Position numbers and translations under genes: made by a program
Source of the DNA: Phialocephala subalpina
Lineage: Eukaryota > Ascomycota > Leotiomycetes > Helotiales > Mollisiaceae
Length of the DNA stretch: 64,000 nt
Direction of reading: 5' to 3'
NCBI GenBank assembly: GCA_900073065.1
Contig: FJOG01000025.1
Coordinates: 310,001 to 374,000, forward strand
The notes under the pieces: model-generated
The model's input: only the letters and a program-made list of their open reading frames with translations
What the model was told of the DNA's origin: nothing
Databases searched by the model: none
Part shown: positions 1 through 64,000 of the stretch, one piece after another
Layout: the number at the start of each line of letters is the position of its first letter
Numbering within the stretch: position 1 is the first letter of the stretch

Positions 1-208
1 GTTGCTGCAAATGGAGGTTTAGGTCGATACGTTCAATGCGACAGGAAAGGAGGAGCGATATCGAGTACCACTGTGGTTAGCCTTTCGGACATTCCCACAA
101 CGGATCGCAGCCTTTGAATTGAGAGTCCGCCGAACCATTCTTCTGGCCGCGTCTTGAGGACGCTGGCATCACAATCGTTTTGAAACAGAACCTGCGACTT
201 CAATCACG

Positions 209-2580
209 ATGCTTCGACCGGCGACACCTCTGACGGTGCTGCTGCTCGCAGCTTTCGGCTTACTCCTCATATCGGTGATCTCGACGCCAATCATAAAGCA
301 GATTCCCTTGGCTTCATTCGGAGGAGTTGACTTTGGCGTATTTGGTTTCTGTCAGGGAAGCAAATGTAGCAATATCGAGATTGGATACAATACGGGTGAG
401 TTCATAGATGTCCGGCTGCTTGCAGGAGTCTGCGTCGAGGCTCACGCAAGATCACAAAGCCCAGAACTGATCGAAATATCTGTCTAGCAAATCTATTTAC
501 GGACACACAATCTGCGACCTTCGATCTTCCAACAGATACAAGAACTACCCTGTCAGCGATTTTGATTGTCCATCCAATTGCGGCTCTGTTCACTCTGATT
601 ATGCTCATCCTCTCAGCTGTCGCCCACTTCCACTCTCCCTCACACTCGCCACGATACCTCCTCGGAATCTTCATCCTTAGTATCTTGACATTGATCGTGT
701 CGCTGCTCGCCTTCCTCATCGATGTTCTATTATTCGTGCCACATATGGCGTGGGGCTCGTACATTGTACTTGCGGCTACTATTTTGATCGCTGCTAGCGG
801 TATCGTTTCTTGTGCGATGCGTAGGACACTGGTTAGCCGAAAAGCTCGAAAGCGTCGCATTGCCGAGAACGCAGAGATGAATGGAGAGAATTTCTATGCG
901 AGGCAAGGAACTGGACCAGCGCCGGTTATGACGACTGCAAGCAATACATTGGTCAATGGTGGTCCTGGAGTCGACAAGCTTCCTTCGTTTGCTACCTTTG
1001 TCGAAACGGGCAAAAAGGATCCAGATGAGAGATCCAGTGACGAGAGGATACCATTGACGACGAGAACGCCTACCGAGACATCTCCTACCAACGGACCAGG
1101 GGGTCCAGTTCCTGGCATGATGGATAGATATGGATCACAATCGAGAATGGGAGGGAATAGTCCACCTCGCGTAGATCAGTACGGCAATGTTATCCCTCGT
1201 GCGCCTCCTGGACCATACGGTATGCGAAGTCGTGATCCATCAGCTGATCCATCATTGAATCGCCAATATTCAGATGGCTCAATGAATGGGCGGGGTAGAG
1301 GAATGCCACCGGGAGGCTTCAGGGGCAGAGGAGGCTATCCTCAAGGTGGAAGAGGCGGCTATGGACCACCCAGGGGTGGTTATGGCCCGAGAGGTGGTTA
1401 CGGACCTCCTCCAAGAGGTGGATATGGAGGTCCCTATCGTGGTGGCATGAATGATGCTATGATGGGAGCTGCTGGAGGAATGGCTGCAGGAGCTATGATT
1501 AGAGGTGGAAGACCACCACCCCCTGGATATGGACCACCTCCGAATGGTCGGGGTTATGACAACAGGGGTATGTCGCCTGCTTCCTACGGTCGACGACCTT
1601 CAGAGCCACAGGAGTCTGGTTTCGTCAATGATGGCGCTTATGGAGCTCCTCCTCCACCAGCCACGGCATACACTCCCTACAATCCTGAGGAGCCTTCTCG
1701 GGATAGTCTACCTCGTGCAGAATCACCTCCACCGTTACCGGGCCTTGAACACGAGGGTCCTGTTGGCCAAGCTGTAGAGATGGACGCCACAACAGGCAGT
1801 CCCTCGCATACCCCAGCAGGCTTTGGACAATTTGGAAATATTAGAGAAAGTGATGGTGACGTAGCAGGCATGGTTGGACTTCAGCAACAAAGGCTACAGA
1901 GACAAACAGTCGACAGCGAGAGCAGTAGGTACAGCCAAGACCAGTAAGTTGTTTCAAATACTTTAAATTGCCTTCCTGCTCACAGTAGTAGACCCTATGT
2001 ACCACCTCGACAGCAATGGACAGAAGGTGGACGATCTAGATCTCCGTTGAATCCAAACTCCCAAGCCGCGGAACTCCCAAGCCCAATAACCCCCGCTCAC
2101 AGACGCGGCAGCTCAGCTGGTGACAACTACTATGAGGATGTCGATCCTCGTTTTGCCGAACCACCAGCTTCATCCTCTCCAGTGCCTCCAGCCCTAGCAC
2201 CAGGATACGCCCCAAACAACAACTCGAACCAGACTCTACGACCGATACAACCCGTCGGTCTTGATGGCAATAGCTCTTACGAAGACCTAGCTTCTGGATC
2301 GAGAAGTCCTGCGGAATCTGACCGATCAAACTTTACTTCGGTCTCTCAACGCGGCGTTAACCCTAGATGGAACGGCAACGGTGGACCAGGCGGCTATGGA
2401 GGAGCGCTAATGCCTAGACGTCCCGTTCCACAACAGAACGACATAGTGTTGAACTCAAATCCGGACTTTATGTTGCCTGGCGCCGGCGGTAGAGGAGGAC
2501 GCGGCTTCCCAAGAGGAGGTCCAAGAGGTCCTGCAGGCACTGTTCCAAACAGCGCCTATGCAGGTGCCAGTGCCCTTTAA
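209..2580 (+). CDS. palI: PalI/RIM9-type pH-response membrane protein
   Basis: Ambient-pH signalling protein of the Pal/Rim pathway. In the family it sits in the plasma membrane and helps the PalH sensor pass the alkaline signal to PacC processing. Three exons are read: 209-395, 488-1943 and 1986-2580, giving about 745 aa. The N-terminus has a hydrophobic segment (about residues 7-30), a short Cys-containing loop, then three more membrane segments with the family motif HFHSPSHSPRY and the basic stretch RRTLVSRKARKRRIAENAEM. The long C-terminal tail is disordered and rich in Gly, Arg and Pro, with RGGYGPP-type repeats around 1300-1480, and ends in another RGGRG-rich patch. The splice junction at 395/488 joins IGYNT to NLFTD in phase, and the second intron replaces an apparent stop at 1945-1947. 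The length is above the roughly 550 aa of Aspergillus PalI because of the tail. Family assignment is firm; the role is taken from the family. Confidence 0.9.
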
Positions 2581-3269
2581 TTTACCTTTCACCCTAAAGA
2601 TACCCTCGAACGACGAAACTTTTCACCATTCGAACATTTCTCCCAAAACACATCTGTCAAAATACCCCCTTCAACGACAGCACTGTATCTTTTCCCACCA
2701 CCGCTCGTACATAATGGCTCTCTGGCTCTCGTCTTTCCATTCTTCCCTTTGTCGATATAGAATTTTTCGACGGAACATGAAGGCACGCGGGCGTTTCGGA
2801 TAGCTTTCTGAGGAATTCATTCATCGGTCATATTACATTGATGATGCATTACCATCTTACACTCTCCGAGTGTGTATTGTACATATGAATGGGGCTCGTA
2901 GCTCCATCAAATGCGTGGCTGGCTATTTTCTTTCTCGTTTCTTTGCTGTTCTGTTTTTGATCTGATTGCGGAGCGGGTCTTGCGGCCTTCGTTCAAAAGA
3001 AGGTGGCTTCTTCTGGCTGGGTGGAACTACCATGTGTATGATCTTGCTAGCACTGGTGGGATGGGTAGGAGGAACGGGGAATTTTGAGCAAATGGCAGTT
3101 AGTGGCTAGGAGCTGACTAAGAGGCGCCTTCATCGGGCTGTAGGTAGTCATAATGAAGACTATACGCTGATCGGATCTTCTGTGCCTGTTGGATATCCTG
3201 TTTCTGTCGGACATTATGATCTGATCATCTCATTACATCTTGGTAAGGTATCCTTGCCTGTTCAAGTGC

Positions 3270-3420
3270 CAGCAACAACGCAATCTTACCTTCAAAAGCT
3301 TCGACTGCAGAGCAATCTTACCTCCACAGCTTGGACTCCAGAACAATTAGCTTCGTCAACTTGAACAACGATGCAATTTTACCCCCAAGCTTTCTCCCCA
3401 CAGCAATCTCACCTCCGCAA
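3270..3420 (+). repeat. Degenerate tandem repeat, four copies
   Basis: Four spaced copies of a sequence close to GCAATCTTACCTCC followed by AAGCTT-like bases occur near 3280, 3310, 3370 and 3402. Spacing is about 30-60 bp and the copies have drifted by point changes and small indels. No coding frame runs through them. Confidence 0.5.
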
Positions 3421-4550
3421 AGTCACAGAATTGTAGTACCAAGATCTTGTCTTATGTTGCTGAGTGAGAGTTAAGGGCGTGAGGCGACTATGAAGGAGAC
3501 AAGAGGCAAATATATCTCTCGCCACAACGTTTTGTCAAAGTAATGTGACATCAAATGAGGCTGAGAAGTTCCCCAACGACGTGGCTGTCGTTGTCAAGCC
3601 CCTGGCGGCTAATGAAGCACAAGGACGAGGATCCTTGATTCTCTCTCGCGTAATCGAGATCCACATTTGAGAAGTGATTGATCTTGATGCCCTATGTTTC
3701 TGGGGAACTTCTGGTGCTTCAAGATACAATGCTTGTAAGGGGCAGAGTAAGTTATAAAGTGACGTGCGTTATACTGAGTCTCTCTACTCGATGATACCTG
3801 ACTTCTTCCCATATATTGTTGGTAAAGGAACCGACAGCATGACGAGCAGATCAAGTTACACGGAGAGAAGTACATCCGACTCCCTACCACCTTCCTTCCT
3901 TCCAGAACCAGATCCCAACCTTCCGGACCTTCCCACATGCAGAAATCCAAAATGCATGAACCCTCTCAAAGAAACCCGCATGACGGTCGCCCTTCGACCA
4001 TCAAACGCACGTGACCATTCGGTTTGAGATAAATTAAAAAGGGGGTTGAAGATAAACTTGCTCTATGCGAAACGGAAATATAGTAATTTGAGTTGTCTAT
4101 GAGATGATGGCGCTGGAGATCCACGATTGATCGATTTCCGTGCCCACTTTTGATCTCTGTCCTTTTGATCTTTGAAGGTTTCTCCCCGCAATATAAAAGC
4201 GATCAAAAACGAGGAGGAGTTGATTTGCTTTTGGAAGACGTTTGAGGTTGGAACGAGACTCCCGGGCAAGCGATGTTGAGTGGAGAACGAGACTTGGGGC
4301 GAGACTTGACTTGGATGGAGTGGATTGGGTTGGATTGGAGGCGCTAAACTCTGCTTGAAAGGTGGAGAGCGTTGATTCGAGATAGGCTGGAGCTGCGGGC
4401 GCCGTTTGTAGGAGAGTTTTTGAGGCGGTGGATAGAATTAAGCTGCGACTACGTATTGGAGTTTATACTTCAACGGCTAGAGATGAAATCATGATATGCA
4501 TCTTCATCTGTATGCATCACAGCCTTGTGATCGATATTGCTTCTCCTTGC

Positions 4551-4580
4551 CTCTTCTTGCCTCTTCTTGCCTCTTCTTGC
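4551..4580 (+). repeat. 10-bp tandem repeat, three perfect copies plus flanks
   Basis: Three perfect copies of CTCTTCTTGC in a row, with partial copies on both sides (about 4541-4586). It is a pyrimidine-tract minisatellite about 0.8 kb upstream of the septin-like gene. Confidence 0.8.
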
Positions 4581-5339
4581 CTCGTTGCGATGGATCCCTC
4601 GGAATTTTAAAAATCGGCTCCTGCAGCGGTGTCAGGGGGCAGGCACGTTGATTGGGCTGGAAGTGTAGAACTAGCTAGCCCCTATTACATGCTTGCATAG
4701 AACTCCAACTGGAACATTTGGAACTTGGATCGCCCTCACTTTCTTGCTCTCTCAATACCTTCGTTCCTTTGGGTCTTCACTTCATCGACAGCCTCTGCGA
4801 ACAGGGCACCTTCATCTCCATTTCACCCGCGGCTGGCGCCGACATTCTACAGTTCCCGCCTCGACGTCTAAGTTTAGTTTGTGCACCACTGCAGAATAGA
4901 CAGATCCGGCACAGTCTCCTAACCTTTTGAGTCGAAAGTCTGATCGCAAGCCTTACGATACGACGTTGATATCACCGTCGACAAGAGAGCTTCAAGAACG
5001 CAGACCTCGGACGCTTCCATTGAGCTCTGCGACTCGATTTCTGTGGCATTGAAACAGCCATCTGCTTACCTGCGCAGATTCCCTAAGCCAGTCCATCGAA
5101 CGAACACTTCACGCCGCAACCCCAGCGATCAACGATAACCAGATATCTGCCCGTCGCGAACGCGTCAATCGCATATCCCCTGAGAGTCGGAATACATACA
5201 TACAAACGACGAGTTGGTTTGATCTGGAGACGCAAGCAATTTGGGTCACGAACAATCCCTGTCAATCCGCGACACAATACGAACCAGTCGTTGAAATCCA
5301 TCTATCCACCCATCCACCCATCCAACCACTCTTCACGAA

Positions 5340-7041
5340 ATGGTGTCAATGTCTGCATCCAGGCCCAGGACTCCTTCTACGTCGTCCCCTCCTTCCGACA
5401 AGCTGGCGGCAATCCCTGAGAGTAAAAATCATCCTCCCCGTCGCTCCTCCCTCGGCTTGCTCTTACGACGATCGAAATCCGGTGAGCTTAAACCTTCGAA
5501 GAAACAACAAGCGATTGCGCAACAGCAGGAACTCGAAAGACAACGACGCGAAGCAGCCGCCATCCCGAAATCTCCTCCCAAGCTCCCCGATCTCTACGAC
5601 GGTCAAAAGCCTACAGCTCTGCCTTTCGGAGGTGAAGATCGTCCCGATTCTGTTGCTATCGTATCAAACAAAACTGGTGGTTATCAGGGTCGTGGGTCAA
5701 TCGAGCCGGGTCGCTCATCGACAATGACGAGCAGTATACCAGTTCCGCCAATCCCATCGAATGGCAATAAGAATGGCGAATATATTGATCCGTACGCTCG
5801 TACTGAGAGCATGACACATCGTGGCAGATACAGCTACGCAAGTAGTGCGGTCAGCACCATCAACAGCCCACGCAGAGTGAGGAGAAGGAAGGACCCTACA
5901 CCATTTAAGTGAGTTACCCCAAGCTTCAATCCAGGATTATCATTACTGACACGTCTCCAGTATTCTCATTATCGGCGCACGATCATCCGGCAAGACCTCG
6001 TTCCTCAATTTCCTCAAGACCTCCTTGGCCCTCCCACCGAAGAAGAGAGGCAACAGACCAACTGAGCTTGTCGATGATATATTCGCGCCACAAAACACAA
6101 AAGCCGGGAACTTCGAATCACATTATTTGGAGACGGAAATTGATGGCGAACGCATTGGGTTGACACTCTGGGATTCGGAAGGGTTGGAGAAGAATGTTGT
6201 CGATCTGCAGCTTCGAGAGATGTCTTCTTTTCTCGAGAGCAAATTCGAAGAGACCTTCACTGAGGAAATGAAGGTTGTCCGAGCTCCCGGTGTTCAAGAT
6301 ACGCATATCCATGCAGCATTCCTGCTTCTTGACCCTCTCCGCCTTGATCGAAACATTGCGGCCGCAAAGTCCTCCGCATCCAACGGCAATAGCACGAACG
6401 GAAAGTACAACTCGGCGCCTCGCATCATTGGTGGATTGGACGAGGATCTTGATCTCCAGGTTCTGCGCACGCTTCAGGGCAAGACAACTGTTGTTCCGGT
6501 CATCTCGAAAGCAGATACCATCACCACCGCCCATATGACATATCTGAAGAAGACTGTCTGGGACAGCTTGAAGAAGGCCAATCTCGATCCCCTTGAGGCC
6601 CTGGGACTTGATGATTTCGAATCCGACAGCCCAATAAATTCCAGTCGTATCGAAGAACAAGACGAGGACGAAGACTCGGACAAGGACTCCGAAGGGAACC
6701 TCCCAATCCAGACCCCAGAACCTAGCAGCAGTGCCTCACCCAAGTCGAATCGCCTGTCTTCTGGCTCGGTCCGCCGTCACAAGGTAGATGATGACACCGA
6801 GCTCCCATACCTCCCTCTGTCAATTATCAGCCCAGACATCTACGAACCGGGCGTTATTGGCAGGAAATTCCCCTGGGGATTCGCAGATCCAATGAATGCC
6901 GAGCATTGCGACTTCACCAGATTGAAGGAGGCCGTCTTCAGCGAATGGAGAGGAGAACTCAGAGAGGCGAGCAGGGAACTCTGGTACGAAGGATGGAGAA
7001 CAAGCAGACTCAAGCACCGCGACACAAACACAAGACGATGA
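5340..7041 (+). CDS. Septin-like P-loop GTPase with divergent G motifs
   Basis: Probable filament-related or septin-type GTP-binding protein of 549 aa. Two exons (5340-5908 and 5961-7041) join in phase at an Asn codon. Residues 1-188 are basic, Ser/Pro-rich and disordered. The G domain starts with the hydrophobic strand ILII and the P-loop GARSSGKT (195-202). The switch-II position reads DSEG (261-264) instead of the usual DTPG, and the G4 position reads SKAD (372-375) instead of AKAD. An acidic, Ser-rich insert (about 390-470) interrupts the domain before a conserved-looking LPLSIISPDIYEPG stretch and a C-terminal basic region. There is no coiled coil of the usual septin type. The P-loop is certain. 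Membership of the septin superfamily is likely, but this is not a core CDC3/10/11/12 septin, and its cellular role is not shown by the sequence. Confidence 0.75.
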
Positions 7042-8180
7042 TCTGTCCTTCGATTTGTCTTGCCAAGCGGGTTCATATTTCTTTCTGCGGCATTCTGCTG
7101 AAGACACAAAATGGCAATTAATTTCGGTTGTGATACTCTCTTTTTCTTTTGTTTGGAGCTGCATACCCCCTTACTTCGTCGTTGCGCGCTGCATTTGTCC
7201 CGAACCTTCACTTCGAACCATCTCACGCACGATGAGATATTACGTTCTCGACCTTTGCGCTGGCGCGCTTCTAACTCGATCATGTGCTTTTATACTACTT
7301 TGTGGAGGGGAAGGGACCTCTCGACTCGCATTTTGAGCTGCAGAGGATAACAAATTATGGATGGAGAAAGCATGATTCTACGCATGGTGGATATGGGAGA
7401 TGATCGAGGATTATACTTCAGATTGCCCTTTGGGAGCGCTGTATGTTTTGATGTTACTTGTGGAGATTACAAATTATGGGTGGAGGAGAGATGATCAGAG
7501 ATGATTGAGTGGTTGTGAGGTGGACTTTTCTATTATTGCATGTGGACGGCTCTTCCTTCGAACGAGGAGGGCTCGTGTGGACTGGAGCCTTATGATGCAG
7601 CATTTGATGTATGCTGGTTAAAGTATGGACAAGAAATTTATTGTGTTGTCTGTACGCTTTTCTTCCAAATTGTGACCTAAAAGAAAGCAACAGAGAATGG
7701 GACGCTCAAGACTAGGAGTATCTTATCGAGCAGATCAACGATGATCTCGATCGCAATAACAATATCGGACCCTTTGCCAGGTTATACGCCAAATTTCACG
7801 CTCGAGTTGAAGCTCTACTCTACAATGCCAACGAGGAATACCAACCAACCTGGTGCGAGAATTCCTCTATGCTTATTCCCGACTCTCCTTGTTCTATCCT
7901 CACTTCTTTCCTGTTTTGTTTTCCTCATGCCTTTCAACGAACACCGTGTAACATGAGGCAGGTATCCCCCCTCTGCATGGTATGTCTCAATCAGTGGTGC
8001 TTCACTTGCTACACCGGGGACCGAAGCATCCAAGTACTGAAAGAACTACAGACGACCTTATCCCCTCGATTGAATGGCTCCGAGATCGGTTTCCCGACAT
8101 CCAGCAGAATGCCGTCCATGACCTCTATTTGAAGCAGGAATATATATATATGACTAGGCTAGGGAACCGGCGCCCCGACG
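7042..8180. other. Intergenic, no clear gene
   Basis: Contains the 3' flank of the septin-like gene and AT-moderate spacer. A plus-strand frame near 8050-8190 looks faintly codon-like but has no start context, domain or splice partner. A short TATATATA run lies at about 8141. Confidence 0.5.
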
Positions 8181-8199
8181 AAGAGCTATAAAGTATTCG

Positions 8200-9330
8200 G
8201 GTTGAGGGTCCAGAACATCTCCAAGTCACTCATCACCGATATGATCAAGCGTTTCGGTAGCAATGTTCTTATTGGATTTGGCCGCAAATTCCGGAGCCAT
8301 ATCTTCAACAACTTCTCCGTCTATCTTGAGCAAGAATAATCCGGCATGCCACCTCTTCGGATATTTTGTCATGATCATAGACCCCCAGCTTCTAGACCTT
8401 CTACTAATACATACAGGTGCCTCGAGAGTAGCTCTCCTTCAGCACGTTAGGGTCCGTGAAGTGGATCTGTTTTCGGGACCAAGTCATTGAGAATACGAGA
8501 ATGGAAAGAGGGTTGATGGCCATTGTTGGGAATAAGGACAAAGACGTTTGTCAGAATTTGGATGCATTCGACTTTCTCTAAAATAACATCCGGCTCGTTA
8601 CATCAGAGACTTCTATGTATCCTAGCAGAAGGAGCTCTCCTCCCCATTCAGAACCATTCCATCCAGTCCGCAAACAGAAATCCAGGCACCGAAAATCCCA
8701 TAATAGCCAACACCCCGAACTCCGTATGATCCTCATTGGGGAGAGGGAGTTCTAACTTGCACCTTCGATCCCATTCCTGGCAAGCTGGGCGAGGACAGCA
8801 TTCGTCGAGTTCATATTCGGGTCATGGGGGCAGTTTAAGCCTCTCTTCGATCTAACAAGATAACCAAGATTTATCGCCCGGGACCTTTTCGGTATCGGGG
8901 CCATTACGAGCGCATCTGTAAATTGATTTGACTGTGACTTTGCACATTCTTAGTCGTACTTGTTTCTGGGTGATTTTTTGTTGCAGGAGTGCTGGGAGGA
9001 GTTAGAGGTTGAAGAGAAGCATCGAGGCACTTTGGAAATCACGGACCAGGACAATCTCAAAGGCGATCTCTGGGGTCCAAGATAAAGAGCGATTGTTAGA
9101 GATAGGTAAGTCTCCGTACCATAGGAGCATTCCTCTTTGCCCACCCCCTTTACAGACCCAGCTGGCACGTGACCCAGAACCGCATTCAAATGAAGCTTCA
9201 ATTGCATTGTCATGCTCGACCAAGGAACCGAAACGCAGATAAAGGGACGTGATGAAGGCTTGCTGCGACGAAATGATGGTTGCTTACAGCAGCTTCCAAC
9301 TTTGTTGTTGGTCTTTGTCGACCTCCGCAT
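8200..9330 (-). pseudogene. Minus-strand coding debris of an unrecognised gene
   Basis: Several minus-strand pieces have protein-like composition but cannot be joined into one frame. From 5' to 3': a 126-codon frame at 9330-8950; a 57-codon stretch at about 8830-8660 containing ELPLPNEDHTEFGVLAIMGF and ending in a stop after ADWMEWF; a start-containing piece near 8520-8400 with WSRKQIHFTDPN; and a piece near 8370-8240 with KRWHAGLFLLKIDGEVVEDM. Plausible donor and acceptor sites exist, but the phases do not match. It may be a decayed gene or a real multi-exon gene that I cannot resolve. I recognise no family. Confidence 0.3.
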
Positions 9331-9434
9331 TCGGAATGTGTAGACACTTGCTTCTCAAAATCACTTGACTCTTTACTCCAACTATTCTGACGAGCAACTC
9401 TTTACCTCCAAAAGGGAAAAATTGAATCGTCAAC

Positions 9435-10643
9435 ATGTGCCGAGCTTTGCATACAAACTTCTTCCACGAATGTGGTCATGAACAATTCGTCTATACCCCT
9501 GCCCTCCGTCGAGCATGTACAAATCGAATGGAGAGTCGGGCATACGAAGATGAATTTTGTCCACGATGTACATGGAAAGGAAAGATTCCGTTCATGTATC
9601 CACGTGTGTACACAGAGCCCGGAGCAGGTATTCCCTGTAATGACCGTACGGGAGAAGTCACGCGAACGGTTCGCATTCCATGGTACGATAGATACAGATA
9701 CACCAAGGAGACACTCTGGGCTGAACGACGAAGACAAGCGAAACTTATCTACGCTCAGCAGCGCTTGCGGATTGAGCAAGGTTACGATGAGTATAAACAG
9801 ATGCCAGAGCACCAAGCTCTCCCACCGAAAGACGAAATTTATGTCCTCCGTGCATCTCGTGAAGGAGTTACGAATCCTTCACCCGAGTTTTATCGTCCTT
9901 TTGCAGACGAGTTGTATTTGATACCGGAGAACGGAGATACTTGCTCGATCTGCCTTGGGAGGACCAATCTCGGAATCACACACCCTGACGCTTGTCAAGG
10001 CAGTGACTTCGTCGATTCAACTGGAAATAAAGTGGGAGGTGAGCCGGTCTTTCTACCTGATGGCCACATCTTTGGACTTGGATGCATCCGCCTTTGGATC
10101 GAAGGACGGGATGTAAGTGAGCATCACGACGCATGCACGTTCTGTAGGCATGAGTTTAACCTTCTGCGAGAGGCTGGTTTTGCTGAGGATCAGGGATGGG
10201 CTGCCTTGTATGAGTGGGACATGATGTCCATCAAAGGCAAAGTCTTGTACAAGCTTCGGGAGTGGAACCAGGAGAGGATCTCCTGGCCAGACAGGGACAA
10301 TCTTCGACGCTGGAGAATAGTCATGATTGACTATTATGTCTTCGTCGCAGCAGCAATCATGGCCCTCAGCCATCCATTCTGGTTCAGCTGGACAAATTTC
10401 CTGGTCTTGACTCTAGGAGCTGCGGTGTACTGGTGGGAAAGACCAAGGCCACTCGCCAGAGAAAGCACGAAAAGGTTCGAGCGCTACTTTCTGGTAATCT
10501 ATTTCGGAAATCTGGTTGAGTGGTTGATAGAGAATATGACTAGAGGATGGTTTATGCGGTGGTATGATTTTGTTTGGACTCTGGCTTATCTTGCGGGACT
10601 TGGACTCATTGCACGGGTGACCTGGGAACAGTCTCAAGACTAG
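9435..10643 (+). CDS. Membrane-anchored RING-like zinc finger protein
   Basis: Single-exon protein of 402 aa. An N-terminal Cys/His cluster (HECGHEQF near residue 12, CPRC at 42-45) is followed by a charged middle part. A RING-like finger then spans about 170-237: CSIC (170-173), the GHIFGLGC pair (His211, Cys217) and CTFC (234-237). The spacing between the first and second Cys pairs is unusual because an Asp/Gly-rich loop is inserted. Two or more membrane segments lie at about 300-345 and 365-395. In the family such layouts suggest a membrane E3 ubiquitin ligase, but catalysis is not proven here. The frame stays open for 40 codons after the TAG stop, in Gln/Pro-rich repeats (see the next entry), so the stop may be recent. 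The start at 9435 is the first ATG of a frame with coding character. Confidence 0.75.
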   Translation: MCRALHTNFFHECGHEQFVYTPALRRACTNRMESRAYEDEFCPRCTWKGKIPFMYPRVYTEPGAGIPCNDRTGEVTRTVRIPWYDRYRYTKETLWAERRRQAKLIYAQQRLRIEQGYDEYKQMPEHQALPPKDEIYVLRASREGVTNPSPEFYRPFADELYLIPENGDTCSICLGRTNLGITHPDACQGSDFVDSTGNKVGGEPVFLPDGHIFGLGCIRLWIEGRDVSEHHDACTFCRHEFNLLREAGFAEDQGWAALYEWDMMSIKGKVLYKLREWNQERISWPDRDNLRRWRIVMIDYYVFVAAAIMALSHPFWFSWTNFLVLTLGAAVYWWERPRPLARESTKRFERYFLVIYFGNLVEWLIENMTRGWFMRWYDFVWTLAYLAGLGLIARVTWEQSQD

Positions 10644-10766
10644 GCGCCTCAAGGACAGGCACCTCAAGAGCAGGAACCTCAAGGGGAGCCAGGAGATCAA
10701 CTGCATCAAGATCCGTTAGCTCAAGGGTATGTGCCTCAGGAACTAGAACCTCAAGCAAAAGACTAA
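10644..10766 (+). other. In-frame Gln/Pro-rich extension after the RING gene stop
   Basis: Directly after the TAG at 10641-10643 the same frame runs 40 codons to a TAA at 10764-10766. It encodes repeats of the type APQGQ/PQEQE/PQGEP, ending in PQAKD. Low-complexity but strongly codon-ordered sequence in the exact frame suggests former coding sequence, stop-codon readthrough or an allele difference. The TAG is followed by G, not by the CUA context known for efficient fungal readthrough. Confidence 0.5.
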
Positions 10767-11799
10767 AAGTGTCGAGCAAGCCGAAGTCGGAGAGAAGGAC
10801 TTCAACATGCGTGGCTGGGCGGCGGGAGTGGGCTAGGTGTCGATGGTTGGGTCAGTCTTGACATCGACGGTGGTAGTAAGGCAGAGTCATGCCTGTGTGG
10901 AATCTGTCTTCAGCGCAAATTCGTGAGGTCGGGTACTGCTTAAAGTGTCAATTTCAATGTAGAATCGAAGAGGGCCTTGTGTCGCAACTTAGCATGCACA
11001 TAAAATATAGCGTTCCATTGCTCTGGATCAAAACGAGTGCTTCCACGTTGTTCATATGTAGAATCTGCAACTGGCGACCGGCACTCAGTGTTCAGGAACG
11101 ACGGCATTCAGCCCAAACTGATATCTATGTTCCCAACTTTGAGCCCTGGTATCCTCGTACAGCGTTCATTTGCATTCTCTTCCTGATCTTCGAGTTTTGA
11201 GGTTGGAGTCGAGAACATGCAGCGTCCCTTGGATTGATATGAAGAGGTCGTCGTCGTTCCGAGTCCAGAGTTCGGGAAAACTCTTCCATCGGCTGGACCT
11301 CGTCCCAACTCCAACAATAATAGATGCTCCTGCAGATATCGGGTTACTGTCAGCCATCTTGCTGCAGGTCTCGGGGCGTCAGATCTCACGGCACCGCGTT
11401 TGATGACATTTCAGGGACCGCCACCAACCAAAGTTCTAGGTGGCGTCTGCCAATGTGTTTTCCACAGGGGCCGTGCATATGGGATCTCCCGGCCACGAAA
11501 ATTTCAAGATTCAGCTCCAAAAGCTTACCAGAATAAGCTCTGACATTGACCCCGTAGGGTTTTCCGGAGCGATGATCAAGCCCTCGCAAGTGCAAAGGCA
11601 TGCTTTGGGCCGTGCTAGGCCAATCGCAATTGATGTTGGCTGATTTTGGTTGTCGTGAATGGCTGAAGGACCGAAGTAAATTGAGGTGCGAAGTATCTCG
11701 CGATCGGACGTCCGGCGAGCCTCATCGCGATGCTCGTATATATAGACTTCGTATACCCCTCCGTATGGGACAGAATATTCTCATCTCAGTCCTCTCGTT
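10767..11799. other. Intergenic, no gene seen
   Basis: Only short overlapping frames on both strands, without domains or consistent splice signals. The last 150 bases contain a TATATA element at about 11738-11745, about 55-60 bp before the next start codon, a plausible core promoter for the SnoaL-like gene. Confidence 0.5.
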
Positions 11800-12363
11800 A
11801 TGCATCTCTCGTCAATTCTCTCTTTTGGCGCCGTGGCCTCTGTGGCCTACGCAAACAGTTTCCCTGGCTTCTCTGTCGCCTCGGATTCGATATCGACAAT
11901 CAAAAATATCCTGTCCCAATATTGCATCATCCTCGATACCAAGACGTACCCAGACCTGTCGAAGGTTTATACCGCGGATGCTGTGGCCGACTTTACCACA
12001 ATTGGGCTCGGTGTCCTGAGTGGATTACCAGCCATCGAGGCTGCAATGAATAAATCTCTCTTTGGGATTCCCACACAGCACGGGATGACCACGAGTTACG
12101 TTTCGGACATCAGCGAAAAGAGTGCAAATGCTACTTCATAGTGAGTATTGTGCTTTTGTGGATTTAGCATTGGATGACTGACGTTCATCAGCTACACGCT
12201 TCAACAATTCGGGACGGGGAACAACACTGGTCAATTGTTCACAGTTTGGGGGAAATGGGTGGACACGCTTGTCTTTGAGAATAGCACGTGGAAGGTGAAG
12301 ACTAGGGATGTTGTTGCGATGGGCGGCCCACTGATTGGAAATTTCATCGTTCCTACCCATTGA
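11800..12363 (+). CDS. Secreted SnoaL-like (NTF2-fold) protein
   Basis: Small secreted protein of 170 aa with two exons (11800-12140 and 12192-12363) joined at a split Tyr codon. Residues 1-19 form a signal peptide (MHLSSILSFGAVASVAYAN). The mature part follows the SnoaL/NTF2-like pattern: an N-terminal helix (SISTIKNILSQYCIILDTK), the YTADAVADFTTIG stretch, then the strand-rich second half with LFTVWGKWVDTLVFENSTWKVKTRDV. Possible N-glycosylation sites are at NKS, NAT, NNT and NST. This fold hosts cyclases, isomerases and non-catalytic binding proteins, so no reaction can be assigned. No neighbouring biosynthetic genes give a clue. Confidence 0.75.
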
Positions 12364-12745
12364 GGAGTTCGAATGAATACAAGGAGTAGTACCTCGCTAC
12401 CTGGTTGATGAATTGAAGATTTCAGTAGGTAATACGAGGAAAGAATCTTCGATGTTTGGAGCGAATAGAATACAAAGCATTCGAGATGGTCAGAAAGGCG
12501 AGATAAGGATTGACGCGAAATGAAAAGGATGGAAGAAGGTGATTTCAAGAGGGAGGGGGCTATAGCTGAGCTAGTCGACGCTAGTCCTCAACGCTCCTTC
12601 CTCGAACGTCAAGCGACTGTACCTCACTCTCACTTGAGGCAAGTCTCACCTTCTCCAAGTCGGCAAGCACGATGAATCTACCTTCATCGAATGCATTGGC
12701 TCCGACTGAAGAGTTCCAATTTGCCCTTGTCTCTGGTTACATTTC
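12364..12745. other. Short spacer between convergent genes
   Basis: The 3' flanks of the SnoaL-like gene and the 2EXR gene meet here. No gene is seen. Confidence 0.6.
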
Positions 12746-13519
12746 TCACCTACCTTCAACTACTTTCCTGCGAACAAAGGAAGGCACGACATCTACTTCC
12801 TTCACCTGCTCTATCTGCTCCCGGACATGCTTGATGATCAGATCCCATCTCTGATCCCATGGGCCAACCCATTCCACGCTCATCGGAATGTTTTGTCTCG
12901 TCAACATCTTCGTTCTGTCTTCAAACACCAAATGCACTTTCTCCAATTTCTTGAGTTCTTCAAACTGATGAACGAGGCTAGAATGTCCATCAAAAGCAAT
13001 TCGGCGTAATTTGTCGCCGCCAATGTCGGGATTCAAGGAATGGTGCATGAAATGTTGCAACGCAGTGCTCTGATGCCAGAAGTTCCTCAGGACTCCGCGT
13101 TAATTCATACCTTTTTGAACTCATCAGTGAGAGATAAAGAACATCCGCATCAAAGTTAACCAGGAACTTCAGTGGACCACAAGCCGGCGCCTCTGGAGCT
13201 TCATATTCTTCATCGTGTGCTAGCCATGGCACTGGATCGCCACGCTGGTCCACCGGCGTGTGTTCCATCGTGATGAGCTCATGCTTTTCAAAATCTCGTG
13301 CGCGGGACTCGTGGGATATCTGGAAGATGACAGGAATCTTGGCGAAGGTGAAGAAGAAGTCGAAGTTATCGCCTCCAGTGAGACCAATCTCGATAACTCT
13401 GCCTTCGGCAAGGATGGCGTCCCATATCTTGAGTCTTAATTCGCATGGAAGACTTGGAAGGAGTGTAAATTCGTTTGGGTAGCAGAAGGGAGAATGTCAG
13501 CCATATCGGTGTTCGCCAT
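12746..13519 (-). pseudogene. 2EXR-domain protein with a -1 frame break near the start
   Basis: The 2EXR domain (fungal family of unknown function) is clear: FTLLPSLPCELRLKIWDAI at the start, VIFQISHESRARDFEKH, then LVNFDADVLYLS. An intron at about 13075-13120 (donor GTATGA, acceptor CAGAG) joins LMSSKS to TALQHFMHHSLNPD, and the protein ends in FVRRKVVEGR at 12746. The frame containing the domain has no start codon: reading upstream it meets TGA with no AG acceptor in between. The only ATG in place (13519) is in the frame that would join after restoring one missing base at about 13470-13500. So this is either a pseudogene or an assembly error of one base. Confidence 0.65.
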
Positions 13520-15430
13520 GTTGACCGGGTGACGAGTTGATGTACAGAAATGAGGGTGCAACTCAAGTGATAGTCAGATGGAGTTGCAGCTTCGAGGCTG
13601 TGGGGCGAGGCTTATGCTGAGCAACATGTTCCTTGATTCGAGTCATTGACGAGAACTCAGCCCCGCTGCTCAAAATCACTTTCATCCTTTGAACTATTTC
13701 CTTCTCTCAGGTCATCTTTTCTTTGATTCATCGATCATTTCCCTTGTTTATCATCGCAATCGTCCTTTAAGTCGACAGTAGCATCTGAGAGTCGTGGTCC
13801 TCGAGGTTGTTGTTTGCACTGTCAGCGTACTCCTCACTGCAATTCATCGTGCTTCAACAACGAAGCGTTCATGTGGCAAATTTCAAGAACTTAAAGTGTT
13901 TTTGAACGTTGTCTCCTTGGATACAAATTTATTGTTGAAGGATGACTGGTTATCGTCTCGCTCTTTTGAAGTGTTTGACCGCGTTTCAACACAGTCATGA
14001 CAACTTGGCGTAAGCGCGAGCAAAATACGGTGAAGGTTCATGACAATCTTCACAGCTGTAGGGGACTGCTGCTCCCCAGTTTTCATGAGAAGTGTTGAGC
14101 GAACGAGAAGTCTGAGTGATCTTTAGTAAAACAACAGACATATTGTCGCGTAACTTACAGCTTTCACACTTTTTTGATTCCCAAATTTGTCCCGTACAAC
14201 AGTGCCAAAGAGAACTTTCAGTTTTGATTTATCCCAGCAGCTGCATGAGCCAAAATATCTCAAAGTAAGTGGTGCTGGGCGATGAGATCTAAAAAGGGTA
14301 TGTCCGACCGTCTTGTATATGCTGGAGAGGACTTGAGAACTTGATACGTCGAGCAGGCTGAATTTTTTGCTGGGCTGTAATCATAATACTGAGGATGCGT
14401 GGGAGAAGTCCCGTTTCCATTACAAATAGTTAATTAGGCGTTTCAAAGGATGCTTATGAGTCGAGGAGCCGAGCTCTTGAGAGCACTGCTCTTTCCAAAA
14501 TTGTAATTTCAGGGCAGGGTTTATACATACTCGAGATGGCAAAGTGACGGACTCAACTTAAATTTAAGGAAAAACGTCCCGGAGCAGGTTCCAAGTGATG
14601 GAACATGTGATGGCAGATCTGACGTGGAGTGGAAGCTCGCTCCCCGTGATGTAGCAGCCGAACCGCGTAAAGTATATCTCGGTCAACACCAGACTGTACA
14701 GGAACTGGTGGGATATTGGAAATGGTGTTTCCAAGATTGTGATGACATCAGCTTAGGCCTAGAAGACCTTGCCCATCAGAGCGTTCTCTTGAAACCCATT
14801 TCTTGTGTCGCACGTGGCCAAGCTGTGGAAAACCTATTTCGTCAGCGTTCTTGTCCACTTGATCGTATTTCCGGCACTGTCTCGCGATTTCTTCATCTTT
14901 TTGAGTGATTCAATGCCTTTCTCAAACATCGAGAGATGGCTTTTCGTCGTCCGATCTTGAGTGGGCTTGGAGCAGCTGCTCTAATAGCATGGCCGTTAGA
15001 ATTGGCAGGTGCTGAAACTGTCAGAAACTTGGCCTTGGCTATAAGCGTGCCGAAAGCAGATAACTGAAAATGTTAGATGATGTTCAGTAAATCTTGAAAG
15101 TTGAAAGCGATTCTAGTTAACATACCTTCTTATAAACGGAAAATTTCCGACCATGGCTTCTTTCCACAGTCGCAATCCGAAGGTTAAGATCATACTTTTC
15201 TCCACACATAAAGCAGTTGCCTTTGATTGGATAGTTCGGGCTTTGTGGTGGAAGGCCAAGTTTCTGCAACTTAGTATTAGGCGTGGAAAGCCATTTCTCG
15301 CCTTACCAGTTCACGCAAGCGCAAAAATGACTAGGCTTATCGTTCAACTTAGTCTCTCCTTTTAGCTCTCTGATGGGGCCATATTCCAGGTAATTGGTAC
15401 GAGACCCCTCGACAACTGGATCCTTTGAAA
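13520..15430. other. Long spacer with one possible small secreted peptide
   Basis: No supported gene. Frames at 13794-14000 and 14624-14908 have no domain or splice context. One 43-aa frame at 14936-15067 is listed separately. Confidence 0.5.
14936..15067 (+). CDS. Possible 43-aa peptide with hydrophobic N-terminus
   Basis: An ATG opens a 43-codon frame beginning MAFRRPILSGLGAAALIAWP and ending in VPKADN. The N-terminus resembles a signal peptide with a possible AGA cleavage site. No homologue is recognised, the frame is short and the surrounding DNA is not otherwise coding, so chance is quite possible. Confidence 0.15.
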   Translation: MAFRRPILSGLGAAALIAWPLELAGAETVRNLALAISVPKADN

Positions 15431-16003
15431 TTAGAGTGGTAGATGGATGCCACTCTGGCTCGGGCATAATTGCTCAGAACGATTCGCAAATCTCGAGTAC
15501 CACATAGCTTCTTCGCAAGCAGTTTCATGACCCGGCCGGTTACGAATAGGCCGCGAGGGGAAGTCAATATTTCTTTTGCAGGAGGGGGTAATTGGGAATG
15601 CTAGATGGCGAACCAGGCGTGCTGTGGTGCAATATAAGTAGAACGTCATGATGTCCCAATCAAGATCATACAATCTCCCAAGTCCTGTTGTCCCACCCCT
15701 GATTCTGGGATCCCGTCTTTTGTAGCAGTGTTTGTCGGGAAAGTAAAGGATGTCTCGTTCATGGTTGAAAAAGCTCTGGTGGGTTACAGAACTGAGTCGG
15801 AACTCCAGTATCGAATTACGGTAGTGAGGAATAGTTACTTGGCGGGATTCGTAGCAGGCGCTCAGCAAGGGTGGTGCATCACGAAACATTCTCTCCGTCT
15901 GAAATGTGATTTCGACGGCTCGAGGCTCGAGGGAAGCTTGCCTCCATATTTGGATACGAGGCTCTGGCAGGAGTTCGGAAAACTTGTGAAAAGTGACCGC
16001 CAT
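15431..16003 (-). CDS. 2EXR-domain protein, second copy
   Basis: A 190-aa frame starts at ATG 16003 (MAVTFHKFSELLPEPRIQIW), which matches the opening helix of the 2EXR domain, followed by LLSACYESRQVTIPHY and NHERDILYFP. The family has no known function and is multicopy in many Leotiomycetes. The C-terminus is doubtful: after CEEAMW the annotated frame becomes unlike the family, while the alternative frame reads KKLCGTRDLRIVLSNY, which looks like the usual downstream helix. The true product may be spliced or frame-broken near 15530. It is a distant relative of the copy at 12.7 kb. Confidence 0.55.
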   Translation of the reverse strand: MAVTFHKFSELLPEPRIQIWRQASLEPRAVEITFQTERMFRDAPPLLSACYESRQVTIPHYRNSILEFRLSSVTHQSFFNHERDILYFPDKHCYKRRDPRIRGGTTGLGRLYDLDWDIMTFYLYCTTARLVRHLAFPITPSCKRNIDFPSRPIRNRPGHETACEEAMWYSRFANRSEQLCPSQSGIHLPL

Positions 16004-16379
16004 GGCGAATAGACTAGAAATAAGACTTTGAAATAAGATATTTAGAAAAAGCAGACGACTGGAAGATACAATCAGAGACCTAGGAGCAATAAAGGTTATG
16101 GACGCTTAAATGATGGGGCTCGGACGCTAGACGAAAACGAGAAACGGACCAGAAGGCACCTTCACCCCCTTCCCGGGGATTCCCACCTAGACTTCTTGAA
16201 AGGGAGGAGGGGACGGGAACTAACAACAGTCGAAACATTCTCCAATTTGGTAAACAGTTTGACTCGCTGGAGTCGCACCTGCCGCTTGAAACAGCAATCG
16301 AAAATGACAGCATGCAACCTTCTAGAAGAGACTAAGAAGATATCATGACCTCAACCTCGCCCAAACTCTCATCAAAGCT
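16004..16379. other. Spacer between two minus-strand genes
   Basis: Contains the promoter side of the second 2EXR gene and the 3' flank of the NADAR gene. No gene is seen. Confidence 0.5.
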
Positions 16380-16991
16380 TCACGAACTCAACTTCCCCCT
16401 CACTCTCATCGACGCGTCTCCCAACTTATTAGTCCCCCAATCCGCTTCATTTCTTTCCGCGCGCTCAGTATCAAAACTAATGCCCCAGATGCGGTCGCTG
16501 GGACTAGCTTCAACAATAACTTTATCGCCAGTATTCAGCAATATCTCCTTCAGCTTCGGATTCTGGCCGAATTGGATATAGTTCCCTCTTTCGATGATAT
16601 CGTCACAGGAGCTGTCCCATTTCGCTTGATTGAACGGACTGATGATCTCAGCTAGGACCTCAAGAACTGCACGAAAGGTAGATTCCTTACCCAGCTTGTC
16701 TCCCCAACGTCTTCGCCTCTCCAGGTGTCTGAGCAGCCATAATCTTATTCGCTACCCCCTCGTCACCAAACAAAAATGCTTTCCGATATATCATATAATG
16801 TTCACTCGTCCGAAAGCTCGGTGATACTTCTACGTCTTTGTCTTCGAAATGGCTCGGAAACCATTGTTGGAAACAGGCTTTGGGTCTGGGACTTCGTATC
16901 CAAAGAAATATAGATGTGTTGCGGTTCGTTTGACGGGAAGTTTTGAGGCTTGGATGGTCTTCTCGTCCATGTTCGGCACTGATGTAGCCAT
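16380..16991 (-). pseudogene. NADAR-domain protein with one -1 frame break
   Basis: NADAR (DUF1768) proteins include ADP-ribose glycosidases that act on NAD-derived or ADP-ribosyl substrates; a role here is inferred from the family only. Start at ATG 16991 (MATSVPNMDEKTIQ), then HLYFFGYEVPDPK. A one-base loss in the CCCAAAG run (about 16876-16888) shifts the frame, after which the domain continues as CFQQWFPSHFED, TSEHYMIYRKAFLFGDEGVA, TPGEAKTLGRQAG. A clean 52-nt intron (16639-16690, GTAAGG...CAG) follows, then PFNQAKWDSSCDDIIERGNY, FGQNPKLKEILLNTGDK, VEASPSDRIWGISF and NKLGDASMRVRGKLSS. Apart from the single break, every conserved block is present, so this is a very young pseudogene or a sequence error. 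Confidence 0.75.
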
Positions 16992-17740
16992 TTCAATTCT
17001 TGAGGAATGTAACAAGTTTATTGATACCAAACCAATAAGGCACAAAGAGCATACAAGATACAATATGTAAATGCGTACAGAATATGGACTCGAAAGCTAT
17101 GAAGCACGTGACTCCACTAGGACCAAAGGAGCTTTGAGGAAAACGCCATCCTCAAGCTATTTGCCAAGTGGGCGACATAAACGATGCTGAAGCAAGGCAG
17201 TTTTCTATAGTAAAGTTGTTGCGGACGCAGAATTTTGTACAAAACGTTAGTCCCGATGAGCGACTTTCTCATGAGTACGATGTCTAAACCGAAGACGGTG
17301 CTTCGTCGGTGAAAGCATAGGAATGAAAGTCACTACTAAATGTATTTGGACAGATGTTTGAGATGATTCTATAAGGATGAAGGGAAATAATGTTTGAAGA
17401 GAGGGAAGAACGATGATCGGTTGGTGAAGCGGTCGAATGCCGACTTCGGCTTGAGATCGGCGTTCGTAAAGGAGATCGTAAAGATGACAGCTCGGTACGA
17501 GAGCGTTCATGAGTGTTGCCTTGATGTAAAGCAACCAGGCGGCCTCATACACTACGAGAAGGATACATTGGCCCATATAATTTCTTACAGTCAACTCTTA
17601 CGGTCAACTCTGATAGTCGGCGTTCGCCAAATTATATAAATCTCTACGGGACGTAGTCAAGTGCTGCTTCCATCTCTCCTCTCCTTTCTGAATCGATCTG
17701 GCTTCGGTCTTCACACTTGATTCCTCTCAATACCATCAAC
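16992..17740. other. Divergent spacer between NADAR and SDR-like genes
   Basis: Shared upstream region of two divergently arranged genes. No domain-bearing frame is seen. A TATATAA-like element lies at about 17633-17640, about 100 bp before the start of the SDR-like gene. Confidence 0.5.
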
Positions 17741-18630
17741 ATGAAAGTCATACTTACCGGCTGCACAGGCATGATCGGTTCAGAAACCCTCCGCCAATCC
17801 ATCCTCCACCCTTCTAGTACGTGCAATCTTGCCCTTTGTTTGAAGAGATATTCAGAGCCGAACTCTTCGCGAGTACTGCGAACTCGGCTCCTCCGCTCCT
17901 CGACTCCCAAATCATACTTCAGTTCGCATATTGATTTATCTACAGTAACCTCAATAATCATCCTCTCCCGCCGGCCCCTCCTCCCCTCAAAACTCTCCCC
18001 AAAGGTCAAAGTCATCATCCTCCCAGACTTCGCTGCCTACAACAGCTGGCTCTGGAAAGATCTCGCCGGAGCAAAAGCCTGCATCTGGACATTGGGCGGT
18101 ATACCTAGCAAATTCCCCGATCTCGCAACTGCGAAGAAAGTCAATATAGACTATCCGTTTGAAGCTGCGAAGGCTTTTATTGAGCATCTGGCTCCCCAAG
18201 TTCCCGGTGGTGGGAAGTTTCGGTTTTTGTATGTTAGTGGGCATGCGGTAGATCGGAATTTGGAGAAGAAGCATTGGGTTTTTAATGATGCGATCCACAT
18301 TAAGGTGAGTCCTTCCTTGAAGCGTTGAAGAATGTTGATTAAGCTGGCCGAAACTTTCAGGGGGAGATTGAGAATAAGCTCAATCAACTCCAGCAGTCGA
18401 ATCCAGACACATTCGCAGCGTATCTCCCAAGACCGGGAAGCGTCATTCCGCCGAACAGTATGCTGTTAACCATCGCTGGAAAACTGACGAATGGACTGTA
18501 TCCAGCTCTGAAAGTTGAAGAGTTTGCTGCCGCGATGATCGGCGTTGCAATCAACGGCGCATCAGAGCAGATCATTTCGCACGATGATCTGAAGAACAAG
18601 GGAAGAGCGTTGTTGGACAAGGGCGCGTGA
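17741..18630 (+). CDS. Atypical SDR / NAD(P)-binding Rossmann protein
   Basis: Protein of 234 aa with three exons: 17741-17816, 17946-18304 and 18361-18630. The N-terminus MKVILTGCTGMIGSE carries the GxxGxxG nucleotide-binding motif (residues 7-13). After the first intron the second beta strand reads ITSIIILSRRPL, followed by CIWTLGGIPSKFPD, a VNIDYPFEAAKAF helix and FRFLYVSGHAVD. The layout matches short NAD(P)-binding proteins related to HTATIP2-like atypical SDRs, where the substrate is usually unknown. No classical YxxxK pair is obvious. The first intron is 129 nt, more than twice the usual length, and is homologous to an intron in the gene at 49.2-50.7 kb (see the mobile-element entry). 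The second intron (18305-18360) is ordinary. Confidence 0.75.
17817..17945 (+). mobile_element. Introner-like element (intron 1 of SDR-like gene)
   Basis: A 129-nt intron starting GTACGTG and ending GATTTATCTACAG. It shares two identical blocks with the intron at 50232-50356 on the opposite strand: 21 nt at 17831-17851 and 26 nt at 17896-17921. The middle holds a GAGCCGA...TCGGCTC inverted repeat able to form a hairpin. Two non-homologous genes sharing one intron sequence is the defining sign of introner-like elements described in other ascomycetes. Confidence 0.8.
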
Positions 18631-19100
18631 TGGGTTGGCGGTAAGCATGAATAGGAAGCGAAAAGTTTGCTGTAGCTTGGTGTAAGAAGACATGTAGGAG
18701 GTTCGAGGAAGGTTTGAGGTCTTATTTTTCGGAACCAAGCGCTTGGGATCTTGGTACATGTCAGAGACAAGAGGACGAATGATTTGAGTTCGCGGCTAAA
18801 AGATTCGCTGCTTCAAGGATGTATGATAGACGCACTCGTGTTTAGGCAAATGTTGCTCACTTGAGCGGCTGTCACGAATCGCGTTGGACTCCACGGAAGG
18901 GACCTTCGAGTGTCAATCTTCTTGTGTGCGAATATTTAGATCTATGCTTTTTCTGCACGAAGTCGTGCGATATCAGGACTCAGGATATTCTACTGAGTAT
19001 GCAGCTGCCACACAAGCTGTATTTAACGCCGTGGCTCAAATGCTATTGACCAAAACGCCATCCAAAAATCCTATCCAGAATGCCCATGCTGTGAGCTAGA
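18631..19100. other. Spacer between convergent genes
   Basis: 3' flanks of the SDR-like gene and the acyltransferase gene. No gene is seen. Confidence 0.5.
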
Positions 19101-20561
19101 TCATTGTTTCTTTTCTACCACGCATTTTGACTCGAACCATTTCGCGAACTTGACTGTGGGTGTGTCAACCGCTCTCCAAAATAAGTCCGCGACAAAGATG
19201 ATAATGGGAAGGTAGACAACCAAGCCTGCCAACCAGGCAACATGCCTGCCCCAAAAAGTTGCCTTGCTGAAAATTGAGTCGAAAATCGGAACAAACCGTG
19301 GTTCGAGGGTCGTGAGGCACAGATTGTGCGTGAGGTAGAGAGCATAGGATATGTTACCCAGGTATTGCGCAACTGAAGTGTTGAAAATCGACTGCAGACA
19401 CCGTAGCTGAGTGCACGCAGCCACAATCTGGAAAGCTCCAAAACAAAACCAGACTCGTTGTCCTTCATACGGCTCCGGAGTATGCGCATTCAAGAATGAC
19501 AACCCCCAAACTTCGTCGACATGGTTGTTGGTCCAAGAAGCGATGAACAAGCCGCTGACCACATTTGCAGCCCAGAATACCTGCATCAATTTCTGCTTGA
19601 CCGTGCTACCACAATCCGCCTGCTTGATTTTCTCTTCGACGTTGTATTTTGGTAATGTGGGACTTGATGTAGGTGACGTGAGAGACCCATCTTGAATGAG
19701 AATGAGCTCCGCAATGAACATCCCGCCAAGGAATTCCACCGCATAAAGTTGCCCACTGTAGAAACAAAATGCCGAGATTCCCGCAAGCAATAATAGGCGG
19801 ATGTTGGCGATGCACCGAGACAAGCCAAGAATGACGGCAAACAAAAGCAATGATTGTGAAAATTCAACAGGTATGGTCCATAATGCCGGATTGTACACTG
19901 GTTGAGGATATGAAAGATCGTCTATCGCCCAAGATGCTCCAATAAGTCGGACACATGTAGCCCAGACGTGGCCAAGCTGGGAAGGAAGGTCGAAATATCG
20001 CTCAGCGTATCTGTCGTCGGAGATGCCATAATTGAGGGCCACGGCCATGATAAATAAGGTGACAAAGGAAGGAAGGAAGAGTCGAAGAGCTCGTCGGAAA
20101 ACGGAAGATGAGAGAGTGTTAGCCAATGCTGAGTATTGGTGGGCGTGTATTTGTTTGAGGGGCTTGTACGAAAGGACGAAGCCAGAAATGATGAGGAAGA
20201 TATGGACCATGGGACGGGCAGAGTATATCACTCGTAGGAACGGAAGTTGAAGGGGAGACGAAGGTGCTCCATCCTCGTAAAGTCCGTAAGGTTCTGTCCA
20301 CCATCCCAAATTCTCCTCTGTGTAGTGTCCCATGAACACAATGAACGAAGCAACCCCACGCAAGCCATCGAGGTATGAGGTCGGGTGTAGTCGTGAAGAT
20401 TTCGTGAGGCCCGGCCGTATCTTCTTCTGAATGAAGCTTGGAAGCAACGAGAACGCCATCCGTTGTAGCAATCGTCTGCCTGAGCTTAGAAATATTGTAT
20501 GGTCTGAATGTTGGGAGGTGTCGGCTTCGATGATCGCCCAGATCAATCCGTCTTTCATCAT
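19101..20561 (-). CDS. Acyltransferase-3 family membrane protein
   Basis: Intronless 486-aa protein of the acyltransferase-3 (OafA/YrhL-like) family, which transfers acyl groups to sugars or small molecules at a membrane; the substrate here is unknown. The family opening YLDGLRGVASFIVFMGHYTE (about residues 62-81) carries the conserved DGLRG and the His thought to be catalytic. About ten hydrophobic segments follow, including LFLPSFVTLFIMAVAL, a PALWTIPVEFSQSLLLF block typical of the family and, near the C-terminus, YLGNISYALYLTHN. The tail ends KFAKWFESKCVVEKKQ. Fungal genomes carry many such genes; some sit in secondary-metabolite clusters, but the neighbours here do not suggest one. The first ATG of two consecutive ones was used as the start. 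Confidence 0.85.
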   Translation of the reverse strand: MMKDGLIWAIIEADTSQHSDHTIFLSSGRRLLQRMAFSLLPSFIQKKIRPGLTKSSRLHPTSYLDGLRGVASFIVFMGHYTEENLGWWTEPYGLYEDGAPSSPLQLPFLRVIYSARPMVHIFLIISGFVLSYKPLKQIHAHQYSALANTLSSSVFRRALRLFLPSFVTLFIMAVALNYGISDDRYAERYFDLPSQLGHVWATCVRLIGASWAIDDLSYPQPVYNPALWTIPVEFSQSLLLFAVILGLSRCIANIRLLLLAGISAFCFYSGQLYAVEFLGGMFIAELILIQDGSLTSPTSSPTLPKYNVEEKIKQADCGSTVKQKLMQVFWAANVVSGLFIASWTNNHVDEVWGLSFLNAHTPEPYEGQRVWFCFGAFQIVAACTQLRCLQSIFNTSVAQYLGNISYALYLTHNLCLTTLEPRFVPIFDSIFSKATFWGRHVAWLAGLVVYLPIIIFVADLFWRAVDTPTVKFAKWFESKCVVEKKQ

Positions 20562-21896
20562 GGCCTCGGCATGAAAGAGAAGCGAAGTCTCGATGTGTTA
20601 TCGAACCATTAATCAAATTCGAAGGAAAGACACAGCAGTCAACTTTCAGTATATACTAGGCCGGTCAATCATGAAGAGCTGGCTCGAACTGCCGCCGCCG
20701 AGGCCGAGAAAGCTGGAGCTGGGAGGGGAAGTGGGTAAATATTGACAATGATTGAATGGTCAACGCCACGAATGAAAGAAAATGGATGAACTTGAATGAA
20801 GGGTTCCTGTGTGTGTTAGATTGAGATGAAGAAGGAAAGAAGTAACCCCCATATTCGATACATAAAGACCAGGGTCTCGGAGCAGAAAAGAATCAAGCTT
20901 TCTTTGCCTTGTCCAGGTGTCGATCTTCTGTCTAAACTGGTAGACAGTGTCAGAGCTGGAGCTGCAACGCAAGCTGTCGCCAGACAGGTCAAGCCATCGT
21001 TATGCCGTGACCTGCTCAAAGGCTGGGATTCGGTGCTTGTTGCATGGACCACGGCTGAAACATTGAAACGATCGAGAAAGTTTCGGCCCCGCCAAAAGGC
21101 ATATCCAATGGCGATCACTAGACCGTGCGGTCCCGCGGACAGCTCCCCGTCAAGCCCGAGAAAGCCTTCGAGAAAAGAGACTCGCTGGAGAAATCCTAAA
21201 CGTCAGCCACGAGGCAAAAGATAGCTCGATGTGCACATTGGGAATGCAGCCTCATTCTCTAGTCAGGGGACATCGGACGCCAAGATGCGGCTTTCGTCAG
21301 CTCCTTCCAATTTAGCCTCTGGTGTTGAGGAGCTGGAAAGACGGTCTGGATGTTAGTTGTGGGGTGTGGAATCGTCGATTTGGTGCAAAGATGGCTTGAA
21401 GATGGCTTGAAGATGGTTTCCTCGGCACATAATTGGCATAGGAGGCGTATGCGGCAAGCAGACGGGTTCCCGCGACCTCGAACGATTCGTACTTTCATTT
21501 CGAATATCGCGACGGTTGTTGCAGAAAGAGTTGACAATTACGAGACGGTTTCAATTTTATAAACGGAGAGATTGCTGTGGGAAAAGAACCTGGAAGCCTC
21601 CACAAAAACTCGCGTTGGCTGGCGTCGTGGATTCGTCACGTGCATAATGCCAAGACATCAAACGTCTCTGACTTCATGCTGACTTCATGACAATGACATC
21701 TACATGTTCTCAACCGGAGCTCAGCTCCTCGATGCAGCATGACGACAATGACTTGCCTCACTGTCAATTGGGGCTATTGCTATATACTAACACTGCTGGT
21801 AGACTAACAATAGCTTTCTATTGTCCAACGCTGGACAGCTACTTTGCAGAGCACACGATCAGACCAATTTAAAGAAGTAGAAAACCGACATTCACG
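20562..21896. other. Intergenic, no clear gene
   Basis: Promoter sides of the acyltransferase gene (minus) and the small hydrophilic gene (plus). A plus-strand frame at 20826-21224 is basic and low in coding character, with no family recognised. A small tandem repeat GATGGCTTGAA occurs two to three times at about 21390-21420. A TATATA element sits at about 21780. Confidence 0.5.
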
Positions 21897-22465
21897 ATGG
21901 CATCAGATCCTCATCAAGGCGGAGACCTCTTCGACATGGCCAAAGATGGCACCTCAATTCCCAACGACGCTGGCAAGCAAAACCTCATCCCATCTAAATC
22001 TCGTCCTGGTGAGGGTGAAGGCACCGTCAACGCCAACAGCAGCTCGCTCGCAGGCGCTGCTAGCAATCCAACAGACATCTCCCGAGGTGTGCGAGACATG
22101 GGAGCAACGGGAGAAGTAGAGACTGGAACTGGGTATGTCACCGTCTCGTCTGATCCTTATGATCTGCGACCCATCCGCAGAAGAGAGAACCGAGCGCTAA
22201 CTGGGTATAACCTTATTTTAGGGACCAATTGCCAGGAGCAGTCGAAAGCAAACGTCTACACTACGGTGCGAATGGTCCATTGAGTAAGGGACATGATAGG
22301 TACGATAAGCATTCGAGGCAGAAGGAGAGCGATTTGGAGAGATACGCGGAGCCTGGTCCGGGGGTGGATTTGCAGCCTTCTGAGGATGGGATTGCGAGGA
22401 ATGAGAATCTACCAGACGAGGAGGTGGACAGAATTGTTGATTCGAGGGAGAGGAAACAGACATAG
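21897..22465 (+). CDS. Small hydrophilic conserved-type hypothetical protein
   Basis: Two exons (21897-22132 and 22222-22465) give 159 aa, joined at a split Gly codon in TGTG-DQLPGAVE. The protein is polar, rich in Gly, Ser, Asp and Glu, and lacks membrane segments or Cys. Stretches such as LFDMAKDGTSIPNDAGKQNL and RYDKHSRQKESDLERYAEPG look conserved in style, like the small stress-related hydrophilins of filamentous fungi, but no defined domain is recognised. The intron (22133-22221) has a GTATGT donor and a TTTTAG acceptor. Function unknown. Confidence 0.6.
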
Positions 22466-22724
22466 ATAAATGTCCACGACGCCGTAGGACTTTCATGATT
22501 AAATATGAAGATTTGGCTTTATACTTGGGGCAGACTCGCTAGGCAATTTGCAACTGAGGTGAGTGGTGTTCAGCCCCCACAGCCTTGCTTGAGTGGTTGC
22601 ATCGCTCTACAACACGATATGGCCAGGGTCCGGAGCACAGCCTTGCGGACTCGCGGATGTTGTTCATCAGGCTATCGGATATTGAGAATCTTTTCCAAAT
22701 GTTGAGCTGTATGGAATTCGTTTG

Positions 22725-24532
22725 ATGATGTCTGGGATAACTTTTGGATCAGTTGGAGACATTATCGCGGTTGGACAGATAGCTTTGGCGCTTGCAAAGG
22801 CACTGAGTGACTCTAGAGGGTCTGCGAAAGAGTACCAAGATCTGGTGAAGGAGCTACAAGCGTTCGAACAAGCGCTTCTGCAGGTTGGTTTTGCTTCCCT
22901 TGAAGCAAGTGATCTAACGCTGGTTCCTCCTAGGTGCTCACGCTATGGCAAAGTTATGAAGATAGTCCGGAGTTGAAAGAGCTGGGCACGACGACGATAA
23001 ATATAGTCAACGACTGGCGAGAGATTTTGTTGGCATTCCGACTCAAAGTTGACAACAAATATGGCACGAGTCTCTGTGCTGGCGGCTCTGCACAATGGCT
23101 CAAGGATGTCACGAAGAAAGTGCTGTGGCAGAAGGAGAAGGAAGAGATACTGGAGTTGAGAAGGAAACTGCAGATGGCTAGTCATACGATCGCTATGCTA
23201 TGCCTTACAGCCATAGGGTGAGGGTCACGATATAAGGTCGAGTTTCTCGAAGGCTTGCGAGGCTAATAAGATGGGATTGCAGGAAGTCAGTCAAACTGGA
23301 TTCATCGGCACAAAAAGTCCGAGTAGAGCTGGTGCATGGATTACTCCACGAATCGATCAAACGTACCGAAGAGCAATTGATTCAGTTGAAGACGATGGAT
23401 GAAAAGCTTGTATGCCAAGATGAAGTATCGAACATGATTCTGAGTACAGTGAAGAGTGGCATGACTTATCTGTCAGGAACTCTTCGCCTCTTTCGCAAAC
23501 TTCAAACACTGACAACGCTACAGACTTCAAGTACACACTATTGTCATTGATATAAGGGCTATGCTGTCGTTGCTGCGGAATCAAATACCTCGTGGGCTTG
23601 GAACCCATTGGCAACAAGAACCAGTTACCTTGGAGGACGCTTTGGGTTTCAGGGTTCCAATTCCACTGGAATTGGTCGATTCTTGGGAGGTATGTGGCTA
23701 CTATTGAATCAGAACACACCTAGAAGCTCACCTGCAATAGATGTTTGACACTATTCTATCGAAACGTTTTGAGAAACATCCTGGGCATAAAAAGGTCCAA
23801 AGTGGGGAATATGTCATTGAAGATGGCATCAGTGGACACGAATTGGACCGTATGTTAGAATTGGTCTCCTGTCTTCGGCCAGGCCAGAAGATTGAGATGT
23901 GTATAACCTTTGCGGAGGCGAACATCGAAAGCAATACCTGTCCTCGTTGCCAAACCGAGTCCGTTGGTTCGGCAGGGTCCAGAATTCAATGGTATGTTCA
24001 AAAGACCTCTCTGAACTTTGCATGCAAGTACTTTTACTGATCATTCGAGTAGTCAAAACCCGTCCTGCAAGATGTGGTTTCAGCGGATTGTTACCGCGGA
24101 CGATCAGCATTTTGTTGAGGGCCCATCTGAGCAGACCATATCAAACGGAGGATGGCACAACGTGATATCTACCTCTGTACCTACCGAATCATCCATACAC
24201 CCACGACTCTTCCAAAGGGTGCGGCTATTGCAAAAGGAAAGTCTGCTTACTGACCTTCCATATAGTCCGTCACCTTGCTACATGTGTTATAGCTTGTTAG
24301 GGAGCAAAGGGGGGAACCGGCCACTATTCATTCGGGGACAATTGATCAAAGTCAAGCCCTTATTTACGATACTTTTGACGACTGGAATGTTCACTTCTTG
24401 AGAGACCACCAGGGTCCAGCTCGCTGGGTGCCTGCCAAATGCTGTTGGCAAGGATGCACGACTAAGAATACTTTCGCTACTCTTGTGCTGTGGCTTAATC
24501 ACGTTCGTATTGTGCACCGAGGATCAAGTTAA
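22725..24532 (+). CDS. Fungal N-terminal / ubiquitin-like domain protein (frame break near 3' end)
   Basis: Multi-exon gene with exons about 22725-22883, 22934-23217, 23283-23471, 23524-23689, 23741-23991 and 24052 onward; all phases match. The N-terminus MSGITFGSVGDIIAVGQIAL and the following helices match the fungal N-terminal domain found ahead of signalling, NLR-like or ubiquitin-like modules. The middle block PVTLEDALGFRVPIPLELVD to LRPGQKIEMCITF is the ubiquitin-like domain usual in these proteins. A Zn-ribbon-like part follows (CPRCQTE, then CQNPSCKMWFQ after a 60-nt intron). The exon-6 frame ends at 24401, but after a -1 change in a G-rich run (about 24304-24340) another frame continues with IYDTFDDWNVHFLRDHQGPA and a C2H2-like CCWQGC...H...H unit to a stop at 24530-24532. 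Family role is unclear; innate-immunity-like functions are proposed for related proteins. Confidence 0.65.
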
Positions 24533-25023
24533 TGCGAACTTAAAGGTTGTGAGATTGGGTTGGAGGCCCAAACCTATACCCTTTGGTCGGCAAGCAGATT
24601 TCAATCAACATCTCCTTAGAGTCGCATGCTATTTAGACCAGGTCCAGAAATGTCAAGAACTCTCGGTTATGAAAGTCACTGTTAATGCAATAAATAGCGT
24701 GCAATATCCCCTAACAAGAGAGCACAACTATGTCTTCATTTAGGCAATCCTCAAGCAAGCGGAGTGTCCCAAACATAGAGCGATCACCAGACACGAATCG
24801 GGTCAGTGGAATCGAAGAGGGAAGTACCGCTAGCACGGTCAGACAATCTCGCTTCAAAAGGGGGCTAACGTCGGATATAATACTCCGATTGGAGCAGCAT
24901 ACAATGACATGATTTCCAGATAGTTCTTGCTAGTAAGTCTCACGAGCACCATCCACCAAGAACTCCTAACGCCAAAAAATGCCGCCAGCCAATCTATGTC
25001 TATGTCCCGAACATTCAAAAGCC
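24533..25023. other. Spacer with an unassigned 60-aa frame
   Basis: A plus-strand frame at 24730-24912 (MSSFRQSSSKRSVPNIERSP...) is Ser/Arg-rich and could be a last exon or chance. No splice partner or domain was found. Confidence 0.4.
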
Positions 25024-26342
25024 TTACTCCTGCAAAAGAACACTTCTCTCATCACGGGCATTGACCCAGACATACTCTAGAAGATGGGGGAGTCAGCGAT
25101 TGACCTTTCAAGAATGGTTCAGGAGAATGTCTCGGGAGAAATATCATGAGACATCCCAAGGAGGAAAAAAAGTGTATCCCCCGTTTACTCACCCACGCAT
25201 CTCGGGTCGGTCTTTCCTTCGCCTAAAGTCACCGCCATCAAGTTCACCTAACAACGCATTAGTCCCATTTTCGGAGAAACGACTGACAGGCGAGAGGCAT
25301 TGAACCTGCTCGTGAACTCCCAGCACCGAAGAGGAAAAAGGGGGAAAACTCACCTCGAGCCAGACCGGACGCATACCCAGCCCCTCCAAGCGTTCCCACC
25401 ACTTCAAAAACCTCTCAAAATTCACATTCTTATCATCCACCAAATGCAACTCAATCATCACCTGCCCAACTGGCATCACCCCACCCCCTCCTTCTCACAA
25501 GAATCCATAAAGCTGTCCAAAGCCTCATACTCACTCCCCTCAATATCAATCTTCAAAATATCGATATAATCATGCTTATTCTCCTTCATCAACGTCTGCA
25601 ACGTAAAAAACTGCGGCGTCCTCGCAAACTCATCTTTCGCCCCGAGTCCTACCTTCGAAAAATGTGCCCTCGCGCTATAACTAGGAGAAATCTGCGGTCC
25701 GAATCTCGAGACGGAGAAATCGAATGCGAAGATTTGAGCTGAAGGGATTCGAGCAAGCATTTCTGCTTCGAAGGTACTTTCATCGTTGACGCCGAAACTA
25801 TAGATGATGGTTTCTGGACGGGAGGTGGAGGAGGAAGAGTGTGGTTGAGCGGTGACTGCGAGTCCAGGTTTGGCCTCGTAGAGAGACATGCCGCAGACCC
25901 ATTTCCCGCCATCGCCGAGCCGGCCGACGCGTTGCATGTCGTGGGGACAGGTGTAGGTTGAGGGGAAGAAATCCCAGAGTGTGTAGGGGAATTTGCCAAA
26001 GTCGGACATGTGTTGAGCTGGGAAGAAGGGGATGTTGGGGTTCAAAGGATGGGCGGCGGCCATTTGATGCCGAAGGGAAACACTCGAGCGCCATGCTGAC
26101 TCTGAGCGTGCCATGCGTTGGCGAGTGGTGAGGCCCATCGCAACAGGAGAATGCCCGGCGGAAGGTGATTGATTTTGGGCGATGTTTGTGATGTTGAAGA
26201 GAGCTTGAGATTGGTGGATGACGACGAAAACGAAGAAGGTGAAGGCTACCCAGAACCAAAGGCCGCAAACTGCAGATTTTGGTTAGATTTAAGGTTGCAT
26301 TTTTTGAAGAGACTGCAGACCTTGCACTATTCGGACGCCCAT
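25024..26342 (-). CDS. Membrane-anchored methyltransferase-like protein (frame break inside)
   Basis: Exons read on the minus strand: from ATG 26342 to 26321, 26269 to 25354, 25247 to 25193 and 25076 to 25024. The N-terminus (MGVRIVQ, then CGLWFWVAFTFFVFVVI after a 51-nt intron) is a single membrane anchor, suggesting a type II protein of the secretory pathway. The lumenal part contains CPHDMQRVGRLGDGGKWVCG, YSFGVNDESTFEAEM and KIDIEGSEYEALDSF, the signature of the FkbM/Methyltransf_22-type SAM-dependent fold. It then continues GQVMIELHLVD, RPVWLE-VNLMAVTLGEGKTDPRC and EYVWVNARDERSVLLQE. Between CEKEGVG and MPVGQV the frame slips by -1 in a G-run (about 25478-25490), giving an early TGA. All conserved blocks are otherwise present. 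Substrate unknown. Confidence 0.7.
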
Positions 26343-27135
26343 GTTGAAGAGCTGTCCAAGGAAACTTTTTGGAGAGGAAATTGACAATGAGAATGTGGTG
26401 CTCAGTCAAAACCCAGCACACTGAACATGAAAATGCGTCAGAAAATAGAAAAGGAAGTCTAATGTTGATATCTCCGAGAAGTAGAGACGAGAAAGAAATA
26501 TCTATCCGGCAAAATAGACACCTGAGAGAATTTAGGATTCCATCATCCATGGAAGGATCGAAGCCATAGCTAAGCTCTTCGATACAAACCTTCAGCTCCC
26601 ATCGTTTCACAGCGCAACTCGCACCAACAGACAAGAAAGTTGGCAGGATGAGGCCAGACGAAGAAACATCGGATCGTATCATGGCTGCACATCTTCCCCA
26701 TCCGCGGAAAGAGGACCCGGAAGCTTTTGCCGAGCGACTCCCACTGCCCCATCATAACCCACCGCATCCAACTTTGAATGGCTCCCCAAAACAACTCTAA
26801 GGGCAACTCGGAGAATTTGTACATCTCAGTCACCACCAATGCTCGACTCGCAAAGTTTCATCCTTCTCTGATATCCAGACAATCGCCACTGCACCCCTAC
26901 ATCGCGCTTTGGCGTGTTCCAAAAACGGGAAGCATGCTGTGTGGAACCGAACTTAAAGTCAGCCTCCAACCTGGGACTGTCACAAATGTCAATACATGCT
27001 AAGGCCTGCCAATTCTTGGAGATCCGGAACAGAAGGTATCCATACCTGTTTGATAGACGTGGAGACGCTGCCGATCAGATTTGCGAGGGGACCTTGCTTG
27101 CTTGTGCCTATGCTTGTAATTCTGTGGGCTGTGTG
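26343..27135. other. Intergenic, no clear gene
   Basis: Promoter side of the methyltransferase-like gene and 3' flank of the Cys-rich gene. The frames at 26570-26839 (minus) and 26778-27002 (plus) overlap each other and have no recognisable domain. Confidence 0.45.
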
Positions 27136-27800
27136 TCATGATATCTTGGCTGTCCTTGCAATTGAGAAGGGATCAAGGAAAAACATCTCAATTCCGTCAC
27201 CGAACTTGAGTACAAGTACGTCGCACAAAGAGGTTGTGCTGTCCCCGCACTATTTTCATACATCGTCAGTCTATGCTTGAACAGAATCAAACCAAGTAGA
27301 AATACTCGCCAAACCAAGTTCGCAGGATTCGATACACAAGCCTCACCACACGACGCACTCAAAGGAAAGCAAGCCGTCCAGAACAGAGGACAATCATTAC
27401 TAGTACAGCATCCAATTGCAGATACTCCCGGGTCGATCAAACAAATTCCTGGCGCTGCGCACACCCAAGGTTGAGCTGTTGAACATTATTAGTATCTCCA
27501 ATCTCTAGTCTCTCATAATTTCTGGGACATTATTTGAGCACGAGGCTCTACACACCAGGATCTCCACCAAGCCAACCACAAATACCCGTCGCGATCCCAT
27601 CACTCGGAGCAGTAGTAGTCGCTACATCTCGCACCTCAACTCTGTTAGGAAGAAATCGTGAAGTTACTTGTGCAAGTCCGGCATGGAATCTTCCGTTTGG
27701 GGATGCTGCTGAGGCTGAAACGAGAAGGAGTGCCGTGAGGTAGAAGGCAGGAAGCGCGAACGTCTCTGATTCTCTCTCTAGCTTCTCGACGCGGTCTAAC
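27136..27800 (-). CDS. Cys-rich secreted protein, start exon not found
   Basis: Exons on the minus strand: about 27800-27556, 27475-27306 and 27249-27136, with introns 27476-27555 (80 nt) and 27250-27305 (56 nt) in matching phase. The first visible exon encodes a secretion signal (LPAFYLTALLLVSASA) followed by a propeptide-like segment and GICGWLGGDP. The second exon gives QPWVCAAPGICLIDPG, GCCTSNDCPLFWTACFPL and CGEACVSNPANLVW; the third gives CGDSTTSLCDV and ends TAKIS. This Cys pattern (CGW...C...GCC...C..C...C) is common in fungal extracellular or GPI-type proteins of unknown function. No ATG precedes the signal in the open frame, so the true first exon lies upstream or the start is damaged. 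No GPI tail is visible. Confidence 0.55.
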
Positions 27801-28667
27801 GTCTGAATGCAGAGGTAAGGTGAGGATATACTTACGACAGGGAATCAGGATCAAGATTCGATCAAGAAAAATGGGACAAACGACTGCAAAGAAGATCTTT
27901 TTTATAAATCCACATAAATCAGCTGAGCCGTTCACTGATCTCCTTTCCATCCTTCTCCAAGTCCAAAACAGGAGAACCTAGCTTTTGAATCTTAATGCTA
28001 GTACGAATACACTACTCTAATTAGTTGAGAATTGCGATACTCAGTGATTAGCCTACAGTCCGTAAGCACTAGAAAGAGAAAGGCTCGGGCGTGTGGCGTC
28101 GAGGCGAGCCGTTTGTGCAGCCTCAGCTCTATATTTCGATATTGGGGGCGAAGACTGGGTGGTGGGATTTTTGCGGCGTAGGTAGGACTCTAGAAACGAG
28201 CGAGACGAGAACAGAGAACGAAAATGCTGGCTCGCGTCACTCTTCTACATCAGGTTACTGATGAGGAAGAAACGATTTCAAGGCGGGAAACACATATTTG
28301 CAAGCGACTCAGAAGTTCAATTGGAGTGACTTTTCTCCATTTTGTACTGTACTACTTACTCATTGTAGTAGACTAAGATCTCATATTGAGAAGACTTGAC
28401 CTCGCCGATCATGCTATGCATCATAAACTCCTGACAATGCAGTGATACCTCCAACAAGTCCATCCATGTACAAGATTCAACATTTCAATATTCCCAAGTT
28501 CATTCATCCACCACCAGTCAACATTCCCCTCAAATATTCCACAATTCATCCATTCCGTACTCTTTCCCATATTCGCCCAACGCGCTGTAATCAACTACCA
28601 CATCACTTCGTATCATCGTAACTTCGTTTGAAAAAGAACAAACACGCTCTCAATACGCATTCGTGCC
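27801..28667. other. Intergenic, no gene seen
   Basis: Between the Cys-rich gene (5' side) and the 3' end of the large disordered gene. Contains only short chance frames. Confidence 0.5.
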
Positions 28668-31283
28668 TTAATCCTCAAGCTCAGACTCCTCCACAATAGC
28701 AGGGGTTCTGCGCTCATGGCGTCTTTCTGGTCGACGGTGCTTCGAGGCACTGATCTGGCTAGCCGAGTCGTCAGGCCACAGCTCACTCTGATCTTCAACG
28801 TCCCAGTCACTCTCACTATGCATCTCGCTGCTCTCTGCCCAGTTTGGTCGCTCAAAGCCAGGACCCAAGCCAGCAGATTGTGGACCAGGTGTGTTCGAGG
28901 AAATGATGCCAGGGTCGCAGGTACGTCTGTTCTGAAGAGACATCGACAAGCCAGCGCTACGCTCACGAAGAGCACGTCTGACCATCTCAGCCTTGCGGTG
29001 CAGAGCCTCAAATGCGTCTTCAAGTGCTTCCATGCCAAGGTAGATCTCACGCTCAACTTCAGCTAGCACCTGGATCTCAGTCTCCTCGTCGTTGGATACC
29101 GGTTGTCGTTGTTGGGCAAGCGGTGTTGGTCCTCGAGATTGGAAGCCAGTTGGTCCCATCGATGGCGAGAAAGTCTGGTTGCGCATTGGTGAGAAGGGCG
29201 TTGTAGTTCTGGATCCACCACTAGGTTGTCGCATACCAGCCATACCAGCGCCAGGAGACATGGGTCCGCGATATGGGATTCCGTTTGCTGGTGTCGGACC
29301 ACGGGAAGGAGCAGGTGATGGGCTAGCAGACTCGGAATCCGCTCCTGACCACAAGAAACCATCGAATCGACCAGAGGTAAGAATCTCCCATTCTGATGGA
29401 ACAATACTTGACAAAGTGGCCAACAGATTGTGAAGTTGGGGGTACTTGAGCAGGTAGATAGCCGCCTCCGGATCACGGGGTGGTCGTTGCAATTTGTAGA
29501 GTCTCTGCAAGGAATGAACAGTCTTGACCATGAATTCAGAACGAGGCTTTCGGGTGGCAGAAGGTGCTCGGACGGGCTGCAAGATGGTTGATCCAGCGAT
29601 GAGGGCATTGTATATCGGCTGATCGGCTTGGTCGAGGTGAGTCAAAATCGCGAAAGACAGTGTCTCATCGTCGACTTCCTGGGGAGGAGTTGCGGCTGTT
29701 TGAGGGCAGCTGGAGAGCCATCTGTCGACTTGAGCCTTTTTTCTCGCGTTCTGAGCCAAGTAGTGCTCTCGGAATTCTTCGGCAATATCCGGGTCAATCT
29801 TGACGGGCGATCCAGGTCGGATGATATTTTCAGTTCCTTGTGAAATTCCAAGACCTGCAAAACCTTCTCCTGCCTTGACACCAAGCGTAGCGAAATCGAA
29901 TGCTGGCCAGACAGGCAATTCGCGTCGACCGCTAACCCACTCCAGAACCTCACCCCAACCTAGTCCTCTGCTACCTTCGTGGACCGACGGATCTGTGTGC
30001 TGACACATTACACAAACACATCCTTCGGAAGACAGGTCTCGATTGAAGACGTTTTCCAATCGATCCAACAATCTCCTAGCAACCGATCGATATCCAGTAG
30101 CTACTGCAAGCGAGCCATGCTTGTTGATTACAGTCTCGTACTGATCCAGGATATTTGAAAATGGTACAAATACCTTCTCAACCTCAGATGGCAGATTCCT
30201 TGAAGTTGGTCTGACCAATCCTCCATTCTGCATCAGATAATCGACACGGGGTATGTTTATCGGGACGGCTGGCGGAGGGGGAGGCGGTGGTGGTTGCGGA
30301 GAGTCGTAGGCACTTGATTCAGCCTCAGGATTTTCGAAGTGAATGAAAGATGACGGCGTCGGCTTCACACTCGCTGATGCCGGTGGAGGGAATACTGGTG
30401 TCTGTGTGGGAGTTTGCGGAGATGAATCTTGTGCAGAAGCAGGAGATGAGCCAGTGTCGAGAAAAGGTGGTTCTGGCGCATCACGCTTAGGTGCAACTGA
30501 AGTGACAATTGAGTCACCCGATCCAATGCCTGAATCTCGTACAAGATCATCCGTAGACGCCCCAACCTTGTGCTTGAATGTTGGTGATTTGATAGCAGTG
30601 CTGGCCTTGGACGAGTTTTTTGATTTGGTTGATAGTCTGGAGCGGTCGTCCTTGTCCTTCTTTGGCGACCTAACCCCTGATGTACGCGAGTTTGGTCGTG
30701 GTGTCTCTTCCTCAGCCGTATCTTCTTGTACTCTGCTCATTCGGTTTGGTGTAGCCTTTCTCTGTGACACATCCGTCTCTGGAGGACTTGGTGGTCTGCC
30801 ATCCTTGGGTACGGTGACTTGTGGATTGAAGGTTGGGAATGCTTCAGTAGATCTCGTCTTCGCCTTGTCTTCGCCTACATCTGTCGACTCGGGTGTATAG
30901 GGACTCTTGTTTTCCTTGCCTGGTAGTCCAATGTCGTCTCTGCTATTGACCGCTTCCTTGCTATGGGCTTTGTTGAAGGATGGGTAAGGTAGCGAACTTC
31001 GTGATGTCGCACCAGGGGCTGAAGCAGTGCGTGCAAGCTCTGGGACGAGATCTGCCATAGATGTCGAAGGCTCGGAATCTCTATCCTTCTCACTCTCTCT
31101 TTCCTTATCTTTTCGACGGCGGTGGGACGATCTGACAGGCTCGCCGGTCTCTGGGTCGATTACCTTCGGTCGGGAGCTTCTCGACGACCTATGAGTTCGA
31201 TTTGGATCCTTCTCCTTCTTCTCACGATGTCTCTTCTCGCTCGGTCGTTCCTCTACCTCACCATCACGATCCTTATAAGCCAT
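28668..31283 (-). CDS. Large disordered conserved fungal protein of unknown function
   Basis: Intronless frame of 871 aa from ATG 31283 (MAYKDRDGEVEERPSEKRHR). The frame is open further upstream to 31559, but that part has untranslated-leader character, so the internal ATG is preferred. Residues 1-400 are highly charged and Ser/Pro-rich with basic clusters (RRRKDKERESEKDRDSE), then a poly-Pro stretch. A folded core begins about residue 415: VEKVFVPFSNILDQYETVIN, VARRLLDRLENVFNRDL and the Cys motif CVCVMCQHTD. It continues through GLGWGEVLEWVSGRRELPVWPAFDF and FMVKTVHSLQRLYKLQRPPR to WEILTSGRFDGFLW. A coiled segment near the C-terminus (EVEREIYLGMEALEDAFEAL) precedes an acidic tail ending ESELED. 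Orthologues are expected across Pezizomycotina, but I know of no demonstrated function; nuclear or scaffold roles are guesses. Confidence 0.8.
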   Translation of the reverse strand: MAYKDRDGEVEERPSEKRHREKKEKDPNRTHRSSRSSRPKVIDPETGEPVRSSHRRRKDKERESEKDRDSEPSTSMADLVPELARTASAPGATSRSSLPYPSFNKAHSKEAVNSRDDIGLPGKENKSPYTPESTDVGEDKAKTRSTEAFPTFNPQVTVPKDGRPPSPPETDVSQRKATPNRMSRVQEDTAEEETPRPNSRTSGVRSPKKDKDDRSRLSTKSKNSSKASTAIKSPTFKHKVGASTDDLVRDSGIGSGDSIVTSVAPKRDAPEPPFLDTGSSPASAQDSSPQTPTQTPVFPPPASASVKPTPSSFIHFENPEAESSAYDSPQPPPPPPPPAVPINIPRVDYLMQNGGLVRPTSRNLPSEVEKVFVPFSNILDQYETVINKHGSLAVATGYRSVARRLLDRLENVFNRDLSSEGCVCVMCQHTDPSVHEGSRGLGWGEVLEWVSGRRELPVWPAFDFATLGVKAGEGFAGLGISQGTENIIRPGSPVKIDPDIAEEFREHYLAQNARKKAQVDRWLSSCPQTAATPPQEVDDETLSFAILTHLDQADQPIYNALIAGSTILQPVRAPSATRKPRSEFMVKTVHSLQRLYKLQRPPRDPEAAIYLLKYPQLHNLLATLSSIVPSEWEILTSGRFDGFLWSGADSESASPSPAPSRGPTPANGIPYRGPMSPGAGMAGMRQPSGGSRTTTPFSPMRNQTFSPSMGPTGFQSRGPTPLAQQRQPVSNDEETEIQVLAEVEREIYLGMEALEDAFEALHRKAEMVRRALRERSAGLSMSLQNRRTCDPGIISSNTPGPQSAGLGPGFERPNWAESSEMHSESDWDVEDQSELWPDDSASQISASKHRRPERRHERRTPAIVEESELED

Positions 31284-32970
31284 GTTGGTTTTCGGTGAGC
31301 TCGAGATCGAGCAGGCGCTTAGAGGTGATTCCTGGTGGCATGCGGCCCAGCCCAGGCGGTGTGCTGGTAACTCGAGTACAACTACGTAGTAGCTCTTAGT
31401 AGTGTCGGCATAGCAAGGAGGGAAGTAATGTGCAGCAAGGAGATCGTTGTCTGTCGAAGTTGTGGGTCGTACGCTCGAGGTTGATGTGTTGTGAAATGGT
31501 GATTCGTTGTAGGACAAGGATCTCGCTTTGCCGACGTGGTGAAGTCGAGCCAACTCCAATGAAATTCACTCCATGAATTGGCGCACAGAGCGGGATCGGG
31601 TGCAAAGCAATTAACAAATCATAGTAAAACATGTGATGCGGAAAAGAATACCCATCGATCGCCTCACTTTTATCAAACTGTTAACGATGAAGAAAGATCC
31701 TGCTTGGTACCAAGTGCGGGTAGGCTACGGGTGTCACCGCCAATGCTAAAAAATGGGGGGTTGGGGACAAGACGTCAATCACCAACACAGGTTTTTCTTC
31801 ATCAACCCCAATCTCTAAAAGTCTGGTATCATCGAGTATTGAACCTGATCGTCTTAAGAACCAACATTTATTCATCACGGAAGCGCTTATGTGTGTCTGC
31901 TTTGCAGCAAGGCTGCAGCCATCGCCCGATAAGGGAATGCCTCTTGAGGAACCCTGCATGGCAAGGATTGCCTGGAGGCAAATCTAACATCTATCATATT
32001 TTCACGATCAAGAGGACATATCTCTGCATATTTTCCTACATAAGCTGCTATTTGAGCTGTACCAAAGCACAATCTTGTTGTTGGTCCTGTTTCAGCCTTA
32101 CCGCTGGAGATATATTATTAACGTTCAAAGCTTATGTATGATGCGCCCCAAAGTCTCTCGACGCCGCAGGTTTGAATGATTGTCTAAGAGCCTGTATTTT
32201 GTTCTTTGATAATATGTCTATAGCACATAAGGGATGAATTGTTTAATGTTGAGAAGTGAGTTAGAACAATCGAGTCTACCAGAGCCGCACTCGCAATACT
32301 TTTGTCTCCATACCAGAACTTTAGAAGACCGGACTATGGGTATCAAGCCTCCTTCCGGGGTCCTTGACAACAGAGACATCATAAATTTGGACAGAACATC
32401 ATCAAAATGAATGACCGGCGTCGACTGCAACATCGTAACATCGGAACATCCAAGCCTCACCTTACCCACGGTCCACATCTTGTCCTCTCAGTACCAGTCG
32501 ACCGGATCACACCATCTGCTGAAACTACTATCATATCACTCTTTCGTATTCTGTTCAATCTCAAGCCGTGTCCAGCTGAAGCCAGCTTCCCTTTTCGTAA
32601 CCCTCACGATGCATTCAAAGCAGTGGCCCAATCAGCATCTTCAACCCATGACTATGGCGCACCGCTCACGCGGAAATACCCCAGAAATGCCAATTCCACA
32701 CAATCATTTTTGGCATTGCTTGGCAAGGCAGATTGTCATGGGCTCTTTTTCAACGGTGGGAGCTAAAAATGGTGGGGTGTGGAGATGAGGGTATCGTGAG
32801 ATTGGGCGGTGATGCTCAGCCTCGCCCCCCTTTACCAGATGGTGGTGCGGATATCGGTGCCGAAGATGCGATGAGGAGGATATATATTGCTTGGCTTCTT
32901 CTCCGTTTGCGCGATTTTCGAGGAAGCAGTTTTCCCTTCTTGCAAAATCGCAACTCTTGACTTTCACACG
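31284..32970. other. Divergent spacer, 5' flanks only
   Basis: Holds the leader of the large disordered gene (to about 31560) and the upstream region of the decayed gene at 32971. Frames in 31578-32141 and 32407-32788 overlap in several phases and show no domains. A TATATA element occurs at about 32880. Confidence 0.5.
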
Positions 32971-34018
32971 ATGGATTTCTCCTTGTCAAGTCAGCTCCCC
33001 AAAACTTTCCTCCTCAGTACCTTCATCCTCCTCTCCAGCCTCATCCTTACTGCATCCGCTTCTCAAGCCCTCGTCCCTCGAAACACATTCCTCGACGCAG
33101 GAAACTCGACCGACACACTCCTAACCCTCATCCCAAAAACCTACAAACTAACCCTCCCATGGTGGACCCAGACTCCCGGCACAGTCCAGGATTTCCTAAT
33201 CGCATTCTGGACTGTGACATTTGCGTGGGAGAAGAGAGGGGCGGGGAGGAGCCAGCTGCGAAGTGGAAGGTGCTGAGGAAGATGTATGCGCTAGTTTGTT
33301 TGTGCAAAGCTGCAGTGGGTTGGTTCATTTGGCTGCTAATTCGAGTGAGTGTGATTTCTTATTTATAAAAAGTTGGGTGAGGGTGTTTGGGTGGGGAGTT
33401 GAGGATATTGTTTGTTTTTGTGTGAGAGGGTTTGGGGTTGAAAAGTGGCGACTAGAGATCGGACATCGAATGCCAGCCCTGTGGTCGTTGATGTTCTCGT
33501 TTCTCTTCGATATGGGTGTGAGAGAAAGTATGCTGATCTCGCGTTTCCTCGCGCAGGAGGAGACGGCCTGACAATCGTCCAAAGATCCGGAGCCCTTTTC
33601 GCCGCAACCTGCCAACTCTGGCACAAAACCGTCCTCGAACACCCCCGCACCCTCCTCGTCGGCTGTTGGATCAACCTCTTCCTCGCCCTCCTCCATCTAA
33701 TCCTCCTCTCTCTTCCAGTCGTCAGCTCCGCCCCCGTCTTCCAAGTCTCAAGCCCTTCCTGATCTTACGTCGTTAATGCTGTTAACGGGACTGGATTGTG
33801 GGATCTTGGTTGTGGGAATTTTCGTGGAGTAATGGGACTTTGAAGGCTGATGGGTATCCTGGAAATCAATTTACTTGTGCTTCAGAGTGGGAGTTGGGAC
33901 TTGGACGGAGTATGTACGGACATTTGAGAAACCCGACATCAAGTCGTTCCAGTTCTTGCAAGCCCAGGCGACATCCCTTTCGTGCAACACAGACCCCGCC
34001 TTGAGGCTGAGAGATAGC
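32971..34018 (+). pseudogene. Decayed orphan membrane-protein gene
   Basis: Protein-like pieces follow one another in changing frames. ATG 32971 opens MDFSLSSQLPKTFLLSTFIL with a strong signal or anchor, then LVPRNTFLDAGNST and PWWTQTPGTVQDFLIAFW. Near 33225-33240 the frame must slip by -1 to continue as EEPAAKWKVLRKMYALVCLC and AAVGWFIWLLIR. A 217-nt intron-like stretch (GTGAGT at 33340, GCAG at about 33560) leads to GLTIVQRSGALFAATCQL and a hydrophobic segment, with an in-frame TGA at 33760-33762 just before SYVVNAVNGTGLWDLGC. Two more -1 slips link WSNGTLKADGYPGNQFTCA and TWTEYVRTFEKPDIKSFQF. The composition suggests a secreted or membrane protein with several membrane segments. No family is recognised. 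The stop plus repeated slips favour real decay. Confidence 0.5.
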
Positions 34019-34668
34019 GCTAGTCCTCAACGCTCCATCTCAAAGCGCTAATCAAAGAAGCTACCTCGCTCGAGGCTTTCCTTCAATTTGACAGCTTCTA
34101 AACGGAGGTTTCCTGTTGCTAAGATGAGGTCTGCATAACCTTTCAAGATCGAAAAGCTTCTGAAGAATAGGCAGGGCTGATCACTGTCTCGGTGCATGCG
34201 ACTTTTCTTTGGCGCCTGTCGACAGAAAGCTTAATCAAAATTGGTATCAACAGACTAAAATTGTTGGATAATGAGTAATACGAAGCACGGAATATGGTTG
34301 AAGCAAGTTGCACAATATAAGTGCTGCACTTGAGCTCTCATGGCTCTCCCCCTGTCCGATCGCGAATTAGCAACATCAAAAGGCTCGTACCACATAAACT
34401 GTTGTGAGGAAGAACACTGATGCATGTGAAGCTCAAACACACTCGAGATATATTGGTACCGAGATGTAGTTAACATGGAGATCTCATGGCCGTTGCTTTG
34501 AAGATTCAATAGTTTTGAAAGTGGATTGAGGTTGGAGAGATCCGAGATGTCTCTCGGCAAGGGCGGTCGCTAGAGGCACGCCCCTCTCTCTTGATAAAAA
34601 CGACCCCGCTTTGCGAATTTGGGCTAGCTATAGTTCTGTATTCACACCCCTAATCTTCTAAAGGCTTG
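34019..34668. other. Spacer, no gene seen
   Basis: Lies between the decayed gene and the transposon. Only one short minus frame (34255-34560), with no domain. Confidence 0.5.
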
Positions 34669-34676
34669 GGACTTTG

Positions 34677-35056
34677 GGAATCGATTAAAATGGCGACAGG
34701 CCACAAGGCATCAACATAAGCACACCCAAATCTGTGAATGCCGCTTTATCTCGCTTAAGCAATTGACTTGGAAAAAGTCGCGATATCGATGCAAAGTGCA
34801 ATTGCTACGCAGCTAATTCACAACTTTTTATAATTTTAAAAACTGTAATCTCATTGTATTAATTGCGTATTAATTATTAGTTTATAAAATAATTGAGTTT
34901 ATTGCGTAAGTGGTTGCCGCAAAAGAGTTCAATTAGGTAGTGTAAAAGGGGTATATCGCTTCTTTAAAATAGCGTGAGTGCCTGAAAACTCGTGATTGCA
35001 AGGGCTAGGTTGAGTGTGTTGATACCTTATAGCATGTCGCCATTTTAATCGATTCC
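34677..35056. mobile_element. 380-bp non-autonomous DNA transposon (hAT-type MITE)
   Basis: Perfect 22-bp terminal inverted repeats lie at 34677-34698 and 35035-35056 (outer bases GGAATCGATTAAAATGG). They are flanked by an exact 8-bp direct repeat GGACTTTG at 34669-34676 and 35057-35064, the target-site duplication. The interior is AT-rich (34800-34920) and has no coding capacity. An 8-bp duplication is typical of hAT elements, although the terminal bases are not the usual CAG/TAG, so the superfamily call is inference. The perfect repeats and intact duplication suggest a recent insertion. Confidence 0.85.
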
Positions 35057-35064
35057 GGACTTTG

Positions 35065-35854
35065 TTGGCATTTTCTTCGGTGGCTGTTCAACATCAAAGC
35101 CACAGCCGCAACCCGGCGAACATCGTCAACGCCAAACATCTTTACCACGTGCAAGGCGTTCTTCTGAACCCAAGGAAAGCTTACTTCGTATTCACAAGTG
35201 CTTTATCGGAGCAAAACCTGATTCTAGAAGCAATCGCGGACGAATGACCTTCCTAGAGCTGGTTTCGGTAGCCATCCCGCCACCATCTTGCCACCATCTC
35301 GGTATCTCTCCCATCCTTGAACGGCGGCTAGCGATGCCACGAATCTCCCCTTCCTTTTTTCCTGTTCCGATTGTCGACTGTATGCTTCCATATCTGGCTC
35401 TTCCTGGCTGCTCTCTTGGCCATGAGGCGGCGTTTGCTTGGAGAACCTGCTGATAGGTACAAGTGTTACCTCAGACTACCGGGACCCAAGAAATGTCAGA
35501 GATCGTCAACCTCAAGACACCACCACTGGCTCGCCGTTGCGCAACCCGTTACGGATATGCCAATCGCACGTGGGGACTTCAATTGTTCAGATCTCCATGA
35601 GGCGGAGTGCAGCTTCTATTCGGGCACCGCCCGCCCTTGCAGATCCAGAGAGGGGCAGATGTAAGATCAAAATGGCAGGTGGTTGTATATCAATGAGGCC
35701 GGCACCATCGATCCAAGACATTAATGCAGGTGTATCTCCTATCGTGAGGCCGTTCATTCGTTTGGTCCATAAGAACCCAGATTTCCATTTTTTGAATCTT
35801 GTTCCTTGTGTCTGTTGCAAGCGCACTCGTTTGAAGCCTCAAGCATATTTCAAG
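35065..35854. other. 5' flank of the lysophospholipase gene
   Basis: Open frames here (for example 35062-35664) overlap in three phases and have no domains. The frame of the lysophospholipase is open upstream to 35438, but that part is not signal-like and is taken as leader. Confidence 0.5.
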
Positions 35855-37533
35855 ATGTTGGCCCCACTTCTTCTTACGGTGTTGCTCTCTGCGGCTCCAG
35901 CGCTGGCTGCCTCGAAGTACGTTCCACAAAAGTCAACATGCCCTTCGGAAACGCTAGTTCGCGCTGCCAGCGGTCTATCAGACGATGAGGAGACATATCG
36001 AGTTTCTAGGAAAGCAGTGGCTGATGTTGCCCTCAAGTCATGGCTGGCCAGCACAAACTCGGGGTTTGGGACTAGTGGTGAACTTCCAACGGTACCTCTC
36101 TTTCACGTTCTTGCCATGAACCAGTCAGCTGATACAGAAAGGTTGCGATTACTACTAGTGGAGGAGGATACAGATCTCTGCTATCGGGAGCGGGTGTTAT
36201 TCAAGCTCTCGATAGTAGAGACAGCAACCTGAGCACAAGCGGTCTCTACCAATCCATGACATATCAGGCTGGCCTCTCAGGAGGAGGATGGCTACTGTCG
36301 TCCCTTGCTGGCAATAATTATCCCTTGGTGTCCTACCTCCTGGAAAACGTATGGCACGAAGCTTTCCGAGACAGTCTTCTGGATCCGGAGTTCCTTCTAG
36401 CGTTTGTCGCCTACGCCGAAGTCGTTACCGATATTGCCGAGAAAGAAGCTGCAGGCTACGATACGACACTGATCGATGCTTACGGAAGACTCCTCTCCTA
36501 CCAGCTGCTCGAAGGTTCAGATGGTGGGGTATCGACAACAATGTCAGGAATCACCTCAAAATCAATGTTCACTTCCTATTCCGTTCCATACCCAGTCATC
36601 ACCTCTCTCGGAACCAAAGTCTGGGAAGGAGAGTGTACTCCAGGGCCCAATGCCACTACTTACGAGATCCACCCTTACGAATTCGGGAGCTGGGATGCCG
36701 ATGTGAGTGCCTTTGTCAAAACAGAGTATCTTGGCACGTCGATGAACGGAGGAAAGGCAACCGGATTGTGTACCACCAACTACGACAACCTAGGATACGT
36801 TGCTGGTAGCTCTAGCAATCTCTTCAATGAAGCTTGCTTGAGCGTCCCAGCAGCCGAAAATTCCAGCACTAACCTCTTAGAAGATCTCGCAGCACTTCTA
36901 GACCAAGTCCACGAAGTCACAACCAGCGATCTCTACGCCACATACCCTAACCCGTTTTACAACTACAAATCCCCTACGGGCTACTTCAACATCGCAAACG
37001 ATGTCTCAGCCCAAGACCATCTCAGCCTAGTCGACGGCGGCGAAGCCCTCCAAAATAACCCCATCTTCCCATTCCTCCAACCCGCCCGCAACATATCCGT
37101 AATCCTCGTAAACGACAACTCCGCCGACCTCAGCACCAACTACCCCAACGGCTCCGAAATCCTAACAACCTACGTCCAAGCCACCAACAATGCACATCTG
37201 ACCCTCATGCCTTACATCCCCCCAGTTGCGACATTCATCTCCGAAGGACTCAATTCCCGCGCAACATTCTTCGGCTGCAACGCTACGGATAAAATTACCA
37301 TTGTCTATTTACCGAATGCGGAGTATACGTTTGCGTCTGGAGTGCCGACCAGTCAGTTGGTGTATAGTGAGACGGAACAGGATGAGATGGTTGCTAATGG
37401 GAATATGATTGCGACGCAGGGGGATAAGGATGGGTGGGCGACTTGTTTGGGGTGTGCGATTATGATGAAGAGTGGCAACAGTTTGCCGAGTGCTTGTACG
37501 GCTTGTTTTGAGGAGTATTGCTATTATGAGTGA
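35855..37533 (+). CDS. Secreted lysophospholipase / phospholipase B
   Basis: Protein of 542 aa with two exons (35855-36091 and 36142-37533) joined in phase 0. Phospholipase B enzymes release fatty acids from phospholipids and lysophospholipids outside the cell or at the wall. Start at MLAPLLLTVLLSAAPALA, a clear signal peptide. The lysophospholipase domain opens after the intron with VAITTSGGGYRSLLSGAGVI. The GLSGGGW motif (GxSGG) supplies the nucleophile Ser, and LVDGGEALQNNPIFPFLQPA holds the catalytic Asp. Several N-glycosylation sites are present. The C-terminal Cys pairs (CLGCAIM...CTACFEEYCYYE) are usual for the family. No GPI signal follows, so the enzyme is probably soluble. The intron (50 nt) lies just before the catalytic block; ignoring it gives a truncated protein ending at 36232. 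Confidence 0.9.
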
Positions 37534-37902
37534 TTGAATAGATGGATGTAATGTTGATGATAATATGAAAGTACTGTACAAAGATATGAAGACTCGTTCT
37601 TCTGATGCCCCTTTAATTTCTCAGTTCTTGTTTCTTGTCTTTAGAAGCTCTCGTGAAACTAGCGTTTCTTTTTCATCTTCAATTCAGAAACACTCACAAC
37701 TTATTACGCAATCTCTTCACTTTGGACATCGACGGAGGTATTCGGTAAGTCTCAGTTTCCGTAACGTGCCTCGTCTATCGCCTGTGCCGCTACTTTGCCA
37801 CCGAACCGGCCTGACTCAACCGGCAACCATCAACAAACACCTTCGAATCCACCATATAATTTTAAATAAGTATTCTCTTCCCAACAAGAAAGAAAAGGAA
37901 TT
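37534..37902. other. 3' flank of lysophospholipase and tRNA upstream region
   Basis: No protein gene is seen. It ends directly before the tRNA. Confidence 0.5.
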
Positions 37903-37987
37903 GGCTTGATGGTCTAGTGGTAGGATCCATGCTTTGGATGTTCATTCAAACATGCATGTGGCCTGGGTTCGATTCCCAGTCGAGCCC
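37903..37987 (+). tRNA. tRNA-Pro (UGG anticodon) with a 14-nt intron
   Basis: Cloverleaf read by hand. Acceptor stem GGCTTGA pairs with TCGAGCC (one G-T pair); D arm GTCT...GGAT; anticodon stem CATGC with GCATG; T arm CTGGG-TTCGATT-CCCAG. The anticodon TGG is at 37935-37937, and a 14-nt intron (37939-37952) sits at the canonical position one base after the anticodon. The split A box and the B box GGTTCGATTCC are present. The discriminator base is C at 37987. Confidence 0.93.
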
Positions 37988-37988
37988 C

Positions 37989-37993
37989 TTTTT
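37989..37993 (+). terminator. RNA polymerase III T-run terminator
   Basis: Five T residues begin two bases after the tRNA 3' end, the usual pol III termination signal. Confidence 0.75.
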
Positions 37994-38136
37994 GGCCGCT
38001 GCTAATGTGAAGCCAAGCGAGCCATATTAGATTCTGAAATTCAGACATTTTTTTGCATCTCTGCATTTTCTGTGCGCTTTCTAGCGAGCTGCTACCTTTC
38101 TAATTGGTCTATCATCTAATAATCTACCAACAATAT

Positions 38137-40159
38137 CTAAAGCTCATCCTTACCCCAACTATTCCCTCTCTCCTCAACCTCAATAACAACAGGCCACACC
38201 CTCCTCCCACCAACCCACGTCTCCTTCACAACTACATCCCTCAAGCTCTTCCCACTCTCATCCGCCAAAACATCCCTATCAGCCACAACCCAATCAGCCC
38301 AATTCCCCACCTCAATCGCACCAGCCTTCCCTTCCTTGAACCACCCATAAGCAGCATTCCTCGTAAACCCAAGCAAAGCTTGCTCAGCGCTGAGAGCTTC
38401 TTCTGTGTACCATCCTTTGTCGCCGTTGGGACTTGTGCCTGTCGCTGGATTAAGGCGAGTTACGGCGGCATACATGCCGTGGAAGGGGTTAGGTGGCTCG
38501 ACTGGGAAGTCGGAGCCGAGGACTGGACCTGGGTAGGGAGATTTGGTGGAGGAGGAAGAGGGAAAAAGGCTAGACATTCGATAAGCGGAGTGGGAGAGGC
38601 GATCGTGCCCTAGGCGATCGAGGGCGTAGGCCATGTCGGAGGTTGCGTGTGTTGGCTTTGAATGTTAGTGAGGTATTCGGACATTCAGGAGAGTTGGAGA
38701 CTTACTTGAATGCTTGGGATGATTCCCATTTTGGCGATTCTTTTTTGGTCATTTGGATGCTGTTCGCTGTGTCAGCAGTAAAGATGCAAGCGAAAGGAGG
38801 GACTGACGATAATCTGAGCATGCTCAATTCTCAATCTTCGTGCATCGTTGCAGCCTTCGCAGCCCTTTCCAAGCACATTTTCAAATGCATCCACCGCTGC
38901 TCGATTCGCTCGGTCTCCAATTGCATGGACGTTGACTTGAAATCCGGCATCAAACCACTAACCAGGTAAGCCGAAGTCCTTGAATTTCGAGAGGCAAACT
39001 CACCTCTTTGACCACACTCGTTAATTCTGTCTCGTTAATTAACATTGTCCCACTCGTCTCCAATATATCAGAATATGGCTCCAGTAATGCCGCTCCCCAA
39101 CTTCCCAGCGCTCCATCAGCGAAAAGCTTCACTCCACCCAACATCAGTGTGCCGGCTCCCAATCCATCAGGAGCCTCAAGGAACTTCAAATTCCCCGTCT
39201 CATCCGGACAGAAAGTATTCCTCTCTGCACATTCAAGCATGACATTTATCCTAATCGTCATCTCTCCATTCTCAGCCATTCTTCCAAGGATCTTCACATC
39301 TTCAGGCCGCATTCCAGCATCCGCAACTCCGATGATGCCGACTTTGTTGAGCTCAGCAAATGCAGTCTTGAACCATCTCGTCTTTTGTGCGACATCTGGT
39401 TTGGGAGCAAGTGGGTAGATGATGACATCCATTGCGTTGTCGCAAAACACTCCTGGACCTGGATCAGTGACTACGACACCGCCTGGTGGCGCTTCTGGAA
39501 GCGGATCTGGGAGGAGGTCAAGGACTTTTTGGGAGGTGAGGACGCAGTGTACATCGACGCGGTCGAGCATGATGTAGAGATCTGAGAGTGCTGGGTCGAC
39601 TGCCAGCTCTTCCTATGATATTATCAGTAACCAACACTTGCCTGGGAGATTTAAATGAGATAATTGCTCCAGAACTCACAGCAGTAGGCATTACGCCGTC
39701 AAAATACCCCTGATCCCACCCAATGCCTCTCACCCACTTATCACGTGTGCCATACCCTTCACCTTCATGCTTCTTCAAAAACTCTTTAATCCTTGTCCTC
39801 ACTTCGGTCATACTCTTCGCATCGTAGAGCGAAACCGACTCCAGCATCTCGCCATACTGCAAGATATGACCGTGCGATTCGATGATCCCAGGAAGGACAT
39901 ATCCATCTAGAAAGGTGATTTTGTCTTTCTCAAACTCAGGGATTTTGGTTAGGACTTCGGTGAAGACTCCATTTTCAACTCGAAAGCATTGTGCTTGAGG
40001 AAGGGACGCATCGAGAGTTGTGACGAAAGTGTTTGCGGGGTTGGAAACGCAGTAAAGAGTGGGGGTTGAGGACTGAAAAGCAAGGGGAGAACTGATGCTC
40101 AACGCCAGAAAGGCGAGGGAAATGGATACACCCTGTGGAGGGATTCGTCGTAGTAACAT
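38137..40159 (-). CDS. Amidohydrolase-3 family protein with signal peptide and KDEL tail
   Basis: Metal-dependent amidohydrolase (YtcJ-like) of 603 aa. Five exons on the minus strand: 40159-39680, 39612-39004, 38957-38808, 38759-38706 and 38655-38137; every exon length is a multiple of three. ATG 40159 opens MLLRRIPPQGVSISLAFLAL, a signal peptide or anchor. The metal-binding HxH lies in LPGIIESHGHILQYGE. Later landmarks are DKWVRGIGWDQGYFDG, VKLFADGALGSWGAALLEPY, VNVHAIGDRANRAAVDAFEN (second metal His), RRLRIEHAQII and VLGSDFPVEPPNPF (Asp ligand). The last residues are GNSWGKDEL followed by stop, an exact KDEL, which retains soluble proteins in the ER. With the signal peptide this predicts an ER-lumen enzyme. 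The family cleaves amides, N-acyl amino acids or related bonds; the substrate is unknown. Confidence 0.88.
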
Positions 40160-41272
40160 CTTCACGAGCTGCGGTTCCAGACTGAAGGATGTGAGAATTG
40201 ACGGTGAGAGGTGTGAGTTTGTTTGTGCCCTGTGCGATAAGCGATAACCAGCGCCCCTGAGTCACGTGCTAGGTGGGATGTGGTACACTGAAGTATGGCT
40301 TGAGATAGTAGCACGAGAGGAGAGGGAAATGGGCTCGAGAGTCGTGCATGGAATCAGTTTCCAAATGCGACGTACTGAGGCTCAGAAGGTTCACGGTCGC
40401 GACTTCTCCTTTCGAGCCCCTTCGCTTAGCCTTGCCCCGAAAAACATCAACGCGTTCAAAAACCAAAACACCAAGAAAGATCACCAGAAAGCGCTAGCGA
40501 TAGCAAAAAGAATCAAAGACAATAGCCCGAAGGCTCTTGAAAAGCCCTGGGTGTTGAGTGGGATTTTTTTGTCGTCCTTGTGCGGAAGTGTCCACCGAAA
40601 TTGGCGTGTGCAGTTGACTGCTCGATCAGTCGGGCCAGGCGATACTTGTTTTAATTCACCCCTTCATTCGAACTTGACCGGACAACCTGCCCAAGTTGCT
40701 GCTGTTCCGAATTTGATACTGAAAAAATTTATTATTTAAATCTATATGGACGTTTTGCGAAGCGAGGCCGAAGTAGGAGAAGTGCAGAGGTGCTAGTGGA
40801 ATTTTACACCTGGCGAGGTGGAGTCGGGTTGGCGAGCTAGAAATTGAGCTTGGAAACTCTGATAAAGCCTTTGTAACATGGTATTCATGTTTTTGTTACT
40901 GCTATGCACTACAATTCGGAGATATGGAGAAGTGTTGGCATGCTTGCGACTTAGAACCTCACGCACAATATTTGCCATGGCATTGCATTCAGTCTCAGCA
41001 CCGGCTCTCCGTGCAAATGTATTAAGCTTCCTGCGAAGCTGCTCGTGGCTCTAAGATCTATTTCTGTTCCAGTACCTTCATCCCTGGTTCACCGAAGTCC
41101 TCGAGGAAATTGTGAAAGTCATCAAGCGTGCAGATCGTTCGAGGCCCTCAAGATCGGTAAACATAAATAAACGATGTTAAAGCAATGGGATCCCCAACTG
41201 GTACAGACATCATCATTACCATCATCTTCGTGATGTCAATTCAGACTTAAACACAAGCCATGCTCCTATCCC
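40160..41272. other. Intergenic, no clear gene
   Basis: Promoter side of the amidohydrolase and 3' flank of the AYR1-like gene. A plus frame at 40266-40739 and a 61-aa minus frame at 40793-40978 have no recognisable features. Confidence 0.5.
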
Positions 41273-42370
41273 TCAATTCGCTTTCCCCAAAGCCCTGCCC
41301 CTAACAATTCTCCTCAGCCTATCCAACCCAAACATCCTCGGCAACGCCATATCAAAAGCCCAATTTCCCAAGAAATTCCAAACTCCCCAAACCAACGCAC
41401 TTTTGTTCCCTCTCCACATCCACTTTTTCTGCCTCCAATCACTCTTCAACGCTTCTCTCACCACCCCTCTCGCATAAACCTCCGCGAGCATCGCACCTTC
41501 CTGTGAATGCTTCACCCTCCTCTCAAAACTGCTCTCAATATCTACATACAAACTCCCCTCCGGCAACACCCTCTCCGTCCTCGCAATCCTACTCTTCACA
41601 CCCCCCGTAACAACCACCAAAACCCTAACCCCAAACGGCTCCAACTCCAATCTCAACGTATTCGAGAACGCATGTAGCGCCGCTTTAGAAGCGTTGTAGA
41701 CTGATCCGAAAACATAAGGCACGATAGCGGCTACGCTACCGATGTTTAGGATAAGACCTTTAGAGGCGATGAGGAGGGGTGTGAATGTTTGTGTGATGGT
41801 GATTATGGAGAAGAAATTTGTTTCGAAGCAGGCGCGTGCGTCGTTTAGGTCGACGTCTAGGGCAGGCATTGTGCAGTTGCGTCCACTGTTTACACCTCCA
41901 ATCAGCCTCAATTCATCTTTCTCCTGGACTAAAGAGCGGGGAGAAGAGGGAAAGCGGAAGAAGGGGAGGCAAACGCATTATTAACCAAAATATCCAACCT
42001 CCCACCCGTCAATTTCTCCACCTCAGTTTTCGCTTCCCGTATATTATCCGTGTTCGTAACATCGAGACTCAGAGTCGTCATTCCTAGCTCTTCGAGGTCT
42101 GCCAATACGATCTTATCCCGAGCAGTCGCTATGACATGCAGCCCTAAGCTTGGTGTTAGAGCTAAGTTTTGGGTGGTGTTCTTGTGGGACATGGAGCGCT
42201 TGCCAACCTTTCGAGTGGAATTCTCGCGCAAGAGCGTGCCCGATTCCACCGGGGGAACATCTGTGGGGTTTGTTAGATAGTTGTGTCTGGTTGGATGTGA
42301 GGTATAGTGGTGGGGAGAGAAGAGGGTCGTACCCCGTAATTAGGACGCTTTTCTTTGCGATTTCCGTCAT
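41273..42370 (-). CDS. AYR1: AYR1-like NADPH-dependent 1-acyldihydroxyacetone phosphate reductase (SDR)
   Basis: Classical short-chain dehydrogenase of 290 aa. In yeast Ayr1 reduces 1-acyldihydroxyacetone phosphate to lysophosphatidic acid and is found on the ER and lipid droplets. Four exons on the minus strand: 42370-42333, 42260-42208, 42143-41975 and 41885-41273; all junctions are in phase. Motifs: KSVLITG-CSPGGIGHALA (cofactor loop, split by an intron), LDVTNTD, LDILVNNA, the GSVAAIVPYVFGSVYNASKA block with Ser and YxxxK catalytic residues, and LELEPFGVRVLVVVTGGVKS. The C-terminal region is basic and moderately hydrophobic, fitting membrane or droplet association. The first two introns break the glycine loop, so unspliced reading loses the start. 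The exact substrate remains inference; other sterol or acyl reductases of this subfamily look alike. Confidence 0.85.
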
Positions 42371-42886
42371 AATGACTTCGATGCTCTAACGGATTGAACG
42401 TTCCTTATGTTTGAGAGGGAGCATATGTCTGCGAGGTGATTCGAAGGTCGCTGTCGCGTTCAATTGCACTTGTCGTCGTCGTTGAACGTGTTTCAAATCG
42501 TGCCGAGGTTCATGCTTTCAGCCACATCTGATCGAGACTTGAGTCTGAAAGGGGGTGGCGTTCGGTGCAGTGCGAATTTTTTGAGGTTTCAACATCACAA
42601 CATGGCGAAGCAAGAGCATGTAAAGAGAGAATCTATTATTTCCTGACAAGGATCGTACTTCAGCTACAGCAACTCTATAATTTCATCTACCATGATTGTA
42701 ATCTGTTTGAAAAACTTTTGACAGTCCTCGAACTCAAAGTATGCCCTCGAAAGGATTCATTCCGTCATCTAACATAGGAAAAAAAAAGGGTCGAACTGAA
42801 CATATGAGCATGCCCTACAAAATTTGACTGCAGGTCTAGAAGCGAAGATGCGTGTGTGTGTCTGAAATGGTTGATCAGATCAATGT
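42371..42886. other. Spacer between two minus-strand genes
   Basis: Promoter side of the AYR1-like gene and 3' flank of the Ser/Thr-rich gene; a short A-rich run lies at about 42780. No gene is seen. Confidence 0.5.
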
Positions 42887-45800
42887 TCACCAAAGCCAAC
42901 CCCGGCCCTCCTTTGCTTGATGTTTGTCTAGCCCTGGCCTATGGCGGCTTCCAGCTTCCTGCTCATGAGCAGAGTTTCCGTATGGGTTTAGTGGTGGTGT
43001 GTAGACTGGGTAAATAACCGAAGTCGAAGGTGTCAAACTCGACCCAGGATCGATGGAGGTCTCGATCCTAGAGTTCAAAGAGCTCGTCAAGAGACTCAAA
43101 GTAGGAAGTGGATTGCCATAGACTGGAGGGGCCGGAGTGCTTGAGCTGAGTACTGAGCTGAGTACTGAGCTGACTGATGTTGCTTCTCCCGAGTTCAAAG
43201 AACTTGATACCAGGCTTGACATCGGGTAGTAAGAGACGGAAAGGTTGCCGACCGAAATCGTGGACGTGGCAAGAGTGGATGGAAGTGAAGAAATGCTCAA
43301 CAGGCTGGTGAAGATTCCTGAACAAATTAGTCACTGACTTTCAAATAAGTGGTGGGAGATTTACCTTGAGCTGATGAAGTGGTCGAAGGCGTCGATGTTG
43401 ACGCACCATGGTGTTCGGTGCAAGTTGTATCAGGTGCGTTTGTTGGGGTCGCCAAAGAAGATGTTGAAGTTGTGGCTGGTCCAGTAATACCTTGAGTGGA
43501 TGAGGTCAAACTGCCCAGGATTGACGACGGCCCGCTAGTAGTGGGCTGATATGGTGGTGGGCTGTATGAACTGTATGTGGATGTTGTGTTTGAAGAGACG
43601 GCAGAGCTCGCGGACGATGAGAACGAAGTAAAAATTCCGATTGCTGAGCTCGTGGAACTACCAGTACCAGTAGGTACATACAAAGATGTCGTGTTCGAGG
43701 GAATTCCATACGGGGCGGATGTCAATGAGCTCAAAGGAACACTGGCATGTGTGGGAAGAGGCACGGTACTGACTGTTCCCGTCGGGCCGTAGATGGATGT
43801 CGTGTTGGAGGGGACACCATATGGTGCAGTCGAGGAGAGCGAGGTCACGAGTCCGATAGCTGAGCTGGTCGATGATTCGTAACTTCCAGTGCCTGTGGGG
43901 CGTGCAATTGAAGTTGAGTTGGAAGGGAGATTGTATGGAGGAAGAGAACTTGTGCTCGATAGCACGCTACTGCTGTCGACAGGTCCTGTTCCCGTTGGTC
44001 CAGAAATCGATGTAGCGTTAGAGGGAGTTGCATAAGGTGCAGAAGACGACCGGGATGTGAAAATGCCAATAGCTGAGCTTGTTGACGATCCATAGCGTCC
44101 AGTACCTGTCGGGCCAACTACGGAAGTGGAATTGGATTGAGGGTAGTATTGAGCTGAGGATGATGGCGTGATGGCAGTCCCGGTATTGGAAGTCGTCGAG
44201 GACAGTACACTACCCGTGCCTGTTGGCCCATATATCGAGGTCGAATTGCTGATGGTGTACAAGGCGCTGGAGGAGGGAAATGGAATGCTCGTTCCGGCAG
44301 GGATAGTACCGATATTTGAGCTTGTTGATGAAGGAGAGCTGCCTGTGCCTGTCGGTCCTGCCGACGAGGTCGAATTGGAGATAGGGTATGGAGCACTTGA
44401 CGACGAAAATGAAATGCTCGTCCCGACCGAAATACTGGAATAAGATGAGCGCGAGCCGGTGGTCAATACACCGATTGCGGAAGATGTACTTGACAGCGAG
44501 GACACGCCAGTCCCTGAGGGCAGGAAGCTTGAGGTCTGGTTATAAATCGGATATGGTGCCGAGGTGGATCCAACCACCATGCTCGTGCCTCGAGAGATGC
44601 TGTATGTTGGCAATCCCGTGCTGATTGGGCCCACCGAGGAATAGACCGGCAATGTTGCAGTGGGACCCGTGGGGGTTGTCTGGTTGGAGATCGGGTAGGG
44701 AGCACTTGACAATCCGCTTGATGATAAGATTGTGCCTCCTGAGACGACAGATGGCGACTGCGAAGAGGAGGTAGGACCCACTGGAGTAACGGCCTGATTA
44801 CTTCCTGTACCAGTAGGGCCATAGGTGGTGCTCGTGTTGGAAAAGGCATATGGAGCTGATGTTAATCCAAGCGTTTGAGACGCGGTACCCCCGGAAACTC
44901 CTGATGAGTATAGATTCGAGTACGACAACGATATGGTTCCTGTTGGTGCCGCTGTTGACGTCACGTTGGACACTGAATATGGCGCTGAGCTCACGAATGT
45001 TCCAATTGCTGAGCTAGACGTCAATCCCCCGGATACTGCCGTGTATGAAGACGCTCCTGTACCACTTGGCAAGAGAGTACTTGAGACGTTCGTTAACGGG
45101 TAAGGAACAGAGCCTGATGGTGTGAGACTAGGGTATGGAGGTACTGATCCATACGAGGTGCCATAGGATGAGGGGCTTCCGGACACAGAACTACCGCCCG
45201 AAACTATTGACGAAGATGACAAATTCGCAGTTCCAGTCGGCAGTACGATGCTCGATGTGTTCGTGTAAGGATACGGGGCTGAAGTCGACGGATCAATGCT
45301 CGAATACGGAGGAAGAGTTCCATAGGAGACGGGGCTTGACGCAGAATAGGAAGAGAAGCCACCGGATACCGACGACGAAACGGCAGTTGAGTGGGACACG
45401 ACACTTCCGGAAACCGAACTACTAGACAGGACCCCAGTACCACTTGGGAGAGTGGTAGAATTTGACAGCGGATATGGGGCGCTGGAGCTACTGATATATG
45501 ATTTCGTCGTCAAGCCACTCGAGGCAGGATAGCCAGTTGTGAGAGGACCAATCGATGTGGATGTGGTGCTCGAGCTAGAGATTGTTCCGGAGCCGATGAT
45601 ACCAATAGCGCTTGAAGTCGAATTGAGTGAATAGGGCGGAACAGATGAGCTTGACAGAACGGAGTAGCCACTGGATGGCGTCCCCGATGAGTATCCCGGG
45701 AATCCAGTAGAGCCAACAACAGAAGAGTATGATAGAAAACTTGTGTAGACGATTGAAGGATATGTCATAGGTCCCGAAGCTGTCGGGCTACTTGAAACTG

Positions 45801-47620
45801 TCGAGTTGGAGGTCGAATATGGAGGAGATGATGTTGGCAAAGGAGAGCTTGACGTGGATGAAAGGAATGTCCCGGTTGCCGACGATGTCGATGATCCTGT
45901 TCCAATGAGTGTGCTTGAGGTCGCGTTGCCTGTCGGATAATGTGCCGAAGAGCTCGACAGGACAGTATCTATAGAAAGGGAGGGAGTGGTCAAGATAATC
46001 GCTGAGGATGTTGATGAAGTTCCCGTCTGTCCAGCAAAAGAACTTGTCGAGTTCTTCAAAGTCGGATATGGTGGTGTGGAGGAGGATGACCGTATAACGG
46101 CAGTCAAAGAAGATGTTGTCTGAGAAGTGATCGATCCTAAACTGCGGCTGCTTTTGGTAGGTGTTCCAGCGGTGGTGTTGAGATACAGAACAGAGGAACT
46201 TGACGAAAAAGACGAGGTTTCTGAGGGTCCGGTCCCGTACGGAATAGAGGTAATGACTGTGACGCCCGAAGTTGTTGCCGTCTGGGTGTTTTGAGATTCC
46301 GCGGAGGTACTGCTTTGCTTGGAAGAGCTCGTTACACCACCTTCGGTTGACGCCGATTGGCCTGAAGTAGCAATTGAGCTCGGAAAGCTTGCTGAATAGG
46401 TGAGAGGCGGAGCACTATAGCTTGGTGCTGTCTGGGATGATGTCAAAATGCTAACGATCGTCGAAGTCTGTACCTCTGTGGTAGATGATGAGACTACAGA
46501 ATTGGGCACAGATGATGTAGCAATGGTCGACGTCGACGGTGACGATCCGGCCGAGCCGGTCACAAGGCATGAGCAAGCAGATGAAACTGCGGAAGGTGAA
46601 TCGTTGCACTTCGAGACAAAGGTTGGGAGACCGGTTGTTGCAGTGTTGACAGTGGTCGTGTACGTTGTGCAGAAGTCTCCTGCAAGAGTGGATTTTCCAA
46701 TCATCTGTCGAAGGCAGTTGTTGTGGTGGCACGACAATGGATAGATGGTGCTTGTGACTTCTAGTGTGGTCGTCGGTGAGCTATAGATTGGGGTAATTGT
46801 CGAAGTTTCCAAACTTGTTGATGACAATACCACGGTGGATGTTGCAGAAGTCTCGGAGGGAAGTGGCACCGTCGATTCGTAGCCGCTTGAGGATGGATTG
46901 CTATGCAAGGAGGTGAAAATTCCGATGGCTGACGAGGTCGTATGGCCAAGGCTCAGACTCGGCGAATACTGTCTGGGATCATAGCTTGATGGTAGACTGG
47001 ATACCTCCGTGACGGACGAGGCAATCGAGGTCAGACTGGTGTACGGCGTTGCGGTAACACTTCCCTCTACCTCTGAAGTGGTTGCAGATGAGGAAGACTC
47101 GGGAGTTGCAATAACTGTAATCGATTCTGTGATCACTACGATCGAGCCACTCTCTTGGGTTGAGGTGGAGCTCGTGGTCGCAGGTGATGGGGATCCAGTG
47201 ACTGAAGTGTAGAGAATGATCGGGGCGGTACCGGTAGAATAAGGAGCAGTAGACAGAGAGGTTGCAGAGGTAAGGACTGCAGAATTCTATTAGTACTTGT
47301 CCGGGCAAGCCATTGGAAGGCTGCTTACCAGTGTAGGGAGCAGAAGACGCAGATGTCTCTTCTCCAGAGTTCAATGAGGATGTTGTTGCGGAGCTGGATG
47401 CAGATTCGCTGGAAAGAGTTGGAAGAGGCCCATATCCACCCCACGAGTAGCCTCCGTATGTGGTTGGCGGGTACTCGTAGACGCTATATTGACGAGGTGC
47501 CAGGTCTGCATCACGATCGCGCTTCAATTGAAGCCACTTGGGAAGAGCCTGTGTCACAGGGAGTAAACCCAGAAAGAGAGACGTCGACGTGAGGCCAATG
47601 TTGAGAGTGTTGACTCTCAT
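42887..47620 (-). CDS. Giant Ser/Thr-rich repeat cell-surface protein
   Basis: Predicted secreted mannoprotein or adhesin-like protein of about 1544 aa. Three exons on the minus strand: 47620-47329, 47276-43365 and 43317-42887. The 52-nt first intron has a perfect TACTAAT branch site. ATG 47620 opens MRVNTLNIGLTSTSLFLGLL, a signal peptide, followed by a Lys/Arg-rich possible Kex2 site (LKRDRDADLAPR). A Cys-containing segment (CHHNNCLRQMIGKSTLAGDF...CSCLVTGSAG) lies about 200 residues in. The rest is Ser, Thr, Gly, Pro and Tyr, with about 20 imperfect repeats of a roughly 30-residue unit of the type SAPYPISNSTS..GPTGTG...SSTSSAIG. Most units carry one N-glycosylation sequon. No GPI tail is seen: the C-terminus is polar and basic. 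The function is probably cell-wall or surface coating; adhesion is inferred. Confidence 0.8.
43560..45480 (-). repeat. Coding minisatellite, about 20 imperfect units of ~90 bp
   Basis: In-frame tandem repeats inside the Ser/Thr-rich gene. Recurrent cores are SAPY(P)xSN(S/T)T(S), GPTGTG and SSTSSAIG. Units differ in length and substitutions, so homogenisation is incomplete. Such arrays commonly vary in copy number between strains. Confidence 0.8.
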
Positions 47621-49240
47621 CTTGATCTTGAGCAAACGAAACGCGTCAGTTGAGTTATCTTTCAGGTAGAAGTGAAGGTGGAAATGCGTAGCTTGAAGGA
47701 ATGACGGAGCTTACTTTTGGGTATCACTGCTCTCAAAGGTCAAAGGTATGTCAAAAACGAGTGTGGAGGTTGCAGTGCTGATAACGAGAGAAAGAGATTG
47801 CTGTGTTAGTACCAGACCGCCCACACCTTCGGAAACAACACTTGAAGTGAGTGGTATGGAAGAAGAGTGTAGACAAAACCGAACGTAGAGGGGTGAAGGA
47901 GAAGTTATATAATGTTGTGATAGAAGAGGTTTTGATGTCACTAGCTCGGGATACACGTTCCGAGCTGGCCCGCTTCACTCGAAAGGGGAGGCACCTCACC
48001 TCGTCCTGCCTCCCAGCCACAACAGCGCCCCAGATCTGTCTAAAAGATTGACAGGAGATGAGCCAGTTAAATTCGTCAGATTTATCAGGCCGGTGCCGTC
48101 ACTGAGTGGTGCTTTGTTTCATCGTTGCAGTACAGGGCAAGTACCCGAGCCGTTTGTACTCGATATGGCAGCAACGAGGCCCTTCTCCTCTCAAACAGAA
48201 AGTCGAGAGCAGATTGCATTCGAGGCAACGCGTCAAAGATTTGCCACAGATTGATACAAATGCTGTGCCTTTCCATTTCGAATTTCCAGACGTCTGTTCG
48301 TGTAGTACGGTGTGCAGGGGCACAAGGCAGCGTGCAGCGTGCAGCGTGCCAATTTTGACGAGACCAGGTCGACGACAGCAAGAATGCAGCCTCCCGCCAA
48401 GCTTCGGCAGCCTTTTTTGTCCCTGCATCGACGTGCAGCTGCTGTGAAGTGCCCGAAGACGAATGCGATCGTGACAAGCGAGCTTTGAAGCCTTCTTGCT
48501 CTGTTCGAGGGCGGAAGCCAGAAACATGACCTCCCAGGTCACTCTTGTGCAACTCCCGCCTAGCCTGGGTGCATGACAGGCGTAACACGACTCTCGTGCT
48601 TCATGGCTGCAAATGCACCGTTGACTTCGGACGGCAGCCGAAGCTCGACAGGTTTTGTTTGGAGAAGTCTGCAGTTCATTGGCCGATTTCAGAGACATAT
48701 GGATGCAGCAGTTGTAAGAAGAGGAGTGATCGGCAGTTGTGGAAAGACCGAAGCTGCAGTTCGACATGAAAGCTGGCTCTCGTTGAGATTTTCATGATCG
48801 GCTGAACAAACTTCAAGCTTAAATGCTTCTTCCCCTGCTAATGCAAGGGATATGCTGTAGCTTATGAGATCTCACCGTTGATGCAGTACTTGCATTATCT
48901 GGGGTTTGTGACTCGATGGCCTGGTAGATCATCACAGCTTCATGACACTAAGCGACCAGATCATCTACGGCGAATTATCTCAATATGACTTCAGTTGTTG
49001 CAATGAGATATTTGACTATCAACTGCCATCACCTCAACCATGTGTTATCCCTCCGAACGCCATGCTTGCGGAAATTTCAAAAAACAAACGGAATAGATGG
49101 GAAAGTTTCGTACGGATGTCCCTGGAGTGGCGGTCCGACGCAATCACCGCCCGATCACAACCCTGCATTCGTGTCGCTTCGAGCCTCCGTGTAACGACCT
49201 CGAGCACACATCGAGTCTAGTATCGGGTGGCTGCATATCC
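47621..49240. other. Intergenic, with one long but unconvincing open frame
   Basis: Promoter side of the Ser/Thr-rich gene and 3' flank of the EI24-like gene. A 222-codon minus frame (48767-48099) and a 167-codon frame in another phase overlap almost fully. Both are Cys/Ser-rich without domains, and the DNA is GC-rich with a CGTGCAG triple repeat near 48330-48350. I regard them as chance frames, or a lineage-specific gene at best. Confidence 0.45.
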
Positions 49241-50661
49241 CTATTGCGCTTTCTTCGGCTCATCACGAGCTTTCGGTTCAGTCATCTCAGTCATGGCAGT
49301 ATTGTTGGCCTCGATATCGGCAGCCCACAGTGCTGCTCCAACTAAATCAAATGGGTAAGTAGGGGAGGCGAGTTGCGGTGAAGGGAGCTAGTTTACCTGT
49401 GTTTGTGAAAGTGAAGAAGATTGAGGCAAAGGGAATGAGCTCAAGTAGAGTAGCGACGGTTCCGAATCTATTTCAGGTCAGCTTCCTTGTTTCGCGCAAA
49501 GTTGCAAACAATATGGCTGTGGCGTTCGGTTCGGGATGATCTTCAACGGTCCAGGTTCAAGGGCACGAAAATGTCCGGCCAGCCTCTGAACAATGACCAT
49601 GGCGTTGCACCTCCATCTTCAAATATATTGTGGCACCAAGGCCTGATGAAAGAAAAACGAAAAACGTACGCAGTGTAAGGGGCAGTGTTCTCCTTCAGCC
49701 AATCTTCTTTCTCCGCATTGGTCCACTTCTTCAATTGGAAGTACTAGGCAGGTGTCAGTCGTTTGAGTTCAAATGCAGAGTGGAAATAACTTACTCGTGT
49801 ATGCACCGAGTGGCCTCTCGTTCGTCCTTGCAAAAGAACGAAAAGAACAGTTCCAACCACGGGAATAAAGTTGAGAGGTAGATACATCACATATCTGACC
49901 AAGGCCTTCGGTGTGAACTTCTCAAATGGGGACTTCATAAGCTTGCCCAGCTTTGCAATCGGGTCATTGAAGTTTCCAGACTTCAGTTGTCGTCCTTCGG
50001 CGAGAATCTCTGTCTGTCTTCTTGCTACCAAGACTCCATCAAATGTATCAACCAATGCATCTTGCAATAAGAAAGTTCGTGAGAGGAGGTTGATTAAGGT
50101 TGAGCTCTCGCTGAGGGTCAGGAGGATGGTGGTGAAGGCAGCTAGAGGTCCGTTGACGAAAACCAGTACCGCGAGTTGTGGGAGGTAGGCAACCACAAAC
50201 ATGAAAGCGATCACTACGACGGACAAGGTCACTATAGATAAATCAGTATCCGATTTGAAGTATGATTTGGGAGTCGAGGAGCTGAGGAGCCGGGAGGAGC
50301 CGGCGAAGAGCTCGGCTCTCTATATCTCTTCAAACAAAGGGCATATTCTCACGTACTGGTTGGGGCGAGTTTCGAGAGAAGTGGTTTCCATAGTGACTTG
50401 TGGCTGAGGAAGTAGAAGATACCCTGCTTGCTGTCAGAGATGGTTTTAGAATTTTTGGCCGCACCAGCTTACCTTCATAGGGTACAAGTAAGCTCCAGAC
50501 TTTGCAGCTGATTTTGCCAAAGCCCTGACTTTATTGAAGTCCTCTTGCCTGCATCCAAGTCAGATCAGGTGCCCGATGAGGGTTTATCTAGGACCAACCC
50601 ACGCCACTTCTTTGGCTTTGGTTCTGACATTCTCGATTGTGCTTGAAGACTTTGAAGACAT
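49241..50661 (-). CDS. EI24/Rrt8-like multi-span membrane protein
   Basis: Conserved fungal membrane protein of 295 aa, similar in layout to the EI24-like/RRT8-LDS outer spore wall and lipid-droplet proteins of yeast. Seven exons on the minus strand: 50661-50595, 50543-50473, 50423-50357, 50231-49795, 49743-49670, 49467-49397 and 49341-49241; all phases agree. Sequence landmarks: GAYLYPMK-GIFYFLSHKSLW, then the membrane segment TLSVVVIAFMFVVAYLPQLA, FVNGPLAAFTTILLTLSE, YVMYLPLNFIPVVGTVLFVL (characteristic helix pair), YFQLKKWTNAEKEDWLKENT and FGTVATLLELIPFASIFFTF. The tail is polar and ends EPKKAQ. The third intron (125 nt) is an introner-like element, and intron 5 is also long (202 nt) but unrelated to it. 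The first splice junction (donor GTCCTA) is the least certain. Confidence 0.78.
50232..50356 (-). mobile_element. Introner-like element (intron 3 of EI24/Rrt8-like gene)
   Basis: A 125-nt intron on the minus strand, from GTACGTG at 50356 to ATTTATCTATAG at 50232. It is homologous to the intron at 17817-17945: the identical 21-nt block is 50322-50342 and the identical 26-nt block is 50256-50281. A GAGCCG...CGGCTC hairpin lies in the variable centre. Confidence 0.8.
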
Positions 50662-53600
50662 CTTGAGAAAAGAGTATCGAGTGATCGGCCTCCCTTATGG
50701 TCTGAAAGAATTTCTTTGATTCTGAAAATCTGTCGTGATGACAGTCTGATTTTGTTGGCAACCTCGACCGCCAAGCCTTCCAAAAAAGGGTGACGTAGGG
50801 TGGCTTGTCGACTCACTAGCGGCCGCCCCCACATCAGCCACATTCAGGAGGATCTTCAAAGTCCTTCACCTGCAGCTTAACTTTCCTCGCCATTCAAAAC
50901 AGAAGAATATCCCAAGGCTGCTCAAACATCACGTCTCGAATTGTGATTATAATCCCTGTTCTTAAACTTTTAGCAAATAAATAAGAAGCAGTTTCGAATT
51001 CAAGAGAGATCGCACGCCACCGAAGACGATGCCGACCGAGATCAAGATCCTCCACAGCGTTTATTACAATGTACTTCGTATGCCAGTATTCAATCTCCAA
51101 GAGACCCTTGGACAACTGCCTTCATGTTCTCTCAGCATACTCCCAAGACCCATTCACGATTGTTGTAATATAGTAGTCTTGACAACAAACCAGGAATTGG
51201 AACTACAGAGGCTTACCATTCGATGAAACACTGCTGAAGGCAGCACATGCCACCGTCTTTTTTGCTTTGTTGACACTAGAAGGATATTTTCTATTCATTT
51301 CAGTATTAGGTAAAGCCGAATGCTCCGTTAAAGTTGACAACGATAAAGAAAATGATAGCAGATCACATGGGACGAAGTGCCGCCGCCGTCTGACGCCGTT
51401 TTCTTCGTCACACCCGCCCTCTGTCGTTGCTATAGGATCCATTGGAGATGGGGCTTGCAATGTTCTTCGACTCCTCCACGGAAGGAACGTCGTCGTAATC
51501 GTGTGTTGAGCATGGTGCGACAAGTTGTAAACATCATCACCGAAGAATCGACGGGCATCTTCTGGTGTAAGAGGCTCGTATGCCATGTTTGGACTCCCTG
51601 TTGAAATATCAGATTAGCTGTGAACTTGATTGACTCAAAGTTGAGTTGTGTCACCTTCAAATGAGAAAGGCGGACTATTCAGGGAAGCTTGGAGATGCAT
51701 AACTTATCTCAGTATGTGGGCTGCAACGTGGACTATTTATCGTGCGCCAGGTCATTGCTTAAATCTTGTGATTCACTTCGAACGAGTGCATCATATCACT
51801 TGCTACACAGATTCTTGAATTTCATTTAAATTCACGCTCAGTCCTCAAGTCAGAAAACAGCCATTTCCGAGGAAATCGAGTCAGGAACGATGATCAGAGT
51901 GCCGCTTGGCGAAGGTGAATTTCATAGCTGGTGTGTCAAGCGGAGGAGCCAGTGATAACCCGACTATAAAGAGAGCTGCCTCGGCTGCACAACATATCTT
52001 TCAGCATCCAAATAACTTCCATCCAGCCTTAAACTCAGGTTGCAGCTCTTCATGTCTCTTGGCATCTCGCTCGTACAAACCTGACTGGGGTTTAGTATTG
52101 CGAAACTTTGCTCCACCGATAAGCTTTTGAATATTCTTCCCCGCTCCTGTGCAAGCGCAATGTGTTGATAGAGTCGTCTCAAGGTACTAGACAATGACAG
52201 TGGCATTAAAACCTGATAGCGATTATCCGAGTTCAGACGAAAACTTCCTGAAAGCGGATTTAAGCATGTGCATCAGTAAGTAAGTTGGAATCACTATCTT
52301 TCAGCTTCCCACGGAAGGAGTCCAAAAGTTCGAAGCCCGACACAAGCAAGCTGCGGGACCCATACTGCGGAGTTGTGAGGTTGTTCTGTTTGCATGGTCT
52401 ACTTGTCTTCGGCCTCGAGAGAGTTTATATAACTCTCCTGGGCAGACGTTCAGCCTCGTCCTTCGCTTCGCTGCTTTGAACAAGATAAGTGACTCACCTA
52501 GAGCCGGTATTCCTAACCCACCCACCCAGGTGCTGTACGGATAGGGATGGCTATAAATTGACCTTCGCCTGCACTTCTCACGCAAGTATCTGCCACCCAT
52601 CATCTCCTCAAGCTTCGTTTATGTCCGTCATTCGCCGGCCGTTGTCTTTCATCTGTCGTCTATCATCCCTCGTTTGCTTCGCAGGGTACGTTCCGCTCTC
52701 CAATGCATTTCTTTAGTCAACTTGCTGCGCTGCCAAATCCTCCCAAAAACTTAAACGATGACAACAACCCTGAAAGCTGACAACAGCCATCCTGACTCCC
52801 GACGATAAAGTTGGTGAGCAACAGATCAGCTTCCATAGAGGATCTGGTAACATTACACGTCCTTCGTGACGAAGCTTACGTGGTTGAGCCGTCGACTCTC
52901 GGAAGTGAAGAGGGTGGTTTCAGAGGTGATGAAGTTTGACGGCTTCTTGAGTGGGATTTTGATCGTCTCGACTATTGCGTATTGGTAAAGGCTCAGTGAC
53001 TCATATGAAAGACAGGTGCGTGGTGAATGAAACCCTGATCTAGTCTTGCAAATGTGTGTTTTGAAAGCTGCACGATGGTAAGAAACGTGAGGGGAATGTC
53101 TGGATTCAAGTGGGGTACATCCGAGCCAAGTCTGCTAGGAAAATGTCTGGTAGATAATATTATGAAGTATGCAAGATTTGGAAAAGAGAAGTTCTGACTT
53201 TAAAATGCATAAATTCGCATTTTAATGGCCATTAAGTGCTTGATCTCGAAAGAAAGTTTAGCGCAAAGTAATGCGGGGTGAATGTTCGAAACCAAATCTT
53301 TCAGCTCCTCGCCATGTGCGGAAAAAGCGATATACCAAAGTCCCAGAAGATCTGGGACATTTACTCAATCTTCAACTTTTCAAAGTCGAGGACACTGAGC
53401 TCCTGTGAGACCATGTTCGAAGTCTTCTTCCGAGCCTACTTCAATGTACTTCTGATGCTAAGACAATTACAATAGCATTCTATGTCGTTTATTTTGTATA
53501 ATAGGAGGGTTCAAAGCTAGAAAGATCTGGAGAATGTCGGAGTTGAAAATGCAGTGTATCATGAGTCTTTCAGGAGAAGAACATTCGAACGCATTGCCAT

Positions 53601-53903
53601 TACAATTCACCATCTTGGCAAGGAGAGTTCCTGGCCGTGGCTGAGGAATTGAAAAGGGGCGGCGCATGGGGCTACCCACCTCCTTGAACACGTGCAGACA
53701 CGAATTAAATCAAAACAAGTAGTGTGAGGATCTATTTCTCATGACCACGCTATCTTATCTACTCGTGAGCAACCATGCGATGCATATGAGGAAGTTTATC
53801 TATCCATCCTATCATGCAAGATGCAGAACATATCCGTATGCAGCTCTAAACTTTTCCCATAAAACGCCAATCCGAAATGCAAATGCAAATGCACGAAAAC
53901 GCC
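50662..53903. other. 3.2-kb region without a supported gene
   Basis: The longest gap in the window. Frames at 51203-51586 (minus, starting MAYEPLTPEDARRFFGDD) and 51906-52130 (plus) have partial coding character but no domain, no clean splice partners and no neighbours in frame. The first could be the start of a lineage-specific gene. A GCAAAT triple repeat occurs just before the ATP sulfurylase stop (about 53876-53893). Confidence 0.45.
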
Positions 53904-55916
<2,013 letters not shown>

Positions 55917-56672
55917 CTTGGAATAGTTTCAGAGGAACGGAGGAATTGTTCAATTGAAGGCCCGTTCAAGAGTAAAGTGAAAGAATGAAGCTTGTGTCAA
56001 AGAAAATTAAGTGTTGATATTTTTTCTTTTGCAAGATCGATGGCGCCTTCTCGCTTTTTACCGGCCCGGCCTCGCTCGCTCAAGCACACCATCGCGTCAT
56101 CCCTCGTGAGAGCCTTGCTGTCTCCGTACCCTTGCCCACTTTTGTCATATTGTCGTACCCCTTGCATGGCTGGTATTCGTCGATGGCTTCATCAGCAGCA
56201 ATTTCGATAAAGAAGAGCATGGACTTTGATGATGAATCCGTTTCTAGAGAAGCCGCGACGGATGTTCCACAAGAATGCTCCGCTGCGCCGCTCCAGAAAA
56301 AGCACATGCAGATCAAAGCAAGCCACATCACGGTTCGCTCAGGGGCAGCTGAAGATTGTCGGATGGAAGACTGCTTCCAACACAGGCTTCTCAGCATCTA
56401 CATCTGTAAGAAGCTTTGAAGTCAATAGCAAACGCGGATTCAAGAAAAGTTTCATTGTTAGTTTTACAAACAAAAAAGACCTGCTGCTGGCGTTTCTTTC
56501 AAGAATTCCATATTGTGTCACGTGCTGGCTCTTATCTCTTATCACGGAGATGGATTTTCCTTCTCACCGGTGAATGCGCTAGTGAAGCTAGAATAAGCCT
56601 CTACCTTTCGGAGTTGAGAAAGTTGTTTTTGGCTTCCCGCTCATCTTGAGATCTCTGCCAACATTTTACAAT
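55917..56672. other. Divergent promoter region of ATP sulfurylase and ISD11
   Basis: Shared upstream DNA of two divergent housekeeping genes. Short frames here (for example 56080-56573) overlap in several phases and have no domain. Contains the CYS3-like site and an A-rich stretch near 56450-56475. Confidence 0.55.
56040..56049 (+). promoter_or_regulatory. Possible CYS3/MetR-type sulfur regulator site
   Basis: ATGGCGCCTT matches the bZIP sulfur-regulator consensus ATGRYRYCAT at 9 of 10 positions (the ninth base differs). It lies 124 bp upstream of the ATP sulfurylase start. In Neurospora and Aspergillus such sites drive sulfur-limitation expression. Ten-base matches of this quality arise by chance, so this is a prediction. 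Confidence 0.4.
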
Positions 56673-57419
56673 ATGTCTGTTGTGTCGGGAGCAAAGGGGG
56701 AGACCGCTGCACAGGCAAGATCTCTGGTGAGTCACTTTTCCTGTTGAATTCAACTTCGTTCAATTGCCACTTGTGTCACCACGATCAACGAGCTCCTAGG
56801 CGCAGCTATGTTGATTCTACACATCATTGTTAGAGATATATGCTAACTTCACTTTAGTACCGACAATTATTACGGCAAGGCGAACAATTTGCGGCCTACA
56901 ACTTCAGAGAATACGCGAAACGGAGGACGAGAGATGCATTCAGAGAACATAAGGATGTGCAGGACTCAAGAGAGATACAGGAGTTGATGCAGAAGGGTTT
57001 GAAAGAATTACAGTCTATGAAGGTGCGTGGAAGCATCTCGATACTCTCCACGGAGATTCCAGGGCGTGTCGCTGCTGCTGGACGGAGATAAGATTCGGTC
57101 AATTCGGGCTTTGGGCCGAAGTACGGCTTCGGAATTGTTGCTGACCGGCTTTCGAACAGAGGCAGACAGTTGTCAGTCAATTCTATCAATTGGATCGATT
57201 AGTTGTGGAGGGTGGAAAGACGGTATGTTCTTGTTATGGCGCACTCTGTTGGAGTTGCGAATCTATGCCAAAGTGACGGCTAACTTTTGCGAAGGGCAAG
57301 CAAAGTGGACGAAAAGGAGATATAGTAAGACAAAAGGACACTGGGTATGTTTTCGAAACCGTCACTGTGGCTGTCGGCCTCTAGGACTTTATCAACTGAC
57401 AGGAACTAGATGGGACTGA
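56673..57419 (+). CDS. ISD11: ISD11 (LYRM4) Fe-S cluster assembly LYR protein
   Basis: Mitochondrial partner that stabilises the cysteine desulfurase Nfs1 in Fe-S cluster assembly. Five exons: 56673-56726, 56858-57022, 57160-57222, 57295-57344 and 57410-57419, total 113 aa; all phases agree. The LYR motif is split by the first intron: [16 protein letters not shown]. Then come [53 protein letters not shown] and [11 protein letters not shown]; the final ten-base exon supplies WD and the stop. Two introns are long for this window (131 and 137 nt) but show no similarity to the introner-like pair. No cleavable targeting peptide is needed in this family. Confidence 0.93.
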
Positions 57420-58131
57420 TCAACCGTATTTGGGCATGGCTGAAAAAGGAATGCTTCACGACCTTATGTTAGATTCTGGGAAGATGGCAATCATCACCTG
57501 TACAACAAATATGTATTCAATGGGTTCCTGTAGGATAAGTCCACAAGCAGGAGTTCATGGGACTTACCCCTCTCATAAAGCATAGCGAAGGCAATTGTTC
57601 CTGCAGAATTTCACTTCCTACTCAGCAAGGTGTCTTTCGAGAGTGCTGAATGTTCTATTTTCCTGGCTATCATATGATACCAGGCTAGTTGAGGTGAATG
57701 TCTCTTCCTCAACCTCCAGATATCGGGGGTGACCGTGGGAGCCTGCTACCAGCCCGAAAGTCAGTGAAAGCCAGCTTCGTTTCCGATCTTATGTGTTCAT
57801 TAGATAGATATAAATCCTCTTGCCAGAAATTACCGTGTATATTGCCATACATACACACTTCTTGTAGACAATTAAGCCAATGTTTTCCAAATAAATGCCA
57901 AAAGAGCCGCTTCACGTGACCCCAAACGTCACCCCTGTCACGCCCTCCGCGGCTGAAGCTTGATCTGAGAGAGTCGCGCATCGCGCCCGCCTCAACCACA
58001 ACAATTCGCGCCTTCCGTGGCTTCTCTATCGTACTACTCGAAGCTTTTTCGGCGTTGGCTTCAGAGGTAAGTCTGCTACTGCCGTCCAAGAACAACAATT
58101 GCAAATCTGCTATTGGACAAATGCTAACACG
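57420..58131. other. Spacer between two plus-strand genes
   Basis: 3' flank of ISD11 and leader of the next gene. A typical intron signature (GTAAGT at about 58061, TGCTAAC branch, TTCTCAG at about 58143) overlaps the chosen start of the next gene, so a leader intron is possible. Confidence 0.5.
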
Positions 58132-60758
58132 ATGTCGTTCTCAGGTCCACAATCAGTCCCCAAGGACGATTCCTCTGATTCTGAAGCCCCAAGTCCTGCG
58201 CGGCGCCATAGACCTTCCAAACAGCAGCAACTCGACAGACTGAACCAAGTTCCTGAGAGAAAGGCGCAATCAAAAACTGAGGATTGTATCGTGGTTGAGG
58301 TTGAGGTTGAGAAATCATCCAGCTCAAAACCGCCGAGACAGCGCAAAACACCCAGGCAGCGCAAGTCTTTGACCAAGAAGCACACAACGGGAAACGAGAA
58401 GAATAAAGCTCTCAGATCCTTTCTCAAAGTTACGCGACAGCTTCGAGATCGTGTGCAGTTAGGGGAAAAGAATTACTTGGAGTCTGAGAGCGAACCGTCC
58501 AGCCCCAAACCATCCAGCCCAGAGTCATCTCCAGAGCTTCGCAGAAAGGCTTCAAAGGAAAACAATTCTCCAGCACCAGATTTACCTCCAGCATACAATC
58601 CCAGCCGGTCCTCTACGCCAACACCAAGAAAGCCACGAAGGACTCAAGGTCAAGACAAAGTCAAGGAGATCCCACATAGTGCTCTACCGGTAGTACAACT
58701 TGCGGCCAAACCTCCCAAGGAACAAGCGACACAAAGCAAGAGCAACAGGCCTCTTGAATCCGAACACGTCGAAAAGCAGAGCTCTGTTGAGTCCGACGAA
58801 CCTCTTATCCCGCAGCTTTTAAAGAAACGCAAGTCTCCAGCCAAACAGAGCACACCGAATAAGAGGTGTCAGGGAACACGGGCAGAGGTTTGTCCAGATC
58901 TTTCAACTGCTTCAATCGACCAGGGTGAACCTCTAATATCAGAGCCTGACGAGACCTCGGGAGTACCCACATCGCCTGAATTCAAGATGGCGCCTTCGGT
59001 AAGACACCACAAGCAAATTAGAAGCAGACTTCTGACGAATTGCTATAGTACAGAAATCAGAATAGGCGACAGAACAGGACGGGTGTTGTTGATCATGATA
59101 TTTTTGAGGGCCTCCCAGTCCGCCAATGGCGACGTGACTATGTCACTGTAGCACCTCCTCCGACTCAAGACAGCACAACCTCGCAGAATGATATATGGGC
59201 TGTCGAACTCCCACATGGCATGCCTAAAGACTCCCATCTCTTACCCCAACACAGTCAGGATCTTCTAAGAGCGGCTCGATCAGGAAGAATATATAAACGA
59301 CCAGCTCCAGCCGAGGAGGAGGAAGCAGACGCAGAAGCGATCCTTGGCGACAAACCAGAAAAGAAGGAAGATGACCCAAAAGACAAGGGTTTCACAGCCA
59401 AAGCGTGGAAACCGATTCCTCGTCACATGGAAGGGCCCGATATTGAATACTTGGCTAAGAAGAGAAAAGGCTTAGTCCCTATGAAAGCAAAACCTGCCCC
59501 CGTGGTTGCAACTTTAACAAAGACTACAGTGAAAAGGATTGATGCGGCAGGAAATGAGTATGTTCAAGATGTAGTTGTGCCTCATGGTCAGAAAGTGGAA
59601 GGAGAGGTTATCGCGCAAACAGTCATTCCAGATCCAAATTCCAGTGCCGATCCGTTCGCCGTACAACCGACGCCGATGAAGCGGAAAAGTGGTGGTTCGA
59701 AGAAAAAGCTCAAGGGACCAGGAAGAGGTAGAAAGAAAAAGCAGCAAGTCGCTCCGACCAGCGTGCCTAAGACCGCACCGGTGGATGGGACAGTCTCAAG
59801 TGGCGCTCCTACCGAAGGAGTGGTAGGACCTGATGTAAGTGCTGAGAAAACTATGCTTTATGTTGTATTAACAATCCTATAGGGCGTGAAAATAGAAGCT
59901 GATGCAAATGCAACGCAAACGGAAACACAAACGCAAAATGAAGATACAGAAATGGGCGATGGGTCTATGGCCAATTCTGACGATGACGAGGGAGACGAAG
60001 GCGAAGAAGGCGAGGATGGGGACGACGATGAAGGATCTGATGCGCAAAACTCTCCATCGAAACCTCCGAGATCATCATCTCCATCTATCGGATCAATGCC
60101 TGCAATCAAATCCGTTCCGAATCTTGCCCCACCAGACACAATCATGGGCGGCACTGAGCTTGCTGGTCCGTCGAGAATCTTGACAGAGCATGAAAAGATG
60201 GAGAAAAAATTTGGCAGTCCATTGAAGACTGTTGCATTGACAGCGTCGACTCTAACATCGCCTCTGGAATCGCCGACAGTTGCATCTGCCAATGGGTCAT
60301 TTTCGGCGCCAGGACACCAAAGCCCAATAGCAGCGACTGCAGATCTAGATCCTTCGAATCTTGATGAAGCGATGAAACAAGAAACGGCAGAGAGCGCGCC
60401 CACTACCCTTCCTCCACCACCACCAGAGCCTACGATTGATGAAGCACAAGCTGCTGTGGAGACGCTCCAAGAAGAGGAGGAGGAGGAGGAAATGCTACTC
60501 GACATCGTTGACAATGCTGAAAATGCACAAATTGGTGGCCCAGAAATGAACACTCCGGCGCCCCAGCCGGAAGTCATTGTAGCGGCGGCTCCTTCGGAAG
60601 CTGTCGAAGTACCTAAGGAGGAGGAAACGGTGGTTGAGTTACCAAAGGAAGAGAAAGGGCTTGAAGAGCCAGCACCAGCACCAGAACCAGAAGCTGACGA
60701 TGATGATGATTACCCAGATTTGCTTGGTGGGCTGGAGAGATCATTGGAGAAGAAGTAA
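58132..60758 (+). CDS. Disordered, nuclear-type conserved fungal protein
   Basis: Three exons (58132-58998, 59049-59834 and 59883-60758) give 842 aa in consistent phase. The first third is Ser/Pro/Lys-rich with basic clusters (RQRKTPRQRKSLTKK) and a short conserved-looking helix (NKALRSFLKVTRQLRDRVQL). The most conserved-looking part spans exon 2: VVDHDIFEGLPVRQWRRDYV, LLPQHSQDLLRAARSGRIYK, GFTAKAWKPIPRHMEGPDIE and a KRKSGGSKKKLKGPGRGRKKK AT-hook-like segment. Exon 3 is highly acidic and Pro-rich, ending PDLLGGLERSLEKK. The AT-hook-like and basic stretches suggest chromatin association; no enzymatic domain is seen. The start is uncertain because ATG 58132 overlaps a good 3' splice signal; no upstream ATG in frame was found. 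Confidence 0.7.
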
Positions 60759-62374
60759 TTGGAGCCAGAGAGTTCGACAGCAGGAGATGAATCATGAACA
60801 GAATTATGAGGGATATACGATTAGCTGGGTGGCAGGTTCTGAGCTTGATGCTCGCTGGAGTATATTCATGGCAGTTGAAGCGTAGAACATAAGAGGTTAC
60901 GCTGTACATTACTAGCGACGGTAGAAATATTTAGGCTGGAGTGGCTGGATGTATTATTATTAGGTGCTTAGTGCTGCGAGCGAATACCGTGCTTTCTGGT
61001 TCCCGTCTGCTTAGTGTTCAAATAAGCATGTGCAACTTGATGACTTCGAACATGTTTCTCAGCTGTTTCCAGACTGGTGGTGGTATGCAAAGAGGACTCG
61101 AATCGACCTTTTCAACTAATAATTGGGCAACGAGTGGATTACGAGTCGCCGTAAATTATTGTCCGCACATCGCCGGGCAGATCAACGGGACCCTTATAGA
61201 AACCCGTACCAAGAAACCCGACCTCAAGTAATCATCGATATCTGAAATCCACTCTCGAGGACTACTTCCATGGCTGAAAGAAGTCGAAGTATTGGCCAGC
61301 CTCGCTCCCTTCAGCCTTGCTGAAAACTCGACTTCATAAAATCATCATTCTCAACCACGGCGATGAATTATTCCAGAAATTTATTATCTCTCTCTTACAA
61401 AAACAATCTATTGATCCATATATTAATTTGACTACGAGTGTCTGAATAAAAATTTAGGTTTATTTTAATCAGGCTGACAGCTAGCCTCGCCGAAATACCA
61501 CCTTCAGCCTGATTTCAGAAACCTGTCAGCCTGATTTTGAAAACTCGTCGTGCGATGTACAACGAAACTTTTCCGAAGTCCTACTTTCAATCAGAGTTCT
61601 GCTTGGGATGCCGCCGGCGCGAAGAGGGATGGGCGGCGCGGTCGGAGCGGAGCGGAGCGGGATGGAGTATCTATGGTGGTGGGATCAGCTATGGCATTGA
61701 AGGTCTCAATGTCCGAAATTTGCTGAAATCGAAGACGTGCAACAGAACTCGATTTTTCCCTCTTCATCTCCGGATTTCTACCCTTTCTTTCTTTAGGTTT
61801 ATCTGTTGCTCCTGACTTTTGAGCAGTTTCTGTTTTGTTTCCAGCACCGAGTCACGAATATCTTGGATTACCATCTTATTCTATTTGTCTATTTTCAAGC
61901 ACGAGATTTACCTCCTTTTTCTGCGTCGGACCAGGGAGGATAATAATGTGAGTGAATCTTTGAGCCAGCGGGAAAGGGGCGGCAGTGAGAAGCGAGGTGA
62001 AGCGAAGACCTTTTGTTATGTTCTATCAAAGGGCTCTCGATCTTCTCCGCGCCTCGCTGATACCAATACTTTCCAAGCTCTCTCCAGCAGTCAAAGGACC
62101 AAAATTCAGAAACAGCAAAAGGTACAACTCAAAACGCGATCAAATCCAGTCGTCCTTATCCTACCAAGCCTGTTTCTCGACCTCAAAGGACAGCGACATC
62201 GACATGTCCGCGCTAAATAGGAGGCTCCTCGACCTTCCTGGGAGTAAGGTCTCGCGCTCCCCTCGGCGGGACCCTGACCAAGATTGCCGCATGAGAATAA
62301 GCCCAATCAAGCTCAGTTTTTATAAGTCATCCTAAACATAGCAAGCTCGTCTCCTTTGGGTGAATTGAGCCATC
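60759..62374. other. Intergenic with short repeats, no gene seen
   Basis: 3' flanks of the disordered protein gene and the next minus-strand gene. Contains an AT-rich stretch (61360-61470), a 14-bp inverted repeat (61467-61536) and a CGGAG tandem run at about 61645-61660. Frames are short and overlapping. Confidence 0.5.
61467..61536. repeat. 14-bp inverted repeat with 42-bp spacer
   Basis: AATCAGGCTGACAG at 61467-61480 is the exact reverse complement of 61523-61536. A third related copy (CAGCCTGATT) lies at about 61505-61514 in the direct orientation. It could be a hairpin or the remnant of a small inverted-repeat element; no flanking duplication was found. Confidence 0.6.
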
Positions 62375-62942
62375 TTATATCATGGCGTTCTTCATGTGGC
62401 CAATAGCCTTCCAGTTTCTGCCAAAAAACGTCAGTAAACATCTCGAAGTGGCAAGAGAAACAAACCCCCAGCTCCTCCGACCAAGAAGAATCATAACCTC
62501 CGGAACTATCAACCGCAGTCGCATGGAAATCAGTCCCAACTCTCGTCTGTTCTTCCGTGGAAAATCCGGTTCCTCGCATTCTCCCGTCTCTGAATTTGTA
62601 TTTTCCTCATAGTGCATTTCAACTTTTCTCTCCCAGAGGCCTTCGATAGCACCGCTGTTGGTGAAGATTGGACGGGCGAAGATGGCTACGTCGATACCTT
62701 TTAGTGCCCAGGCATGAGGGCTGAGGCGCGTGAGGTGTGATGGGCGTATTTGTAGGCGCAGTAGAAGCCTAGGATGCCGCCTGGGATATGTCAGAGAGAT
62801 ATTTACATATCTAGGAGGGGAGGCTTACCATTCTTCATGAAGTTGGGTTGTGAAAGCATCTGCTTTGCTCCTTCATACAGCGGGAACAGGGAGGGATCGA
62901 CTGTAGGGTTGCGTTGGAGCACACCACCAATTTGTTCGGTGG
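62375..62942 (-). pseudogene. Unrecognised gene, frame-broken, 5' part not found
   Basis: Minus-strand coding with clear protein character. One exon (62942-62829) reads TEQIGGVLQRNPTVDPSLFP and LYEGAKQMLSQPNFMKNG. A 48-nt intron (62781-62828) leads to GILGFYCAYKYAHH. A -1 slip at about 62730-62750 is then needed to continue LTRLSPHAWALKGIDVAIFA and RPIFTNSGAIEGLWERKVEM, after which the sequence becomes polar and runs to a stop at 62375. Without the slip the frame stops after MPGH. Upstream an acceptor CAG at 62943 shows that at least one earlier exon exists. No family is recognised; the short Gly-rich hydrophobic start might be membrane-associated. Confidence 0.5.
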
Positions 62943-63257
62943 CTGGACACAATTACTCTTTTCAGATGCAAGCCAACTTTGGCTCGAAGACTGGATTACA
63001 CAAGCCATACTCGGCATCCTGTTCCTACAGAAATTTCACACAGAATTACTTGAAGCTATTCAGAGAAAGGAAGTGGCGATAGTCAGGGGTCGAGAACGGC
63101 ATTAGCGCCGGATTGACTGCAAGGAACCTGTCTATTCTGGGCCTAGCGTTGTTATGCTGATGGTGGGGTAGAAAACCGAGTTGATGCGAGAAACAAAGAA
63201 CCCGCCGTCACCTATTCCAAGCCTCAAAGTACATCTGATCAGCCGGATAAAAGCAAT
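62943..63257. other. Divergent spacer
   Basis: Contains the unresolved 5' part of the minus-strand gene and the leader of the plus-strand gene at 63258. Confidence 0.4.
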
Positions 63258-64000
63258 ATGGCAGAGACAGACTCTCCCGCCAGAGCTGCACGCCCAAGCT
63301 TCGGCTCGAACATGCGCAGCCGTTCTTATCTGCAAGAGCATCAACAGTATCGACCACCCCAACAAGATGGACACCAGGGCATTGACAGCATAGTTGAGGG
63401 CATGCAGAGCACCAAAATCGAACCGTCCAAGTCATTTACCAAGTACAATGGTGTGCCATCTCCCAAATCTCCACCCAAGATTATCGATAGCGGCCTCAGT
63501 CATACCCTTTCGCACACGAACTGCCAGCCTGCTCCGGGCACACACTCAGACCGATTAATCGCAACGATTATCTACAAGACTAGAGCACCACGAGCAAAGA
63601 TCACCGAAATCCCTCCCGACCGTACTCCATCCCCAGTAACATCACCCTCTCGCGCGATCCCTCCCAATCTCGCACCAGTCCGAACTCTCTCCAACTTCCC
63701 TCTCGAACCCCCTCCACCAGACCCAGAGCCACTCGACCACCTCTACGGAAGCTACATTTCGCCTCTCTGCCTCACATCCTTCCTCCATCTCATAAACTCT
63801 CTGCCAGCGCGACAAGGCTCAGAGATCCTCACCTCTTCTCATCGCTGCCTCGACAATCCGGAGCATCCATCGATCGTCGAACTCACATTTTCGCCCTCGC
63901 CAGATCCTGCATATGTCACTCTAGATGACCTCCGAAAACATGAACTCATATACCGCTTCGAGCGCGAGTGGAATGTGGATGTTATCCTGCAACAAGACAC
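63258..64000 (+). CDS. Probable phosphoserine phosphatase, N-terminal part (runs off the window)
   Basis: The frame opens at ATG 63258 (MAETDSPARAARPSFGSNMR) and stays open through the window end, 247 codons visible. The first 60 residues are disordered. DRLIATIIYKTRAPRAKITE is followed by a Pro-rich linker, then LYGSYISPLCLTSFLHLINS, SSHRCLDNPEHPSIVELTFS and VTLDDLRKHELIYRFEREWN. This last part matches the regulatory N-terminal region that precedes the HAD catalytic domain in the long fungal phosphoserine phosphatases of serine biosynthesis. The DxDST catalytic motif would lie just beyond position 64000, so the call rests on the N-terminal pattern only. Confidence 0.6.
   Translation, partial: MAETDSPARAARPSFGSNMRSRSYLQEHQQYRPPQQDGHQGIDSIVEGMQSTKIEPSKSFTKYNGVPSPKSPPKIIDSGLSHTLSHTNCQPAPGTHSDRLIATIIYKTRAPRAKITEIPPDRTPSPVTSPSRAIPPNLAPVRTLSNFPLEPPPPDPEPLDHLYGSYISPLCLTSFLHLINSLPARQGSEILTSSHRCLDNPEHPSIVELTFSPSPDPAYVTLDDLRKHELIYRFEREWNVDVILQQD

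Follow-up and report, generated by a model that had tools for sequence, protein, structure and literature searches.

Introner-like elements are known from the fungi Fulvia fulva, Dothistroma septosporum, Zymoseptoria tritici and relatives of these species (PMC4457414). Fungal introners are described as preferring AG/GY sites, an observation for which PMC8469720 credits van der Burgt and colleagues. In the stwintrons of the Hypoxylaceae and Xylariaceae, by the accounts given in PMC8469720 and PMC12403724, the insertion sites are random and without exon bias, and the elements have terminal symmetry.

The repeated introns that we describe here lie in the genome of Phialocephala subalpina, and they are almost certainly introner-like elements, that is complete spliceosomal introns that multiply as a unit into the exons of unrelated genes. 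The comparisons with published families that follow are comparisons of features. They differ from the Dothideomycete elements in that the host belongs to the Leotiomycetes, the word at the insertion point (marked by a vertical bar) is CA|TNG or A|TG and not AG/GY, and the structure is not clearly stable. With the sister stwintrons and cropped introns they share seamless insertion, repeated intron sequences and an ascomycete host outside the Dothideomycetes, but the sites here are strongly biased and terminal inverted repeats are absent. As in the DNA-transposon introners of algae and other eukaryotes (PMC9860276), the intron is made by an inserted repeated element; unlike those, the elements here lack both target-site duplication and terminal inverted repeats. 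No paper in the literature searched joins Phialocephala subalpina and introners; the species tables of PMC9860276 may include the host. The sole paper found there with both 'introner' and 'Leotiomycetes' is listed as one on two Dothideomycetes. The elements are of a known kind; what is new, as far as the literature searched shows, is the class of the host, the existence of a second family and the non-canonical word.

Two copies in the window and their host genes

The window, a stretch of 64,000 nt analysed as a whole, contains two full-length copies of what we call family 1. Copy 1 (17817..17945, plus strand) is a phase 1 intron of 129 nt that splits the codon of Ile26 (A|TA) in host gene 1, which encodes an SDR-like NAD(P)-binding protein (17741..18630, plus strand; exons 17741-17816, 17946-18304 and 18361-18630). 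Copy 2 (50232..50356, minus strand) is a phase 1 intron of 125 nt that splits a Met codon (A|TG) in the 5' part of host gene 2, encoding an RRT8/EI24-like protein (49812..50661, minus strand; exons 50661-50603, 50548-50473, 50423-50357 and 50231 onwards). The alignment of the two runs from end to end (17817-17945 against 50356-50232), and when the assembly was searched with copy 2, copy 1 was returned at E = 4e-28 with 82% identity across the whole element. The assembly searched comprises 68.1 Mb in 119 contigs, and so differs somewhat from the 205 scaffolds and 69.7 Mb given in the P. subalpina genome paper (PMC5148876). Besides this pair, only two other repeat pairs are present in the window (seed 14, length 24).

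The original prediction was that one intron sequence is present in an SDR-like and an EI24/Rrt8-like gene, and this is borne out, as are the splice ends that it assigned to both introns. The identical blocks it reported are real, with lengths one base greater than it gave in each case, at 22 nt (17830-17851) and 27 nt (17895-17921). It had also claimed that both elements exceed 120 nt and are longer than most of their neighbours. This agrees with the ordinary introns of the same genes, which measure 56 nt in host gene 1 (18305-18360, plus strand) and 54 and 49 nt in host gene 2 (50602-50549 and 50472-50424, minus strand).

On removal of the element, the protein of host gene 1 is identical to PAC_13855 of Phialocephala subalpina at all 234 residues, and that of host gene 2 matches PAC_13865 without a difference over 92% of the query, including the junction; both deposited proteins are gene-model predictions. 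These matches identify the host as a helotialean root endophyte (Leotiomycetes), and the Dothideomycete setting that had been suggested does not apply.

Two families in many unrelated genes

A profile search of 68 fetched loci gave 71 placements of family 1, three of which are weak (the second copy in L059 at 21.5 bits, L067 at 18.1 bits and L068 at 28.1 bits). DNA searches with either window copy had each found at least 40 places, and further copies came from DNA searches with five other copies and one older copy, and from two pattern searches whose reversed-pattern controls both gave 0 matches. Two partial hits were removed from the family 1 placements and turned out to belong to a second family. 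Family 2 has at least 41 copies, 112 to 128 nt in length, that start with GTATGTATAA and end near TACTAACTTCTTGTAG. The family 2 profile matches all 40 scored places, among 86 first-look candidates, and one additional copy lies in L046; 30 of the 40 places were fetched. The many genome-wide copies foreseen by the original prediction are there, in unrelated genes.

Families 1 and 2 have in common a hairpin and CTCCTCGACTCC-like segments. Since the family 2 profile also picks up some family 1 copies (E between 1e-6 and 9e-4), the two are probably distant, weakly related relatives. Eleven pairs of copies in different genes are at least 97% identical over aligned columns. The closest family 1 pairs, identical at 98.6 and 100% of aligned columns, lie on different contigs, and this suggests that family 1 was active fairly recently.

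The hosts of the elements are unrelated to one another. Among 20 host peptides, hand-picked for recognisable sequence, a Pfam family was matched by 16, and for 15 the top match crosses the junction (one of them just under the Pfam cut-off). The families represented include glycosyltransferase, HET, tyrosinase, asparaginase, astacin, transporters, methyltransferase, ubiquitin-like and others.

Some genes appear to collect insertions. A family 1 and a family 2 copy occur together on one strand, 265 to 688 nt apart, in four of the 68 family 1 loci (L020, L038, L043 and L046), where random placement would, by our own arithmetic, give about 0.1 to 0.2. There are two family 1 copies each in L002 and L059, and two introner-like elements within one gene are also known in the species of PMC4457414. 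L051 holds a tandem family 1 pair (minus strand, 988-1226), arranged head to tail a few bases apart with the 5' part of the second missing, and this appears to be a tandem or nested remnant. At L007:1501-1629 lies a family 1 copy that is otherwise well kept but whose final AG reads AT, and it may go unspliced at that border.

The window itself carries a decayed family 2 element on the minus strand (14420..14530; 67.4 bits, E 5.3e-20), overlooked in the original prediction, with flanks CGA|TGG that fit the family 2 target word described below. Read as 14530-14420, its 3' end has GTAA in place of GTAG, and a search for a long reading frame with an AG end around 14420-14530 found none. Elsewhere in the window is a 40-nt inverted repeat (34677-34716 and 35017-35056), 90% complementary with its arms 300 nt apart, which resembles the ends of a small inverted-repeat element.

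A stable structure had been proposed for the elements, on the strength of a GAGCCGA/TCGGCTC hairpin. In copy 1 this hairpin is present (17855..17890, plus strand, with arms at 17855-17861 and 17884-17890); copy 2 has changes in this region and is predicted to fold differently. Fold z-scores in eight copies are unremarkable, from -0.34 to -1.53, and RNAalifold found four pairs with no compensatory pair, a low number that arises partly because the alignment splits the stem. RNA structure across the whole element is thus unsupported by either method. One hairpin was compared in 45 of the 71 copies (39 distinct), which were free of indels and picked for resemblance in the hairpin region. Of its 312 pair cells 278 are kept, a value reached by 14 of 1000 shuffles; it has three double changes, a number reached by 109 of 1000. 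An inner stem is not supported in the 39 distinct sequences, and no Rfam family reached the gathering score in the five loci searched. The signal for one hairpin is weak, and so is the case for a stable element.

Splicing, junctions and the target word

Either the 5' or the 3' border was moved to reach GT or AG in L007, L027, L051 (second copy), L057, L060 and L061. One tally left out L007, L027, L057, L060 and L061, which have odd borders, together with both L051 copies. With some ends adjusted in this way, GT-AG ends are found in 68 of the 71 placements of family 1 and in 30 of the 31 copies of family 2, and the elements are 103-153 nt in length. Junctions and reading frames were scored in 98 copies, comprising 68 of the 71 from family 1 (without L007 and L051) and 30 of the 31 from family 2 (without L110). 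A branch-point-like CTRAY is found near the 3' end in 93 of these.

The best codon frames were determined independently over 75 nt on each side of the element, and they agree in 77 of the 98 copies (family 1, 55/68; family 2, 22/30). Shifting the junction by one or two bases lowers the agreement to 12/98 and 11/98. Reading is open in 81/98 when the element is spliced, and in 3/98 when it is retained. The sense codon score exceeds the antisense score in 75 copies, and the antisense is at least as high in the other 23. The elements appear from these scores to be co-linear with transcribed genes in the copies scored, and they can be removed by splicing with the protein predicted to be unchanged.

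The insertion looks seamless. Repeats in register at the junction are limited to 0 or 1 nt in 95 of the 98 copies, and no terminal inverted repeats were found, with means, uncorrected for chance, of 4.7 and 4.1 matches of 12. Homologues of the host proteins align without a gap at the junction for both host gene 1 (10 sequences) and host gene 2 (18 sequences). The same is true of a family 1 copy at a conserved glycine of an SDR, a family 2 copy that splits a conserved Asp codon (GA|T) of Hsp70, and a family 2 copy that splits a Met codon of RidA. Nine loci paralogous to host gene 1 (36-51% identical) have no intron and are unbroken through residue 26. From these paralogues and the near-identity of copies we infer intron gain.

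The bases around the junction indicate a sharp preference, for CA|TNG among main-class copies of family 1 and for A|TG in family 2. Within the GTACG/GTGCG class of family 1 (n = 41), position -2 is C in 32 copies, -1 is A in 39, +1 is T in 30 and +3 is G in 31; in family 2 (n = 30), -1 is A in 20 copies, +1 is T in 28 and +2 is G in 27. Over the 68 clean family 1 copies A is at -1 in 48 (P 5e-16 against local exon composition). Outside the main class the word is weak, and A directly precedes the insertion point in 6 of 19 GTAT copies and 3 of 9 GTAA copies. It is sharper near the consensus: ranked by profile score from high to low, A is at -1 in 33/37, 7/15 and 8/16 copies. The flanks are T|GG in 10 of the 71 family 1 copies. 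The idea that T|GG and CA|T are one word shifted by a base is not firmly supported because -2 is A in only four of the ten, and the T|GG copies do not form one clade.

The word is absent from 22 ordinary introns taken from these loci and from the window (median length 52 nt; 6, 8 and 8 in phases 0, 1 and 2), a small control chosen heuristically, and the exon junction AG|GY is found at 0 of the 98 copies. Phases 0, 1 and 2 number 3, 37 and 28 in family 1 and 4, 20 and 6 in family 2. From the word alone 22% of family 1 insertions would be in phase 0, more than the 3/68 observed, and 19% of those of family 2, where 4/30 were seen; family 1 thus shuns phase 0 beyond what its word accounts for. The junction codons are conserved in the homologues examined, which suggests that the word was already in place before insertion.

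Routes of spread

We favour a route through RNA, because whole introns are inserted seamlessly into coding exons without the marks of a transposon. An excised-intron RNA route has been proposed for fungal introners by others (PMC3443670, PMC8469720). The excised intron would reverse-splice into a transcript, or into transcribed DNA, and would then be converted to DNA. The word at the insertion point would reflect what the inserting machinery binds, and a word there is to be expected if the inserting complex reads the exon. We put RNA-mediated, site-selective copying at about an even chance, and we regard the statement as a whole, an introner-like element that spreads in this manner, as somewhat probable.

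A movement of DNA is the obvious alternative. The elements could be small non-autonomous transposons of the algal type, mobilised by a transposase, that obtain a splice site from a target-site duplication such as AGT. Most introners do move as DNA according to PMC9860276, and in most main-class copies A|GT on the left and AG|T on the right make up an AGT direct repeat. Yet with such a duplication the exon would lose one base and the frame would shift, and the conserved junction codons are intact; together with the in-register test, in which a repeat of 2 nt or more is missing from 95/98 copies, this leads us to reject duplication of AGT, and terminal inverted repeats are likewise absent. Clustering along contigs would suit a process at the level of DNA. 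On the window's own contig, C54, lie 8 of the 71 copies of family 1 where 1.07 would be expected, and in 7 of 71 cases a copy is on one contig with its nearest relative, against an expectation of 2.8 (P 0.034). However, the contig test is biased because search seeds came from C54, two of the eight being the window copies themselves, and local hopping along contigs is suggestive only. DNA transposition is therefore hard to square with the junctions, contig clustering leaves it some room, and we consider it unlikely.

Whole introns might instead have entered at random, for example as intron RNA captured during break repair as for the stwintrons, with the word emerging later through selection on splicing. 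Insertion of this kind would be equally seamless, and selection on splicing could in principle shape exon ends. But the word differs from the customary end of an exon, since AG|GY is never seen at these junctions and the 22 ordinary introns lack the word; less decayed copies show it more sharply, and the conserved junction codons of the homologues examined place it there already. We think random insertion rather improbable. That the elements are ancient introns which have not spread recently and have a conserved non-coding RNA in common was named at the outset as a case that would overturn their identity. The one hairpin kept among the 45 comparable copies could be read in this way. Against it, covariation is weak and Rfam gave no family at the gathering score in the five loci searched, the similarity extends from splice site to splice site, near-identical copies sit in different genes, and nine paralogous loci are empty. 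This reading seems to us very improbable.

Returning to RNA-mediated, site-selective copying, a further parallel may be drawn. In group II intron retrohoming a whole intron is inserted at a preferred exon word, and in that one respect the elements here are alike. They are not members of that class, having spliceosomal splice sites and a branch point in 103-153 nt, and Rfam gave no group II match at the gathering score in the five loci. A tentative proposal is that they represent a spliceosomal counterpart of retrohoming. The excised intron, held by the spliceosome or by another carrier, might recognise (C)A|T(N)G and reverse-splice there; the words would differ somewhat between the families, and the target would be set at least partly by the intron. 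We offer this as a doubtful but specific possibility.

The origin of new introns is an old open question. The seamless landing of other fungal introners, at AG/GY or at random, tells little about mechanism. The present elements extend introner-like elements to the Leotiomycetes, as far as the literature searched shows. With two families in one genome, each with a sharp, non-canonical and slightly different word, P. subalpina would provide a handle on the mechanism, as each word might be matched to the binding of a spliceosomal part or of a nuclease.
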